A DNA stretch of 59,284 nucleotides, from the NCBI GenBank assembly GCA_937928595.1, contig CALGJV010000030.1:1-59284 (forward strand), written 5' to 3'. The notes beneath the pieces were generated by a model, which worked only from the letters and a program-made list of their open reading frames with translations, was not told the DNA's origin and did no database searches. This document shows, in pieces, positions 1-59,284 of the stretch. This DNA is from an uncultured Phycisphaerae bacterium (GTDB taxonomy: Bacteria > Planctomycetota > Phycisphaerae > UBA1845 > Fen-1342). Both the position numbers and the translations under genes were made by a program. The first letter of the stretch is position 1, and each line of letters begins with the position of its first letter.

Positions 1-1
1 C

Positions 2-1495
2 ATGTCCAAACGCCGCCCCGACACCGCCGGACGCCGCCGCGCCGCCCCGTCACGGCCCCCGCGCGCCCACCCCGCGGCCCCGGAGCCGCCGGTGGTCGGC
101 TTCGTGTCGCTCGGCTGCGCCAAGAACCTGGTCGATTCCGAGAAAATGCTGGGGCAAATCGCCGAATCCGGCGCCGTTCTCAGCGGCGACGAGTCGCTGG
201 CCGACACGATCGTCGTCAACACCTGCGGCTTTCTCGACGCCTCGCGCCGGGAAGCGCTCGACGTCATCCGCGAGCTGGCCGAGCGCAAGCGGCAGGGCCG
301 CCTGCGGCGGATCGTCGTCGCCGGGTGCCTCGTGCAGCGCGACGGCCGCAAGCTGCTCGACGAAGTGCCCGAGATCGATGCGCTCGTCGGGGTGCATCAG
401 CGCGACGACGTGCCGGCCGCGGTCTGGGGCGACCGGCCACGGCCGGACGGCGGGCCGGCGGGGACGGTGGCGCTCCCGGTGGCGGGCGCGGGCCGTGCGC
501 GGCGCGGGGCGCCGGAGCTGCACCTCGGCGATTACCACCCGCAGCCGTGGTCGGACCAGGGCCGCCTGCGGCTGACGCCGACGCACTATGCGTACGCGCG
601 GATCAGCGAGGGCTGCAACCAGAAGTGCACGTTCTGCACGATCCCGTCGATCCGCGGGCCGATGCACAGCAAGACGCCCGAGGCGCTGGTGGCCGAGTGC
701 CGCGAGCTGCTGGCCGACGGCGCGCGGGAGCTGATCCTGATCGGCCAGGACACGACCAGCTACGGCGCGGACCTCGGGTACGAGCCCGGGCTGGCGGGGC
801 TGCTGCGGACGCTCGACGCGGCCTGCGACGGGGCCCGCTGGCTGCGGCTTATGTACGTGTACCCGTCGGTCTTCACCGACGCGATGATCGACGCGATCGC
901 GGAGTGCCCGCGGGTCGTGAAGTACATCGACATCCCGCTCCAGCACATCAACGACCGCATGCTGAAGGCGATGGGCCGGCGCGTCACGCGCCGCCAGCAG
1001 GAGGGGCTGCTCGAGAAGCTGCGGCGGCGCATCCCGGGCGTGGCGATCCGCACGACGTTCATTGTCGGCTTCCCCACCGAGACGGAGGCCGAGTTCGCCG
1101 AGCTGGTCGAGTTCGTGCAGGGCTTCGGCTTCGACGCCGTCGGCGCGTTCCAGTATTCGCTCGAGCCAGAAACGCCGGCCGGCCGGATGACCGGCCACCT
1201 CGACCCGGCCGTGCGGGCGGAGCGGTACGAGCGGCTGATGCTGGCGCAGCAGGGGCCGGCGTTCGCGGCAGCGCGGCGGCGGATCGGGACGACGCTCGAA
1301 GTCGTCGTCGACGCGGAGGCGGACGGCGGGCTGGTCGCGCGGCATGCCGGCCAAGCGCCGGAGGTCGACGCGGTGACACGGCTGCCGGCGGGCGCGGCCC
1401 GCGTCGGCGAATTCCTTCCCGTGACCTGCGTGGACGCGGACGGTTACGACCTGGTGGCCCGGCCGACGCGCGTGCCGCTGAACGTACTGCGCTGA
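2..1495 (+). CDS. rimO: Ribosomal protein S12 methylthiotransferase RimO
   Basis: Radical-SAM enzyme that methylthiolates the conserved aspartate of ribosomal protein S12 in the cytoplasm. Seen: an N-terminal UPF0004 domain starting near residue 31 with SLGCAKNLVDSE; C39, C75 and C109 are the expected ligands of the auxiliary 4Fe-4S cluster. The radical-SAM motif CxxxCxxC is C205, C209, C212 within SEGCNQKCTFC, and the last ~65 residues fit a TRAM domain. The spacing and motifs favour RimO over MiaB. Odd: a basic Arg/Pro/Ala-rich extension of about 30 residues precedes the domain, and about 40 residues between the two domains are Gly/Pro/Arg rich. The ATG is at the window edge, so no RBS is visible and an internal start cannot be excluded. 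Ends in TGA, so TGA is a normal stop here. Confidence 0.95.
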   Translation: MSKRRPDTAGRRRAAPSRPPRAHPAAPEPPVVGFVSLGCAKNLVDSEKMLGQIAESGAVLSGDESLADTIVVNTCGFLDASRREALDVIRELAERKRQGRLRRIVVAGCLVQRDGRKLLDEVPEIDALVGVHQRDDVPAAVWGDRPRPDGGPAGTVALPVAGAGRARRGAPELHLGDYHPQPWSDQGRLRLTPTHYAYARISEGCNQKCTFCTIPSIRGPMHSKTPEALVAECRELLADGARELILIGQDTTSYGADLGYEPGLAGLLRTLDAACDGARWLRLMYVYPSVFTDAMIDAIAECPRVVKYIDIPLQHINDRMLKAMGRRVTRRQQEGLLEKLRRRIPGVAIRTTFIVGFPTETEAEFAELVEFVQGFGFDAVGAFQYSLEPETPAGRMTGHLDPAVRAERYERLMLAQQGPAFAAARRRIGTTLEVVVDAEADGGLVARHAGQAPEVDAVTRLPAGAARVGEFLPVTCVDADGYDLVARPTRVPLNVLR

Positions 1496-1560
1496 ACACT
1501 GCGGACCCGCCCGGGGTTCGGACCGATCGGGAGGCCGCGCCGCGCTGCGCTTCGTCCCCG

Positions 1561-1566
1561 TATACT
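1561..1566 (+). promoter_or_regulatory. Putative -10 box TATACT
   Basis: TATACT stands out in very GC-rich DNA 43 bases before the ATG of the broken beta-helix gene. No convincing -35 is seen. It suggests the gene was once transcribed from its own promoter. Confidence 0.3.
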
Positions 1567-1608
1567 GCGAGTCGGATTCGGTAACGCCGGGGCGGCGCGA
1601 GGTGCCGG

Positions 1609-1968
1609 ATGTGCGCAACGTGGCTGGTGGTTCTCGCCGGCGTGGCAACCGCCGATCCCCTGCCGACGATCAACGTCACGGCCGACGACACGCCGATCAC
1701 GCAGTCGTGCCGCATCGTCGTGCCGCCCGGTGTGGTGCTCACGGACGCCAACGGCGACGGCGAGCTGCACGTGGCGGCCTCCGATGTCACGATCGAGTTT
1801 GCGTTGGACGCGCTCCTGCGCGGCGCCGCGCCCGGCACACCCCCCGACCGGTACTAGGGGTTCGCGATCCGCATCGACGGCCGGCGGAACGTGACGATCC
1901 GCGGCGGGCGGATCCGCGGCTATCGCGGCGCGGTCTGGGCCACCGCGGCCGACGGGCGTCGGAAAGCC
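1609..1968 (+). pseudogene. Broken right-handed beta-helix (NosD-like) protein
   Basis: A secretion-signal-like start (MCATWLVVLAGVATAD) runs into a sequence typical of the first turns of a parallel beta-helix repeat protein, then meets an in-frame TAG at 1855-1857 after 82 residues. The same frame continues immediately with GFAIRIDGRRNVTIRGGRI, which is classic beta-helix coil sequence (NVTIRGG), up to about WATAADG near 1968. Past that point the frame stays open to 2244 but reads as Arg/Ala-rich noise. Family members are usually several hundred residues, so both a nonsense change and loss of the 3-prime part are indicated. Seen: the stop and continuing homology-like pattern. Inferred: the full-length ancestor. 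The remaining stretch to 2131 holds no other feature I can see. Confidence 0.6.
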
Positions 1969-2131
1969 GAAGCGCGCGCCGCGAAGCCGCGGTCGACAAA
2001 GGCTGCGGGGCAACCTCGCCGACGGGCGCAGGGGGACAAACTGTCCCGGCACTCTCGGCGACGAACATGGGTGCTTGCGCCGGCGCGCACGCGTGCCCCG
2101 AAAGGCAGGGCACGCGGCTCCCCGATCCCCA

Positions 2132-2160
2132 GCCCGCTTTCCCGCTGCGGGGAAGCGGGC
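2132..2160 (-). terminator. Strong GC hairpin after PEP-CTERM gene
   Basis: Inverted repeat of 14 bases per arm (gcccgctttcccgc and gcggggaagcgggc) with a single G-T pair and almost no loop. It starts 13 bases downstream of the PEP-CTERM stop codon on the minus strand. No T run follows, as is common in GC-rich genomes. Likely transcription end. Confidence 0.5.
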
Positions 2161-2173
2161 GATCTGGATTGCG

Positions 2174-3094
2174 TTACCGCCGCCGCAACACGAGGGCGCC
2201 GAGGGCGAGGAACGCCAGACTCGCCGGCTCGGGGACGACGTTGATGTTGTCGATCAGCGTGAACAGCAGGTGGATGTCGTTCGGATCGGTCGACGACGTC
2301 GCGTTGATGTCGCTGTGGCCGAAGAAGATGTTGCCGCCGCCGAGCGTCACGGTCGTGAGGTCGATCGTCGCCATCAGCACGCCGTTGACACGCCAGATGA
2401 CCGTAGTGCCCTCCTTGACGATCTCGACGCGGTGCCACTCCATGCCGGCGCTGCCGACCGCGGTAGTGCCGGTCTGCTGCGGGAAAAGCGCGAGCTGCGC
2501 CGGCGGCGCGGTCTTGCCGCCAAACCCGGCGAAATAAGGATTCGTGTTGTTGCGCGTCGTGAACGGATACACCGGGCTGCCGTCCGGATAGCCGGTGCCG
2601 GCCGCGCTCGAATACGCCCGCCAATCGGCCGAGGAACCGCCATCGCCCGTCGCGCCGAACCAGACGCTGTCCTGCACACCGCCCGGCCATTGCGGCGTGA
2701 CGCCGGCCGTCCCGATTCCGAACGTCGACAGGTTCGTGGAGCCGCTGCCGCCGCCGGGGAACGGACCGTTGAAGTTGGCCCACCAATCAAACTCGACCGT
2801 GTAGTCGCCGGTCAGGTTGAGGCCGATCGGCGATACGCTCATTCCGCTGAACAGGCCGTTGGTCAGGTTGGCCTGGAGCTTCATGCCGCGGGTGCCCGTG
2901 CCGTTCGGGGCGGCCGGGATGCCGACCGTCGAGTAGTCGAAGAAGAAATCAGCAGCCGCGTCGGACGGCCCGTTGTTGAGCGTCCACAACGCGGTCGAGT
3001 CGACCTCGAAGTCCTGCGTGTAGAGTGAACCCACCGCCGGCATCGCCGCAAATAGCAGCGCCAGCTCAAACCCGCAAACCTGTCGCGCTCGCAT
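2174..3094 (-). CDS. PEP-CTERM surface protein
   Basis: Exported protein of 306 residues predicted to be sorted by an exosortase and anchored in the envelope. Seen: N-terminal signal peptide (MRARQVCGFELALLFAAMPA), a central region rich in Gly/Thr/Asn with beta-sandwich features (a concanavalin/LamG-like fold is plausible but not proven), and the C-terminal sorting signal VVPEPASLAFLALGALVLRRR split as VPEP motif, hydrophobic helix and RRR. The start at 3094 is chosen over an upstream in-frame start because a strong Shine-Dalgarno (GGAGAAGGAGAG) precedes it. No exosortase gene is in the window. Substrate or binding partner unknown. The hairpin just downstream probably ends the transcript. Confidence 0.85.
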   Translation of the reverse strand: MRARQVCGFELALLFAAMPAVGSLYTQDFEVDSTALWTLNNGPSDAAADFFFDYSTVGIPAAPNGTGTRGMKLQANLTNGLFSGMSVSPIGLNLTGDYTVEFDWWANFNGPFPGGGSGSTNLSTFGIGTAGVTPQWPGGVQDSVWFGATGDGGSSADWRAYSSAAGTGYPDGSPVYPFTTRNNTNPYFAGFGGKTAPPAQLALFPQQTGTTAVGSAGMEWHRVEIVKEGTTVIWRVNGVLMATIDLTTVTLGGGNIFFGHSDINATSSTDPNDIHLLFTLIDNINVVPEPASLAFLALGALVLRRR

Positions 3095-3357
3095 CACTCT
3101 CTCCTTCTCCCCTGCTCCGACCGCCCACCGAAAGCGGGGACGGCACTGCAATCGAAATGACCGCGGGCCATCGTGGTGGCATGCTTGGCCCCGGGGGCTC
3201 TCGCCCGGCGAACCACGACGAACGGCTCCGACTCATCCTGCATCGTAACACGGGCGGGGCCGGCGGCACAACCGCAACTTGCCCCGACACGGCGGCGACT
3301 GGCAGCGAACTTCTCGGCGTTGAGCCCGATAACTGCCCAATGACACGGGCCGCAACG

Positions 3358-3936
3358 TCACGCCTTCAGCTTCGCCGCAACCTCCGCGAGCGTCCGGCCG
3401 AGCCCTTCGACCGCGGCCTGCTGCTGCGGGTCTTTCAGCGTTCCGTCCGGCGCGAATGCCTCGTGCGCGCGGGGCACGGCGACCTGGTCCGGCAGCACCA
3501 GCACGCCGAGGTTGCCGAGGATCGCACGCACGTGCACCAGGCCGCGCAAGCCCCCCAGCGCGCCGGGCGACGCGCTCAGCAGCGCCGCGACCTTCCCGCG
3601 CAGCGCCACCAGGGGCGGCTCCTGCGGCGCCGGCCGCGAGACCCAGTCGATCGCGTTTTTCAGCACCGCGGTGATCGAGCTGTTGTACTCCGGTGCCGCG
3701 AGCAGAAAACCGTCCTGCCCGCTCATCAGCCGCTTGAGCTCGCGCGCCGCGGGCGGGGCCCCCTGCGCGGCTTCGGAGTCTTCGTCGAACAGCGGCAGCG
3801 GGTAATCGCTCAGCCGGATGACGGTGACCTCCGCGCCGGCCGCGCGGGCGGCGGCGGCGGCGGCGGTCACGAGCCGGTGATTGTAGGAATCGCGGCGGGT
3901 GCTGCCCGCCAGCGCCAGGATACGAGCATTGCGCAT
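3358..3936 (-). CDS. NADPH-dependent FMN reductase family protein
   Basis: Flavodoxin-like fold protein of 192 residues in the NADPH-dependent FMN reductase/ArsH-like group, expected to reduce FMN or quinones or azo compounds using NAD(P)H. Seen: phosphate-binding loop GSTRRDSYNHRL at residues ~9-20, the flavin-contacting PEYNSSI motif near the middle, and the ALLSASPGALGGLR segment. The start at 3936 is supported by GAGGAA upstream; the longer reading frame begins 23 codons earlier in Arg-rich sequence without RBS. It lies 93 bases beyond the ppdK stop on the same strand and could be co-transcribed. Physiological substrate unknown. Confidence 0.88.
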   Translation of the reverse strand: MRNARILALAGSTRRDSYNHRLVTAAAAAARAAGAEVTVIRLSDYPLPLFDEDSEAAQGAPPAARELKRLMSGQDGFLLAAPEYNSSITAVLKNAIDWVSRPAPQEPPLVALRGKVAALLSASPGALGGLRGLVHVRAILGNLGVLVLPDQVAVPRAHEAFAPDGTLKDPQQQAAVEGLGRTLAEVAAKLKA

Positions 3937-4029
3937 GGATTCCTCGCTCCGGGACGCCGCCCGGCCGTCCGAAACACGCCCACGCGGCCGGTTTCCCGCT
4001 CCCACGCGGCCCGCGCCGGCCCCGCCGCC

Positions 4030-6843
4030 CTACCGCCGGCCGGCCCGCGCCGCTTTCTTCCCCGTCCGGGCCGGCCGCGGCGCGGCCTTCCGGGGCGGCT
4101 TCTTCGCCGGCGCCGCGGCGTCTTCGATCACGGCTTGGGCGGCGGCCAGCCGCGCGATCGGCACGCGATACGGCGAGCAGCTCACGTAGTCCATGCCGAC
4201 GCGGTGGCAGAACTTGACGCTGTCGGGATCGCCGCCGTGCTCGCCGCAGATGCCGACCTTGAGCTTGGCGCGGGTCGCCCGGCCCTCCTCGATCGCGCTC
4301 CGGACGAGCCGGCCGACGCCGGCCTGATCGAGCGACTGGAACGGATCCTGCGCGAAGAAGCCCAGTCGCACGTACTCGGGCAGGAAGCGCCCGGCGTCAT
4401 CGCGCGACAGGCCCAGCGTCATCTGCGTCAGGTCGTTCGTGCCGAAGCTGTAGAACTCGGCCACCTCGGCGATCTCGGCCGACAGCAGCGCCGCGCGCGG
4501 CGTCTCGATCATCGTGCCGACCAGGTAGTCGAGCTTCGTCTTGGCCCGGGCGATGAGCTCGTCGGCGACCGCCCGCGTCTGGGCCACCAGCCGCTCGAGC
4601 TCCTTCTTCTCGATCGTCAGCGGAATCATGATCTCCGGCGCGACCTTGCCGCCGCGGCGCTTCACGTCCAGCGCCGCCTCGATGATCGCCCGGACCTGCA
4701 TCTCGAGGATCTCGGGATACGTCACGCACAGCCGGCAACCGCGGTGCCCGAGCATCGGGTTCGACTCGTGGAGCTGCTCGGCCCGCCGCAGGATCACGTC
4801 GGTCGGGATGCCCGTGGCCCGCGACAGCTCGTCGGCCTGCTCGCGCGTCCGCGGCACGAACTCGTGCAGCGGCGGGTCGATCAGGCGGATCGTCACCGGC
4901 CGGCCCGCCATCGCCTCGAAGATGCCCACGAAGTCCTGCCGCTGGAACGGCAGCAGCTTGGCCAGCGCCGCCTGCCGGGCCGCGGGCGTCTCGGCGACGA
5001 TCATTTCCTGGATCGCGAGCTGCCGCTCGCGCGTCGCGAAGAACATGTGCTCGGTCCGGCACAGGCCGATGCCCTCCGCGCCCATCTCGATCGCCTTGGC
5101 CGCGTCCTCGGGCGTGTCGGCGTTCGTCCGCACCTTCAGCGTGCGCCGCGCGTCGGCCCACTGCATCAGCGTGTAGTACTCCTTCGGCGGCGTCGGCGGC
5201 TGGAGTTCGAATTGTCCGCTGTAGACCTCGCCCGTCGAACCGTCGAGCGTCAGGTACTCGCCCTCCCGGACGACCTTGCCGTTGACGCTCATCTGGCGGG
5301 AGTCGTAATCGATGTGGAGCGCCTCGCACCCGACGATGCAGCACTTGCCCCAGCCGCGGGCCACGACCGCCGCGTGGCTGGTCTTGCCGCCGGTCTGCGT
5401 CAGGATGCCCTTGGCCGCCTGCATGCCGCCCACGTCCTCCGGGCTCGTCTCCTTGCGCACCAGGATCACCGCCGCGCCGGCCTCGGCCCGCGCCTCGGCG
5501 TCCTTGGCCGTGAACACCACCTGCCCGCAGGCCGCGCCCGGCACCGCGTTGATGCCCTCGGCAATCTTCCGCGCCGCCAGCTCGCTCTTGGGCGTCCGGG
5601 GGCTGATCACCGGGTAGAACAGGCGCTCGATGTCCTCGCGCGTGATGCGCGCGATCGCCTGGTCCTTGCTGATCACCGGCTTGCTCGCGGCCGCCACGTA
5701 CTTGGCCGGCAGGAACCCGGCTTTCGCCAGTCGCCGGGCCTCCGCGCGCGTCATCAGCGGCTGCGTGGCCTGCTCGACGGCGATGCGGAACGCCGCCGCC
5801 GGCGTGCGCTTGCCCGTGCGACACTGGAGCATGTAGAGCCGGCCGCGCTCGAACGTGAACTCGAGATCCTGCATCTCGCCGTAGTGGATCTCGAGGATCG
5901 CGCGGACCGCGCAGAGCTGGTCATAGATCGCCGGCATGCGCTCGCCCAGCTCGGTCAGCTTGATCGGCGTGCGAATCCCGGCGACCACATCCTCGCCCTG
6001 CGCGTTCACCAGCATGTCGCCGTAGAAGACGTTCTCGCCGGTGCTCGGGTCGCGCGTGAAGCACACCCCCGTGCCGCTGTCCTCCCCCATGTTGCCGAAG
6101 ACCATCTGCTGCACGTTCACCGCGGTGCCGGTCAGGTTCGTGATCTTCTCGACGCGGCGGTAGGTGACGGCCTTGTCGGCGTTCCACGAGCCGAACACGG
6201 CGTTGATCGCCCCGACGAGCTGCTCCCACGGGTCCTGCGGAAACTCGCGGCCCGTCTGCTGGCGGAAGAACTGCTTGAAATCGCCGCACAGCGCCTCGAG
6301 ATGCTCCGCCGGGATCTCGTGGTCGAACTTCACGCCGATGCGCTGCTTGAGGTGGTGCAGCTTGTCCTCGAGCACCTCCTTGCTCAGCCCCACCGCCGTG
6401 GTCGAGTACATCTGGAGAAACCGGCGGTACGCATCCCAGGCGAACCGCGGGTTCTGCGTCGCCGCCGCCAGCCCCTGCACCGACCGGTCGTTCAGCCCGA
6501 GGTTCAGGATCGTCTCCATCATGCCCGGCATCGACCGCGCCGCCCCGCTCCGCACCGACACCAGCAGCGGATTCTCCGGATCCCCGAGTTTCTTCCCGCA
6601 CACCTTCTCCAGCCGCGCGAGCTGCTGCTTGATCTCCCGGTCCAGCCCCGTCGGCCACTTCTTGTCATGCCCCCAATAGTACTCGCACGCATCCACCGCG
6701 ATCGTGAAGCCGGACGGCACCGGCAGCCCGATGCTGGTCATCTCCGCCAGCCCGTGCCCCTTGCCGCCCAGGATCATCCGGCTGACGCCCGCGCCCTCGG
6801 CCTTGCCGCCCCCAAAGAAATACACGTACTTCTTCGCTGCCAT
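4030..6843 (-). CDS. ppdK: Pyruvate, phosphate dikinase
   Basis: Interconverts pyruvate + ATP + phosphate with PEP + AMP + pyrophosphate, a reversible entry to gluconeogenesis. Seen, in order: N-terminal nucleotide-binding domain (FFGGGKAEG, GGKGHGLAEM, VSVRSGAARSMPGMM); swivelling domain with GGKTSHAAVVARG, where the phosphorylated His is about residue 490; C-terminal TIM-barrel with the active-site Cys near residue 866 in GICGEHGG. At 937 residues it is slightly longer than usual because of a basic Ala/Lys/Pro/Arg tail of about 30 residues after the normal end. The start MAAKKYVYFF has an AGGAAG Shine-Dalgarno; the open frame upstream to 9429 is antisense shadow of the DUF4139 gene. Confidence 0.97.
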   Translation of the reverse strand: MAAKKYVYFFGGGKAEGAGVSRMILGGKGHGLAEMTSIGLPVPSGFTIAVDACEYYWGHDKKWPTGLDREIKQQLARLEKVCGKKLGDPENPLLVSVRSGAARSMPGMMETILNLGLNDRSVQGLAAATQNPRFAWDAYRRFLQMYSTTAVGLSKEVLEDKLHHLKQRIGVKFDHEIPAEHLEALCGDFKQFFRQQTGREFPQDPWEQLVGAINAVFGSWNADKAVTYRRVEKITNLTGTAVNVQQMVFGNMGEDSGTGVCFTRDPSTGENVFYGDMLVNAQGEDVVAGIRTPIKLTELGERMPAIYDQLCAVRAILEIHYGEMQDLEFTFERGRLYMLQCRTGKRTPAAAFRIAVEQATQPLMTRAEARRLAKAGFLPAKYVAAASKPVISKDQAIARITREDIERLFYPVISPRTPKSELAARKIAEGINAVPGAACGQVVFTAKDAEARAEAGAAVILVRKETSPEDVGGMQAAKGILTQTGGKTSHAAVVARGWGKCCIVGCEALHIDYDSRQMSVNGKVVREGEYLTLDGSTGEVYSGQFELQPPTPPKEYYTLMQWADARRTLKVRTNADTPEDAAKAIEMGAEGIGLCRTEHMFFATRERQLAIQEMIVAETPAARQAALAKLLPFQRQDFVGIFEAMAGRPVTIRLIDPPLHEFVPRTREQADELSRATGIPTDVILRRAEQLHESNPMLGHRGCRLCVTYPEILEMQVRAIIEAALDVKRRGGKVAPEIMIPLTIEKKELERLVAQTRAVADELIARAKTKLDYLVGTMIETPRAALLSAEIAEVAEFYSFGTNDLTQMTLGLSRDDAGRFLPEYVRLGFFAQDPFQSLDQAGVGRLVRSAIEEGRATRAKLKVGICGEHGGDPDSVKFCHRVGMDYVSCSPYRVPIARLAAAQAVIEDAAAPAKKPPRKAAPRPARTGKKAARAGRR

Positions 6844-7199
6844 CGCTCTTCCTTCTCTGGGCGTGACCCAGACGACCGCTGCCGCATCGCCCGCCGCGCG
6901 GCCGTCAGACCGCCGGACGCCCGCGCCGGACCGCTGCGGGAATGCCACGTCAGGCCCCGCCGGCCGCGTGCCGCCGGGGCGTCTCACACCGGGCGTCGCC
7001 GCCCACGCGCGGCGACTAAAGTGGGCCATGATAGGCAAAAACCCGCGCCGTTCCACCCCGCCACGTCCGAAATACGCGCGCCCCGGCGACCGGGGCGGGG
7101 CCAGATCCCGTGGGGGTGGCCCAGCCAATCCAAGCGAACGGCCGGAAACGCTCCCGGTCCCGGACGAACGCCGGGAACTATTCCGGCCCCGCGGAGTCT
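6844..7199. other. Intergenic gap between divergent ppdK and DUF4139 genes
   Basis: No gene is recognised here. Open frames on both strands are Arg/Pro/Gly rich and lack RBS or motifs. The stretch must hold the ppdK promoter, but no convincing -35/-10 pair is visible for it. Confidence 0.5.
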
Positions 7200-7205
7200 T
7201 ATGAT
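7200..7205 (+). promoter_or_regulatory. Putative -10 box TATGAT
   Basis: TATGAT lies 61 bases before the DUF4139 ATG. The -35 region is not recognisable. Together with the very strong AGGAGG Shine-Dalgarno at 7253-7258 it suggests a short leader of about 55 bases. Confidence 0.35.
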
Positions 7206-7266
7206 TGTGGCAATCGGCGTTACCGGTCCGCTCCCCAGCTGTATCACTGTCCAGGAGGTACTCAAC

Positions 7267-9357
7267 ATGTATCGCTCCCCTGCCTTGGTGCTGGCGTGTG
7301 CCCTTCCTGCCGCGGCGGCCTCGGCCGAGCCGACGGACCTGAACACGACGCGGATCGCGTTGTTTTCGAGCGGGGTGGGGTACTTCGAACGCACAGCGAA
7401 CATCACCGGAACGGCGACGGCCGAGCTGCGGTTCCGGACGGACCAGATCAACGACATTCTGAAGTCGATGGTGGTGCAGGACTTCGGGGGCGGGAAGGTC
7501 GGGGTGGTGACGTACGCGTCGCAGGACCCGATCGAGAAGACGCTGCGGAGCTTCGGGGTGAACCTGACGGACAACCCGACGCTGGCGCAGCTCCTGGACC
7601 AGCTCCGGGGCGAGCCGGTGACGGTGACCGGCCCGGTGAACCTGACCGGGGCGATCATCGGGGTCGAGAGCGTGCCGGTGGTGAACCCGGACGGTCAGAC
7701 GCTGACCGAGGTGCAGTACGTGACGCTGCACACGGAGAAGGGGATGCAGCGGCTGGAACTGGCGAAGATCCAGAGCATCGCGCTCCAGAACGAGAAGGTG
7801 GATGAGGAGCTGCGCAAGGCGCTGCGCACGCTGGCGTCGGCCCACGACGCGGACAAGAAGAGCGTCTCGCTGAGCTTCGAGGGGGCGGGGCCGCGCAACG
7901 TGCGGGTGGCGTACCTGCTGGAGACGCCGATCTGGAAGACGAGCTACCGGCTGGTCCTGAGCGACGACAAGAAGCCCTTCTTGCAGGGCTGGGCCACGGT
8001 CGAGAACGCGACCGAGGAGGACTGGAAGGACGTGCGGCTGTCGCTGGTGTCGGGGCGGCCGATCTCGTTCCGGATGGACCTCTACACGCCGCTGTACGTG
8101 CCGCGGCCGCTGGAGCAGCTCGAGATCTACGCCTCGCTCCGGCCGCCGCAATACGAGGGCGGTTTCGGGGGCGAAAGCGAGGCGAGCCAGCTCGCCCGGG
8201 CGGCGCAGCCGCCGGGTGTCGCGGGTGCTCGCTCGAAGAGGGCGGACAGAGGCCGCGGCGACGTTCTCACAGGAGCCGCGCCGGCCGCGCCGCCGGCCGG
8301 GGGCTACGGGCTGTTCCAGGCGGGAGGGGGCAGGAGTGACGAGCTGCCCGGCTTGGCGCTGAGCGACGCGGGCGTGGCCTCGGTGGCCATCGCGGAGGCG
8401 GCGGGGGAGCTGTTCGCGTACCACATTGACACGCCGGTGACGCTGGCGCGGCAACACTCGGCGCTGCTGCCGATCGTGAACCAGGAGATCGAGGCGACAA
8501 AGGTGAGCATCTTCAACGCCGCGACGCACCCCAAGCACCCGCTCAACGGCCTGGAGCTCAGGAACACGACCGGGCTGAACCTGGTGCAGGGGCCGGTGAC
8601 GCTGTTCGACGGGAACCTCTACGCGGGCGACGCCAAGCTGCCGGACCTCCGGCCGGACGAGAAACGGCTGCTGGCGTACGCCCTGGACCTGTCCACCGAG
8701 GTCTTGCTGAAGGCCAACCCGGTGCCGGAGGAGATCGTCAGCCTGCGGGTGGCGAAGGGCACGCTCATTCATCGCCGCCGCTACGTGGACGAACGCGAGT
8801 ACACGCTCAAGAACAAGGACGCCAAGGACCGCACGATCATCCTCGAGCAACCCGTCAGCCCCGACTGGAATCTGGTGGAGCCCAAGGAGCCGTACGAGCG
8901 GACGGCGAGCCTGTTGCGGTTCAAGACGACGGCGACCGGCAGCAAGGAGAGCAAGTTCAAGGTCCGGCTGGAGCGGGTGGGCGACCAGTACCTCACCCTG
9001 AGCGACGCGGGCTTCGACCAGATCGAGTTCTACCTGCGGACGAAGGTGATTACGCCGAAGGTGAAGGAGGCGTTGCAGCAGGTGATCAAGCTGCGGACCG
9101 AGCTCGGCGAGTTGACCAAGCGCCGGGAGCGGCTGGAGAAAGAGTCCGGGGAGGCCGTGGCCGAGCAGGGGCGAATCCGGGAGAACCTCAAGACGCTGGA
9201 CAAGAACACGGACGCTTACCAGCGGCAGCTCGCGAAGTTCGATGCGCTCGAGACGCAGATCGGCAAGCTGCGCGAGGACGTCGCGGCCGCCCGCAGCGCG
9301 GAGGAGCAAGGCCACAGGAACCTCGAGACCTACCTGCTCGGGCTGGAGCTCGAGTAG
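7267..9357 (+). CDS. Exported DUF4139 domain protein
   Basis: Exported protein of 696 residues with an N-terminal signal peptide (cut near AAASAEP, residue ~20). Residues ~25-330 match the N-terminal part of DUF4139-type proteins: FSSGVGYFER, LRFRTDQINDILKSMV and WKTSYRLVL are typical. A Gly/Ala-rich linker (about 300-365) is followed by the rest of DUF4139, including YHIDTPVTL and LRNTTGLNL. The last ~110 residues are strongly heptad-patterned and predicted coiled coil. Function of the family is unknown; location is periplasmic or envelope. Start fixed by AGGAGG with 8-base spacing. It stands alone, divergent from ppdK, and is followed by two hairpins at 9375-9427. Confidence 0.88.
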   Translation: MYRSPALVLACALPAAAASAEPTDLNTTRIALFSSGVGYFERTANITGTATAELRFRTDQINDILKSMVVQDFGGGKVGVVTYASQDPIEKTLRSFGVNLTDNPTLAQLLDQLRGEPVTVTGPVNLTGAIIGVESVPVVNPDGQTLTEVQYVTLHTEKGMQRLELAKIQSIALQNEKVDEELRKALRTLASAHDADKKSVSLSFEGAGPRNVRVAYLLETPIWKTSYRLVLSDDKKPFLQGWATVENATEEDWKDVRLSLVSGRPISFRMDLYTPLYVPRPLEQLEIYASLRPPQYEGGFGGESEASQLARAAQPPGVAGARSKRADRGRGDVLTGAAPAAPPAGGYGLFQAGGGRSDELPGLALSDAGVASVAIAEAAGELFAYHIDTPVTLARQHSALLPIVNQEIEATKVSIFNAATHPKHPLNGLELRNTTGLNLVQGPVTLFDGNLYAGDAKLPDLRPDEKRLLAYALDLSTEVLLKANPVPEEIVSLRVAKGTLIHRRRYVDEREYTLKNKDAKDRTIILEQPVSPDWNLVEPKEPYERTASLLRFKTTATGSKESKFKVRLERVGDQYLTLSDAGFDQIEFYLRTKVITPKVKEALQQVIKLRTELGELTKRRERLEKESGEAVAEQGRIRENLKTLDKNTDAYQRQLAKFDALETQIGKLREDVAAARSAEEQGHRNLETYLLGLELE

Positions 9358-9374
9358 CCGCCGGGGCAGGAGCA

Positions 9375-9392
9375 GCCGACCCCCGCGTCGGC
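9375..9392. repeat. Hairpin with CCCCGC loop, copy 1
   Basis: GCCGAC and GTCGGC arms enclose the loop CCCCGC, 17 bases after the DUF4139 stop. The same loop and core arms recur at 9408-9427 and 27301-27326. May act as terminator or belong to a short dispersed repeat family. Confidence 0.55.
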
Positions 9393-9407
9393 GTTTCGCC
9401 CGGTCGC

Positions 9408-9427
9408 GGCCGGCCCCCGCGTCGGCC
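9408..9427. repeat. Hairpin with CCCCGC loop, copy 2
   Basis: GGCCGGC and GTCGGCC arms (one G-T pair) around the same CCCCGC loop, 15 bases after copy 1. Two tandem copies after one gene suggest a repeat element doing terminator duty. Confidence 0.5.
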
Positions 9428-9464
9428 ATTCATCCGAGCCTGTGCGCCGCCGCGGGGCCAGGTA

Positions 9465-9479
9465 TGTAACAAAGTTACA
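9465..9479. promoter_or_regulatory. Operator-like palindrome TGTAACAAAGTTACA
   Basis: Perfect inverted repeat TGTAAC-AAA-GTTACA, strikingly AT-rich for this genome, about 200 bases before galE and ~110 after the DUF4139 stop. Looks like a dimeric regulator site; no regulator gene is adjacent. The rest of 9428-9611 shows nothing else. Confidence 0.35.
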
Positions 9480-9611
9480 AGGGACCGGGTGACGGAGTCC
9501 GCGCGCCGGGCCCCGCCGCCCCACCCTTCGGATTCGCCCGCCGGGCTTCCCTGTCATCCGACGGGCGCGCGCCCGCACCCCCCGTCCGGACCGCATTTTC
9601 CGCCGACTCCA

Positions 9612-9639
9612 TTGACGCCCGGGGCCCCGTCTCCAAGAT
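9612..9639 (+). promoter_or_regulatory. Putative galE promoter
   Basis: TTGACG at 9612-9617 and CAAGAT at 9634-9639, 16-base spacer, about 40 bases before the galE ATG. One of the few places in the window with a recognisable -35. Confidence 0.4.
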
Positions 9640-9678
9640 AGCGGTTGCGGCCGGCCCCCGGCCGCCCTAGGAGCGCGC

Positions 9679-10665
9679 ATGAGGATCTTTGTAGTCGGTG
9701 GGGCGGGTTATGTCGGCAGTCACTGCGTGAAACGGCTGGTCGCGGCCGGGCACGACGTGGTGGTACTGGACAACCTCAGCGCTGGGCACCGCCGGGCGGT
9801 CGACCCGAAAGCGGCGTTCATCGCGGGCGACTTGGCGGACCGGCCGCTCGTGGACACCCAGCTCGCGACCGGCCGGTTCGATGCCGTGATGCATTTCGCC
9901 GCGTTTCTGAACGTGGGCGAGTCGGTGCAACGGCCGCTGGCCTATTGGCGAAACAACGTCGCCAACACGCTGAACCTGCTCGAAAGCATGGAAGCACACG
10001 GGGTGCGGCGCTTCGTGTTCAGCAGCACCTGCGCGGTGTACGGCCAGCCGGACGAGCTCCCGATCGTCGAGGACCTGCCCAAGGCGCCCCTCAGCCCGTA
10101 CGGCTGCACGAAGCTGTCGGTGGAGTGGATGTTGCAGAACTGCGCGGTCGCGTGGGGTTTGGGGTCGATCGCGCTGCGGTACTTCAACGCGGCGGGCGCC
10201 GCCGAGGACGGTTCGCTGGGCGAGGATCACGATCCGGAGATTCACCTCATCCCGCTCGTACTGCGCGTGGCGCTGGGGCAGCGTGAGAGCATCCCGGTGT
10301 TCGGGACGGACTACCCCACGCCGGACGGCTCCTGCATCCGCGACTACATCCATGTGGACGACCTGGCCGAAGCCCACCTGCGCGCGGTGGAGGGCGTGCG
10401 TCCGGGGCAGTTCGAGGCGTTCAACGTCGGGACCGGGCGCGGTTACAGCGTGCTCGAAATCATCGCAGCGGCGCGCGAAGTCACGCAACACCCGATCCCG
10501 ATCGAGCCTGCGCCGCGCCGGCCCGGCGACCCGCCTTTGCTCTTCGCGGACCCCGGCCGGCTTCAGGCCCGGTTCAATTGGCTGCCCCGCCACCAGGACA
10601 TTCGGCAGGTCATTCGGACGGCCTGGCGGTGGATGCAGGCGCACCCGCACGGCTACGGCGACTGA
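9679..10665 (+). CDS. galE: UDP-glucose 4-epimerase GalE
   Basis: NAD-dependent epimerase of the short-chain dehydrogenase superfamily, interconverting UDP-glucose and UDP-galactose (or the N-acetylated forms). Seen: Rossmann motif GGAGYVGSH at residues 7-15, the SSTCAVYG segment carrying the catalytic Ser/Thr, and YGCTK (YxxxK), followed by LRYFNAAGA and the GSCIRDYIHVDDL signature. Length 328 matches the family. ATG is preceded by AGGAG. The GH20 hexosaminidase starts 36 bases downstream on the same strand, so a two-gene operon is likely, linking sugar-nucleotide supply to amino-sugar breakdown. Confidence 0.95.
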   Translation: MRIFVVGGAGYVGSHCVKRLVAAGHDVVVLDNLSAGHRRAVDPKAAFIAGDLADRPLVDTQLATGRFDAVMHFAAFLNVGESVQRPLAYWRNNVANTLNLLESMEAHGVRRFVFSSTCAVYGQPDELPIVEDLPKAPLSPYGCTKLSVEWMLQNCAVAWGLGSIALRYFNAAGAAEDGSLGEDHDPEIHLIPLVLRVALGQRESIPVFGTDYPTPDGSCIRDYIHVDDLAEAHLRAVEGVRPGQFEAFNVGTGRGYSVLEIIAAAREVTQHPIPIEPAPRRPGDPPLLFADPGRLQARFNWLPRHQDIRQVIRTAWRWMQAHPHGYGD

Positions 10666-10701
10666 GCCCGGCCAACGGCTTCGATCAGGAAGGACATCCC
10701 C

Positions 10702-13575
10702 ATGCACCCGCGTACCCGTCTAATGCCGCTGGCCGGCCTGCTCGCAGCGCTGAGCGCCGACCCAACGCCGGCCCAACCGCCTCCGCCGCCGCGCATGACC
10801 GTCAGTGTCGGCGCCGTGACGCTCACGCTGGAGCCGCGTCGGCCGGGCCTGCGCCTGCTGTACGACGGCGTCGAGCTCGTCCGCCACAGCGAGATCATCG
10901 TGACGACGCCGCCCTGGGCGCCGCACTACTACGTCGGCCCGACGGAGGACGCGGTCAAGACCGCGACGATCGAACCGGTGCCCGACGGCCGGCGGCTGCG
11001 CGTCACGCACCGCGGGGAGAAGGGCTCGTTCGAGGCGACCGAGACGTTCACGGTCTATGCCGACCGCGTGGTGCTGGAGTTCGAGGGGCGCCTGCTCAAG
11101 CCGGACGCCGAGGCGCTGAGCCAGACGCGCTTCGGCGGCCTGAACCCGGCGCTGCTCATCGGGCGCACCTACGAGGCGACGCTGCGCGACGGGAAGGCGA
11201 TCAGCGGCACGGTACCCGTGGCGGCGCAGGGCAGCGAGCTGAAGGATACGACGCTCGCGTCCGGCTTCACCGCGCTCACGTTCCACGCCCGCATCGGCCC
11301 GGTGCAGATCCTGGTCGACAGCCCGCACAACCTGGTCGTGTACGACTACCGCAAGAACCGCTGGGCCACCGCCGATGATCCGTACTTCTGGTTCGGCGAC
11401 ATGGGCACGCGCTTCAAGACCGGCGACACGCTCCGCTATCGGATCGAGTACCGGTTGCCCCCCCGCGCGGTCGTCCCGACGACCGCGGCGCCGACCGTCG
11501 TGGAGGCCGCCGTGCGCAGCGTTCCGAACGCGCAGACGTATCCGCAGAACGACCCGCCGCGCATCATCCCGCGGCCGCGAGAGGCGCGCTTCACGGACAA
11601 GCCCTTCGTCGTGCCGGAAAAGCTGACCGGACCGCTGTTCCGGTTCCCGCCGCGGGCCGCCGGCGCCGCGGCGACGAGCCCTCCTTCGACCGAGCCGCCG
11701 TCGGGCCGGCTGGCCGGGCCGGTGCTCGGGCGGTGCCTGGTGGATGACTTCCGCGTCGGCCTGCTGGCCGATCCCCCGCTCGAGCCCGACCCGCCGGGAC
11801 TGGTGCGCGTGCGCGTCACGACCGACCCGCAGTTCCCCGCGGAGGGCTACCGGCTGACGGTGACGCCCGACGGCATCGACGTCGAGGCCCGCAGCGAGGC
11901 CGGGCTGCTGTTCGCGGTCCAGACGCTGCGGCAGCTCATCACGCGCCGGACGGACGGAGCCGTGATCATCCGCGGCGCGGAGATCTACGACTGGCCGGCG
12001 CTGCCGCTGCGCGGCGTGCACCTGTTCACGGGCGGCCAGGGCGCCGACCTGCACGAGCGGCTCATCCGCAACGTGCTCGCCGCGCTCAAGATGAACCACC
12101 TCGTAGTCGAGTGCGAGTACGTGAAGTGGGACTCGACGCCCGAGATCCACCACCCCGAATACGGCATGTCCAAGGACGAGGCCCGGCGGATCGTGCGCAC
12201 CGCGCAGAACCTCGGTCTCGAAGTCACGCCGCTGGTCAATTCGCTCGGCCACTGTCAGTGGCTGTTCACCAACGATGCGAACCTGGACATCGCCGAAGAT
12301 CCCGAGGCGAAGTGGGCCTACTGCGTCACGAACCCGCGCACCTACGAGGTCATCTTCGGCATCTACGCCGAGGCGCTCGAGCTGTTCGACCACCCGCGTT
12401 TCCTGCACGTCGGCCACGACGAGTTCACGCATCGCGGCCGATACCCGCATCGCGAGGAGAGCAAGAAGTACACGGTCGAGCAGCTCTTCCGCATGGACCT
12501 GGAGAAGCTGCATGCCTGGCTGGCGGAGCGCGGCGTCCGCATGATGATGTGGGGCGACATGCTGCTCGGGCCGAAGGAGAGCCCGGATGCCTGCCACGCC
12601 GATTCGGTCGAGCAAGCCCAGCGCCTGCGCGCGGCGCTGCCCGACGACGTGCTCATCACGGACTGGCATTACGTGGCGGCCCCGCCGGCCGAGTATCGCA
12701 GCCTCAGCCGCTTTCATGAGGCCGGCCTTCAGACCGTCGCCGCCACCTGGAACCGGGCCGAGAACATCGTGAACTTCGCCAAGGCCGCCTACGACCAGAA
12801 GTCGCTCGGCCTGCTTCAGACGACCTGGGCGGGCTACTCGCTCGACCCCGGCCGCTTCGCGAAGGAGATCCAGCAGTACATGGCGTACGTGCTCGCGGCC
12901 GAGGCGGCCTGGAACGCCGACCGGCCGCTACCGGAGCCCGACCGCTACCCGGCCGGCACGTACTTCCTCGACCTCATGCAACTCAGCCCGCTGCGGCCGG
13001 CGCTGCGCGACGGCTGGACGCTCGATCTGTCCGGCGCGGGGAACGTCCCGCTGCGGGCCGCCGACGCGCGCGGCTGGTTCGAGCTCGGGCCGGACCACGA
13101 CCTTTCGGCCGTGCCGACCGGGGCGGTGACGCTGTGCGGCGTGCGGTTCGACGTGGCGCCGGCCGCGCTGGCGCTGACGGGCAAGTTGACCGCGAGCGCG
13201 GCGCTGCCGGCGGCGGTGACGCTGCGGGTGGCTGCGGCGGCGGAAACCCTGGTGGTGCTCTGCACGACCAACTTTCCGTGCGACCCTGGCGGGCGTGTGG
13301 CCGTGCTGGAGGCGACGTACGCGGACGGCCGCACGGCGGAGCGGGAAGTCCGGTACGGTGAGAACGTGCTCGCTTATTCGGACGTGACGGCGGTCCCCGA
13401 CGCGCCGCTGGCGTGGCAGGGGCTGAGCAGGGCCGGCGAGCCGGTGGGCGTGCGGGCGCTGGTGTGGAGCGGGCACGACCCGCAGCAGCCGATCCGCACG
13501 CTGACGCTGCGGTCGGGGAATTCGGCGGGCGGACTCGTCGTGCTGGCGGTGACGGGCCTGGGCCTGGCGAAGTAG
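10702..13575 (+). CDS. Exported GH20 beta-N-acetylhexosaminidase family protein
   Basis: Secreted glycoside hydrolase of 957 residues. Seen: signal peptide (to about AQPPPP, residue 30), a ~230-residue N-terminal beta domain of unknown type, a GH20b-like domain (IIPRPREARF onward, residues ~285-430), and the GH20 TIM barrel beginning at LRGVHLF. The catalytic Asp-Glu pair is D573-E574 in HVGHDEF, the GH20 hallmark in which Glu is the acid/base and Asp positions the substrate acetamido group. The C-terminal ~230 residues form an additional beta-rich domain. RBS AGGAAGGA. Likely releases terminal GlcNAc/GalNAc from glycans; the exact substrate cannot be told. Co-directional with galE. Confidence 0.9.
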   Translation: MHPRTRLMPLAGLLAALSADPTPAQPPPPPRMTVSVGAVTLTLEPRRPGLRLLYDGVELVRHSEIIVTTPPWAPHYYVGPTEDAVKTATIEPVPDGRRLRVTHRGEKGSFEATETFTVYADRVVLEFEGRLLKPDAEALSQTRFGGLNPALLIGRTYEATLRDGKAISGTVPVAAQGSELKDTTLASGFTALTFHARIGPVQILVDSPHNLVVYDYRKNRWATADDPYFWFGDMGTRFKTGDTLRYRIEYRLPPRAVVPTTAAPTVVEAAVRSVPNAQTYPQNDPPRIIPRPREARFTDKPFVVPEKLTGPLFRFPPRAAGAAATSPPSTEPPSGRLAGPVLGRCLVDDFRVGLLADPPLEPDPPGLVRVRVTTDPQFPAEGYRLTVTPDGIDVEARSEAGLLFAVQTLRQLITRRTDGAVIIRGAEIYDWPALPLRGVHLFTGGQGADLHERLIRNVLAALKMNHLVVECEYVKWDSTPEIHHPEYGMSKDEARRIVRTAQNLGLEVTPLVNSLGHCQWLFTNDANLDIAEDPEAKWAYCVTNPRTYEVIFGIYAEALELFDHPRFLHVGHDEFTHRGRYPHREESKKYTVEQLFRMDLEKLHAWLAERGVRMMMWGDMLLGPKESPDACHADSVEQAQRLRAALPDDVLITDWHYVAAPPAEYRSLSRFHEAGLQTVAATWNRAENIVNFAKAAYDQKSLGLLQTTWAGYSLDPGRFAKEIQQYMAYVLAAEAAWNADRPLPEPDRYPAGTYFLDLMQLSPLRPALRDGWTLDLSGAGNVPLRAADARGWFELGPDHDLSAVPTGAVTLCGVRFDVAPAALALTGKLTASAALPAAVTLRVAAAAETLVVLCTTNFPCDPGGRVAVLEATYADGRTAEREVRYGENVLAYSDVTAVPDAPLAWQGLSRAGEPVGVRALVWSGHDPQQPIRTLTLRSGNSAGGLVVLAVTGLGLAK

Positions 13576-13597
13576 CCGCGCGCGGCGGGCGGGCGGG

Positions 13598-13603
13598 TAT
13601 AAT
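13598..13603 (+). promoter_or_regulatory. Consensus -10 box TATAAT for TPR gene
   Basis: Perfect TATAAT preceded by GGGCGGG, 73 bases before the TPR gene. The same GGGCGGG precedes the TACACT at 44581, suggesting a recurring promoter context. Confidence 0.5.
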
Positions 13604-13675
13604 TCCGGGTCGTGCCCGCGCGGGGGCCGCTCCCGGACCGGCCTGCGTTGCGCGGCGCACGGTCAGTGGAAAGCT

Positions 13676-14986
13676 ATGGACCCCGAGGAAATCGACGCAC
13701 TGTTGGACCGGGCGAACCGGTTGTTGGAGGCGGGCCGCGCGGCCGATTCCCTGCGCTGCCTCGAGCAGCTCGACGGGTCGGCGCTGGAGGAAGACGACCG
13801 GATCGAGTGGGGCAGCCTGCGGGCGTGGGCCCTGTCCGATCTCGGCCGCGATGACGAGGCCCTCGAGACGCTCGACGCACTACTGGAGGAGTACCCGCAG
13901 GCGCCGCGACTCCTGAGCACGCTGGGGGTCGTGCTGTCCAATCGCGACGAGCTGGACGAGGCCCGCGACGCGCTGGAGGAGGCGTTGGCCCTGCGGCCGG
14001 ACGACGAAGTCGCGCTGGCCAACCTGGCGCTGGTTTACGAGAAGCTGCGCGACTACGAGCGGGCGCTGGAGCTCTACGACCGGGCGCTGTCGCTCGGCGC
14101 CGACATCGACTGGGTCTTGCAGCGCAAGGCCGCGGCGCTGACCGAATGCGAGCGGTACGCCGAGGCCAAGGCGACGCTGAAGCGCTACCTGTCGCTGGTG
14201 CCCGACGACGCCGCGCAGTGGGTGGCCCTGGGCATCCTGCACAGCGACGACGAGGAGTTCGAGCCCGCCTACGCCTGCTACGCGCAGGCGGAGAAGCTGG
14301 AACCCGACTCCGGCTCCCTGCGGCTGAACTGGGGCGTGACGGCCGTCCGGGCCGGAGACCTGAAGGTCGCCCGCCAGCAGCTCAAGCACCTCCAGCGGAT
14401 CGAACCGCACAGCAGCCGGCCGTGGCTGCTGCGGGCGTTCATCCTCGAAGAGGGCGGCGAGACGACCGCCGCCCGGGTGATCTACGACCGGATCCTGGCC
14501 CGCTCCTTTCGCGATCACGACGAGCTGACGTACGCGCTCGAGATGGCGATGGACTTCTTCGCGCGGCACAAGCTGCGTTCCCGCTGCGAGCGTCTGCTGG
14601 CACGGGCCTACGCGGAGAACGCCTGCACGGTCGAGCTGTGCGAGGCCTACCGCGAGGTGACCGGGACGTACGCCGAGCGCAGCACCTGGTTCAGCCTGCT
14701 GGTCGAGTGCGACTATCGTCCCGGGCTGCTCGAGGTCTACGAGCCCGACTACACGCCCGAGACGCAGCTGACGCGCTTCGTCCGTGATGTGCAGGTGGTG
14801 GCGGCCGACCGCGACGAGGCCGTCGGCCTGGCGCTCGATTTCGTCCGGCGGATGGGCGAGTCGCACCCGCGCGTGCGCGAGTTCCTCGGCGAAGAGGAGC
14901 TCAAGAACATCTACACCGGGGTGTACGAGATCGAGAGCACCGCCCTGGTGTTCGGCGAGCGGCCGCTGGGGCCGCCGCCGGGTTGA
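13676..14986 (+). CDS. TPR-repeat protein
   Basis: Cytoplasmic protein of 436 residues; no signal peptide. Residues ~1-300 are built from consecutive tetratricopeptide-like helices: the pattern LGxxxxxxDexdeA-(8)-A is clear around residues 85-120, 120-150 and 185-220 (for example LANLALVYEKLRDYERALEL). The C-terminal third is less repetitive and acidic/aromatic. TPR arrays are protein-protein adaptors; no enzymatic motif is present. glgB follows 45 bases downstream on the same strand, so a role in assembly or control of glycogen enzymes is possible but is inference from position only. Confidence 0.8.
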   Translation: MDPEEIDALLDRANRLLEAGRAADSLRCLEQLDGSALEEDDRIEWGSLRAWALSDLGRDDEALETLDALLEEYPQAPRLLSTLGVVLSNRDELDEARDALEEALALRPDDEVALANLALVYEKLRDYERALELYDRALSLGADIDWVLQRKAAALTECERYAEAKATLKRYLSLVPDDAAQWVALGILHSDDEEFEPAYACYAQAEKLEPDSGSLRLNWGVTAVRAGDLKVARQQLKHLQRIEPHSSRPWLLRAFILEEGGETTAARVIYDRILARSFRDHDELTYALEMAMDFFARHKLRSRCERLLARAYAENACTVELCEAYREVTGTYAERSTWFSLLVECDYRPGLLEVYEPDYTPETQLTRFVRDVQVVAADRDEAVGLALDFVRRMGESHPRVREFLGEEELKNIYTGVYEIESTALVFGERPLGPPPG

Positions 14987-15031
14987 CCCCGGCGACCCCG
15001 GCCAGGATTCTGCCGTCCCGAGGTGCCGCCG

Positions 15032-17101
15032 ATGTCCACATCGTCCCCGTCGTCTTCTCCGTCGGCCGTTCCGCCCGACGGCACGGCCCTGATTGCCCTG
15101 GACCCGTGGCTCGCGCCGTACGCCGACCGCCTCCGGGAACGTTACGCGCACTACCGGGCCGCGCGGCAGCGGATCGAAGCCGTCGCGCCGCTGCCCGAGT
15201 TCGCCCGCGGGCACGAGTACTTCGGCTTTAATCGCGGCACACGGGACGGCCGCCCGGGCGTGTGGTTCCGCGAGTGGGCCCCGGGGGCGATCGCGATGTC
15301 GCTGGTGGGGGACTTCAACGGGTGGGACCGGTACGCGCAGCCGTTGTTCCGGGAGCCGGACGGCGTGTGGAGCGTGTTCCTGCCGGACGACGAGTTCGCC
15401 GGGCGCCTCACGCACGGGGGGCTGGTGAAGGTGCACGTGCACAGCGTGCTGGGGCCGCGGGACCGCATTCCGGCGTACATCCGCCGGGTGGTGGGCGACC
15501 CGCGGACGCACAACTTCACGGGGCAGTACTGGGCGCCGCCGGAGCCGTACCGCTGGCAGCACCCGGCGCCGCCCGCGCCGCGCAGCCCGCGCATCTACGA
15601 GGCGCACGTCGGGATGGCCACCGAGGAGTACCGCATCGGCACGTACGCCGAGTTCACGCGGCACGTCCTGCCGCGCATCCGGGCCGCGGGCTACAACACG
15701 GTGCAGCTCATGGCCATCCAGGAGCACCCCTACTACGGGTCCTTCGGCTACCAGGTGAGCAACTTCTTCGCCCCCTCGTCGCGCTTCGGCACTCCCGAAG
15801 AGCTGAAGGAACTCATCGACACGGCCCACGGGCTGGGGCTGCGCGTGCTGCTGGACCTCGTGCACAGCCACGCGGTAAAGAACATCCACGAGGGGCTCAA
15901 CCACTTCGACGGGACGGAGCACCAGTATTTCCACGCCGGCGGACGCGGGCAGCACCCGGCCTGGGACTCGCTCCTGTTCGACTACGGCCGGCTCGAAGTC
16001 CAGCGCTTCCTCCTCAGCAACGTCCGCTACTGGCTCGAGGAGTTCCGGTTCGACGGCTTCCGGTTCGACGGCGTGACCAGCATGCTGTACCTGCACCACG
16101 GGCTGGGGCACGACTTCCGCTCGTACGACGACTACTTCCCGCCGCACGTCGATGTCGACGCGCTGGCCTATCTGCAACTGGCCAACGAGCTCACGCACGC
16201 TTTGCGACCCGACGCCCAGACGATCGCCGAAGACGTGTCGGGCATGGTCGGCACGGCGCGGCCCGTCGACGAAGGCGGGCTGGGGTTCGATTTCCGCCTT
16301 GCGATGGGAATCCCCGATTACTGGATCAGACTCACGCAGGACCAGCGCGACGAGCAGTGGGAAATGGGCGCGCTGTACCACACCCTCACGAACCGCCGGC
16401 CCGGCGAACGGCACATCGCGTACGCCGAGAGCCACGACCAGGCGCTGGTCGGCGACAAGACCCTGGCCTTCCGGCTCATGGACGCCGCGATGTACGACCA
16501 CATGAGCAAGGCGTCGACCAGCCTCGTCATCGACCGCGGCATCGCCCTGCACAAGCTCATCCGCCTCGTGACGTTCCTGCTCGGCGGCGAGGGCTACCTC
16601 AACTTCATGGGCAACGAGTTCGGCCACCCGGAGTGGATCGACTTCCCCCGCGAGGGCAACCACTTCTCGTACAAGTACGCCCGCCGCCAGTGGAGCCTCG
16701 TCGACCATCCGCAGCTTCGCTACCAGGACCTGGCCGCGTTCGACCGGGCGCTCCAGGACCTCGACGAGCGCTTCGCCGTGCTGGCCGCCCCGCCCCCCAC
16801 GCTGCTGTGCGTCCACGAAGACCACAAACTGCTGTGCGCCCGGCGCGGGCCGCTCACGCTGCTCGCCAACTTCCACCCGCACCACTCGTACGCCGACTAC
16901 CGCATCGGGATCGACGCCCCCGGCGACCAGCGGCTCGTGTTGGACACCGACCGCCCGGAGTTTGACGGCCACGGGCGGGTCGCCGCCGGCCAGATCTACC
17001 CGGGACGGGACGACGGGCAGCACGGGCAGCCGCGCAGCGTGCAAGTCTACCTGCCGGCACGCACCGGACTCGTCCTGGCGCCGGTCGCCGAATCCCCCTG
17101 A
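15032..17101 (+). CDS. glgB: 1,4-alpha-glucan branching enzyme, eukaryote-type (GH13_8-like)
   Basis: Transfers alpha-1,4-glucan segments to form alpha-1,6 branches in glycogen. Seen: N-terminal CBM48-like domain (WAPGAIAMSLVGDFNGW), then the GH13 barrel. Catalytic residues by family motifs: nucleophile D346 (FRFDGVTSM), acid/base E400 (AEDVSGM), D469 (AESHDQALVGDKT). The motifs DLVHSHAVKN, FRFDGVTSMLY, GFDFRLAMGIPD and YLNFMGNEFGHPEWIDFPR are those of animal, fungal and plant branching enzymes rather than E. coli GlgB, and the 689-residue length also fits. Start ATG has GAGG upstream; a GTG three codons earlier (15023) is possible. Probably co-transcribed with the TPR gene. Confidence 0.95.
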   Translation: MSTSSPSSSPSAVPPDGTALIALDPWLAPYADRLRERYAHYRAARQRIEAVAPLPEFARGHEYFGFNRGTRDGRPGVWFREWAPGAIAMSLVGDFNGWDRYAQPLFREPDGVWSVFLPDDEFAGRLTHGGLVKVHVHSVLGPRDRIPAYIRRVVGDPRTHNFTGQYWAPPEPYRWQHPAPPAPRSPRIYEAHVGMATEEYRIGTYAEFTRHVLPRIRAAGYNTVQLMAIQEHPYYGSFGYQVSNFFAPSSRFGTPEELKELIDTAHGLGLRVLLDLVHSHAVKNIHEGLNHFDGTEHQYFHAGGRGQHPAWDSLLFDYGRLEVQRFLLSNVRYWLEEFRFDGFRFDGVTSMLYLHHGLGHDFRSYDDYFPPHVDVDALAYLQLANELTHALRPDAQTIAEDVSGMVGTARPVDEGGLGFDFRLAMGIPDYWIRLTQDQRDEQWEMGALYHTLTNRRPGERHIAYAESHDQALVGDKTLAFRLMDAAMYDHMSKASTSLVIDRGIALHKLIRLVTFLLGGEGYLNFMGNEFGHPEWIDFPREGNHFSYKYARRQWSLVDHPQLRYQDLAAFDRALQDLDERFAVLAAPPPTLLCVHEDHKLLCARRGPLTLLANFHPHHSYADYRIGIDAPGDQRLVLDTDRPEFDGHGRVAAGQIYPGRDDGQHGQPRSVQVYLPARTGLVLAPVAESP

Positions 17102-17203
17102 CCCCCCGCTCCGCGCATCGGGCCGCGTCGCGCTCCATCCGGCAGCGTCGCTGACGCTCAGCGCCGCCCGCCGCCGCACCCGCCGCGCCGCGGCCGTGCG
17201 ACG

Positions 17204-18475
17204 TCACTTCGTCGCGATCAGGATGATGTTGAGCAGGATGCTCATGCCGGCGACGATCCCGAGCACGATCGTCAGCGCCGTCGAGAAAACCGGCGGCGCG
17301 GGCGGCGGCGCGGCGGCCGGCCGGAAGCCCTGCCCATTCGCGCCGGGGACGGCCTGGCCCTGGGACAGGGCGTCGAACAGGTCTTCGCCGACCGAGTGCC
17401 GGGCGTACTTGGGGGCCTGCCCGCGCGACAGCCGCTCCAGGTCCTCCAGCAGCTCGCGGGCGCTGGCGTAGCGGTCATCGCGATTCTTGGCCATCAGCAT
17501 CTCGATCATTGCGCCGCAGCCGGAACTCAGGTTCGTGTTCAGGTGGTCCGGCGGAACGAGCGGTTCCTTGAGATGCTTGTGCATGACGGCCGAAGGCGTC
17601 GGGCCCTCGAACGGCACCCGGCCGGTGACCATGTGATAGAAGGTCGCGCCGAGGGAGTACAGGTCGGCGCGGTGATCGATGTGCACCTCGCCGCGGATCT
17701 GCTCGGGGCTGATGTAGTACGGCGTGCCGTAGGCCCGGCCGGCCTCGGCCATCGCGGCCTGCACGTCGGTCGCTTCGCGCGCCAAACCCATGTCGGCCAG
17801 CTTGGCGACGCGGTCGCGCGTCAACATGATGTTCTTGGGCTTCACGTCGCGATGGATGAAACCGCGCTCGTGCGCGTGCAGCAGCGCCTTGGCCATCTGC
17901 GTCACGATGTCGATGGCCTCGGCCTCGCTGTACACCTTGCCGCCGGCGAGCTCGTCGTAAACCGTGCAGCCCTCGACGAACTCCATGACGAAGTAGTGAA
18001 AGCCGTTCGCTTCGCCGACGTCGATCGCCTGGACGATGTTGTTGTGGTTGAGCTGGGCGGCGGCGCGGCCTTCGCGGTAGAACCGCTCCACGAACTCCGC
18101 ATTGCGGCTCAGCCGTTTCGGCAGCACCTTGACCGCCACCGTGCGGTCAAGGCTGAGCTGCTTGGCACGGTACACGACGGCCATCGCGCCGGCCCCGACC
18201 TTCTTCTGAAGCTGGTAGCCGGGTATCTGCTGGGCCGGGCGGCTGCCGGAGTCGTCGTTCGAGCCCTGGAGCCGCTCGAGCTGCGTCCGCGTCAGGAACC
18301 CAAGATCGACGAGGATGTCGCTGAGCGGCCGGGGACTGCCGCCCGTTGCAGAGAGCCGCCGCTGCTGCTCGGCCGCCGCGCGAACTTCGTCAGGAGTCAC
18401 GAGCTGGCGCTCTATGACCAGGCGGCCGATCTGGCTATCCTCTAACCCGTCTGGCACGCTCACGGCTCCAGCCAA
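17204..18475 (-). CDS. Membrane-anchored Ser/Thr protein kinase
   Basis: Hanks-type kinase of 423 residues. Seen: residues ~12-70 carry two short copies of an IGRLVIERQLVT / LSDILVDLGFLT motif resembling the MshEN (type II secretion ATPase N-terminal) module; kinase domain from ~87 to ~345 with the Gly loop VGAGAMAVVY, ATP-anchoring Lys in AVKVLP (K116), catalytic HRDVKPKN (D210) and DMG (D228) in place of DFG, and GTPYYISPEQ activation segment. A Pro/Ala-rich linker leads to one C-terminal transmembrane helix (residues ~397-420), so it is tail-anchored with the kinase inside. Start is TTG (18475) or GTG (18463); RBS does not decide. Converges on glgB. Substrates unknown. Confidence 0.9.
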   Translation of the reverse strand: MAGAVSVPDGLEDSQIGRLVIERQLVTPDEVRAAAEQQRRLSATGGSPRPLSDILVDLGFLTRTQLERLQGSNDDSGSRPAQQIPGYQLQKKVGAGAMAVVYRAKQLSLDRTVAVKVLPKRLSRNAEFVERFYREGRAAAQLNHNNIVQAIDVGEANGFHYFVMEFVEGCTVYDELAGGKVYSEAEAIDIVTQMAKALLHAHERGFIHRDVKPKNIMLTRDRVAKLADMGLAREATDVQAAMAEAGRAYGTPYYISPEQIRGEVHIDHRADLYSLGATFYHMVTGRVPFEGPTPSAVMHKHLKEPLVPPDHLNTNLSSGCGAMIEMLMAKNRDDRYASARELLEDLERLSRGQAPKYARHSVGEDLFDALSQGQAVPGANGQGFRPAAAPPPAPPVFSTALTIVLGIVAGMSILLNIILIATK

Positions 18476-18504
18476 GGGAGCGAATCCTGCGCGATAGGTG
18501 AATC

Positions 18505-18520
18505 CTTCTATATTATTCGG
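18505..18520. promoter_or_regulatory. AT-rich divergent promoter patch
   Basis: The run tctatattattc sits between the divergent kinase and DUF4159 genes. It offers TATATT or TATTAT as a rightward -10 and TAATAT/ATATAG leftward. Only one such patch exists in this 60-90 bp gap, so the two promoters probably overlap. Confidence 0.35.
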
Positions 18521-18568
18521 CGCCGGTGGTCAAAGCAAATGACCGCCGGAACTGCGCACGAGGTGGCC

Positions 18569-20887
18569 ATGCGTACGGGCGACAGCGATCGATCGGGTTG
18601 GCGGGCACGCCGGGCGGCATTGGCTGTGGCGGTTGCCGGGGTACTGCTGACCGTCCCCCGACCGGCGGACGCCGACGAGCCCGCCGCCGCTCCACCCCCC
18701 GTGACGGACGAATCCGTGGAGGCCGCCATCCAGAAGGCGGTGAACTTCCTGGTCGGCAAGCGGAACTCCAGCGGCCACTGGGAGACGCAGAGTAACGCGC
18801 GGGACCTGCATTGGGCCGGCACGACCGGCCTCGTCGCGTTATCGCTCCTGTACGCCGGACTGGACCCGCGTGAGGAGGAAATGTCGCGCTCGCTGGACTG
18901 GTTGGCGGCGCAGACGCTCAACGGAACGTACACCTACGGCGTGCGGGCGCACGCCCTCGCGCTCGTGCCCGGGGCGCGCTTCCGCGGCCGCCTCGAGGAA
19001 GACGTCCGGTGGCTGATCGCGGCGGCCTGGCCGCGGAACTCCAAGAACCCCGGCGGATACGACTACACGCCGCCGCCGCAGGGGGCGGATTCCGGCCGCT
19101 GGGACAACTCGGCCAGCCAGTACGGCGTGCTAGGCGTCTGGATGGCGGCCGACGCCGGCGTCTCCGTGCCGGAGTCCTACTGGGAACTGGTGGCGACGCA
19201 CTGGACCCGCGTGCAGCTCAAGAACGGCGGCTGGGGCTACGAAGCGGGCGGCGACGTCAGCACCGGGAGCATGACGGCGGCGGGGCTCGCCTCGTGCTTC
19301 GTCGTGCTGGACCAGCTCTACGCGGAACGGCCGCGGGAGGCGGGTGGGGTGCTGGCCGCCATCCAGCTTGGGCTGAACTGGCTGGCGCGCGAGTACGGGC
19401 CGACGAACCCGGGCGGGGCGGAGCGGTGGCAGTACTACTACCTGTACGGCGTGGAGCGCGTGGGCCGCGCGAGCGGGTACAAGTATTTTCGGGACAAGGA
19501 CTGGTTCCGGGGCGGGGCCGAGTTCCTGCTCAGCCAGCAGAAGTCGGACGGCTCGTGGCCGGCGACCGACTCGGAGATGAACGAGATCCGCAACACGGCC
19601 TTCGCGCTGATGTTCCTGTGCCACGGGCGGGCCCCCCTGTTGTTCAACAAATTGCAGCTCGGGGACACCTGGGACACGCGGCTGCGGGACGTGGCCGGGC
19701 TGGTGCGGTTCGCGGGTCACACCCTGGAACGGCTGCTGAACTGGCAGACCGTCCGGCTCGACAGCCCGATGAGCGACCTGCTCGAAGCGCCGGTGCTGTA
19801 CCTGTACGCGGACGGCCGCGTCGAATGGACCGACGTGGACGTGCAGAAGATCCGCGAGTACTGCCAGCGCGGCGGCCTGTTCTTGATGGTGCCGGGGCGC
19901 GACTTGCGCGGGGCGCAGCAGGCGTGGGAGGAGCTGGCGAGCCGGGCGTTCCCGGAGTTCCCGCGGCGGACCCTGCCCGACGATCACCCGCTGTTCAATG
20001 GGGAAGTGCAGTTCCCGATCAAAGACCCGCCGCTGGTCCTCGAGGTGCACAGCGGCGTACGGACGCTGATGCTGCTGCCGACGCGGGACCTGGCGACGAG
20101 CTGGAACCGCTACGGGGCGAAGGGCGTCGCGGAGGCGGATTTCCAGTTGGCGTGCAACCTCTACCTGTACGCGACCGACAAGGCGGCCGTCCGCAGTCGG
20201 CTCGTCACGCCCGAGATCACGCCGCGGGCGGCCGACATCCGCCGCACGATCCGCGTCGCGCGGATCAAATACAACGGCGCATGGGACGTGGAGCCGTACG
20301 GCTGGACGCGCCTGGGCCACTACCTCAACAACGAGGCAGGCACGCGGCTGCTGGTCTCCTCGGGGATCACGCTGGACGCCGACGCGCTGAAGGAGTTCAA
20401 GGTCGCGTACATCACGGGCACGGGGGCCTTCGCGCTCACGCCGGACGAGCTCAAGGGCCTGCGCCGGTTTCTCAGCGGCGGCGGGACGCTGCTCGCCGAC
20501 GCCGCCGGCGGGTCGAAGGAGTTCGTGAAGTCGCTGGAGGCCGTCGTGCGCGAGGCCCAGAAAAGCGAGCCGCGCTCGCTGCCGAACGCGTCGCCCCTCA
20601 TCACGGGCAACGGCATACCCGGCGCCACGAGCCTGGAAAACATCGGGTTCCGGCGGGCGGCCCGGCCGACGTCGCGCGGGCAGCAGTACCCGCGGCTGAT
20701 GGCGTTTGGGACGCGCCGCCGGCTGGAGGTCATCTACTCGCCGCTCGACCTCAGCACCGGGTTGCTGGGCACGCAGGCGTACAACGTGCCGGGCTACGAC
20801 CCGGACAGCGCGCTCCGGATCCTGCGGAACCTCCTGCTGTACGCCGATCTGCCGAACAGCGAGAAGTCGGGACTGGACCAGGGCTGA
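18569..20887 (+). CDS. Exported prenyltransferase-like repeat protein with DUF4159 domain
   Basis: Exported protein of 772 residues. Seen: signal peptide (RRAALAVAVAGVLLTVP); residues ~40-380 form alpha/alpha-toroid repeats like those of squalene/oxidosqualene cyclases (KNGGWGYEAGG, QQKSDGSWPATDSE, GTTGLVALSLLYAGL), but without an obvious DCTAE/DXDD catalytic motif; the C-terminal half contains two DUF4159-like segments, RLDSPMSDLLEAPVLYLYAD and IRVARIKYNGAWDVEP...RRFLSGGGTLLAD, related to glutamine-amidotransferase-like folds. This architecture is common in Planctomycetota, often near MoxR/DUF58 gene sets, none of which are here. Start at 18569 chosen for GAGG upstream; an ATG at 18539 in the same frame is an alternative. 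Function unknown. Confidence 0.82.
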   Translation: MRTGDSDRSGWRARRAALAVAVAGVLLTVPRPADADEPAAAPPPVTDESVEAAIQKAVNFLVGKRNSSGHWETQSNARDLHWAGTTGLVALSLLYAGLDPREEEMSRSLDWLAAQTLNGTYTYGVRAHALALVPGARFRGRLEEDVRWLIAAAWPRNSKNPGGYDYTPPPQGADSGRWDNSASQYGVLGVWMAADAGVSVPESYWELVATHWTRVQLKNGGWGYEAGGDVSTGSMTAAGLASCFVVLDQLYAERPREAGGVLAAIQLGLNWLAREYGPTNPGGAERWQYYYLYGVERVGRASGYKYFRDKDWFRGGAEFLLSQQKSDGSWPATDSEMNEIRNTAFALMFLCHGRAPLLFNKLQLGDTWDTRLRDVAGLVRFAGHTLERLLNWQTVRLDSPMSDLLEAPVLYLYADGRVEWTDVDVQKIREYCQRGGLFLMVPGRDLRGAQQAWEELASRAFPEFPRRTLPDDHPLFNGEVQFPIKDPPLVLEVHSGVRTLMLLPTRDLATSWNRYGAKGVAEADFQLACNLYLYATDKAAVRSRLVTPEITPRAADIRRTIRVARIKYNGAWDVEPYGWTRLGHYLNNEAGTRLLVSSGITLDADALKEFKVAYITGTGAFALTPDELKGLRRFLSGGGTLLADAAGGSKEFVKSLEAVVREAQKSEPRSLPNASPLITGNGIPGATSLENIGFRRAARPTSRGQQYPRLMAFGTRRRLEVIYSPLDLSTGLLGTQAYNVPGYDPDSALRILRNLLLYADLPNSEKSGLDQG

Positions 20888-20905
20888 GCCGGCCGCGCGG
20901 CCGGC
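20888..20905. terminator. Palindromic hairpin between convergent genes
   Basis: Perfect 18-base palindrome GCCGGCCGCGCGGCCGGC directly after the DUF4159 stop and 16 bases from the sirtuin stop. Likely a two-way terminator. Its core GGCCGCGCGGCC recurs after the VKOR gene (50571-50582). Confidence 0.5.
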
Positions 20906-20920
20906 GGGTACGGGTCGCCG

Positions 20921-21664
20921 TCAGGATTCCAGGCGACGCCAGGCGGCGTCGATCGCCAGCAGCGCGGCGCGGCAGCCCGAGCGCACGCAGACGTCCGCCA
21001 GGTGCGTTTGCTCGGTCGGGTGGGGGTTGATCTCGATCACGGTCGCCCCGCCGGCCTTCGCCAGATCGACCAGCGACGCCGCGGGCTGCACGACGCCGCT
21101 CGTGCCGATCACGACGAACGTGTCGCAACGCTGCGCCGCATCGAACGCCCCCGCCAGCGCCGCCTCCGGCAGCGCCTCGCCGAACCACACGACCCCCGGC
21201 CGCAGCCGCTTGTGGCACAGCGGGCAGCCCGGGTCGGGGCCGAGGTCGTCGAGCGTCTGCGTGCTGTAGTCGCAGTACGTGCAGCGGGCCACGTCCAGCC
21301 GCCCGTGCAGCTCGAGCACGCGCCGCGCGCCGGCCCGGTGGTGCAGGCCGTCGATATTCTGCGTCACCAGCGTGAAATCGTCGATCCGCTGCTCCCACTC
21401 GGCCAGCACGCGGTGCCCCTCGTGCGGCGCGACCTCCGCCAGCCGCCGGCGCCGCTCGCGGTACCACGCCCAGACCTTCTCCGGGTCGCGCCGGAACGCC
21501 TGCGGCGTGGCCAGCTCCTCGACGTTGAACTTCGACCACAGGCCCTTCTCGTCGCGGAACGTTTCGAGCCCGGATTCGACCGACATGCCCGCCCCGGTCG
21601 ACACGCACACGCGCCGCGCCCGGCTCATACGCTCCGCCGCCCGCTCGATGCTTGCTGCTTCCAT
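20921..21664 (-). CDS. cobB: Sir2-family NAD-dependent protein deacylase
   Basis: Sirtuin of 247 residues that removes acyl groups from lysines using NAD. Seen: GAGMSVESGLETFRD (NAD loop), TQNIDGLH, catalytic H120 in LELHG, zinc Cys pairs C128/C131 and C147/C150, and GTSGVVQPA. The Y68-x-x-R71 pair (WYRER) matches the Tyr/Arg pair of class III enzymes such as E. coli CobB and SIRT5, so succinyl or malonyl lysine may be accepted as well as acetyl-lysine (inference). A TACACT hexamer ends only 7 bases before the ATG and no Shine-Dalgarno is seen, pointing to a leaderless mRNA. Stands alone. Confidence 0.93.
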   Translation of the reverse strand: MEAASIERAAERMSRARRVCVSTGAGMSVESGLETFRDEKGLWSKFNVEELATPQAFRRDPEKVWAWYRERRRRLAEVAPHEGHRVLAEWEQRIDDFTLVTQNIDGLHHRAGARRVLELHGRLDVARCTYCDYSTQTLDDLGPDPGCPLCHKRLRPGVVWFGEALPEAALAGAFDAAQRCDTFVVIGTSGVVQPAASLVDLAKAGGATVIEINPHPTEQTHLADVCVRSGCRAALLAIDAAWRRLES

Positions 21665-21671
21665 GTCGCGC

Positions 21672-21677
21672 AGTGTA
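21672..21677 (-). promoter_or_regulatory. -10 box TACACT, leaderless start of sirtuin gene
   Basis: TACACT ends 7 bases upstream of the ATG at 21664, placing the transcription start at or next to the A of the start codon. Confidence 0.45.
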
Positions 21678-21721
21678 ACGACACCGCCGGGCCGCGCGCT
21701 GCCGTCGCCTCCGCGGCCGGG

Positions 21722-21727
21722 TACAAT
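21722..21727 (+). promoter_or_regulatory. -10 box TACAAT for EamA transporter
   Basis: TACAAT 26 bases before the ATG at 21754; GTGGAG nearby could be the RBS. No -35 is evident. Confidence 0.4.
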
Positions 21728-21753
21728 CCCCCGCCTGCGACCGTGGAGTCCCG

Positions 21754-22713
21754 ATGCCGCATCACGTGCTCGGCCAGACGTACGCCTTGCTGACGGCCAT
21801 CACGTGGGCGTTCGCGGTCGTCTGCTTCAAACGCAGCGGCGAAACGCTCGCGCCGGTCGCCCTGAACCTCTTCAAAAACGCGGTCGGCCTGACGCTCCTG
21901 GCGCTCACGCTCGCCGTCCTCGCCCTGTGGCAGCCGGCCGAATTCGCCTCGGTGCGCGCGCTCACTTACGGCGAGATCTGCCAGTTGCTGCTGAGCGGAA
22001 TCGTCGGCATGGCGCTGGCCGACTCGCTCTTCTTCCGCGCCCTCAACCTGATCGGGGTCGGGCTGTTCTCGGTGGTCGATTGCGCGTTCGCGCCGCTGGT
22101 CGTGCTGTTCGCGTGGCTGCTGTGGCACGAGGTGCTGCTGCCCGTCCAGTACCTCGGCGCCGCGCTCGTCGTCGCCGGCGTCTTCCTCGCCACCCCCCAC
22201 CGCCGGCCGCGCGACCGCACCTGGGGCCAGCTCGCCGCCGGCATCGGCTTGGCGCTGCTGGCCATCGCGCTGACCGCCTTCGCAATCGTCGCCGTCAAGC
22301 CGATCCTCGAGCGCACGTCGGTGGTCTGGTCCACGACCATCCGGCTGGCGGCGGGGTTCGGGATGCTCGCACTGTTCTCCCTCGTCGGGCCGCGCGGCCG
22401 GGCCTGCTGGCAGGTCTTCCGCCCCTCGCCCGGCTGGCGCTTCGCGCTCCCCGGCGCCGTGCTGGGAACGTATCTGTGCCTGCTGTTCTGGATCGGCGGC
22501 TACAAGTACACCACCGCGTCCATCGCCGGGATCCTGAACCAGACGAGCGTGATCTTCCAGGCGGCCCTCGCGGCCCTGGTGCTGCGCGAACCGTTCGGCA
22601 AACGCCAGGTGGCGGCCCTGGCCATCGCCCTCGGCGGCGTCGCCGTCGTGACGTTCGGCGCGCAGTTGACGGCGTGGAGTGTTCACGTGTTCGAGCGGTG
22701 GCCGGGCGCATAG
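21754..22713 (+). CDS. EamA/DMT-superfamily transporter
   Basis: Inner-membrane protein of 319 residues with about ten hydrophobic helices in two EamA repeats (first ~6-145, second ~165-300). Typical DMT features are YALLTAITWAFAVVCFK at the start, DCAFAPLVVLFAWLLWHE at the end of repeat one, and ILNQTSVIFQAALAALVLREPF with the conserved helix-Glu in repeat two. Family members export metabolites or import drugs and sugars; substrate not predictable. It faces, tail to tail, a second EamA gene of exactly the same restored length (22857-23816). Promoter-like TACAAT lies upstream. Confidence 0.9.
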   Translation: MPHHVLGQTYALLTAITWAFAVVCFKRSGETLAPVALNLFKNAVGLTLLALTLAVLALWQPAEFASVRALTYGEICQLLLSGIVGMALADSLFFRALNLIGVGLFSVVDCAFAPLVVLFAWLLWHEVLLPVQYLGAALVVAGVFLATPHRRPRDRTWGQLAAGIGLALLAIALTAFAIVAVKPILERTSVVWSTTIRLAAGFGMLALFSLVGPRGRACWQVFRPSPGWRFALPGAVLGTYLCLLFWIGGYKYTTASIAGILNQTSVIFQAALAALVLREPFGKRQVAALAIALGGVAVVTFGAQLTAWSVHVFERWPGA

Positions 22714-22790
22714 TCGCGGCGTTCGGCCGTTGCTTGAAGGCAGTGTCACCGGCCGGGGCATCCCCCCAAACCCAATCTCTTCGTTCTCCT

Positions 22791-22853
22791 CTTCGTGCCT
22801 CCGTGCCTTCGTGCCCTCGCGTCTCCGTGCCTCCGTGCCTTCGCGCCTTCTTC
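22791..22853. repeat. 8-bp periodic repeat (CCTYCGTG)
   Basis: Eight consecutive 8-base units (cttcgtg, cctccgtg, ccttcgtg, ccctcgcg, tctccgtg, cctccgtg, ccttcgcg, ccttcttc) fill the gap between two convergent EamA genes. On the other strand it reads CACGAAGG/CACGGAGG. Related periodic tracts are at 33984-34022 and 46961-46997. Confidence 0.7.
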
Positions 22854-22856
22854 CCC

Positions 22857-23816
22857 TCACCCCGCCCGCACGAACAGCAGCGCCGTGCCGACGACCGCCA
22901 CGAGCGCGCCCCACACCGCCCGCGGCGTCACCCGCTCCTTGTACACCCACACCGCCAGCGGCAGGAAGAGCACCGGCGGCAGCGAGCACAGCGTCTGCGC
23001 GATGCCGAGCGATGTGCGGTGAAACGCCTCGAGCGACGCCCAAACGCCGAGGTACGGTCCCACCAGCGACCCGCACAGCGTGAAGAAGTACCCCCACCGC
23101 CGCGTGCCCGGCGGCCGCACGGCCCGGAGGGTCGCGCGCCGCGCCCGCAGCACGAGCCACGCGGCGAGCGGCAGCACGCCGAGAGCCGCGAAGAACATCC
23201 GCACCAGCGACGCGGTCTGCGGCGCCAGTTGTGCTTCGGGCGGCAGCCAGCCGTGGCCGATGCCCGCCTTGCTCAACAGGCTGCCGATCGCCTGGCAGGC
23301 CGCCGCGACCACGCCCAGCACGATGCCGGAGAGCCGATGCGCGCGGTGCCGCGCGTCGCGTGATTCGGCCGGGCGCTCCAGCACGACCCACGCCACGCCG
23401 CCGAGCGTCAGAGCCATGCCGAGCCAGCCCCACGCGCCGAGACGCTCGCCCAGAAACCCCCAGCCGAGCAGCGCCACCAGCAGCGGCGCGGTGGTCATGA
23501 GCAGCATCGCCAGCCGCGGCCCGATCCGCACATAGGCGGTGAACAGCGCGAGGTCGCCGAGCGACAGGCCGATCAGCCCGGACGCGGCCAGCAGCCACAC
23601 CTGCTGCGCCGCGAGGTGGGGCACCCACGTGCCGCTCAGCACGCGGTGCGTCAGGGCCAGTCAGAGGCACGCGAGCAGGATGCGAACCGAGTTGACCGCG
23701 GCCGGGCCGATGCGCCGCCCGGCCGCGGTGAAGCAGACGCTGGTCAGCGTCCAGAGCACCGACGTCGCCAGCCCGTACAACGGACCGAGGTACGCGTCGG
23801 GCACGCTCGGGAGCAT
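22857..23816 (-). pseudogene. EamA/DMT transporter interrupted by in-frame TGA
   Basis: A complete EamA transporter frame of 320 codons can be read from ATG 23816 to the stop at 22857, except for one TGA at codon 52 (23661-23663). The part before it, MLPSVPDAYLGPLYGLATSV and onward, and the part after it, which begins LALTHRVLSGTWVPHL, join into a normal first helix pair; TGG (Trp) would be the simplest original codon. Without the stop the product is 319 residues, the same as the neighbouring EamA. Downstream of the stop a GTG at 23642 could start a 261-residue form lacking the first helices. The gene begins 6 bases after the glycogen synthase stop, so it belongs to that transcript. A sequencing error is possible. 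Confidence 0.8.
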
Positions 23817-23822
23817 CGTCCG

Positions 23823-25805
23823 CTACGCCTTCCGCCGGGTCGTGGCGGCCCGGGTGCGGACGGCCTTCTTCTGACGGGTCGCGGGGCGCTGCGGCGCGAC
23901 GTCGAGCACCGGGGCCGGCGCGGTGTCGAAGTCGGGATCGACCGGCACGGCGGCGTCGGGGCCGTACTGCCGCTCAAGCGCCAGCCGGTGGGCCTCGGCG
24001 TAGTGGCGGCCGAGGATGTTCCAGTCGAAGTGCTCGGCGTGGGCCTCCACGCGATTCCGCAGGCCGATGCGCTCGCGGCGGGACATACGGGTCAGGTCGT
24101 AGAGCCACCCCGCGACCTGCCCGACCGTGTCCTGAAAACTGCGCCCGCGCCGCCGCGCCACCCACATCCCGTCCTGGTCGTGGGTCGGGAACTTCTGCAT
24201 GACGTAGTCGCCGAAGCCGCTCAGGTCGCTGGTGATCGCGGGAATACCGCTGACGACGCACTCCAGCGGCGTGTAGCCCCACGGCTCGTAGTACGACGGA
24301 AACACGCCCGCGTGGCAGCCGCGAATGAACTGGTCGTATTCCATGCCCAGCAGCGGACTCGTGGCCGACATGAACTCCGGGTGAAAAATCACCTTCACGC
24401 GGTCCTCGGCCAGGTTCACGAGCTGCCGCGCCCGCAGGTGACACAGCACGGGGTCGTGCGCATCGTCCACCAGATCGTGCGTTACGATCGCCGGCGGCCG
24501 GTTGGAACGCGACGCGAACATCATCCGCTTCAGCCGCACCGCCGCGTATTCGTCCAGCAGGTCGTCCAGCGTCGGCAGCCGCCCGCGCGCCACCGACTGA
24601 AACAGCCGCACACCCATGTCCTCGCGGATCGCGTCGCACGTGTCGTGCAGCTCGTTGAACATCGCCTGGCGGTTCAGCGTGTCGACGTTCAGCGCGCGAT
24701 ACGGCGCCCGCGTGATGATGAACGCCACCACCGTCGTCGCCGAACCCTCCGCCCGCATCCGCCCGTTCAGCTCCGCCAGCGCCTCGATGAAAACGTCCAG
24801 CCCCTTGTTGCGGTACTCGTAGCGCCCCGCCGTGAAGAAATACAGCGTGTGGTCCAGGTCGAAGCTGTAGCTGGGGAAGAAGTGCCCCATCACGAACTCG
24901 TGAATCAGCTCCTTGTTCCGCCGGTGCAGGTTCTGAAATTCGTGCGGCGCCGCAAACCGCTCCACGTTCAGACCGTTGGGCAGCAGCACGTCCGGCCGCC
25001 GGCCCAGGAACCGCGCGGCCTCCAGCCCCGTGATGCTCGACACGGTCGTGAACACGTCCGCCGACACCGCCGCCGCCCCCTCCACCGCGTGCCGGTGGCC
25101 GAACCCGTGCCGGTACGCGACCTCCCCGGCGTTGATGTGGTCGATGTGCTCGTACAGCTCCGCGTTGCAGGAACTCAGGCTGCGGCCGACCAGCGTGGCG
25201 TGGGTCGTGAAGACGGTCGCGACGGGAACCCCGTTGTGTCGCAGCCGCGGCAGCGCCGCGCCGCCCTGCCACTCGTGGAAGTGCGCAAGGATCGGGCGCT
25301 GCGGCGCGTGCCGCCGCAGGCTGGCGAGAAAATCCGCCACCACGAAGCCCAGCGCGACAACCTCGTCGAAGTCCCGGTCGCCGTCGGGCGACCCGATCCC
25401 GTTGTCCTTCCACAGCAGGTACTTCATCGCCGCCAGCCGCGGCAGGGCCGACCCGATGTCCAGCAGGAGCACCTGCGGCCGGCCCGTGATCAGCCACCGG
25501 CCGAAGTGCCAACGCACGCCGGCGGTCGTGAGGTCGTGCAGCGCGGGCTTGAGCGTGTCGGGCGGAAGCTGCGGCTCAAGCTCCACCCGGGCCGACGCCT
25601 CCCGGTACGGCCCGATCAGGCAGTAATGGTCCTGCCAGCGCCGCACGGTCGCGGGCGCCTTGCTCCGCAGCACCGTGTAGATGCCCCCAACCTGGGCGCA
25701 CGCCTCCCAGGCAACCTCGAAAAGCAGCGGGTAGCGGCCGGGACCGACCGGCGTCGCGGGGATGGCCGAACCGCCGGGGTGCGATTGGTCGGGAATGTGT
25801 GCCAT
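23823..25805 (-). CDS. Glycogen synthase, eukaryote-type (GT3 family)
   Basis: Transfers glucose from a nucleotide sugar (UDP-glucose in the family) to the non-reducing end of glycogen. Seen: FEVAWEACAQVGGIYTVL at residues ~29-46, TTHATLVGR, DVLLPNGLNVERF, EFQNLHRRNKELIHEFVMGHFF, LYFFTAGRYEYRNKG and FPSYYEPWGYTPLEC with the E-x7-E pair E507/E515. These are the signatures of the animal/fungal GYS family (GT3), not of bacterial GlgA (GT5), and the spacing nearly equals that of human GYS1. The 660-residue length also fits. The last ~45 residues are Ala/Arg/Pro rich. The family's eukaryotic C-terminal phosphorylation sites cannot be judged here. Start ATG 25805; RBS weak. The broken EamA gene follows 6 bases downstream. 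Confidence 0.95.
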   Translation of the reverse strand: MAHIPDQSHPGGSAIPATPVGPGRYPLLFEVAWEACAQVGGIYTVLRSKAPATVRRWQDHYCLIGPYREASARVELEPQLPPDTLKPALHDLTTAGVRWHFGRWLITGRPQVLLLDIGSALPRLAAMKYLLWKDNGIGSPDGDRDFDEVVALGFVVADFLASLRRHAPQRPILAHFHEWQGGAALPRLRHNGVPVATVFTTHATLVGRSLSSCNAELYEHIDHINAGEVAYRHGFGHRHAVEGAAAVSADVFTTVSSITGLEAARFLGRRPDVLLPNGLNVERFAAPHEFQNLHRRNKELIHEFVMGHFFPSYSFDLDHTLYFFTAGRYEYRNKGLDVFIEALAELNGRMRAEGSATTVVAFIITRAPYRALNVDTLNRQAMFNELHDTCDAIREDMGVRLFQSVARGRLPTLDDLLDEYAAVRLKRMMFASRSNRPPAIVTHDLVDDAHDPVLCHLRARQLVNLAEDRVKVIFHPEFMSATSPLLGMEYDQFIRGCHAGVFPSYYEPWGYTPLECVVSGIPAITSDLSGFGDYVMQKFPTHDQDGMWVARRRGRSFQDTVGQVAGWLYDLTRMSRRERIGLRNRVEAHAEHFDWNILGRHYAEAHRLALERQYGPDAAVPVDPDFDTAPAPVLDVAPQRPATRQKKAVRTRAATTRRKA

Positions 25806-25923
25806 ACGGGTTCCGATGAGCGCGGTGATCGGTGCCGCCTTCCATGATAGCGGGCCGCCGGCGCAGCCGCGCCCGGGGGCCGCCCCGTGACAGAATCACG
25901 GCGCGGGTCCGCCGCGGCGGGCC

Positions 25924-25929
25924 TACAAT
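25924..25929 (+). promoter_or_regulatory. -10 box TACAAT, leaderless start of GIDE-LemA gene
   Basis: TACAAT overlaps the first in-frame ATG (25928) and ends 7 bases before the second ATG (25937). This favours the second ATG on a leaderless message. Confidence 0.4.
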
Positions 25930-25936
25930 GCCGCCC

Positions 25937-27265
25937 ATGCCGCCCGCCACGTGGGTCCCGCTGCTCGGTGCGCTGCTCGCCCTGCTGTGCCTGTGGGGGG
26001 CGCTCGCGGCCGCGCGGCGGCAGCGGCTGATCGACAACCTGCCGACCTGCAAGACGACCGGCGTGTTCATCGGGCTCGTGGAGCTGAAAGGCACCGCCGA
26101 GTCGGAACACCCGCTGGTAAGCCACCTGGCGGAGCGACCCTGCGTGTACTACGAGTGGAACGTCTCGGAGCACTGGTCCCGCACCGTCACCGAGACCTAC
26201 ACCGACAAGGACGGCAAGCCCCGGACGCGGACGCGGCACGAGAGCGGCTGGACGAAGGTCGCCGGCGGCGGGGACGCGCAGCCGTTCTACCTGCGGGACG
26301 ACGAGGGCGTCGTGCGCGTCGTCCCGCACGGCGCCGAAATCGAGCCGGCCGTGGTATTCGACCAAACCTGCGGCCGCGACCATCCGCTCTACTACGGCAA
26401 GGGCCCGCTCCACGCCGTGCGGAACTCCGATCATCGCCGCCGCTTCACCGAGTCGGCGATCGTCCTGCACGCGCCCGTGTATGTCGTGGGCGCGGCCCGC
26501 GAACGGACGGACGTCGTGGCGCCCGAGATCGCCGAGTCGCGCGACGCGCCGCTGTTCCTGATCTCGACGCGCAGCGAGCAGCAGGTGCGCCGCGGCTACG
26601 CCGCGCAGTTCTGGGGGCTCGGTTTCCTCGGGCTGCTGTTCTGGGTCGGCGCGTGGATCGTGCGGGACCACGTCGCCCCGGGTCCGTACCAACCGCCGCA
26701 GCCGCCGGCGCGCGTCCTGCCGTACGTCGGGTTGGGCGCGGCGTATCTCGGCGTGGCCGCGCTGCTCTGGTTCTGGATGGCCTACAACAGCCTCGTGGAC
26801 CTGCGGCAGCGCGTGCGGCAGGCCTGGGCCAACGTCGATGTGCAGCTCAAGCGCCGCGCGGACCTGATCCCCAACCTCGTGCGGGTCGTCGCCGGTCTGC
26901 GCGACCACGAGCGCGAGGTCCAGACCGCGGTCGCGGCCCTGCGCACGCAGCTCGCGGCCACGCCCCCCGGCCGGCCGGGACCCGATCCGGCCGGCTGCGC
27001 GCTGGCGCTGCGGGCGGTCATCGAGCGGTATCCGGTGCTGCGGTCGGACGCGGCCTTCATGCGGCTGCATCAGGAACTCGTGACGACCGAGCAACGGATC
27101 GCGCTGGCCCGCGACTATTTCAACGCGTCGGCGACGTTCTACAACACGCGGCTGGAAACCTGGCCCGACGCGCTGGTTGCACGGCTCGGCCGTCTGCGGC
27201 CGCAGGCGCTCATCAGCGCGACCGCATTCGAGCGCGCGGCGGTGAAAGTCCAGCTCGCGACCTAG
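25937..27265 (+). CDS. GIDE-LemA fusion membrane protein
   Basis: Membrane protein of 442 residues joining two domains normally found apart. Seen: N-terminal helix (~2-25); a GIDE/MULAN-type domain (~30-220) with PTCKTTGVFIGLVELKG, RPCVYYEW and PFYLRDDEGVVRVVPHGAEI; two further helices (~225-245, ~262-285); then a LemA domain with LVDLRQRVRQAWANVDVQLK and RRADLIPNLVRVV, and the LemA-type end FNASATFYNTRLETWPD. GIDE proteins carry a C-terminal RING in eukaryotes that is absent here. LemA proteins are bacterial envelope proteins of unclear role. The two-domain order suggests an envelope-stress or membrane-quality function, which is inference. ATG 25928 is the alternative start. Divergent from glycogen synthase. 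Confidence 0.85.
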   Translation: MPPATWVPLLGALLALLCLWGALAAARRQRLIDNLPTCKTTGVFIGLVELKGTAESEHPLVSHLAERPCVYYEWNVSEHWSRTVTETYTDKDGKPRTRTRHESGWTKVAGGGDAQPFYLRDDEGVVRVVPHGAEIEPAVVFDQTCGRDHPLYYGKGPLHAVRNSDHRRRFTESAIVLHAPVYVVGAARERTDVVAPEIAESRDAPLFLISTRSEQQVRRGYAAQFWGLGFLGLLFWVGAWIVRDHVAPGPYQPPQPPARVLPYVGLGAAYLGVAALLWFWMAYNSLVDLRQRVRQAWANVDVQLKRRADLIPNLVRVVAGLRDHEREVQTAVAALRTQLAATPPGRPGPDPAGCALALRAVIERYPVLRSDAAFMRLHQELVTTEQRIALARDYFNASATFYNTRLETWPDALVARLGRLRPQALISATAFERAAVKVQLAT

Positions 27266-27300
27266 CCGCCCGCTCGAACGCGCGCGGACGAGTTCGGCGT

Positions 27301-27326
27301 AGCGTCCGACCCCCGCGTCGGACGCT
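27301..27326. terminator. Perfect 10-bp hairpin with CCCCGC loop, copy 3
   Basis: AGCGTCCGAC and GTCGGACGCT arms form a perfect stem around CCCCGC, 35 bases after the GIDE-LemA stop and 19 bases after the stop of the small minus-strand frame. Placed to end both converging transcripts. Same loop and arm core as 9375-9392 and 9408-9427. Confidence 0.65.
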
Positions 27327-27345
27327 GCTTCCGCACGTCGCGCCG

Positions 27346-27527
27346 TTACGGCAGCGGCGGCGGGCAATGCGCCGCACGGACCAGGGCGTCGAGCGTGTAC
27401 TCGGTGCCGCGCTCCGGGCAACGGGCCTCGCGCAGCCCGCGCAGGTCTTCACCGCACCGCGGCCCGGGTACGTCTCCGCTGCCGCCCCGCGAGACGGGAC
27501 TCGGTCCGCGGTCTCGGATCACCACCC

Positions 27528-27531
<4 letters not shown>
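27346..27531 (-). CDS. Small protein with degenerate CGYDLRG-type zinc ribbon
   Basis: A 61-residue frame begins with GTG overlapping the cysA stop (GTGA arrangement) and ends with [20 protein letters not shown], plainly related to the planctomycetal zinc ribbon CxxCGYDLRG...CPxCG. Two of the four expected Cys are missing: the first of pair one and the second of pair two. It may be a decayed remnant or a small protein that no longer binds zinc. Overlap with cysA suggests translational coupling. An intact member of this ribbon type is at 53489-54127. The N-terminal ~25 residues are unremarkable. Confidence 0.4.
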
Positions 27532-28615
<1,084 letters not shown>

Positions 28616-28619
<4 letters not shown>

Positions 28620-29515
28620 GGGATGCCCCCCGCCGGCGCGGCCTCAGCAGCGCGCTCCGCGCGGCCGCCGCGGCGCGTGCGCCATTCCACGAGCTGCTTA
28701 GCGCCCAGCGTGACCAGCGCCAGCAGGGTCAGCAGCGAGGCCACGGCGAACGCGCCCGCGAAGTTGTATTCGTTGTACAGGATCTCGACGTGCAGCGTCA
28801 GCGTGTTGGTCAGGCCGCGGATGTGCCCCGACACGACCGACACCGCGCCGAACTCGCCCATCGCGCGGGCGTTGCAGAGGATCGCCCCGTACAGCAGCCC
28901 CCACTTGATGTTCGGCAGCGTGACGCGCCAGAACACCTGGCCGCCGCGGGCCCCGAGCACCAGCGCGGCTTCCTCCTCCTCGGTGCCCTGGCTCTGCATG
29001 AGCGGGATCAGCTCGCGGGCCACGAGCGGGCAGGTCACGAACAGCGTCGCCAGGACGATGCCCGGCACGGCGAAGATGACCTTGATGCCGTGCGCCGCCA
29101 GCCACGGCCCGAGCCAGCCCTGCGCCCCGAACAGCAGCACGTAAATCAGCCCGCTGATCACCGGCGAGACGGCGAACGGCAGGTCGATGAGCGTGAGCAG
29201 CAGGCTCTTGCCGCGGAACTCGAACTTCGCGATCGCCCACGCCGCCGCCACGCCGAACACCACGTTCAGCGGCAGCACGATCGCGGCCGTCAGCATCGTC
29301 AGGCCGATGGCGCCGCGGGCGTCCGGGTCCACCAGCGCCGCCCCGTACGCCGCCAGGCCGTTCTCCAGCGCCTGCGCGAACACCGCCACCAGCGGCAGCA
29401 CCAGAAACAGCCCCAGAAACACGCCCGCCACGCCCAGCAGCAGCACGCGCACCGGCCACGGCTCGGCCGTGGCACGGCTCGGTCGGGCGGCGGCGGTCAG
29501 CGGGGCGGTCGTCAT
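28616..29515 (-). CDS. cysW: Sulfate ABC transporter permease CysW
   Basis: Membrane permease of 299 residues with about six helices. Seen: EAA-type cytoplasmic loop ([25 protein letters not shown]) that docks on Cys[26 protein letters not shown] typical of CysW, and [19 protein letters not shown]. Preceded by GAGGAG; lies 15 bases after cysT and overlaps cysA by 4 bases, indicating tight co-translation. Confidence 0.94.
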
Positions 29516-29530
29516 GCGGTCGGCTCCTCG

Positions 29531-30382
29531 CTAGTCGCCCAACGGGGCCCGGCGCCGCGTGCTCCAGCGCTGAAGCAGGTTGATGGTCAGGAGCAGCACG
29601 AACGAGGCCGCGAGCATCACCAGCGCCAGGGCGGCGGCCCCGCCCGTGTCGAACTGCTCGAGCTTGATCACGATGAGCAGCGGCACGACCTCCGTCTTCA
29701 GCGGCATGTTGCCCGCGATGAAGATCACGGAGCCGTACTCGCCCAGGGCCCGGGCCAGCGCCAGCGCGAACCCCGTCGCCAGCGCCGGGAGGACTTCCGG
29801 CAGAATCACGCGCCGGATCGTCTGCCAGCGCTGCGCCCCGAGGCTGGCCGCCGCCTCCTCCAGCTCCGCGTCCAGGTCCTCCAGCACCGGCTGCACCGTC
29901 CGGACCACGAACGGCAGCCCGACGAACGTCAGCGCCACGACGACCCCCAGCGGCGTGTACGCCACCGGCACGCCCAGCGCCGCCAGCGGCCGCCCCAGCC
30001 AGCCCGTCGGCGCGTACAAGCTCGTCAGCGCGATGCCCGCGACGGCCGTCGGCAGCGCGAACGGCAGGTCCACGAGCGCATCGACCACTTTCTTCAGCGG
30101 AAACCGGTAGCGCACCAGCGCCCACGCCACGATCGCGCCGAACACAACGTTGAGCCCGGCGGCCGCCAGCGAGGCCCCGAAGCTCAGCCGGTACGCGGCC
30201 AGCGCGCGGGGAGCAGTCACGGTCTTCAGAAACGCCGCACTGTCCACCTGCATGCCGCGCACGACGAGCGCCGCCAGCGGAATCAGCACGACGAGGCCGA
30301 AGTACAACAGCGTGAAGCCCAGCGCCAGCCCGAAGCCGGGCAGCACGCTCCGTTTCCGCAGTTGCAGCGCGGCGATCGCCAT
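29531..30382 (-). CDS. cysT: Sulfate ABC transporter permease CysT
   Basis: Partner permease of CysW, 283 residues, about six helices. Seen: RYRFPLKKVVDALVDLPFAL with PTAVAGIAL as in CysT/CysU, EAA loop ELEEAAASLGAQRWQTIRRV, and ARALGEYGSVIFIAGNMP. Its ATG overlaps the sbp stop in an ATGA junction. Confidence 0.94.
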   Translation of the reverse strand: MAIAALQLRKRSVLPGFGLALGFTLLYFGLVVLIPLAALVVRGMQVDSAAFLKTVTAPRALAAYRLSFGASLAAAGLNVVFGAIVAWALVRYRFPLKKVVDALVDLPFALPTAVAGIALTSLYAPTGWLGRPLAALGVPVAYTPLGVVVALTFVGLPFVVRTVQPVLEDLDAELEEAAASLGAQRWQTIRRVILPEVLPALATGFALALARALGEYGSVIFIAGNMPLKTEVVPLLIVIKLEQFDTGGAAALALVMLAASFVLLLTINLLQRWSTRRRAPLGD

Positions 30383-31455
30383 CAGCGGCCCGGCTCGTAG
30401 ATCTGGTCGAACGTCGCCCCGTCGGCGAAGTGCTCCGCGTGCGCCTTCGCCCAGCCCCCGAACTCGGCATCCACGGTGAACAGCTTCAGCGGCTTGAACC
30501 GGTCGGCGTACTTCGCGGCCACCTCGGGCAGCCGCGGACGGTAGTAATGCTTCGCGGCGATCTCCTGGCCGGCCGGCTCATACAGGAACCGCAGGTACGC
30601 CTCGGCCGCCGTTCGCGTGCCGCGCCGGTCCACGACCTTGTCGACGACCGCGACGGGCGGCTCGGCGAGGATGCTTTCCGACGGCGAAACCAGCTCGACC
30701 TTGTCCGGGCCCAGCTGCGCCTGCGCCAGCAGGGCCTCGTTCTCCCACGCCAGCAGCACGTCGCCCAGGCCCCGCTGCACGAAGGTGGTCGTCGACCCGC
30801 GGGCCCCGGAGTCAAGCACCGGTACGTTCCGGTACAGCTTCGTCACGAACTCGCGGGCGGCCGCGTCGCTGCCGTACTTGTGCCGCGCGGAGCCCCACGC
30901 CGCCAGGTAGTTCCAGCGGGCGCCGCCGGAGGTCTTCGGGTTCGGCGTAATGACGGTCACGCCCGGCCGCACGAGGTCGTCCCAGTCCTTGACGCCCTTC
31001 GGGTTGCCCTTGCGCACCAGGAAGACGATCGTGGACGTGTAGGGCGTGCTGTTGTGCGGCAGCCGCTGCTGCCAGTCCTTCGCGATCAGGCCGCTCTTCT
31101 CGGCAATGGCGTCGACGTCGAATGCCAGCGCCAGCGTCACCACATCGGCCTCCAGCCCGTCGATCACCGCGCGGGCCTGCTTGCCCGATCCGCCGTGCGA
31201 CTGCTTCACCCTCACCGTCGCGCCGGTCGTCTCCTGGCAGAACCGCGCGAACGCCGCATTCACCTCCGCGTACAGCTCGCGCGTCGGGTCGTACGACACG
31301 TTCAGCAGCGTTGCATCTCGCGCCGGCGCCACGACCGGCGCCGAGGTCGGCGCGGCCGGCTGCGTCGCGGGAGCCTGAGCCCTGACCAGCGAGACGCCGC
31401 CGGCCGCCACGGCCGCCACGGCCGCCATCATCCATGTCAGCGGACGCTTGCACAT
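30382..31455 (-). CDS. sbp: Periplasmic sulfate-binding protein
   Basis: Binds sulfate (or thiosulfate) outside the inner membrane and delivers it to CysTW. 357 residues with signal peptide ([21 protein letters not shown]). Seen: [13 protein letters not shown] near residue 50, [31 protein letters not shown] and the [20 protein letters not shown] end, all typical of Sbp/CysP. Start at 31455 is fixed by a GGAGG Shine-Dalgarno 8 bases upstream; the longer open frame is Arg-rich and lacks RBS. First transport gene of the operon, 85 bases after the ribbon-helix-helix gene. Confidence 0.95.
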
Positions 31456-31540
31456 CGACCGGACCTCCGGTGCGCCGCGCAGACCTCGGCGCACACCCTC
31501 TCCGCCGCGCGCCTCACCGTGCGAAGCGCGCCCGACCACG

Positions 31541-31816
31541 TCACTCGATGTAGCCCAGAGCCCGCAGCCGCTGCCGGATCGCCTCTACCTCGCGCTCCGT
31601 GAGTCCGGGCGGCTTGCGATCCAGCTTGCCGCCGGCAGCCACGTCCCGCAGCACGTACGTCGCGAACTCCGTGACGCTGCGAAACCCGGTGTTGGCGATC
31701 AGCTCGCCGAGTCGGTCGTACAACTCGCCCGGGATCTTCAGCGTGACCATCCGACGACGCGGGCTCGCACCCTGCTCGGCGGGCGGCTCAACACTCTTAT
31801 AAGGCTCTTCTGACAC
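31541..31816 (-). CDS. Ribbon-helix-helix (CopG-like) regulator of sulfate operon
   Basis: Small protein of about 91 residues. Seen: disordered N-terminal ~22 residues, then [20 protein letters not shown] as beta strand plus helix A, and [19 protein letters not shown] as helix B, the RHH fold in which the strand VTLKIP inserts into the DNA major groove. The remaining ~28 residues ([20 protein letters not shown]) form a helical tail. Start uncertain: GTG 31816 lies 9 bases after a good -10; TTG 31834 and ATG 31750 are alternatives. Directly upstream of sbp on the same strand and over repeated ACACTC sites, so a self-regulating sulfate repressor or activator is the natural reading (inference). 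Confidence 0.75.
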
Positions 31817-31830
31817 TCTTTTGGGAGTGT
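31791..31830. promoter_or_regulatory. Candidate RHH operator: repeated ACACTC half-sites
   Basis: ACACTC at 31791-31796 and again at 31813-31818 (22 bases apart, two helical turns), the latter followed by its inverse GAGTGT at 31825-31830 across a 6-base spacer. The palindrome overlaps the -10 of the regulator gene. Multiple short half-sites at helical spacing are what RHH dimers bind. Confidence 0.55.
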
Positions 31831-31853
31831 ACAAAGACTTCGCCCAGAGTCAA
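31826..31853 (-). promoter_or_regulatory. Promoter of RHH-sulfate operon
   Basis: TTGACT (31853 to 31848) and TACACT (31831 to 31826) with a 16-base spacer, reading into the RHH gene. The best -35/-10 pair in the window. The -10 shares bases with the operator palindrome, so a bound regulator would block polymerase. Confidence 0.6.
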
Positions 31854-31989
31854 GCCCCCCCGGACAGCCACGTTGGGCAGCCAGCCGGGCCGGCCGATGG
31901 CCGTCAGCGAGTACCGCCCGGCCCCCCTTTTCGCCGCCCCGACGCGGCCGGACAATGGGGCGTCACGTCGCCACCCCGGAGGACAGCGC

Positions 31990-33960
31990 ATGTCAGTCTC
32001 CGCGCCGCTGTGGACCCCCACCCCCGAGCGGGCCCGCCAATCGCAGATGTACGCCTTCCTGTCGCGGGTGGCCGCGAAGTACGGCATTCCGGCGGAGTGG
32101 GAGGCCCTGCGCGCCTGGTCGGTGCGGGACCGTGGTGCCTTCTGGGCCGAGCTGCTGGACTTCGTGGAAGTCGCGCCGGCCACACCCGCCAGCGCGCCGT
32201 ACACGGGCACCGGGATGCTCGGCACCCGGTGGTTTCCGGGCATGACCCTCAACTACGCCCGGCACCTGTTGCGCTTCGACGACGACGCCGACGCGCTTCT
32301 GTTCGAGGGCGAGACCGGCCTGCGGGTCCGGCTCTCCCGCCGGCAGCTGCGGGCCGAGGTCGCGCGCTGCGCGGCGGCACTGGCGGCCGCGGGCGTGCGG
32401 ACGGGCGACCGCGTCGCGGGCTTCCTGCCGAACGTGCCGGAGACGGTGATCGCGATGCTGGGGGCGGCCAGCCACGGAGCGATCTGGTCGTCCTGCTCGC
32501 CGGACTTCGGCGTGCGCGGCGTGCTGGACCGCTTCGGGCAGATCGAGCCGACCGTGCTCGTCGTCACGGACGGCTACACCTACGGCGGCAAACCGTTCGA
32601 GACGCTGACGCGCGTCCGCGAGATGCTGCCGCAGCTCCCGAGCGTGCGGCAGGTCGTGGTCGTTCCGTACCTCGCGGCGTGCACCGGCGCACCGCCGCCC
32701 GCGCTGGACGGTCTGCGGAACGGCGTGCTGTGGCGCGATTTCCTCGGCCCGGTCGACGCGGTCGCGCCGCCGCTGCCCTTCACCGAGGTGCCGTTCGATC
32801 ACCCGCTGTTCATCCTGTACTCCTCGGGTACGACCGGCGTGCCCAAGTGCATCGTCCACGGCCACGGCGGCACGCTGCTCCAGCATATGAAGGAGCTGAT
32901 GCTGCACACCGACCTGCGGGCGGGCGAGCGGCTGTTCTACTTCACGACCTGCGGCTGGATGATGTGGAACTGGCTCGTCAGCGGGCTGGGCGCGGGCGCC
33001 GCGCTGGTGCTGTACGAGGGCAATCCCGGCCACCCGACCCTGGACCGACTGTGGGCCCTCGCCGAGCAGACCCGGATGCACGTCTTCGGTACGAGCGCGA
33101 AGTACCTCGCGGCCTGCGAGAAGGCCGACCTGCACCCCGGCCGCGACCACGACCTTGCCGCGCTGCGGTGCGTGTGCTCGACGGGCTCGCCGCTGTCGAG
33201 CGAGCTCTTCCGCTGGACCTACGACCGCGTGAAGCGCGACCTTCAGCTCGCGTCGATCTGCGGCGGCACGGACATCATCTCGTGTTTCATCCTCGGCAAC
33301 CCGCTGCTGCCGGTGTACGCCGGCGAGATCCAGTGCCGCGGGCTGGGCATGGACGTGCAGGCCTGGGACGAGCACGGGCGGCCGGTGACGGGCACGAAGG
33401 GCGAGCTCGTCTGCTGCGCGCCGTTCCCGTCGCAGCCGGTGTGCTTCTGGAACGACCCCGACGGCCGCAAGTATCGCGCCGCGTACTTCGAGCACTACCC
33501 GGGGCGCGAAGTCTGGCGGCACGGCGACTTCATCGAGATCACGGACACGGGCGGAATCGTGGTCTACGGCCGCTCCGACGCGACGCTGAACCCGGGCGGC
33601 GTGCGGATCGGCACGGCCGAGATCTACCGCGTCGTGGAGGGGCTGCCGGAGATCGTCGACAGCCTAGTGGTCGGGCGCGACACGCCGGACCAGGACGTGG
33701 AGGTCTGCCTGTTCGTCGTGCTGCGGCCGGGGGTGACGCTGGACGCGGCGCTGGAGAAGAGAATCCGCGACGCCATCGCGGCGGGGGCCACCAAGCGGCA
33801 CGTGCCCCGGCACATCCGCGCCGTGCGGGCGATCCCGTACACCATCAGCGGGAAGAAGGTGGAACTGGCGGTCCGGCGCGTGCTGCACGGACAGGACGTG
33901 CCCAACAAGGATGCGCTGTCGAACCCGGACGTACTGGAGGAGTACCGCGGAATCGTGTAG
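31990..33960 (+). CDS. acsA: Acetoacetyl-CoA synthetase
   Basis: Activates acetoacetate (acetoacetate + ATP + CoA) for lipid or ketone-body use; 656 residues, the usual size for acetoacetate-CoA ligase. Seen: N-terminal ACAS domain, ATP/AMP loop YSSGTTGVPKCIVHGHGG (~residues 277-295), GGTDIISCFILGNPLLPVYAGEIQ, which resembles AacS rather than acetyl-CoA synthetase, GDFIEITDTGGIVVYGRSDA, and the C-terminal lysine motif ISGKKVE. ATG has GGAGGA upstream; the 39 codons before it in frame lack features. Symbol is given as the generic ligase name because the substrate cannot be proven by eye. Confidence 0.88.
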   Translation: MSVSAPLWTPTPERARQSQMYAFLSRVAAKYGIPAEWEALRAWSVRDRGAFWAELLDFVEVAPATPASAPYTGTGMLGTRWFPGMTLNYARHLLRFDDDADALLFEGETGLRVRLSRRQLRAEVARCAAALAAAGVRTGDRVAGFLPNVPETVIAMLGAASHGAIWSSCSPDFGVRGVLDRFGQIEPTVLVVTDGYTYGGKPFETLTRVREMLPQLPSVRQVVVVPYLAACTGAPPPALDGLRNGVLWRDFLGPVDAVAPPLPFTEVPFDHPLFILYSSGTTGVPKCIVHGHGGTLLQHMKELMLHTDLRAGERLFYFTTCGWMMWNWLVSGLGAGAALVLYEGNPGHPTLDRLWALAEQTRMHVFGTSAKYLAACEKADLHPGRDHDLAALRCVCSTGSPLSSELFRWTYDRVKRDLQLASICGGTDIISCFILGNPLLPVYAGEIQCRGLGMDVQAWDEHGRPVTGTKGELVCCAPFPSQPVCFWNDPDGRKYRAAYFEHYPGREVWRHGDFIEITDTGGIVVYGRSDATLNPGGVRIGTAEIYRVVEGLPEIVDSLVVGRDTPDQDVEVCLFVVLRPGVTLDAALEKRIRDAIAAGATKRHVPRHIRAVRAIPYTISGKKVELAVRRVLHGQDVPNKDALSNPDVLEEYRGIV

Positions 33961-34340
33961 CGGCGCCGGCCGCAACGCGGGCAACCGCAGAGACGCGCAG
34001 AGCACGGAAGGCACGGAGGACGCGTGGAATGCTCCGTATGCTGCCCGCGGGCGCGCTGCGCACAGATGCATCCAGGGCGCGCCACGCAGACGGGGGGTTC
34101 AGGGTGGCACCGGCCAGTGGCCGGCGTGACGCCGGACATCCCTCGCGTGCGCTCGGAATCACACCGCCGACGGCAGCTTAGGGCGCGCCGCCGTTGTTGC
34201 CTTCCCTTCCGCGCTCGGTCTCTCGGCTGCGTGCGCCCCGTTCGCGCTTTCGCTCTCTTCCGCGTCCTTGTTCTCCACGTCCGCGGCGCTCTCAGCGTCT
34301 CGGCGGTCGTCTTCCCCCGGTTCGGACGCTTCGGGGGCCT
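33961..34340. other. Intergenic region with periodic repeats and a hairpin
   Basis: No gene. A purine-rich CACGGAAGG/CACGGAGG tract (33984-34022) is followed by ~200 bases including the hairpin CCGGCC-AGT-GGCCGG (34110-34124), and then a pyrimidine-rich tract (about 34245-34305) resembling the same repeat in opposite orientation. Open frames crossing it show no protein-like features. Confidence 0.5.
33984..34022. repeat. Periodic CACGGAGG-type repeat
   Basis: Units cgcagaga, cgcgcaga, gcacggaag, gcacggagg in succession just after the acetoacetyl-CoA synthetase stop. Same family as 22791-22853 (other strand) and 46961-46997. Confidence 0.5.
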
Positions 34341-35129
34341 CTACACCGTTCGCAGGCGGCCGCCTTCGAGCAGCAGCACGCGGTCGGCCTGCGCCGCCAC
34401 GCCCGGGTCGTGCGTGACCAGCACGATCGTCTGCCCGTCCGCGTGCAGCCCCTTCAGCAGCGCCAGCAGCGCCGCGCCGTTCTCCGCGTCCAGGTTGCCC
34501 GTCGGCTCGTCCGCCAGCAGGATCTGCGGCCGGTGCACGAGCGCCCGGGCGATCGCCACGCGCTGGCGCTCGCCGCCGCTGAGCTCGCTGGGCCGGTGTC
34601 GCAGGCGGTCGCGCAGGCCCACCCGCTCCAGAATCGCCAGCGCGTCGGCCCGCGCCGCGGCCCGCGCGGCCGGCCAGGCCAGCACGCGCGTCCCCACCAT
34701 GCGCGCCAGCAGCACGTTCTCCAACACGTTCAGTTCGGGCAGCAGGTGGTAGAACTGGAATACGAACCCGAACGCCCGCCGCCGCAGCGCGATGCGGCGC
34801 CGCTCGGCCGCCGACAGCACGTCCAGCGCGGTAGTGCGCAGGCGGCGGCGACCGGGCGGAGCGAAAACCGGCGCGCCGCCGAAGTACACCTGGCCGTCCT
34901 GCGGCACGTCGAGCGCGCCCAAGATGTGAAGCAGGGTGCTCTTGCCGCTGCCGGACTTGCCCATGATCGCGACGAACTCGCCGGCCCGCACCCGCAGGTC
35001 GCACCCGCGCAGCACGACCAGCGTCGTGCGGCCCATCGCGTACGTCTTCTGCACGGCCTCGGCGACCAGCAGCGCATCGGCGGACGCGGGGGGCCGGGCG
35101 GCGGCCGACGGACGAGTGGCGCTACTCAT
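34341..35129 (-). CDS. LolD/MacB-type ABC transporter ATP-binding protein
   Basis: ATPase of 262 residues energising the adjacent FtsX/LolE-type permease. Seen: Walker A GKSGSGKST (~57-65), LSGGERQRVAIARAL signature, LLADEPTGNLD Walker B, VTHDPGVAA H-loop. LLHILGALDVPQDGQV and the FVFQFYHLLPELNVLENV Q-loop are characteristic of the lipoprotein-releasing/MacB class. About 15 residues are inserted after the first strand block (PPGRRRLRT). Start overlaps the permease stop by 8 bases. Confidence 0.92.
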   Translation of the reverse strand: MSSATRPSAAARPPASADALLVAEAVQKTYAMGRTTLVVLRGCDLRVRAGEFVAIMGKSGSGKSTLLHILGALDVPQDGQVYFGGAPVFAPPGRRRLRTTALDVLSAAERRRIALRRRAFGFVFQFYHLLPELNVLENVLLARMVGTRVLAWPAARAAARADALAILERVGLRDRLRHRPSELSGGERQRVAIARALVHRPQILLADEPTGNLDAENGAALLALLKGLHADGQTIVLVTHDPGVAAQADRVLLLEGGRLRTV

Positions 35130-36774
35130 GCCGCAGCGCCTCCACCGGCTGCATCGCGCCCGCGCGCCAGGCCGCCAGCAGCGAGCCGAGCGTGGCCGCC
35201 AGGATGGCCGCCACGATGACCGCCACCGTGTCCTCGACCCGCACGGTGCTGGGGATCGCGTCGAAGGAGTACACCTCGCGGCTCCAGACGCGCCAGCCGA
35301 ACGCCCACGTGAGGAAGTCCTGGATCTCGTTGATGTGGTGCACGAACACGATCCCCAGCGCCGCCCCGCTCAGCGCCCCGACCAGGCCCACGGCCGCGCC
35401 GTACGTCACGAAGATCGCCGCCACCCCGGTCGACGAGCCGCCGATGCTCTTGACGATGCCGATGTCGCGCGTCTTCTGGAGCACGATCATGTACAGGATG
35501 CACAGCACCAGCACGACGGCCACGAGCGAGATGATGCCGAACAGGATCGTGACCAGCCGCCGCTCGTTCTCGACCGGGGCGATGATGTGCCGCTGCGATT
35601 CCTCCCAGGTCAGGGCCTCGACCCGGTCGATGAGCAGGCGGTCGTCGAAGCCCAGATCGAAGCGCGGGTCCGCCGCGAGCGCGTGGTAGTGCTCCGAGAG
35701 GCGCTGCGCGACGGCCTCGGGACGGACCGGCCGCCCGGCGACCTGCGGGCGCAGCTTCACCTGGATCTGCGACGCCCGGCCCGGGACGGTGCCGATGGTC
35801 CGGCCGGTCTCGGGGTCGACTCGCTCGGTGGCGTGCATCTGGAGCAGCTTCTGGAGCAGCTCGAAGTCGCAGTAGACGTGCTGCGAGTCGATCTCGTAGA
35901 TCCCGGTGCGGGAGTCGTCGACGTACCGGAACGGCTGTTTGACGGGGATGTCCGCGGTGCCGGTGGCGCTGAGGGGCAGGAGCGTGAGCGCGACGACGCA
36001 GCCGCGCGGATAGGCCCAGAAGCGCTTGTAGGCGGCGGTGGGCAACCGCTCGGCGATGATGTCGCGACCGATGATGAGTCCGGGCAGCTCGTTGCCGGTG
36101 AAGCGCGGCGGGCCGTGGTCGTCGACCAGGTCGTAGACTCCGACGATCTCCGGCAGGCCGGCCCCGCGCAGGATGGCGGTCAGCTCGGTGGGGGGCGTGA
36201 GGGTGTCGCGCAGCCCGGCGGCCCAGCTCCGCTCGAGGGCGGCCTGGTACTCGGGCGGCAGGACGGGCCGCGGCCCGGTGCCGACGCGCGTGCCCCGCTC
36301 GTCACGGATCTCGATGGTCTGCTGCACGTCGAACCCCACCCGCGGCTGGGCCTGCGGGGCGAGCGAGGTCGTGCCGGGGTAGTAGGTCTCGTAGTACAGC
36401 CCGGACTTGAAGGCGTTAACCACGTACACGTCCGCGAGCCGGATGCCGACGACCCGCACGGTCTGCGTCTGGGTCGTCTCGCTGAAGCGCAGCAGGCCGT
36501 AGCTGTACAGGACCGGCGTGGCCTTCTCGATCTCCGGCCAGGCGGAAATGTCGGCGATGAACTCGTCGTACAGCGGAAAACCGCTGTAGGAGCGGTTGTC
36601 GATGATGATGTCGCCGAGCAGGCCGCGGGCCTTGGTCTTGAGCAGGTCCAGAAACCCGCCCATGACCGACATCACGATCAGCACCATCGCGCTGCACAGC
36701 ATCACCGCGGCGATCGCGAAGTACGCGATGCGGCGCTTGCGGAGATAGCGGAGCGTCAGAAAGAGCTTGTACAC
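35122..36774 (-). CDS. LolE/FtsX-type ABC transporter permease
   Basis: Inner-membrane permease of 550 residues. Seen: helix near residues 15-40 (AYFAIAAVMLCSAMVLIVMSVMGG) after YLRKRRIAYFA, a long extracytoplasmic domain (~45-410), then three C-terminal helices with RDIGIVKSIGGSSTGVAAIF and LLAAWRAGAMQPVEALRHE, the FtsX/MacB C-terminal pattern. Together with the ATPase it could move lipoproteins or other hydrophobic cargo from the inner membrane (inference from family). GTG start at 36774 has AGGA upstream; the frame continues upstream only as shadow. TATAAG at 36867-36862 is a possible -10. Confidence 0.9.
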   Translation of the reverse strand: MYKLFLTLRYLRKRRIAYFAIAAVMLCSAMVLIVMSVMGGFLDLLKTKARGLLGDIIIDNRSYSGFPLYDEFIADISAWPEIEKATPVLYSYGLLRFSETTQTQTVRVVGIRLADVYVVNAFKSGLYYETYYPGTTSLAPQAQPRVGFDVQQTIEIRDERGTRVGTGPRPVLPPEYQAALERSWAAGLRDTLTPPTELTAILRGAGLPEIVGVYDLVDDHGPPRFTGNELPGLIIGRDIIAERLPTAAYKRFWAYPRGCVVALTLLPLSATGTADIPVKQPFRYVDDSRTGIYEIDSQHVYCDFELLQKLLQMHATERVDPETGRTIGTVPGRASQIQVKLRPQVAGRPVRPEAVAQRLSEHYHALAADPRFDLGFDDRLLIDRVEALTWEESQRHIIAPVENERRLVTILFGIISLVAVVLVLCILYMIVLQKTRDIGIVKSIGGSSTGVAAIFVTYGAAVGLVGALSGAALGIVFVHHINEIQDFLTWAFGWRVWSREVYSFDAIPSTVRVEDTVAVIVAAILAATLGSLLAAWRAGAMQPVEALRHE

Positions 36775-36861
36775 GCGCGGATCCTGGCGCGGCGCGGGGC
36801 CGGGCACGCTCGGCGACCCACCGCGGCGGCCCCCGTCGTCCGGGCGGGAGCGCGAGCCCCC

Positions 36862-36867
36862 CTTATA
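36862..36867 (-). promoter_or_regulatory. Possible -10 box TATAAG for LolE-like gene
   Basis: TATAAG about 88 bases before the GTG start, in an otherwise GC-only gap between the coiled-coil gene and the permease. Confidence 0.3.
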
Positions 36868-36881
36868 CCCCCAGGCCCGGG

Positions 36882-37586
36882 TCAGCGAAACTGCGTGAAG
36901 ATCGCGATCACCAGCGCCGCCAGCGCCCCGAGCGTGAGCACCGCCCCGATGGTCAGGACGACCAGGAACCGCCGGCCCTGTGTCCGCACCAGCTCCGTCA
37001 GCGCGGTGTGCTGCTCGCGCTGCGCCCCGTGCAGCCGGTGCAGCACTTCCACCTGCACCTGGCCGGCCGTCCCCAACGCATCCACCGCCCGGCCAAAGCT
37101 GTGCACCGAGTGGAGCAGTTGCGTGCTGGACTCCTGCGACAGCTCGATCTGCTGGGCCACGGTCCGAACGGCATCGGCCTGGGCCTTGAGCGCGTCGGGA
37201 ATGCGCTGGACGGCCTCGGCCAGACCGGCGGCGCCGCGGCTGTTGGCCTCCGTCTGGGCCGCGATGGCCCGCAGGCACTCGCCCTGTGCGCGCTGAGTCT
37301 CGGCGAGCTGCTCGAGCACGGTGCCGACGCGGTCGAGCGAGCGCGTGAGCTGCGCGGCGTGGGCGTCCTGCCGCTCGAAGTGCGCCTGGAGCGCGTCGGC
37401 CAGGGCGACGACGCGCTGCGAAACCTCCGTCAGTTGCGTGACGCTGCGGGAGCGCGGCCACCAGAGGCCGCGCCCGCCGCCGTCGCCATTGGCCGGCCGG
37501 AGCGCGACGGGGGCGTCGCCGCCGCGGAGCGGATCATCGTTGCGGAACACGGAGCTGAGGCGTTGCCAGAACGATCCGGGCCCCAT
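36882..37586 (-). CDS. Coiled-coil, tail-anchored membrane protein
   Basis: Unrecognised protein of 234 residues. Seen: basic/Gly-rich N-terminal ~50 residues, a long heptad-like helical region (~52-200: SQRVVALADALQAHFERQDAH, LDRVGTVLEQLAETQ, and so on) resembling methyl-accepting or phage-tail-like coiled coils, and one hydrophobic C-terminal helix (FLVVLTIGAVLTLGALAALVI). Start fixed by GGAGG 7 bases upstream; earlier in-frame ATG lacks RBS. Same strand and 107 bases ahead of the LolE-like permease, so it may be its partner, but no function is assigned. Confidence 0.75.
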   Translation of the reverse strand: MGPGSFWQRLSSVFRNDDPLRGGDAPVALRPANGDGGGRGLWWPRSRSVTQLTEVSQRVVALADALQAHFERQDAHAAQLTRSLDRVGTVLEQLAETQRAQGECLRAIAAQTEANSRGAAGLAEAVQRIPDALKAQADAVRTVAQQIELSQESSTQLLHSVHSFGRAVDALGTAGQVQVEVLHRLHGAQREQHTALTELVRTQGRRFLVVLTIGAVLTLGALAALVIAIFTQFR

Positions 37587-38089
37587 GTCTCGACCTCCAT
37601 GCGAGAAAAACGTCGTCCCTGCTCGATGGCGCGCATTGTAGCCAAGGCGGGCGGCCGCGGCGACCCGGGGCCGGCGGCCCAAAAGGAAACCGGATCGACC
37701 CCACCGTGGCGGCCGGCTGTTCCGCTCAGGTCCCCCGCGGGCATCTTCGCCCCGCAACGCGCGAACGCCGCAAGCGGCAACGGTTGTGTCAGGTCGATCC
37801 GGTCCAGATCGGAAACAGTGGTCTCAGGCGGCATCGAGCGCGCACCTTCTGCCCGCACGACGCCTCAACAACGGCCTCCGACATGTCACACACGGCCGCG
37901 CCGCCGTGACGCGGACCGAAGATTCGCGTTGTACGCGGCCGCGGAAGGGCGGGCGCGGCCGCCGGCGAAGCACATCCCCATCGCCGTCTCAAGTATCCAT
38001 CGTCCGGAGGCGCAAGTCAACTGAAATCGCCGGATTCGGGCGGGAAAAACGCATTTCGGGCGGTCTACCGACGCGCAGCGGAACGCCTT
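37587..38089. other. Gap between coiled-coil gene and uvrC
   Basis: No gene recognised. A TACAAT (37640 to 37635, minus strand) about 49 bases before the coiled-coil gene is a likely -10 for it. Short open frames here are Arg/Pro rich without RBS. Confidence 0.5.
37635..37640 (-). promoter_or_regulatory. -10 box TACAAT for coiled-coil gene
   Basis: TACAAT in GC-rich surroundings, upstream of the GGAGG and ATG at 37586. Confidence 0.4.
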
Positions 38090-39559
38090 TCAGCTCTCGG
38101 CCGGCGGGTCGCCGTGCGACTCGTCGAGCGTCACCTCGCCGCGCCGCGCGCGCGGGCGGCGCCGGGGCGGCGGGCGCCGCCCGGCGGCGACATCCTCGTC
38201 GAACGTCTGCTTGCGGCGCAGGATGTGGTGATAGTGCTGCCCGAAGCGGTGGGCCTCGTCCCGCACGCTCTGAAGCAGGCGCAGCGCCTCGTGCTGGCGC
38301 GGGAGGCGCAGCGGTTCGCTGCGCGCCTGCACGTACACCAGCTCCTCGCGCTTCGCGAGCGACACGACCATCGCGGGCCGGGCCGCCGCGCCGCGCTCCA
38401 GCTCGACGGCGCGGCGCAGCTCGTCAAACGCCCCCAGCGCCGCGTGCAGCTGGCCGAGCCCGCCGTCGATCAGGATCACGTCGGGGTAGAGCTCCTCGGC
38501 CGCCGCGGCGTAGCGGTAGCGCCGCACGATGACCTCGCGGATCATGGCGTAGTCGTCGACGCCGCCGACCGTCTTGATGCGGTAGCGGCGGTAGCCCGCT
38601 TTGTACGGCCGGCCGTCGATGAAACACACCAGCGAACCGACCGACGCCTCGCCGTGCAGCGTGGCGATGTCGAGGCCCTCGATGATCCGCGGCCGCTCCG
38701 GCAGGTCGAGGATCTGCTGGAGCTTGTCGAGCCCGGCCGCCGGGTCGATGAAGAAGACCTCGGGCTGCACATCGGCGTGCACGTCGCCCGACAGCGACAG
38801 CGACTCGATCGCCTTCAGCCGGTCGCGGAGCACGGCGGCGTCCTCGTAGCGCTTTTCCGCGGCCGCGGCCTCCATTTCCGCGCGGAGCTGGCGCAGGAAC
38901 GTGGTGCGCTTCGAGCCGAGGAGCTTGCGGAGGCGGCGGATGTCCGCGGCGTAGGCTTCGCGGCTGATGCGGTCGGCGCACGGCGCGCTGCACTGGTCGA
39001 TCGCGTGCAGCAGGCAGGGGCGGAAGAAGCGGCGCTGCGGGTCGTCCGCGCGGATGTCGAGCTCGCAGGTGCGGAACTTGAAGACCTTCTGGAGCGCGTT
39101 GACGGCGTCGCGGGCGCCGGCCGCGTTCAGCAGCGGGCCGTAGAGCTTGGTGCCGCGGGCGCTGGGGCGCCGGGTGACATAGACACCGGGGAAGTCGTCG
39201 CGCAGCGTGATCTCGATGTAGGGGAAGCTCTTGCCGTCCTTGAGGCGCTCGTTGTACGGCGGCTGGATATCCTTGATGAGGCGGGCTTCCTTGAGCAGCG
39301 CGTCGACTTCGGACGGGCACTCGAGGAAGTCGACCTCGTCGACCAGCGTGATCATGTGGTCGATCCGCGGCCCCCGCGTCGCCAGCAGATCCGCCCCCTC
39401 CTGAAAATAGCTGCTCACCCGCGCCCGCAGGTCGCGCGCCTTGCCGACGTACAGCACCCGCCCCTCCCGGTCCTTCATCAGGTACACGCCGGGCGTCTTC
39501 GGAAAGCGTGCGATCTGGTCGCGCAGGCGCTCCAGAACGGCTGGGTCGGGTCCGGGCAT
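38090..39559 (-). CDS. uvrC: UvrABC system protein C, short form
   Basis: Nuclease subunit that incises on both sides of a DNA lesion. Seen: GIY-YIG domain (~15-95: PGVYLMKDREGRVLYVGKA), UVR motif (LRAEMEAAAAEKRYEDAAVLRDRL), and the RNase H-like C-terminal nuclease with IEGLDIATLHG (Asp), ILIDGGLGQL (Asp) and RDEAHRFGQHYHHILRRK (His). It ends soon after that at 489 residues; the helix-hairpin-helix DNA-binding domain that makes E. coli UvrC ~610 residues is missing, replaced by a Pro/Arg-rich tail. Start ATG 39559 is 9 bases after a perfect TATAAT, suggesting a nearly leaderless message. Confidence 0.93.
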   Translation of the reverse strand: MPGPDPAVLERLRDQIARFPKTPGVYLMKDREGRVLYVGKARDLRARVSSYFQEGADLLATRGPRIDHMITLVDEVDFLECPSEVDALLKEARLIKDIQPPYNERLKDGKSFPYIEITLRDDFPGVYVTRRPSARGTKLYGPLLNAAGARDAVNALQKVFKFRTCELDIRADDPQRRFFRPCLLHAIDQCSAPCADRISREAYAADIRRLRKLLGSKRTTFLRQLRAEMEAAAAEKRYEDAAVLRDRLKAIESLSLSGDVHADVQPEVFFIDPAAGLDKLQQILDLPERPRIIEGLDIATLHGEASVGSLVCFIDGRPYKAGYRRYRIKTVGGVDDYAMIREVIVRRYRYAAAAEELYPDVILIDGGLGQLHAALGAFDELRRAVELERGAAARPAMVVSLAKREELVYVQARSEPLRLPRQHEALRLLQSVRDEAHRFGQHYHHILRRKQTFDEDVAAGRRPPPRRRPRARRGEVTLDESHGDPPAES

Positions 39560-39568
39560 CGCGGCGCA

Positions 39569-39574
39569 ATTATA
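39569..39574 (-). promoter_or_regulatory. Consensus -10 TATAAT for uvrC
   Basis: Perfect TATAAT ending 9 bases before the uvrC ATG and lying in the 45-base gap after dinG. uvrC can therefore be made independently of the upstream genes. Confidence 0.5.
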
Positions 39575-39604
39575 CGCCGCAGCCGCGCGCCGCGCCGCCG
39601 ACCG

Positions 39605-41734
39605 CTACCACGGCCGCTCCGACACCTCCCGCCGACAGGGCGGCAGGCTGTCCAGGAATCGCCGGCCGTACGGCTTGCGGACGACGCGCGGATCGAGCAG
39701 CACGACGATGCCGCGGTCGGTCCGGCTACGGATCAGCCGGCCGAACCCCTGCCGAAACTTCAGCACGGCCTCGGGGAGCTGGTAGTCGTTGAAGGGGTTG
39801 CCGCCGCGCCGCCGCACGAGGTCGATCCGGGCCTCGACCATCGGCCGGTCGGGCACCGCGAACGGCAGCTTCACGATGATGACGTTGGAGAGCGCCTCGC
39901 CGACCACGTCCACGCCCTGCCAGAAGCTGTCCGTGCCGAAGATCGCCGCCCGCGGCGTGACGCGGAACTGCGCGAGCATCTGCGCCGGCGAGAGGTCCTC
40001 GCCCTGGGCCAGCAGCGTGTAGCCGTCGGCGGCCAGATCCTCCCGGACGGTGCGCACGCATTCGCCCAGCATGCGGTAGCTGGTGAACAGAACGAACGCC
40101 CGCCCCTCCGTCTGCCGCAGGAAATGCGTGATCGCGCGGCACGCCGCGGGCGTGAACTCCGCCGCGGACGGGTCCGGCAGGCCGGCCTCGATGTGCAGCG
40201 TGACCTGCCGCTCGAAGTCGAAGGGCGAGCCGAGCCGCAGCGTGTCGACGCGTGTCGTACCGGCCGACGAATCCGCCGGCGACGCGGAGTCCGCGCCCGA
40301 CGCCACGCCGCAGGCCGCAGCGCGGGCGGACCGGTCGGCGGCGGCGGATGGGACGGGCGGGCGGCGGCGCGCGGCGGGCGCCGGCGCCGGCGGCACCACA
40401 CCGAGCCGCGCGAGAAGGTACTCGAAGCGGTCGTCGCCGGCCGCCGCGAGCGTCGCGCTCGTCAGCACCACGCTGGGCAGCCGCGCGAAGAGCAGCTCGT
40501 GCAGCACCCCGGCGACATCGAGCGGTGCGGCGCACAGCGAGATCCGCCGGGCGGCGTCGCCCGCGCCCCGGCGCGCGTCGCCGGTCCGCGGCTCGGCGCC
40601 GTCTTCGATCCAGTACACGTGCTCGGCCTCGGCCTGCGAGAGCAGGCTGTTCACCTCGGCGGCCAGCTCGGCGGCGCGCTCGGCCGCGGCGCCGACCTCG
40701 TAGCGGTCCGGCTCGCGCGGCAGCTCCTTCTGGAGCGGTCCGAGCGCGGCGACGACCCGCTCCAGTGCCGGCGTGAGCACGTTCGCCACCGGCGGCACCG
40801 CGACGAGCCGGCCGTTCGACCGGCCGTGGCGGCGGTGCCACTCGGCCAGCGCGTCGTAGAACTGCGAACAGGCGCTTTGGGCGGCCACGACGGCGCGGCG
40901 GTGCTCGTCCGCGCCCAGCGTCGCGAGCAGCCCCTTGCCGGTGCGCTCGTTGAAGAGGCCGGCCAGCACATGCTGAACCTGTCCGGCCGAGACGCTCACG
41001 CCGAGTTGATCGCTGGCGACGCCTTCGAGCGTGTGGGCCTCGTCGAGGACGACGAGCTCGTAGTCGGGCAGCACGCTCGCGCCGCTGCGGCGCAACAGCA
41101 GGTCGGACATGAGCAGCGCGTGGTTGACGACGAGCAGCTGGGCTTCATCGGCCCGCCGCCGCGCCCGCTGGTAGAAGCAGAGGTCGTAGGTGGGACAGCG
41201 GCGGCCGAGGCAGTTGTTGTGCTCGCTGCGGACCCTCTCCCAGACGTCGAGCGGCGGCTGCTGGGGCAGGCTGGCGAGCGAGCCGTCCTCGGTGCGGTAG
41301 GCCCAGTCCTCGACGGCGTGCAGGGCATCGCGCAGGAACAGGTTGGGCAACAGCGTGTTCTGCTTCTCGCTGAGCCCCTTGAGCCGGCGCAGGCTCACAT
41401 AGTTCTGGCGGCCCTTGACGAGCTCGGCCCGGAACGGCTCGCCCAGTGCTTCCTGGAGAAACGGCACGTCCTTGCGGATGAGCTGCTCCTGAAGCGCGAT
41501 CGTGTGCGTGCTGACGACAACCCGCCGGCCGTGGGCGAGGATTTGCTCGATCGCCGGCAGCAGGTAGGCGAACGTCTTGCCCACCCCGGTGCCGGCCTCG
41601 ACCGCCAGGTGCCGCCCGGCACGGAACGCCGCCGCGACGGCCTCCGCCATGGCGACCTGCTGGGGGCGCGGCTCGAACCCGGGGAGGCGCCGGGCGATCC
41701 GCCCGCCGGGCGCCAGCCATTCGCGCACCAGCAT
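39605..41734 (-). CDS. dinG: DinG/XPD-type ATP-dependent DNA helicase
   Basis: Superfamily 2 helicase of 709 residues with an iron-sulfur domain. Seen: Walker [10 protein letters not shown] (residues 46-54), [15 protein letters not shown], Fe-S cysteines including [16 protein letters not shown] box ([11 protein letters not shown]), and C-terminal motifs ([44 protein letters not shown]). Around residues 440-490 a Pro/Ala/Ser-rich insertion interrupts the second RecA lobe. RBS GGGAGG. Starts 17 bases after the small membrane protein and precedes uvrC, fitting a repair-related unit. Confidence 0.93.
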
Positions 41735-41751
41735 CGCCGCGCCTCCCGCGC

Positions 41752-42213
41752 TCACGTGGCCCCGGTGAGCTCGCTGATGAAATGCACGGTCAGCAGCACG
41801 GTCGCGCCGCCCGTCAGCAGCACCACGGCCGCGCCAAAAACCCAGGTGAAGGTCCGCCCGCTCAGCCGCCCGCCGCGCATCGTCGCGACGATGTGCGGGC
41901 GGGCCAGGACCAGCATACTGATGAGCATCGCGCCGGACGTGAGCGGCACGGAGATCGAGTGCACGTAGCTGTACATCCAGGCGGTGCGGTTGACGGTGCG
42001 TTCGCGGCCGGTCAGTGAATGCAGAAAATGCCCGCGCACGATGTACACGTCTTCGGCAACGCCGTCGGGCCGGACGATCCTGTCGAGCTGGCCGTTGTGG
42101 GCGTCGCCGCCGAGCACGGCGTACGTCACGGTATAGAGCACGAGGTTCAGCAGGCCCAGCGCGATGATCGCGATGCACAGCTCGTTGCGACGGCGCGACG
42201 GCAGGCGGTCCAC
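41752..42213 (-). CDS. Small multi-pass membrane protein, unknown
   Basis: About 153 residues with three hydrophobic helices ([22 protein letters not shown] near the start, [16 protein letters not shown] in the middle, [21 protein letters not shown] near the end). Between helix one and two lies a hydrophilic loop with [25 protein letters not shown]. No family recognised. Start is not certain: GTG 42213 has GAGGGG upstream and removes Pro-rich upstream sequence; the frame is open further. Same strand and tightly spaced between thiG and dinG. Confidence 0.6.
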
Positions 42214-42292
42214 CGGACAGGGCCCCTCGGCGTGGGCCGGGCGCAGCGGCGCCGGCGCGAGCGACAGCCCGCCGTCGCGGAAGTCGGCAGTG

Positions 42293-43150
42293 TCACGGTC
42301 GGACCGGGGCAATGCGGCCCTCCATCGGCGACGACGCGCTGGCGTACAGCTTCCGCGGGATCCGCCCCGCCCGGAACGCGTGGTACCCCGCCTCCAGCGC
42401 CGCCGCCATGGCCCGCGCCATGCGCACCGGCTCCCGCGCGCCCGCAATTCCCGTGTTCAGCAGCACGCCGTCGGCGCCCAGCTCCATCGCCAGCGTCACG
42501 TCCGATGCCGTCCCCACTCCCGCATCCACGATCACCGGATACTCCGGGTCGTCCGCCTTGAGTTGCTCGAGAATGATGCGGATGTTGTTCGGATTGAGAA
42601 TGCCCTGGCCGCTGCCGATCGGCGAGCCCAGCGGCATCACGCTGGCACAGCCGAGGGCCTTGAGCCGCTGACAGAGGATCGGGTCGTCGTTGGCGTAGGC
42701 GAGAACGATGAAGCCCTCCTTCAGCAGCACCTCCGCCGCCCGCAGCGTCTCGACCGGGTCCGGCAGCAGCGTCCGCCGATCGCCCAGCACCTCCAGCTTG
42801 ACCCAGCGGGCCCCGGGGTTGTCGAGCCCCTCGAGCAGCTCGCGCCCGAGGCGCGCGGCCCGCACCGCGTCGTCCGCGGTGAAGCAGCCGGCCGTGTTCG
42901 GCAGGATGGTGTAGCGCCGCAGGTCGAGGAAGTCGAGCAGGCTGCGGCCCTGCGGGTCGTATAGGCGCTCGCGACGTACCGCCACGGTCACGACCTGGCA
43001 GCCGGAGGCGTCCAGCGCGGCGCGCATCAGCTCGTAGTCGGGCTGCCCGTCGCGCAGGTACTTGCCCGTGCCCACGAACAGCCGCGACCGGATCGCGAAA
43101 TCGGCGATCCGCAGCGGAGGAATCTCGCAAGCGGACACGGGGACGCTCAT
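42293..43150 (-). CDS. thiG: Thiazole synthase ThiG
   Basis: Forms the thiazole phosphate of thiamin from deoxyxylulose phosphate, an imine donor and ThiS thiocarboxylate. 285 residues, TIM barrel. Seen: [10 protein letters not shown] near residue 25, [28 protein letters not shown] with the Schiff-base Lys, [33 protein letters not shown] and [17 protein letters not shown] directly follows the thiS stop. No other thi genes are in the window. Confidence 0.96.
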
Positions 43151-43351
43151 TCAGCCACCTCCCACCAGCGTGACGATCTCGACGCGATCGCCCGGACTCA
43201 GCGGCGTCTGCGCGTAGTCGCCGCGGCGCACAAGCTGCGTGTTCAGCTCCACCGCCACCCGCTGCGGAACCAGTTGCAGCCGCGCAACCAGCTCCGCCAC
43301 CGTCGTGCCCTCCGGCACCTCCTGCGGCTCATCATTCACGAAGACCTGCAT
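43151..43351 (-). CDS. thiS: Sulfur carrier protein ThiS
   Basis: 66-residue ubiquitin-fold sulfur carrier. Seen: FVNDEPQEVPEGTTVAELV, VAVELNTQLVRR, and C-terminal VTLVGGG; the terminal Gly is adenylated and thiocarboxylated before sulfur transfer to ThiG. ATG has GGAG upstream. A perfect TATAAT lies at 43375 to 43370. Confidence 0.93.
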   Translation of the reverse strand: MQVFVNDEPQEVPEGTTVAELVARLQLVPQRVAVELNTQLVRRGDYAQTPLSPGDRVEIVTLVGGG

Positions 43352-43369
43352 CGCATGCTCCAGCGGGCG

Positions 43370-43375
43370 ATTATA
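43370..43375 (-). promoter_or_regulatory. Consensus -10 TATAAT for thiS-thiG
   Basis: Perfect TATAAT 18 bases before the thiS ATG. A leader of roughly 12 bases leaves no room for a TPP riboswitch upstream. Confidence 0.5.
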
Positions 43376-43525
43376 CGAGCGCGCCGCGGCGGCCGGAACG
43401 GGCCTCGTGGCCGCCCCCCGCGGCCCCCGGACACGCGCAAGCCGCGCTGGCACGGCAACCCAGCAAACCGCATACTGCCCCCGCGGCGGCTCGCATCCGC
43501 CCCCGTTTCCATCGGAGCATCACCC

Positions 43526-44545
43526 ATGACCGGGACCACGGGACACGGCTCGCAGCCCCAACGGCTTTCCCACGGCATCCTCCTGGCGGCGGTCGTCGCC
43601 CTGGGCGGCTGCGCGACCGCCAACTACGGCCGCCCCGGCGCCTTCGCCGACCGGCGCGGCGACGAGATCGTGGTGTGCGGCCGGCTCGTGCACACGGGGG
43701 CGCCGGTGGTGCTCTGGTTCGATCCGGGTGGGTACGACGCGTACCGCGCGGAGTGCCGCTTCATCGCCGACCAGGAGAAACCGACCAAGCCGGTCAGCGA
43801 CTCGCTCATCCGTTACGACACGTTCCGGCGGAACCTGCCCGACGCGCTCAAGACGCAAATCCGCGAGCGCGGCTGGACGCTGCGCGAGTTGCAGGAGCAC
43901 GTGGACCAGTTCGTGATCCACTACGATGTGTGCGTCACGTCGCGCAAGTGCTTCCAGGTGCTGCACGACCTGCGGGGGCTGAGCGTGCACTTCATGCTCG
44001 ACCTCGACGGGACGATCTACCAGACGCTCGACCTCAAGGAGCGGGCCTGGCACGCCGGCGAAGCGAACGACCGCAGCGTCGGCATCGAGATCGCGAACAT
44101 CGGCGCCTACCCGGACACCGAAACGCTCAACCAGTGGTACCGGCCCGACGCCCGCGGCCGCCTGCTCGTGACCTTTCCGCCGGACTTCGGGCCGACCGGG
44201 ATCCGCACGCCGCACTTCGTGGCCCGCCCGGCCCGCAACGACCTGGTCTCCGGCGAGATCCACGGGCGGCGGCTGTACCAGTACGACTTCACCGACGCGC
44301 AGTACGAGTCCCTCATCCGGCTGACGGCGACACTCTGCCGCGTGCTGCCGAAGATCCGGCCGGACTGTCCGCGCACGCCCGACGGCCGCGTGCGGTGGGA
44401 CGTGCTGACGCCCGAGGAGCGGGCGCAGTTCAGCGGCCTGCTAGGACACTACCACATTACGACGTCGAAAGTGGACCCGGGCCCGGCGTTCGACTGGGAG
44501 CGCGTGCTGCGCGGCGCGCGGCAGCGGCTGAAGGCGTGGTGGTAG
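43526..44545 (+). CDS. N-acetylmuramoyl-L-alanine amidase lipoprotein
   Basis: Zinc amidase (Amidase_2/PGRP fold) of 339 residues that cleaves the lactyl-alanine bond of peptidoglycan or muropeptides. Seen: lipoprotein signal with lipobox ending LGGC (Cys ~residue 29), then zinc ligands FVIHYD (~130), WHAGE (~175) and GHYHITTSKVDPGPAFDW (~308-325), whose final HxxxxxxKxDPG is diagnostic. About 60 residues between the second and third ligand are larger than in AmpD. GGAG precedes the ATG. Attached to the outer leaflet, probably for recycling or remodelling. Converges with no gene; the next one follows on the same strand. Confidence 0.92.
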   Translation: MTGTTGHGSQPQRLSHGILLAAVVALGGCATANYGRPGAFADRRGDEIVVCGRLVHTGAPVVLWFDPGGYDAYRAECRFIADQEKPTKPVSDSLIRYDTFRRNLPDALKTQIRERGWTLRELQEHVDQFVIHYDVCVTSRKCFQVLHDLRGLSVHFMLDLDGTIYQTLDLKERAWHAGEANDRSVGIEIANIGAYPDTETLNQWYRPDARGRLLVTFPPDFGPTGIRTPHFVARPARNDLVSGEIHGRRLYQYDFTDAQYESLIRLTATLCRVLPKIRPDCPRTPDGRVRWDVLTPEERAQFSGLLGHYHITTSKVDPGPAFDWERVLRGARQRLKAWW

Positions 44546-44580
44546 GCCCGCGTGGCGGCCCGGTCGGCCGGCCGGGCGGG

Positions 44581-44586
44581 TACACT
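44581..44586 (+). promoter_or_regulatory. -10 box TACACT for metallophosphoesterase gene
   Basis: TACACT preceded by GGGCGGG (as at 13598) 83 bases before the ATG at 44669. Confidence 0.4.
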
Positions 44587-44668
44587 GGGGCCGTTGAAAC
44601 CCGCGCGTCGCGGGTCGGCCGCGTCGGTGGCCCTCGCTTCGGCACCGACCGCTGTTTGTGAGGACATC

Positions 44669-47161
44669 ATGCTCTCCGCGTTTCGAGCGACGACGACGCC
44701 CCGGCCCGGCGGGCCCGAGCACGCCGGCGTTGCATCGGGCCGGCGGGCGTCGCGCCGCCAGCCACTGCCGCGTCCCGCACGCGGCTCCCTGCTCGTGGTT
44801 GCCCTAGCGGCCGCTCTCGCCCTGCCCGCCGCGGCGGAGGAGGGCCGCCGCTTCTCCGTCCTACACTTCACCGACATCCATGTCGGGCCGTACCTCGCGA
44901 AGGATGGCGCGCCGGGTCCCGTGCGCGGGCACGAAACGCTCGCGTGGCTGTGCGCGGAGGCCGTCCGTTCGCAGGCCGTCGCACCGGACTTCACCGCCCC
45001 GCCGCCCGCGGCCGCGATCGCGACGGGCGACCTGACCGAGTACGGCGTGATCGACGACACGTGGGGCGCGTTCGAGCGGGCGCTGGCGGGGCTGCCCTGC
45101 CCGCTGCACGTGCTGCCCGGCAATCACGACAACACGTGGACGGCCCTCTATGCGGTGTTGCGCGCGCGGCACGGCGGCACCAACCACTCGTTCGATGTCG
45201 GCGGGTGCCACTTCGTGTGCCTCAGCTCGGCCTCGCCGCAGGAGCCGGTGCCGTCGCTCGACGCGGCGACGCGGACCTGGCTGAAGGCCGACCTCCAGCG
45301 CCTGCCGCCGCACACGCCCGTCTTCGTCGCGCTGCACCACCCGCTGTACAGCGCCGAGTTTGCCAATCCCGCCGAGCAGGCGACGATGATCGACCTGCTC
45401 CGCGATTACAACGTCGTCCTGCTGCTTTACGGCCACGGGCACAGCGTCGACGCGCGCGACAACGGCGGTCTGCCCGGCGTGATGGGCGGTTCGACGTTCG
45501 GCAAGAACGCGGGCTACGGACTGCTCGCGGTGGACGGCGACCGCGTGCGGTACGCGTACCGCCACCACCGCGCGCTGGCGACGCAGCCCGCCGAGCGGGA
45601 GCAGTCGGAATGGAAGGTGCTGTGGGAGGCACGCATCCCGGCCGTCACGCCGCCGCGCGTGCTCGACATCGCGGCCCCCGCGCCGGACGCCGCCGCATCC
45701 GACGAAACGCTGGTCGTGACGCTGAAGCTGCGTGATGCGGCCCACGCGCAGGACGGGCTGGTCGCGACCGTCGCCGTGGCCGACCGCGAGCCGCTCACGA
45801 TTCCACTCGACGCGGCCGAAGTGACCGCGCGCGTGCCGCTGGCCGGTCTGCTGCCCGGCGCGCACCTGCTGCACGTGCGGGTGCGGCCGGCGGACGCCGA
45901 CCCGAAGAAAACGCCGCCGCTCGACGTGCGCACGCGCGTGTTCCACGTGGAGCGTCCGAGCGTGCGCGTGCTCTGGCGGCAGACGCTGCCGGCCGCGGTG
46001 AAGGCCGGCCCGATGATCGCGGGCGCGCGGCTGATCGTGGCCCGCAACGACGGCGTCGTGGCGGCGCACGACCGGCGCAGCGGCGCGGTGCAGTGGTCCG
46101 TTGCGACCGGCGGCGAGGTGCTCGCGACGCCCGCGTGTGCCGACGGCGTGGTGGTGTTCGGCTCCGGCGACGGCCGCGTGTACGCCGTGGACGACGCCGG
46201 CGCCGAGCGCTGGCGGTACGACGCGGGGGCGCCGGTGTACGGCGAGCCGCGGGTCGCCGACGGCACCGTCTACATCGCGGACAACGCCGGGCGGCTGCAC
46301 GCGCTGAGCCTGCGGGACGGCGCGCGGCAGTGGGTGTTCGAGCGGGCGGATTACGGCAGCGAGGGGCGGCCGGCGATCTGGGGCGACCTGGTGGTGTTCG
46401 GCGCGTGGGACGGGCGCTTGTACGCACTGGAGCGGGCCGACGGCCGCGTGCGCTGGAGCAGCGCGGGGCCGAAGTCGAGCGACGGCGGCGCGGCGCGGTA
46501 CTTCGCGCCGGCCGACTGCGGGCCGGTGGCGCTGGACGACGTGCTGCTGGTCTGCGACCGCGGCTACTTGCTGGGGGCGTACGACCGCACGGGGCGGCTG
46601 GTCGAGAAGTGGCCGCTGAAGGTCGCGGCGCTGACGCCCACGGCGGACGGGCGCGGCGCCTGGGCTCGGACGACGGAAACGCGCGTGCTGCGGCTGAACG
46701 AGCGCGGGGCGGTCGTGCGCGAGGTGGACGTGCCGGCCGGGCGGTTCCCGGTGCCGCCGACGGAAGCGGGCGGGCGGCTGTACGTGTGCTCGAACCACGG
46801 GCAGCTCAGCGTGCTCGCTGCGGCGGACGGGCGGAAGCTGTGGGCGTACCAAGCGACGCCGGGGTTCTTCGTAATGGCGCCGGTGGCGGTGGATGACGCG
46901 GGCGTGTGCTATGTGGCGGGGATGGACGGGACGCTAGTGGCCGTCCGCGGGCGGGCAGAAGAAGGCACGCAGGCCCGCAGCCACGAAGGCACGCAGGGAG
47001 ACGCTGGGCAAGGATCACAGGCGTGGTCCGACTCTCATGGCGACCGATCCATAGACCGGGGGCCCGTCACGGATCCGGCAGGCTTCGCAGGAACTCCAGC
47101 AGAGCCTCCGCGAACCGGTCCGGCTGCTCGACCGGCGGCAGGTGCCCGGCTGCGGGGATGA
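44669..47161 (+). CDS. Exported metallophosphoesterase with PQQ-repeat propeller
   Basis: Exported protein of 830 residues. Seen: signal peptide (SLLVVALAAALALPAAA, ~residue 40-57); calcineurin-like phosphoesterase domain with metal ligands DIH (~68), GDLTEYG (~119), GNHDN (~150), ALHHPLY and GHGHS (~254); beta-sandwich linker (~330-440); then an eight-ish bladed propeller of PQQ-type blades (~445-755: VVAAHDRRSGAVQWSV, VVFGSGDGRVYAVDDAGAERW, LHALSLRDGARQW). The last ~72 residues run through an 8-bp periodic repeat (46961-46997) and overlap the convergent hydrolase gene by 95 bases, so the original stop was probably lost. RBS GAGGA. Confidence 0.85.
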   Translation: MLSAFRATTTPRPGGPEHAGVASGRRASRRQPLPRPARGSLLVVALAAALALPAAAEEGRRFSVLHFTDIHVGPYLAKDGAPGPVRGHETLAWLCAEAVRSQAVAPDFTAPPPAAAIATGDLTEYGVIDDTWGAFERALAGLPCPLHVLPGNHDNTWTALYAVLRARHGGTNHSFDVGGCHFVCLSSASPQEPVPSLDAATRTWLKADLQRLPPHTPVFVALHHPLYSAEFANPAEQATMIDLLRDYNVVLLLYGHGHSVDARDNGGLPGVMGGSTFGKNAGYGLLAVDGDRVRYAYRHHRALATQPAEREQSEWKVLWEARIPAVTPPRVLDIAAPAPDAAASDETLVVTLKLRDAAHAQDGLVATVAVADREPLTIPLDAAEVTARVPLAGLLPGAHLLHVRVRPADADPKKTPPLDVRTRVFHVERPSVRVLWRQTLPAAVKAGPMIAGARLIVARNDGVVAAHDRRSGAVQWSVATGGEVLATPACADGVVVFGSGDGRVYAVDDAGAERWRYDAGAPVYGEPRVADGTVYIADNAGRLHALSLRDGARQWVFERADYGSEGRPAIWGDLVVFGAWDGRLYALERADGRVRWSSAGPKSSDGGAARYFAPADCGPVALDDVLLVCDRGYLLGAYDRTGRLVEKWPLKVAALTPTADGRGAWARTTETRVLRLNERGAVVREVDVPAGRFPVPPTEAGGRLYVCSNHGQLSVLAAADGRKLWAYQATPGFFVMAPVAVDDAGVCYVAGMDGTLVAVRGRAEEGTQARSHEGTQGDAGQGSQAWSDSHGDRSIDRGPVTDPAGFAGTPAEPPRTGPAARPAAGARLRG
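46961..46997. repeat. Periodic GAAGGCACGCAGG repeat inside 3-prime end of coding frame
   Basis: GAAGGCACGCAGG occurs at 46961-46973 and 46985-46997, exactly 24 bases (three 8-bp periods) apart. Belongs to the family at 22791-22853 and 33984-34022 but here lies in the reading frame of the metallophosphoesterase. Confidence 0.55.
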
Positions 47162-47861
47162 GCGCGAAGCGCGACCCGCGGATCTGCCCGTGGATCTCGC
47201 GCATCAGGTCCACCGGCGTGATCGCGTCCTGCTCGCCCGCGACCACCAGCGTCGGGCACTCGATCCGGGCCAGCGTCGGACGCGAATCCTCCCGCGCCGC
47301 CAGCGCCCGGGCCGCGGCCGCGACCCCCGCCGGCGGCGTGGCGGCCATGCGGTCGTACCACGCGCGCCGCAGTTCGGGCGCGACGCCGGGGGCGAAGAGC
47401 GGACCGATCATCGCCTCGGCCGCCGCGCGGCTGCCCTCGCGCAGGACCAGATCGGCCAGAGCGTGCCGCCGCGCGACCCCTTCGGGGGGTTCGGGGTTGG
47501 CGCGGGCGTCGACGATGCCCAGCGCGCGAAGCCGCGGGCGGTGCCGGCGGAACAGGTCGAACGCGATGACGCCCCCCATCGACAACCCCACGACGACCAC
47601 CGGCGCGCGGACCGCCAACGCGTCGAGCACCTGCACGAGGTCGTCGGCGTAGCGGGCGATCGTCATGGACTCGGTCACGCTGCTGCGTCCGTGCCCGCGC
47701 AGGTCGGGCATGATGCAGCGGTGCGCGTCGGCCAGGCGCTCGGCCGTGGGGTGCCAGAGCGTGCCGTCGAGCGGGAAGCCGTGGATGAAGAGCACCGGCG
47801 GTCCGTCTCCGCGGACCGTGCAGTGCAGTTCGCCGCCGTCGACGGGGATGCGGTGGTCCAT
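47067..47861 (-). CDS. Alpha/beta hydrolase
   Basis: Hydrolase of 264 residues. Seen: oxyanion loop HGFPLDGTLW (~27-36), DLRGHGRS, nucleophile Ser in GLSMGG, acid in PTLVVAGEQDAITP and catalytic His in AAGHLPPVEQPDRF: a complete triad. Similar to 3-oxoadipate enol-lactonase/haloperoxidase-like esterases, but no cofactor or substrate motif narrows it. Its 3-prime end overlaps the tail of the convergent metallophosphoesterase frame. Confidence 0.88.
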   Translation of the reverse strand: MDHRIPVDGGELHCTVRGDGPPVLFIHGFPLDGTLWHPTAERLADAHRCIMPDLRGHGRSSVTESMTIARYADDLVQVLDALAVRAPVVVVGLSMGGVIAFDLFRRHRPRLRALGIVDARANPEPPEGVARRHALADLVLREGSRAAAEAMIGPLFAPGVAPELRRAWYDRMAATPPAGVAAAARALAAREDSRPTLARIECPTLVVAGEQDAITPVDLMREIHGQIRGSRFALIPAAGHLPPVEQPDRFAEALLEFLRSLPDP

Positions 47862-47922
47862 GGGTCGAAAGTCTCGATGGAGGCCGCGCCGGCGCGCCGG
47901 CCGGGCGGCGCCGCGCGCGATC

Positions 47923-48231
47923 TTACTTCGGCGGCACGTAATTCGGAACGTCCGCGCCCGGACCGAACAGGAACGCCTCCATCTGCTCGCGCAGGATCGC
48001 GTTGGACGCGTCCGAGGTCGGGTCGAGCCGGAACTCGTTGATGACCATCCGCATGTGGTCCCGCCAGCGCTCCCACGCTTCGGCCGAGATGTGGTCGCGC
48101 ACCCGCTGCTGGAGCTCGGGCCCGCCGAGCAGCAGGGCCATTTTCAGGGCCTGCTTGCCGGTCGGCGTCGTTTCGTCGATGGCCGGCAGCTCGCGGCCGA
48201 GCTTCGCACACTGCACCATTCGCTGGGCCAT
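47923..48231 (-). CDS. yggX: Probable Fe(2+)-trafficking protein YggX
   Basis: 102-residue soluble protein of the YggX family, which protects Fe-S clusters and limits oxidative damage. Seen: conserved N-terminal Cys in MVQCAKLGRE, RVRDHISAEAWERWRDHMRMVINE (helical core with W-x-x-W) and FLFGPGADVPNYVPPK at the end. ATG with GGAGGA upstream. TACACT at 48266 to 48261 is its likely -10. Confidence 0.9.
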   Translation of the reverse strand: MAQRMVQCAKLGRELPAIDETTPTGKQALKMALLLGGPELQQRVRDHISAEAWERWRDHMRMVINEFRLDPTSDASNAILREQMEAFLFGPGADVPNYVPPK

Positions 48232-48260
48232 AGGTCCTCCGCCGGTCGTCCGGCTTGTAC

Positions 48261-48266
48261 AGTGTA
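48261..48266 (-). promoter_or_regulatory. -10 box TACACT for yggX
   Basis: TACACT ends 29 bases before the yggX ATG, leaving room for the GGAGGA ribosome site. Confidence 0.4.
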
Positions 48267-48399
48267 GGACGGTCGCGGGCCGGGGGCAGCCGGACGAAAA
48301 AGGCACCCCCGCGCCACGGGCCGCACGTGCGAGGTGAAGGAGCTACCGCCCGGTCGGGAGCGGGCCGTGCCGGCCGGCATCGCACCCGGCTGCCGCCGC

Positions 48400-50379
48400 T
48401 CAGGAGCCGAGCAACGCGATGAACGCGTCGATGTCGTCGAAGTTCACCGCGCCGTCACCGTTGCAGTCGGCGCTCAGGTACGCGCAGCCGGGATACGCCG
48501 CGCCGTACCCCTCCGCCCCGCCCAGCGCCGCCACGAACCCGTCGATGTCGTCGAAGTTCACCGCGCCGTCGCAGTTCGTGTCGCCCGGCCGCAGCTCGCA
48601 CGCGTCCGGAATACCGTTCCCGTTCGCATCCGCGGCCCCGCCGCTCGCAATTTCGCAGCCATCGAGGATCCCGTTGCCGTTGCAGTCGGCCGCGCCGGCC
48701 GCCAGGTCGTCGCCGTCGCACAGGCCGTTGCCGTCGCAGTCCACGGCGGCCAGGGCGCTGTAGTTCTGGGGCGGCAGCGCCCGGATCACGCTGCTGTAGG
48801 TCCGCTCCGCGGGCGTGAACGCATAGCCCGGCCGCGCGGGCATCACCGTCCCGCCCCAGTTGTGATCCACCCACGTCGTGTAGGCTCCGTCCGCATCGGT
48901 CGCGGTCGGCTCCGGGAAGCCCACCAGCATCACACCGGCGATTCCGCGGCCGTTGGGTGCCGCGACCCGCCCGTAGACCGGCCAGGCCAACCGCGTGTAG
49001 TCGCCGCCGGGCTGGTCCTGCGTCACGTAGAAGTAAGTGCGCTGGCTGGGCGTGAACGGGTGCGTGCCGAGGGTCGGCGTCACGGTGCCGGTCCAGCCGT
49101 ACAGCACCGTCGCCGAGTAGAGCCCATTCTCGTCGGTCAGCGGTTCGCCCGGCAGGCCGACCATCCGCACGCCGGCGACGCCGGCGCCGTCCATCAGGTA
49201 GACCGCGCCGCTGATCATGGCCGTCGTGAGATGGGCGCTGAAATCCGCCGTCGCGTCGCTCGTCAGGTTGCTCAGCGTGCGGCTGGGCGGCTCGAAAACG
49301 TGTCCCGGCTTGGATGGGGTGACGGTCCCGCTCCAGCCGTCGGGCACGGGCACGCAATAGTACCCGGTGGAGTCGGTGCTCGGGTTTCCCGGCAGGCCCG
49401 CGAGCTCGGCCCCGGCGACGCCGGAGCCGTCGAGCAGCACGCGCCCGGACACAGTCGTCACCGACGGCGTGTCGGAATAGCACGTCGCGTAGCCGATGTT
49501 GCAGCAGCCGTATTCGATGCGGCCGTAGCCGCCGACCCCCCAGCCTGCACCCCAGGAGTTTCGGATGATCCACGCGCCGTTCGTGCCGACGCGATCGTCC
49601 CAGCCCACGATCACCACGACGTGGTTGACCCATTGGTCCTCGCAAGCGTTAAAGACTCCGCCCGTGTAGGCCTGGAACGCGGTGTTCACATAGATGCAGG
49701 CCGAGACCGGCCCGTGATCCAGCAACGCCTGCTTGATCGCCGCCACCGGCGCCACGCTCCACCCCGACCCCACCAGCGCCCAGTTCGTCGTGCCGTAGGG
49801 GTGCGGATACGGGCACTGGCACGGCACGTCCGCGGCCGCGTAGGGGAACGCGGTCTCCAGCACGGCCCCGCCGCCGCCGCAACCGTCGGTCAGCCAGCCG
49901 GGCTGGAGGTACTTGTACGCCTCCGTGTGCCAGCCGCCGTTGCAGGTGCCGGCGCTCGTGCAGCTCACGAGCCACTGCTCCGACAGGTCGAGCGTGAGTC
50001 CCTCGCGCAGCTTGTAGTTGCACTCGAGCGTGCCGATCGCCGCGAACGCCCAGCAACTGCCGCACCCGCCCTGATTTCGAATGGGCGGCAGGCCCTGCGT
50101 CCGGTAGTCAAACACAACCGGCAGGTCGCGCTGCACCGGGCGCGTATCGATCGGCAGGTCGGCCGCCCAGTTCGCGGGCTCGACCGCTCCCGTGAGCTGC
50201 TCGAGTGAATACCCGGTCGCCCCGTTCTCGCCCACCGTGAAAGTCCAGCCCTCGCGGGCCCCGCGCTCCCGCAGGGCGGCGATGTCCGCTGCGGTGAGCT
50301 GTCCGACCGCCGGCACCACCGCCGCCAGCCCCAGACCGATCAGCAACCCGACACCGCCAAACCGGTTCGTCTGTGTCAC
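48400..50379 (-). CDS. Secreted papain-family (C1) peptidase with dockerin repeats
   Basis: Secreted cysteine peptidase of 659 residues. Seen: signal peptide (GGVGLLIGLGLAAVVPAVG), short pro-region, C1A catalytic domain (~residues 85-310) with NQGGCGSCWAF (oxyanion Gln103, catalytic Cys109), WVNHVVVIVGWDD (His) and IIRNSWGAGWG (Asn). Three consecutive ~75-residue carboxypeptidase-regulatory-like beta repeats follow (~310-540, each ending with FTP-x-x-RTY type sequence), then calcium-binding type-3-like motifs (DCDGNGLCDGDD, DCNGNGILDGCE) and two dockerin I repeats at the end (NCDGAVNFDDIDGFVAAL, DCNGDGAVNFDDIDAFIAL). Start GTG 50379 follows AAGGGAT. A protease tethered by dockerin-like modules is the likely role. 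Confidence 0.93.
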   Translation of the reverse strand: MTQTNRFGGVGLLIGLGLAAVVPAVGQLTAADIAALRERGAREGWTFTVGENGATGYSLEQLTGAVEPANWAADLPIDTRPVQRDLPVVFDYRTQGLPPIRNQGGCGSCWAFAAIGTLECNYKLREGLTLDLSEQWLVSCTSAGTCNGGWHTEAYKYLQPGWLTDGCGGGGAVLETAFPYAAADVPCQCPYPHPYGTTNWALVGSGWSVAPVAAIKQALLDHGPVSACIYVNTAFQAYTGGVFNACEDQWVNHVVVIVGWDDRVGTNGAWIIRNSWGAGWGVGGYGRIEYGCCNIGYATCYSDTPSVTTVSGRVLLDGSGVAGAELAGLPGNPSTDSTGYYCVPVPDGWSGTVTPSKPGHVFEPPSRTLSNLTSDATADFSAHLTTAMISGAVYLMDGAGVAGVRMVGLPGEPLTDENGLYSATVLYGWTGTVTPTLGTHPFTPSQRTYFYVTQDQPGGDYTRLAWPVYGRVAAPNGRGIAGVMLVGFPEPTATDADGAYTTWVDHNWGGTVMPARPGYAFTPAERTYSSVIRALPPQNYSALAAVDCDGNGLCDGDDLAAGAADCNGNGILDGCEIASGGAADANGNGIPDACELRPGDTNCDGAVNFDDIDGFVAALGGAEGYGAAYPGCAYLSADCNGDGAVNFDDIDAFIALLGS

Positions 50380-50486
50380 GAGTTCATCCCTTGCGCAGCG
50401 CAGGCTCGGCTACGCAATCCGGGCGTACCGGCCACGGCCGTTGGCCGCGCCTGCCCGACACCGCCGAGTCCGTCCCACGCCGTTTC

Positions 50487-50492
50487 ATTCTA
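50487..50492 (-). promoter_or_regulatory. Possible -10 box TAGAAT for C1 peptidase
   Basis: TAGAAT about 108 bases before the GTG start; no -35. Confidence 0.3.
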
Positions 50493-50570
50493 CCGCACTC
50501 CGCGCCTCAACCGGAGTGCGAATCGCGGGGCCCAGGGCGGGACGGACGGCCGGGTACGTCGGGATAACGG

Positions 50571-50582
50571 GGCCGCGCGGCC
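50571..50582. terminator. GGCCGCGCGGCC hairpin after VKOR gene
   Basis: Palindrome starting 3 bases after the stop of the VKOR gene; identical core to the palindrome at 20891-20902. Confidence 0.4.
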
Positions 50583-50584
50583 GG

Positions 50585-52585
50585 TCACTGCGGCCCGGCC
50601 GGGCCCGTGGTCGTGCCGGGCTGGGTCGCGGCGGACGTCTGCGCGGCCTCGGCCACGATGGCGCCGATCACGTCCTGCCCGCTCAGGACGGGGCGCGGCA
50701 CGAACTTGCCCTGCACGAACAGGGCCGGGATCCCGTGGATGCCGCGCGTCCAACCGAGCCGTAGCACGGGGAACCGGCTGGGAGCCTGCACGTCGTCGGC
50801 GATGGCGGCGCGGACCTCCGGCCCGTCCAGCGCCGCCAGCAGCGCCGCGGCATCGAGCCCCTGGGCGGCGGCCGCGGCGCGCAGGGTGTCGTCGCTGAAA
50901 CCGTCGGCGTTGTCGATCAGCCAGGCGTGCATCCGCCAGTAGGCGTCCTCGCCGCCGAGCAGCGCGGCGGCCTCGGCGGCGGCCGCCATGCGGCAGGCCT
51001 GCGGGAAACGCCGGTCCTTGAGCAGCGGGTTGCAGTCGCTGCTGAAGGGGAAGTGCCGGTAGGTGTACTGCACGTCGCCGCGCTCGGCGACGAGCGCGCG
51101 GATCCGTCGATCCACGTCGCGCGAGATCGGCTCGGCGAAATCACCCCAGAGCACGACGCGAACGCCGGCGTCGGACGGGCCGAGCGCGTGCGGCTGCTGG
51201 TCCGGAGGCATGCGGAGCGCAGGGTTCTCGCGCCAGTCGCCGATGTACTTGTCCAGTGCGGTCGGGGGGCGGTCGGCGGCCGCGGTGCGGGGCGGGGGAT
51301 TCGTCGCGGCGACGGCTTCGACCGCGCGCAGGAGCGCCTGCGGGACATGCCAGCCGCGCAGCTCGACGCCGTTGACGAAGATCATCGGCGTGAAGTGCAG
51401 GCCCAGCGCGTCGCCCTCGAGGCAGTCGGCCTGGACGCGGCGGAGCGTCTCCGCGCCGGTCATGACGGCCTCGAAGCCGGTGGGGTCGTAGCCGAAACTG
51501 CGGAGCGCAGCTTCGAGCTCCTGCGTGCTGCGGAAGACGCCGCGGCGCTCGAACAGCCACTTGTGCATCTTCCAGAAGCCGTCCGCGCCGTACTGGATGC
51601 CGGCGGCCTCGGCGGCGCGGGCGGCCCAGCAGGCGTTTGGCTGGGGCTCGCGCGCGGACTTGGGGAACTTGGGGTTGCACTCGCTGTTGAGGGGGAAGTG
51701 CTTGATCGAGATCGCCACGTCGGAGCGGGTCTCCATTAGCCTCAGGACGTCCGGCTCGATCCCCAGGCAATCCTGGCACTGGTAGCTGGTGAACAGCACG
51801 ATCCGGATCGGGGCGGCCTCCGGCCCCCAGCGGTAGCGGCCTTCGAAGCGCGGCCCGCTCGGCGGCGGAATCGCCGTGGCGGTCGTCGGCGGCGCGGTGG
51901 TCGGAGTCGGGACGGACCGGGTCGTCGGGCCGGTGGTCGGCGGCTGCGGCGCGCCCTGGCCCTGCCGGATGATCTCGCCGATGGACTGCCCCAGCTCTCT
52001 CTCGCCCTTCGCCCGGGTGGCCGCGCGCTGGGCCGCGTCCCAACCGCCGAGCGCCGCCGAGGACACGACGAACACGCCCAGCGCCGCCAGCCACGGCGCC
52101 CGCGGGCGCGCCGCCGCACTCCGTCGACCGGCGATCTCCGTGACGATCCAGAAAACCAGGTTCCCGGCGTGCGCGCCGACGCAATACGGGCAGTACAGGT
52201 TCTCCGCCGCGATAATGACGCCGAACAGCAGCGAGCCCACCGCCCCGAGCCGCGCCACCCACCGCAGCGAGCCCGGCAGCGCCCCGCGGGCCACGAGCCA
52301 GCCGGCCAGGGCGGCGGCGAAGTACGTCGTCCCCAGGAATGACGTCGGCCAGTTGATCCCGGGAATCTTCCCCCAGATGCTCGCGACCGCCCGCGCGCAA
52401 GGGCTTTCGGCCCCGCAGCCGGGCAGCGCGACGTGCTGGATGTGCTGGAGCACGAGCAGGAAAGAACTGGTCAGGGCCGCGGTGGCGGCCAAGGCTCCCA
52501 GGATCACCCAGACGAACCGCAGCGGGTCGGGCACCACAGCAGCGGCCCTGGCGTGGGACTGTGGGGGGGCTTTGGGCTGTTTCAT
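50585..52585 (-). CDS. VKOR-thioredoxin-thioredoxin fusion
   Basis: Inner-membrane disulfide-bond enzyme of 666 residues. Seen: four-helix VKOR domain (~20-180) with loop pair C57 and C63 and quinone-proximal C132-x-x-C135 (YCPYC); a Pro/Thr-rich linker (~210-245); a DsbA-like thioredoxin domain (~247-445) with active site C270-x-x-C273 (SYQCQDCLG) and cis-Pro segment FTPMIF; and a second DsbA-like domain (~470-640) in which the CxxC position reads AEPI, so it should be catalytically dead. The first two domains would form a self-contained disulfide-forming relay to quinone. A TACAAT lies at 52679 to 52674. The hairpin follows the stop. Confidence 0.92.
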   Translation of the reverse strand: MKQPKAPPQSHARAAAVVPDPLRFVWVILGALAATAALTSSFLLVLQHIQHVALPGCGAESPCARAVASIWGKIPGINWPTSFLGTTYFAAALAGWLVARGALPGSLRWVARLGAVGSLLFGVIIAAENLYCPYCVGAHAGNLVFWIVTEIAGRRSAAARPRAPWLAALGVFVVSSAALGGWDAAQRAATRAKGERELGQSIGEIIRQGQGAPQPPTTGPTTRSVPTPTTAPPTTATAIPPPSGPRFEGRYRWGPEAAPIRIVLFTSYQCQDCLGIEPDVLRLMETRSDVAISIKHFPLNSECNPKFPKSAREPQPNACWAARAAEAAGIQYGADGFWKMHKWLFERRGVFRSTQELEAALRSFGYDPTGFEAVMTGAETLRRVQADCLEGDALGLHFTPMIFVNGVELRGWHVPQALLRAVEAVAATNPPPRTAAADRPPTALDKYIGDWRENPALRMPPDQQPHALGPSDAGVRVVLWGDFAEPISRDVDRRIRALVAERGDVQYTYRHFPFSSDCNPLLKDRRFPQACRMAAAAEAAALLGGEDAYWRMHAWLIDNADGFSDDTLRAAAAAQGLDAAALLAALDGPEVRAAIADDVQAPSRFPVLRLGWTRGIHGIPALFVQGKFVPRPVLSGQDVIGAIVAEAAQTSAATQPGTTTGPAGPQ

Positions 52586-52673
52586 ACCCTCGATCGCACC
52601 TCGTCAAACGGGCACCCGACAGGGTCCCGGGCGCGTTTTGCTCTGCGGGGGTCCCGCGCCGCCGCGTTGCAAG

Positions 52674-52679
52674 ATTGTA
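52674..52679 (-). promoter_or_regulatory. -10 box TACAAT for VKOR gene
   Basis: TACAAT 88 bases upstream of the ATG at 52585. Confidence 0.35.
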
Positions 52680-52796
52680 TCGACCAGACACTTACGCCCG
52701 CCAGATCCGGCCCGGCGGTGACAGCCCCGGTGTACGTGCGGGGGGGCACGTCTGCCGCAGGGCGTTGCATTCTCGGTAGCCTCGTCGGCTAAATCG

Positions 52797-52805
52797 TGGT
52801 ATACT
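52797..52805 (+). promoter_or_regulatory. Extended -10 (TGG-TATACT) with leaderless start
   Basis: TGGTATACT is an extended -10 element ending 6 bases before the ATG of the PAS-Fis gene (52812). With initiation 6-7 bases on, the mRNA would begin at the start codon. Confidence 0.55.
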
Positions 52806-52811
52806 GAGAAC

Positions 52812-53390
52812 ATGGACAAAAGCATCGAGAAGCCCGCGCTGAGCCCGGAGCAGGTGAAGGCGGTTCTCGACGCGGTCGATGACGGCATCTTGGTCATCAA
52901 CCACGACTTCGCCATCACCAGCTTCAACCAGTCGGCCGAGCAGTTGACGGGCGTGTCCCGTGAACAGGCCCTCGGCCGCCACTGCTCCGAAGTCCTGCGG
53001 ACCGACGTCTGCGGCGACGACTGCCCGATGCACCAGGTCATGCGCGCCGACGGCGGCGCCCGCACGGCCACGGCCATCATGCACCCCCGCCACGGCGAGC
53101 CGGCGGAGGTGGAGATGCGGGTCGCTGTCCTGCGGGATGAGCACGGGGGCATCTCCGGCGGCGTCAAGGTCTTTCGCCGGCACACGGACGCCGACGGCCG
53201 CGGCCGTTCCGCGCCCGTCCCCGGCCTGTCGATCCTGGAGGCCTCGGAGCGGCGCGCGATCGAGGACACGCTGCGCCGCTGCCAATGGAACCAGGCGGCC
53301 GCGAGCCAGGCCCTCGGCATCAGCCGGACCACGCTCTGGCGGAAGATGAAGCGGCTGAGCATCCGGCCGCCCCGCCCGACGCAACGTTGA
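52812..53390 (+). CDS. PAS-Fis type regulator without AAA+ domain
   Basis: Cytoplasmic regulator of 192 residues. Seen: PAS domain (~12-120, LDAVDDGILVINHDFAITSFN and AEQLTGVSREQALGRHC) with the Cys motif CGDDCPM typical of sigma54-activator PAS sensors, then a short linker and a C-terminal Fis-type helix-turn-helix (RRAIEDTLRRCQWNQAAASQ and LGISRTTLWRKMKRL). The central AAA+ sigma54-activation domain normally between them is absent and its length (192) rules out a hidden one. Signal unknown; the clustered Cys suggest redox or metal input (inference). Followed by a strong hairpin. Confidence 0.9.
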   Translation: MDKSIEKPALSPEQVKAVLDAVDDGILVINHDFAITSFNQSAEQLTGVSREQALGRHCSEVLRTDVCGDDCPMHQVMRADGGARTATAIMHPRHGEPAEVEMRVAVLRDEHGGISGGVKVFRRHTDADGRGRSAPVPGLSILEASERRAIEDTLRRCQWNQAAASQALGISRTTLWRKMKRLSIRPPRPTQR

Positions 53391-53414
53391 CACGTACGGA
53401 GCCCCCGCGCGCTT

Positions 53415-53450
53415 CAGAGGCGGGCGCCCGGCCTTCCGGGCGCCCCTCTG
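53415..53450. terminator. Bidirectional hairpin terminator
   Basis: GGGCGCCCGG-CCTT-CCGGGCGCCC stem with flanking CAGAG/CTCTG pairing, between the convergent PAS-Fis and zinc-finger genes. No T run. Confidence 0.65.
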
Positions 53451-53488
53451 CTGCGCCGCGCGTTCGTCCGGCGCTGCACCGCTGCGGA

Positions 53489-54127
53489 TCACTCTTCCGT
53501 AGCCCGCGGCCGCTCGCAGTTCCAGCAGACCTCGAAGTGCCCGGGGTTCCGCTCCGCGCACGCCGCGCAGCGCCAAGCGCCCCGCCCGCGCGCGGCGCGG
53601 GCGGCCCGCAGGTCCGCGAGCGCCCGCTGCAACAGCCAGCGAATCTCGAAGTAGAACTCACGGGGCACGCGCAGCGCGTTGATCGTGGAACTGCGGCCGC
53701 CGTAGATCTCCGCCAGCGACAGCTCGCCGACGGGAAAGTGCGGGACGAGCTCGCCGGCAATGAGCGCCTGCACGCCGGGGATCGGCAGCGGCCCCGCCAG
53801 CGCCGCGTCGAGCACGAACCACTCGCGCTCCGGGCGCCACTCCTCGACATCGAACGCCGTGCCGCAATGCAGGCAAGCGTCCCCGGGCGCGCCCGCGAGC
53901 GGCCGGCCGCACGCGCGGCACGACAGCCCGAAATCCGGCAACGGACGTTCGCGTCCCGTGAAACGCGGCCCGCGCAGGCGCGTCCACGGCCGGATGATGG
54001 CGGCCATGTCGAGTTCCGAACCGCATTCTGGGCAGCGGTGCCGGGGAAGCCCGCGGAGGAGGTAGTTGCACGTGGGGCAGGTCAGGCCCCAGTCGGGAAT
54101 CGGGAGCTGGTACCAGTCGATTTCCAC
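53489..54127 (-). CDS. Multi-zinc-finger protein (two zinc ribbons plus RanBP2-type finger)
   Basis: Cytoplasmic protein of 212 residues. Seen: first ribbon CPTCNYLLRG...CPECG (~residues 15-35), second ribbon CRACGRPLAG...CLHCG (~60-80), a central 100-residue region without Cys containing WFVLDAALAGPLPIPG, and a C-terminal WRCAAC-(3)-N-(6)-CWNC finger that exactly fits the RanBP2/RBZ consensus W-x-C-x2-C-x3-N-x6-C-x2-C. RBZ fingers bind RNA or ubiquitin in eukaryotes; role here unknown. GTG at 54127 lies 6 bases after a TATACT and no RBS exists, so the start is likely leaderless; the frame upstream is dockerin-remnant DNA. Confidence 0.8.
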   Translation of the reverse strand: MEIDWYQLPIPDWGLTCPTCNYLLRGLPRHRCPECGSELDMAAIIRPWTRLRGPRFTGRERPLPDFGLSCRACGRPLAGAPGDACLHCGTAFDVEEWRPEREWFVLDAALAGPLPIPGVQALIAGELVPHFPVGELSLAEIYGGRSSTINALRVPREFYFEIRWLLQRALADLRAARAARGRGAWRCAACAERNPGHFEVCWNCERPRATEE

Positions 54128-54133
54128 AGGCTG

Positions 54134-54139
54134 AGTATA
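54134..54139 (-). promoter_or_regulatory. -10 box TATACT, leaderless start of zinc-finger gene
   Basis: TATACT ends exactly 6 bases before GTG 54127. Its bases lie just downstream of the orphan dockerin fragment. Confidence 0.5.
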
Positions 54140-54149
54140 GGGAATCCCG

Positions 54150-54249
54150 ACGGGCGGGCCGCGGTTCGGCTCCCGATCCGCGCGACGAACGGATCGATCT
54201 CGTCGAACGTGATCGCGCCGTTGCAGTCCAGGTCGCCATGCGGCAACAT
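54150..54249 (-). pseudogene. Orphan dockerin fragment
   Basis: From ATG 54249 the minus strand reads MLPHGDLDCNGAITFDEIDP followed by FVARIG, one clear dockerin/EF-hand-like repeat, matching the style of the dockerins of the C1 peptidase (48400-50379). It has no second repeat and no catalytic partner, then dissolves into Arg/Pro-rich sequence. The remaining open frame upstream to 54396 is not protein-like. Best seen as the 3-prime remnant of a lost dockerin gene or a displaced fragment. Confidence 0.55.
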
Positions 54250-54438
54250 CGGGCACCGCGGCGTTGCCGCCCGGCGGAGAGACGCCGCGGCGTCGTGAAG
54301 CCGCCGCCCCGGGCCGACCCGCTGTCGTTCCCTGCCCCGGGACCGCCTTTGCCGCGACCTCCGCGGGGCGGCGGCGGAACCCCCCGGGGTCGGCACGAGC
54401 CGCGGCCCGTCGGAAAACGGCCGGCGGCGCTTGCGGCG

Positions 54439-55197
54439 CTACGGCTCTTCACCGGGCCGGCAGGATGCGGCCGACCGTTGCCGCGCCGCCTCCGCCAGGA
54501 GAATCGCCGCCGCGTGGGAGAGCGACAGCGACGGCGCCCCGTCCCGCGTCGGGATGGTCGCGAACGTGTCGCAGTTCGCGCGCAGCGCCCCGCTGAGCCC
54601 CCGCCTTTCACCGCCCACCGCCAGCAGCACCGGCCCGGTCAGATCCACGGCGTGAATCGTGCGCCGCACGCCGGCCAGGCACCCGATGAGCCGCACGCCG
54701 TGCCGCTGCAACGGCCGCAGCGAACCCGCGTCCTCAAGCTGCACGAGCGGCAGGCGCTCGTAGGCCCCCGACGCGGGGCGCGCGACCTCGACCGGGTCGA
54801 AGTCCCACACGTGCTTCTTGATGAGCACGGCGTCCACCCCCAGCGCGTCGGCCGTGCGCAGCGTGAAGCCCAGATTGCGCGCATCGTCGACCCCCTCGAG
54901 CAGCAGCAGGAGCGGCGGCGCGCGCCGGCGGTCGAGCTGCTCCGCCAGGGCCTCGATGGTCAGCCGCGGCTTCGGACCGCACAGCGCCAGCACGCCGCCG
55001 TGCGTGCCGCCGTGGGCCAGTCCGTCGAGCTCGGCCCGCGCGACGAACCGCACCGGCACCTGACACCGGGCCGCGAGATCCAGCACATCCTGTACGCGGG
55101 CGCGGTGCAGGTCGTGGCGCACGAGAATCACCTGAAACCGGCGCTGCCGCGCGGCCAGTGCCGCGAGCACGGACTGGCGACCTTCCAGGTGTTCCAT
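54439..55197 (-). CDS. TrmH/SpoU-family RNA methyltransferase
   Basis: SPOUT-fold ribose 2-O-methyltransferase of 252 residues acting on rRNA or tRNA with SAM. Seen: short N-terminal substrate-binding domain (HLEGRQSVLAALAARQRRF), motif 1 LEGVDDARNLGFTLRTADA (Asn-Leu-Gly), motif 2 VGGERRGLS (GxExxGxS), motif 3 with SLSLSHAAAILLAEA: all three knot motifs present. More like RlmB/TrmH-like than TrmL. Start ATG 55197 preferred over TTG 55236; RBS weak. Downstream of the ECF sigma gene, 63 bases. Confidence 0.92.
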   Translation of the reverse strand: MEHLEGRQSVLAALAARQRRFQVILVRHDLHRARVQDVLDLAARCQVPVRFVARAELDGLAHGGTHGGVLALCGPKPRLTIEALAEQLDRRRAPPLLLLLEGVDDARNLGFTLRTADALGVDAVLIKKHVWDFDPVEVARPASGAYERLPLVQLEDAGSLRPLQRHGVRLIGCLAGVRRTIHAVDLTGPVLLAVGGERRGLSGALRANCDTFATIPTRDGAPSLSLSHAAAILLAEAARQRSAASCRPGEEP

Positions 55198-55260
55198 GGT
55201 TGCCGGCAGGATCCACGGGAACCGGCGGCCACGCAACAGCCGGCCGCCGCGGATTCCGCC

Positions 55261-56157
55261 CTATGCCTCCGGCCGGTGCGACAGCAGCCCCACGCTCGAC
55301 GCGAAGCAGCGCTCCCGCAGGCGCTCGCGCTCCGCCGCGTCGGCGTCCGCCCGTTGCAGGTCCGCGAGGTTGGCTTGGCAGCGGTCGCAATCGGCCTGCC
55401 GCACGTGGAACTCCACGTACTCCTGCCAGTCCTCGTCCAGCGCACCCAGCAGGTACCGCCCCAGCGTGGTGCGCTTCACGCACGACAGCCCCTCCTCCTG
55501 CCAGATCCGCGCCACGGTGCTGTCGGCCGCGAGGTCGGCCTCCTGCCACTCGCGGGCGGCGGGTGACGCGGCCGTGAGCTTGCGCCACTGCTCCAGCACG
55601 CGGAACTTGAGGCCCGCAACGGCGGTCTCGGTCAGGCCGAGGTCGGCCGCGACCTCCTTGTTGCGCAGCCCGAGCACGACGAGCATCTCGCCAACAATCA
55701 GCTCCTGGAAACGGTGGGTCGCGCAGCACTGCTCGACCCACTGCCGCAGCGCCTGCGTGAGCGCGGCGCGCTGGGCCGCGAGCTGCTCCTGCGCGGCGAC
55801 GTGCCGGCTGGGCGTGTCGCGGTCGACCCACGCGGCGGGCGTGTCGGCCGGCGTGAGCTGGTCGAGGCTCTGCCGCCGGCCGGCGGGGCGGCGGCGCAGG
55901 TGGTCGCTGAGCTTGTTGCGGAGGATGGCGAACAGGTAGGTCTCGTGCGAGCGCGACGCATCGTACGTCGGCAGGCTCCGCAGCAGCCCGAGAAACGTCT
56001 CCTGCACGAGGTCCTCGGCCTCGCTCCGCTCCGCGAGCATGCGGCGCGCGAAGCTGAGCAGCCGGCCCTCGTAGCGGTCGATCACCTCCCGCCATGCCGA
56101 CCCGTCGCCGCGCTGCACCGCCGCGATCAGCAGCGCATCGCCTTCATCCGCCGACAT
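55261..56157 (-). CDS. ECF sigma factor with C-terminal zinc-binding tail
   Basis: RNA polymerase sigma factor of 298 residues. Seen: region 2 (~10-80: SFARRMLAERSEAEDLVQETF, ETYLFAILRNKLSDHLRR) for -10 recognition, region 4 (~130-190: IVGEMLVVLGLRNKEVAADL, with KFRVLEQW) for -35. An unusual ~100-residue C-terminal extension contains EYVEFHVRQADCDRCQANL (H-x5-C-x2-C, ~residues 255-265), resembling the zinc-binding motif of ZAS anti-sigma factors. It may hold the sigma factor inactive by itself. Start ATG has GGAG upstream. Co-directional with the methyltransferase; neighbour upstream is the alcohol dehydrogenase. Confidence 0.9.
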   Translation of the reverse strand: MSADEGDALLIAAVQRGDGSAWREVIDRYEGRLLSFARRMLAERSEAEDLVQETFLGLLRSLPTYDASRSHETYLFAILRNKLSDHLRRRPAGRRQSLDQLTPADTPAAWVDRDTPSRHVAAQEQLAAQRAALTQALRQWVEQCCATHRFQELIVGEMLVVLGLRNKEVAADLGLTETAVAGLKFRVLEQWRKLTAASPAAREWQEADLAADSTVARIWQEEGLSCVKRTTLGRYLLGALDEDWQEYVEFHVRQADCDRCQANLADLQRADADAAERERLRERCFASSVGLLSHRPEA

Positions 56158-56229
56158 GCCCGCTCCGTCTGAGGCCCGGGGCCGGACCTTCCGGCCGCGG
56201 CACGCCCGTCCGGGCAGGATACCGCGCCG

Positions 56230-57231
56230 TCAGCCGGCCAGCACGATCCGGTAGCGCGCCTGGTTCGCCCGGACCTTCGCCAGCGCCGCGTTCACATCCC
56301 GCAGCGGCACGACCTCGACCTGCGGGCGCACGCCGGCGCGGGCCGCGAAATCCAGCATCGCCCGCATGGCGGCGCGCCCGCCGATCGCGCTGCCGCGGAT
56401 CGCTTTTTGCCCGACGATCAGCGCCATCGGCGACACGCTCACGGTTCCGGGCGACGCGCCCACGATGCCGAGCGTGCCGCGGGGCCGCAGCACATCCAGC
56501 CACACCGGCCAGTCGAGCGGCGCCGTCACGGTCGACAGAACGTAATCGAGCGTTCCCCGGGCCTGCTCCATCCGGCGCGCGTCGCTGCTGACGATGAAGT
56601 GGTGTGCGCCGAAGCGCTGCGCCTCCGCGGCCTTGTCGGGCGTCGTGCTGAAGGCCGTGACCTCGGCGCCCATCGCCCGGGCGAATTGCAGCGCCAGGTG
56701 CCCGAGCCCGCCGATGCCGATGACGCCGACGCGCATCCCGGGCCGCACGTCGGCCGCCAGCGGCGCGTACACCGTGATGCCCGCGCACAGCAGCGGCGCC
56801 GCGTGCTCGGACGCCAGCGCGTCGGGCAGCGGGTGCGCAAAGCGGCTGTCGACGCGCAGGCGGTCGGCGAACCCGCCCGGCCGGCCGACGCACGTCGCCT
56901 CCTGGTGCGCGCAGCACATCTCGTCGCCGCGCAGGCACCATTCGCAGGCCAGGCAGCTCCCGCTCTGCCAGCCGACGCCAACCCGCTGGCCGACCGGCAC
57001 GTCCGTCACGGCCGGCCCGCAGGCCCGGACCGTTCCGACGACCTCGTGGCCGGGCACCAGCGGGTACCGGCTGATGTGCCAGTCGTCGTCGATCAGGTGG
57101 ATGTCGCTGTGGCAGATGCCGCAGTGCGTCACGCGGATGTCCACCTCGTGCGCGCCGAGCGCACCCGCCTCAACCTCGATGGCCTCCAGCCGCCCCCCGG
57201 GGACGGTAGCCGCAAAAGCCCTGTAGCCCAT
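56230..57231 (-). CDS. Zinc-dependent alcohol dehydrogenase (CAD/YahK-like)
   Basis: NAD(P)-dependent medium-chain alcohol/aldehyde reductase of 333 residues. Seen: catalytic zinc C37 in THCGICHSD and H62-E63 in PGHEVVG, structural zinc Cys C93, C96, C99 and C107 (SCLACEWCLRGDEMCC), Rossmann glycine loop GIGGLGHLA (~176) and STTPDKAAEA after it, suggesting NADP preference. LDYVLSTV and GSAIGGRAAM are typical of YahK/cinnamyl alcohol dehydrogenase-like enzymes that reduce broad aldehydes. Strong RBS AAAGGAG before the ATG. Divergent from the YfhO-like gene. Confidence 0.94.
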   Translation of the reverse strand: MGYRAFAATVPGGRLEAIEVEAGALGAHEVDIRVTHCGICHSDIHLIDDDWHISRYPLVPGHEVVGTVRACGPAVTDVPVGQRVGVGWQSGSCLACEWCLRGDEMCCAHQEATCVGRPGGFADRLRVDSRFAHPLPDALASEHAAPLLCAGITVYAPLAADVRPGMRVGVIGIGGLGHLALQFARAMGAEVTAFSTTPDKAAEAQRFGAHHFIVSSDARRMEQARGTLDYVLSTVTAPLDWPVWLDVLRPRGTLGIVGASPGTVSVSPMALIVGQKAIRGSAIGGRAAMRAMLDFAARAGVRPQVEVVPLRDVNAALAKVRANQARYRIVLAG

Positions 57232-57360
57232 GTCCAGCTCCTTTCTGACCGATCATCCGTCACTCAAGCAGTATCCGATGCCAAGCACTAATGGGACCTT
57301 TGGTGCCACTGTCTCGCCTATTGACCGGCATCAGTGATTTAAGGCCGGTAAGGGCGGGCA

Positions 57361-59284
57361 GTGACAGCCATCTTTCCGAAACGTCTCGCGTCGCACGCAT
57401 GGTGGTCGCGGCTTGCGCCATACGCCGCGGCCGTCGCCCATACTTTGCTGTTCTACTCTCCCCGTTTCTGGCCTCGCACCGCGTTTGCCCTCGCCGACTC
57501 GCTGGACCAGAATGTGCAAAACCGCGTCTTTGCCGCCAACGCATTGGCCGCCGGCCGTTTGCCTCACTGGACCGAGGCCGTCTACGGGGGGTATCCGTTT
57601 CTGGCAGATCCGCAGACGGCCGTTTGGTACCCTGTCCACCTTGTCCTCGGTCTTCTCGGGATCACCTGCGGTAACTCGGCACAGTTTGACGCGCTGGTTC
57701 TTTTCCATGTGCTTCTGTTGGCCCTCGGAACGGTGTTCCTTGCGCGGACTCTCCATTTTGGCGCGGTGGGTGCCATCGCGGCGTCCGTGGCCTTTACGCA
57801 CAACGGTTACATGGTCAATCATCTGTCCCACACAGTCATCATCAACGCCATTGCCGTGGGCGTGTGGGCTATGGGCTGCCTCGTGCTGGCCGTGCGGCGC
57901 CAAAGCCCGCGATGGGCCGCGCTGTCCGGCCTGCTCTTGGCCTGCGTGGTTCTCACCGGACACTGGCAAACCGGGCTATATGTGTGGTACACGGCCGCGT
58001 TTGGGGTGACGGCCCTCTGCGCCCGCCAGTGGGTTCGGGTGCGGGACACGCGGCAATTTCTCGGCGGGCTGGGACTAATCGCTGCGGCATTCTGCCTGGG
58101 ATTGGCCGCCTCTACCGTACAGACGGCTCCGACCCTTGATCTGCTCAAAACCTCGGCACGACGGGCGTTCGATCCCGAGCATGCCATGCTGTACTCGGGC
58201 GTAGCGTGGGAGTTGCCTGGCCTCGTTTTGCCCAACCTTTACCGGCCCCTTTGGTGGCGCATGGATCTGGATCAGCGCTGGCAGGTATCCGACTTTTGTT
58301 GGGGCGCCGATGGTTATCACGAAAATGTGTTCTGGCTCGGCCTCGTGGGGATGGTGTTAGCCGTGGCCGGGATTTTGATCTCGCGGCGCCGGCCTGCAGC
58401 TCTGTTCCTGGCTGCAGTGGCCGCACTTGTCATTGTCGCGTCGCTGGGACAGACGGGAGGGCTGTACCGGCTGTTATATGAATACCTGCCCGGAATGAAA
58501 CAGGTGCGGATTCCGCCCCGCATGATGTTTGTTGCGATGTTGGCGCTGTCGCTGCTGGCAGGCATGGCGATGGACGCGCTCGCCGTACAACGCTCGCGTC
58601 GCGCCTTTGCACTGACGGCTTTGGCGCTCATTGCCGGGTGGATCGCGCTCGCGGGATGGCTGTTTATCCTCAGGTCCGACGCGCCCGACTGGACGTCCGC
58701 ACTGGTCAAGGCCTTCGCTCATTCCTCCGCCAGCCTTGTCCAGAGTGGGCGCAGTCCCGATGCATTTCGCGGCGACATCGCATCACAGTTGCAGCTGGCG
58801 GGCGGAGTCACGGCACTTCTCATTGTCTGGCTTGCGACCGCCGGCTCCCGTCGCGTCGCCCCGGGAGTCCTTGCGACGGCCGCCACGGTCGTGCTATTTG
58901 GTGAACTCTGGGCCTATGGCTTCGGACGCAACATCTGGATTGGCAATCCGGGGTTCGCCACTTCGGCCACGGAAATAGGGTTGGCCATGGAGGGACACGA
59001 GCAGGGTCGCATGCAGATGGTTCGCTCGGGCGTTTGGGGGAGAAATGCCGGTCTGACGACGGGTATGCGCTATGCCGGCGGCTACAACCCTTTGGAAATG
59101 GAACATGTCGCATGGTTTGTCCCGCCGGAGGAACCGGTCCGCGGACTGCGCACCCGCGAGAATCATCTGGATATGTGGTGGGTCACCCATTTGCTTTATC
59201 CGGCCAGAGCGGTCACTCTCTCGCTCGGCGACCATTCAGTGCAGGCGCCTGACGCCAGCACCATCAGCCTCTCCGCCAACGATC
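57361..59284 (+). CDS. YfhO-like polytopic membrane protein (3-prime truncated by window end)
   Basis: The frame starting at GTG 57361, just after an in-frame TAA (57349-57351), stays open for all ~641 codons to the window end and is not closed there. Seen: about ten hydrophobic helices after an N-terminal one (YAAAVAHTLLFYS), luminal motifs WTEAVYGGYPFLADPQTAVWYP, AFTHNGYMVNHLSHTVIIN, GHWQTGLYVWY, the VRIPPRMMFVAMLALSLLAG motif and GGYNPLEM, which match YfhO-family GT-C-like membrane proteins thought to modify surface polymers or lipid carriers. Its base composition and codon use are less GC-rich than all other genes. RBS AAGGGCGGGC. The ending and full length are unknown. Confidence 0.85.
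   Translation, partial: MTAIFPKRLASHAWWSRLAPYAAAVAHTLLFYSPRFWPRTAFALADSLDQNVQNRVFAANALAAGRLPHWTEAVYGGYPFLADPQTAVWYPVHLVLGLLGITCGNSAQFDALVLFHVLLLALGTVFLARTLHFGAVGAIAASVAFTHNGYMVNHLSHTVIINAIAVGVWAMGCLVLAVRRQSPRWAALSGLLLACVVLTGHWQTGLYVWYTAAFGVTALCARQWVRVRDTRQFLGGLGLIAAAFCLGLAASTVQTAPTLDLLKTSARRAFDPEHAMLYSGVAWELPGLVLPNLYRPLWWRMDLDQRWQVSDFCWGADGYHENVFWLGLVGMVLAVAGILISRRRPAALFLAAVAALVIVASLGQTGGLYRLLYEYLPGMKQVRIPPRMMFVAMLALSLLAGMAMDALAVQRSRRAFALTALALIAGWIALAGWLFILRSDAPDWTSALVKAFAHSSASLVQSGRSPDAFRGDIASQLQLAGGVTALLIVWLATAGSRRVAPGVLATAATVVLFGELWAYGFGRNIWIGNPGFATSATEIGLAMEGHEQGRMQMVRSGVWGRNAGLTTGMRYAGGYNPLEMEHVAWFVPPEEPVRGLRTRENHLDMWWVTHLLYPARAVTLSLGDHSVQAPDASTISLSAND

Follow-up and report, generated by a model that had tools for sequence, protein, structure and literature searches.

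What controls sulfate import in a bacterium of the class Phycisphaerae? In the window (the whole stretch of 59,284 nucleotides analyzed) the genes of a sulfate importer follow a small gene, which the first-pass annotation took for a ribbon-helix-helix (RHH) protein governing the importer from an operator placed over its own promoter. In Proteobacteria the same transporter, sbp-cysTWA, is the target of CysB and Cbl. These are regulators of the LysR type, far larger proteins provided with a ligand domain, whereas the RHH protein is about 70-90 residues long and its putative operator overlies its own promoter.

The order of the operon, RHH gene-sbp-cysT-cysW-cysA, is as annotated, and the four transport genes match curated NCBIfam models (Table 1). 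The RHH reading frame can be extended up to a TTG at 31834, but this start was rejected. Since this codon sits inside the promoter, overlapping the -10 hexamer, translation must begin further downstream, from the sequence likely at either the GTG or the ATG listed in Table 1. The extra N-terminal residues of the longer frame are not conserved among homologs.

Table 1. Coordinates of genes and predicted regulatory features of the sulfate operon in the window
Feature	Position	Strand	Remarks
RHH regulator gene	31541..31816	-	start GTG 31816 or ATG 31750; 31 aligned homologs
sbp, sulfate-binding protein	30382..31539	-	TIGR00971 479 bits, NF008022 515 bits; exact start uncertain
cysT, permease	29531..30382	-	TIGR02139 389 bits
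cysW, permease	28616..29515	-	TIGR02140 401 bits
cysA, ATPase	27528..28619	-	TIGR00968 407 bits
-35 hexamer TTGACT of the RHH promoter	31848..31853	-	read from sequence
-10 hexamer TACACT of the RHH promoter	31826..31831	-	overlaps operator
Main operator palindrome, ACACTC-N6-GAGTGT	31813..31830	.	covers -10 and predicted start site
Third half-site, ACACTC	31791..31796	.	22 bp from main palindrome; downstream accessory site
Degenerate palindrome copy in -35/spacer	31835..31852	.	9/14 matches; basis is register

The assignment to the RHH fold is weak for the window protein alone, which scores 14 bits against the Pfam RHH_1 model, under the cut-off of 20.5, and convincing for the family as judged from its sequences. 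RHH_1 is matched by 23 of 31 homologs at E<=0.1 (best 1.8e-5), and the first PDB match of a profile built on 76 family members is NikR, in its RHH domain (E=0.006). The 31 aligned homologs share a VTLKIP strand, two helices and a RLRxLGY tail; in the N-terminal VTLKIP ribbon a K is invariant and a T nearly so. The protein is strongly conserved, and outside the RHH core the most conserved part is the C-terminal helix, RLRxLGY[IL]. Invariant Cys or His residues were found neither in the 31-homolog nor in the 76-homolog alignment. In the AlphaFold2 model (mean pLDDT 82.7) an extended VTLKIP segment is followed by helices at residues 12-22 and 30-42, and then by the tail helix, the predicted fold being the strand-helix-helix of the RHH/CopG-Arc superfamily; the VTLKIP segment receives no beta assignment in the monomer model. 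NikR, Arc, ORF56, AtaR, PrpA and ParD head the list of structural matches. Their Z values (3.6-4.3) are modest owing to the small size of the domain and to its modelling as a monomer. A Foldseek search with this model gave no match below E 0.001, though RHH chains were near the top.

The predicted promoter of the RHH gene is sigma-70-like, the hexamers TTGACT (31853-31848) and TACACT (31831-31826) being separated by a 16-bp spacer on the minus strand. It is the single promoter-like match found on both strands of the 5.5 kb from 27000 to 32500, against 0.2 expected. The half-sites ACACTC (31813-31818) and GAGTGT (31825-31830) make up a perfect 6-6-6 inverted repeat of 18 bp, reading ACACTC-CCAAAA-GAGTGT on the minus strand (31830-31813), the left arm of which overlaps the -10 hexamer. 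The 22-bp step separating the third half-site from the palindrome is also present in homologs, e.g. at locus L003. The degenerate copy, weak on its own, appears to share its register with the good palindromes of homologs (TTGACTCC-N4-GGAGTG). Hexamers and spacer, the half-sites at 31791, 31813 and, inverted, at 31825, and the pair overlapping the -10 had all been described in the first-pass annotation, and agree with the sequence base for base.

Scanned for its 12 fixed bases, ACACTC-N6-GAGTGT occurs once in the entire 3.69 Mb source genome, where no copies with one mismatch were found. Copies with two mismatches are near background (26 per strand, the window copy included, vs 18 for the reversed control). 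The same 3.69 Mb scan revealed no further strong sites beyond the RHH-sbp operon, which is, as predicted from sequence, the only strong target in the source genome. A chance palindrome was rejected on the basis of the single genome copy, the scans for exact sites against a control, the enrichment upstream of RHH genes and the conservation in homologs.

Conservation of the ACACTC/GAGTGT sites, on which the annotated operator had been made to depend, is found in close homologs and across phyla. In the 220 bp preceding RHH genes (59 upstream regions) the half-site CACTCC/GGAGTG occurs at 8.4/kb vs 0.37/kb elsewhere in the same loci, a 22-fold enrichment. When gaps of 0 to 7 are allowed, most of the best palindromes take a gap of 4. 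In register upstream of the RHH gene, a palindrome with at least 9 of 12 matches is present in 33 of 34 regions from Phycisphaerae and second-phylum homologs, as compared to about 10% of shuffled sequences. The helical spacing noted in the window recurs as well. Successive palindromes are spaced by 22 bp in 10 of 19 pairs from the same two groups, and in the rest of the phylum 16 of 22 pairs show a spacing of 11, 22 or 33 bp. These distances are whole helical turns, and dimers bound to the sites would therefore stack on one face of the DNA. TTGAC with a spacer of 16-18 bp lies upstream of 27 of 63 homologs, and in most Phycisphaerae loci the first base of the palindrome has a constant position within a TTGAC-16-TACACT promoter. 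A good palindrome with a 4-bp gap was not found upstream of the RHH gene in L047, L051, L056 and L058; the first of these, an Actinomycetota homolog, has no upstream site.

The RHH gene travels with sulfur genes. Strong homologs were detected in 24 of 61 relatives and sbp in 24 of 61, and all 13 relatives carrying both have them within about 4 kb, in the same orientation in 12; the linkage to sbp in relatives, on which the annotation had likewise been made to depend, is thus upheld. In five relatives (G001, G006, G007, G015, G023) the RHH gene precedes a TauE/SafE permease gene, in G032 and G036 a cysteine dioxygenase (CDO) gene, and in G027 the order is RHH-CDO-sbp. Altogether the neighbour is a sulfur gene in 20 of 24 relatives. 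Two more (G022, G055) lack a sulfur neighbour, but a trans copy of the operator precedes a remote TauE gene or a CDO operon; for the strong homologs of G008 and G028 no sulfur gene lies within reach. Family members are present in 44 of 392 genomes of the wider phylum, Planctomycetota. Among the best 29 of these loci the gene directly downstream is sat in 24, cysC in 2 and TauE in 2, with a sulfur gene in 28. In a second phylum the RHH gene leads sat-phosphodiesterase(-cysC). This set comprises loci titled Armatimonadota and metagenome-assembled genomes titled Bacillota and Hebobacteria, which fall in the same group as the Armatimonadota one, so that a confident count gives no more than two phyla. 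Many members of a subclade marked by GAGYNSVTDF have neither operator nor linkage. Sulfate import, to which the first-pass annotation had confined the regulator, is hence one predicted target, but too narrow a scope, since TauE/SafE, CDO and sat/cysC genes are found in the same position.

The distribution of the sites was also analyzed independently of gene annotation. Across the 61 genomes, 18 exact palindromes were found, vs 0 for the control pattern. Nine are at RHH genes, and another five lie in promoters of TauE, CDO or cysteine-desulfurase/Fe-S operons, all in RHH-bearing genomes. Exact CACTCCNATNGGAGTG has 8 copies in the 392 genomes, of which 4 immediately precede RHH-sat, the others being inside genes. 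Exact sites residing inside genes, or devoid of the promoter architecture (G006, G030, G042, L168-L170, L172), were treated as chance occurrences. At L094, L096 and L097 (genomes G013, G026 and G016) an operator in trans, with the same promoter architecture, precedes an operon for an ABC-type ATPase, a CobW-like GTPase and an Fe-S protein, which in L096 and L097 includes a cysteine desulfurase; these sites possibly mark a wider sulfur regulon.

Eleven relatives have sbp-cysTWA genes and no RHH gene, and none shows the palindrome above chance upstream of sbp. The operator hence tracks the RHH gene, not sbp. In most of these relatives a sigma-54 activator gene adjoins sbp (PF00158 confirmed in three), as was observed at most of the loci L180, L183, L188, L189 and L191-L195. 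The activator occupies the same place beside sbp-cysTWA, but is an unrelated AAA+ protein, and no palindrome stands at these operons. The pattern suggests, as far as gene content goes, the swap of one regulator type for another.

Most probably the RHH protein is a dedicated regulator of sulfur acquisition which represses its own operon. Gene order, promoter, operator, conservation, spacing and trans copies are read from the DNA; binding, repression and the sulfur signal are what we infer. The gene is in this sense a predicted autoregulated operon leader, its putative operator lying over its own promoter and being conserved in relatives. An RHH dimer would insert its N-terminal beta-ribbon (VTLKIP) into ACTCC-N4-GGAGT palindromes, the invariant K and the near-invariant T facing the DNA. 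The bound palindromes would overlap the -10, in many relatives the -35 as well, and adjacent dimers two helical turns (22 bp) apart would exclude RNA polymerase. A dimer on the main palindrome would block the -10, its neighbour 22 bp upstream the -35, and a downstream neighbour would reinforce the block. Upon sulfur shortage the protein would leave the DNA, and the regulator would be made along with Sbp-CysTWA; as the two are co-produced, the system may reset when sulfur returns. In relatives the RHH protein would run TauE/SafE, cysteine dioxygenase, sat/cysC and Fe-S/cysteine-desulfurase operons. The targets being uptake, activation and organosulfur use, derepression is expected under sulfur shortage.

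The sign of control could be the opposite, the RHH protein binding its sites and mainly activating the operon, e.g. by recruiting polymerase when sulfur is scarce. In some homologs there are also sites upstream of the -35, or arrays of sites separated from the start codon by tens of bp, and there an activating layout may exist. In the window and in most close homologs, however, the palindrome covers the -10 and start point and a second copy the -35/spacer, the classical blocking position, and the -35 of the window promoter is already near consensus; activation is therefore improbable. Another regulator might as well read the palindrome, the RHH protein being a passenger or acting elsewhere, as it is co-occurrence that links the protein to the sites. 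Against this, the promoter sites follow the RHH gene whichever sulfur gene comes after it (sbp, TauE, CDO or sat) and are absent before sbp in genomes lacking it, and RHH proteins usually autoregulate through short inverted repeats, which makes an unrelated reader quite improbable.

RHH proteins are often antitoxins, and ParD and AtaR are among the structural matches. Yet the neighbour is a sulfur gene and not a toxin in the window, as in the large majority of the relatives and wider-phylum loci counted above; a toxin partner, as a type II antitoxin would have, was not found among the genes adjoining RHH genes. That the gene is a relic set among chance neighbours would not give rise to this linkage pattern, nor does it fit a protein strongly conserved and provided with a conserved tail of its own. 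Antitoxin or relic, either is highly improbable.

As to the signal to which the repressor would respond, a metal or redox sensor is unlikely, because no Cys or His is invariant. Better candidates are some small sulfur metabolite, by analogy with MetJ, or else a partner of its C-terminal tail. The tail (E..IRxRLRxLGYI/L), encoded at 31541-31612 in the window, is also the terminal element of second-phylum CysC (APS kinase) and of a DUF2061 membrane protein from the same sat operon, as seen at L043 (9422-9449 and 10771-11124) and L046. It further ends a sulfatase-like protein (L056, 17985-19001). Archaeoglobus APS kinase (7yq0) terminates in a similar tail, the profile match being weak (E 0.93). 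Since the helix is common to the regulator, APS kinase and the DUF2061 protein, competition for one partner may follow, although a partner common to the tail-bearing proteins is a guess. It is a speculative idea, and an unlikely one, that the family is an undescribed sulfur master regulator sensing sulfur status via the tail, the regulator and the sulfate-activating enzymes competing for a single partner such as ATP sulfurylase. Were it true, tail competition would couple transcription directly to enzyme state; the tail common with APS kinase suggests a specific hypothesis for sulfur sensing by a small protein.

RHH regulators are known as a kind, and MetJ is a sulfur one: the methionine repressor, with SAM as co-repressor, acting at tandem short palindromes over promoters of sulfur-related genes. 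The present family resembles it in placing an RHH protein and tandem short palindromes at promoters of sulfur-related genes. The two differ in operator (ACTCC-N4-GGAGT vs the met box AGACGTCT), in targets (sulfate uptake and activation vs methionine synthesis), and in the RLRxLGY tail of the RHH family, in which a SAM site was not identified. The window protein does not match the MetJ family in Pfam/NCBIfam up to E=1. The strand-helix-helix core is shared with CopG/Arc proteins and with NikR, the best match by both profile and structure. NikR is concerned with nickel transport, whereas this family is found at sulfur genes, its members ending after the tail helix, without the nickel-binding C-terminal domain and without invariant His/Cys. 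The recurrence of the RHH and palindrome pair before sulfur-uptake and sulfate-activation genes of two phyla points to an undescribed sulfur regulator. An RHH-controlled sulfate importer had been thought new, and among open-access papers none was found that connects sulfate transport, sulfate adenylyltransferase or sulfur assimilation with an RHH protein. Sulfur control is largely unknown outside well-studied phyla. The family would add an RHH protein beside MetJ to sulfur regulation. With one small protein and a readable operator, sulfur regulons can be predicted across Planctomycetota and the second phylum, and direct tests become possible of how these environmentally important bacteria control the import and activation of sulfate.

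In the window an acetoacetate-CoA ligase gene (31990-33960; TIGR01217, 887 bits) is the divergent neighbour. About 160 bp separate its start from the operator, and an effect of the RHH protein on it is therefore possible. L026-L030 and L031 carry more distant RHH paralogs, about 32-42% identical and ending in the same C-terminal tail, and those in L026-L030 adjoin genes for alkaline-phosphatase-like phosphodiesterases. In L057 (6377-9067) sbp is immediately preceded by a diverged second RHH copy. The main copy there is oppositely oriented and precedes a gene for a solute-binding protein with a fused DsrE domain.
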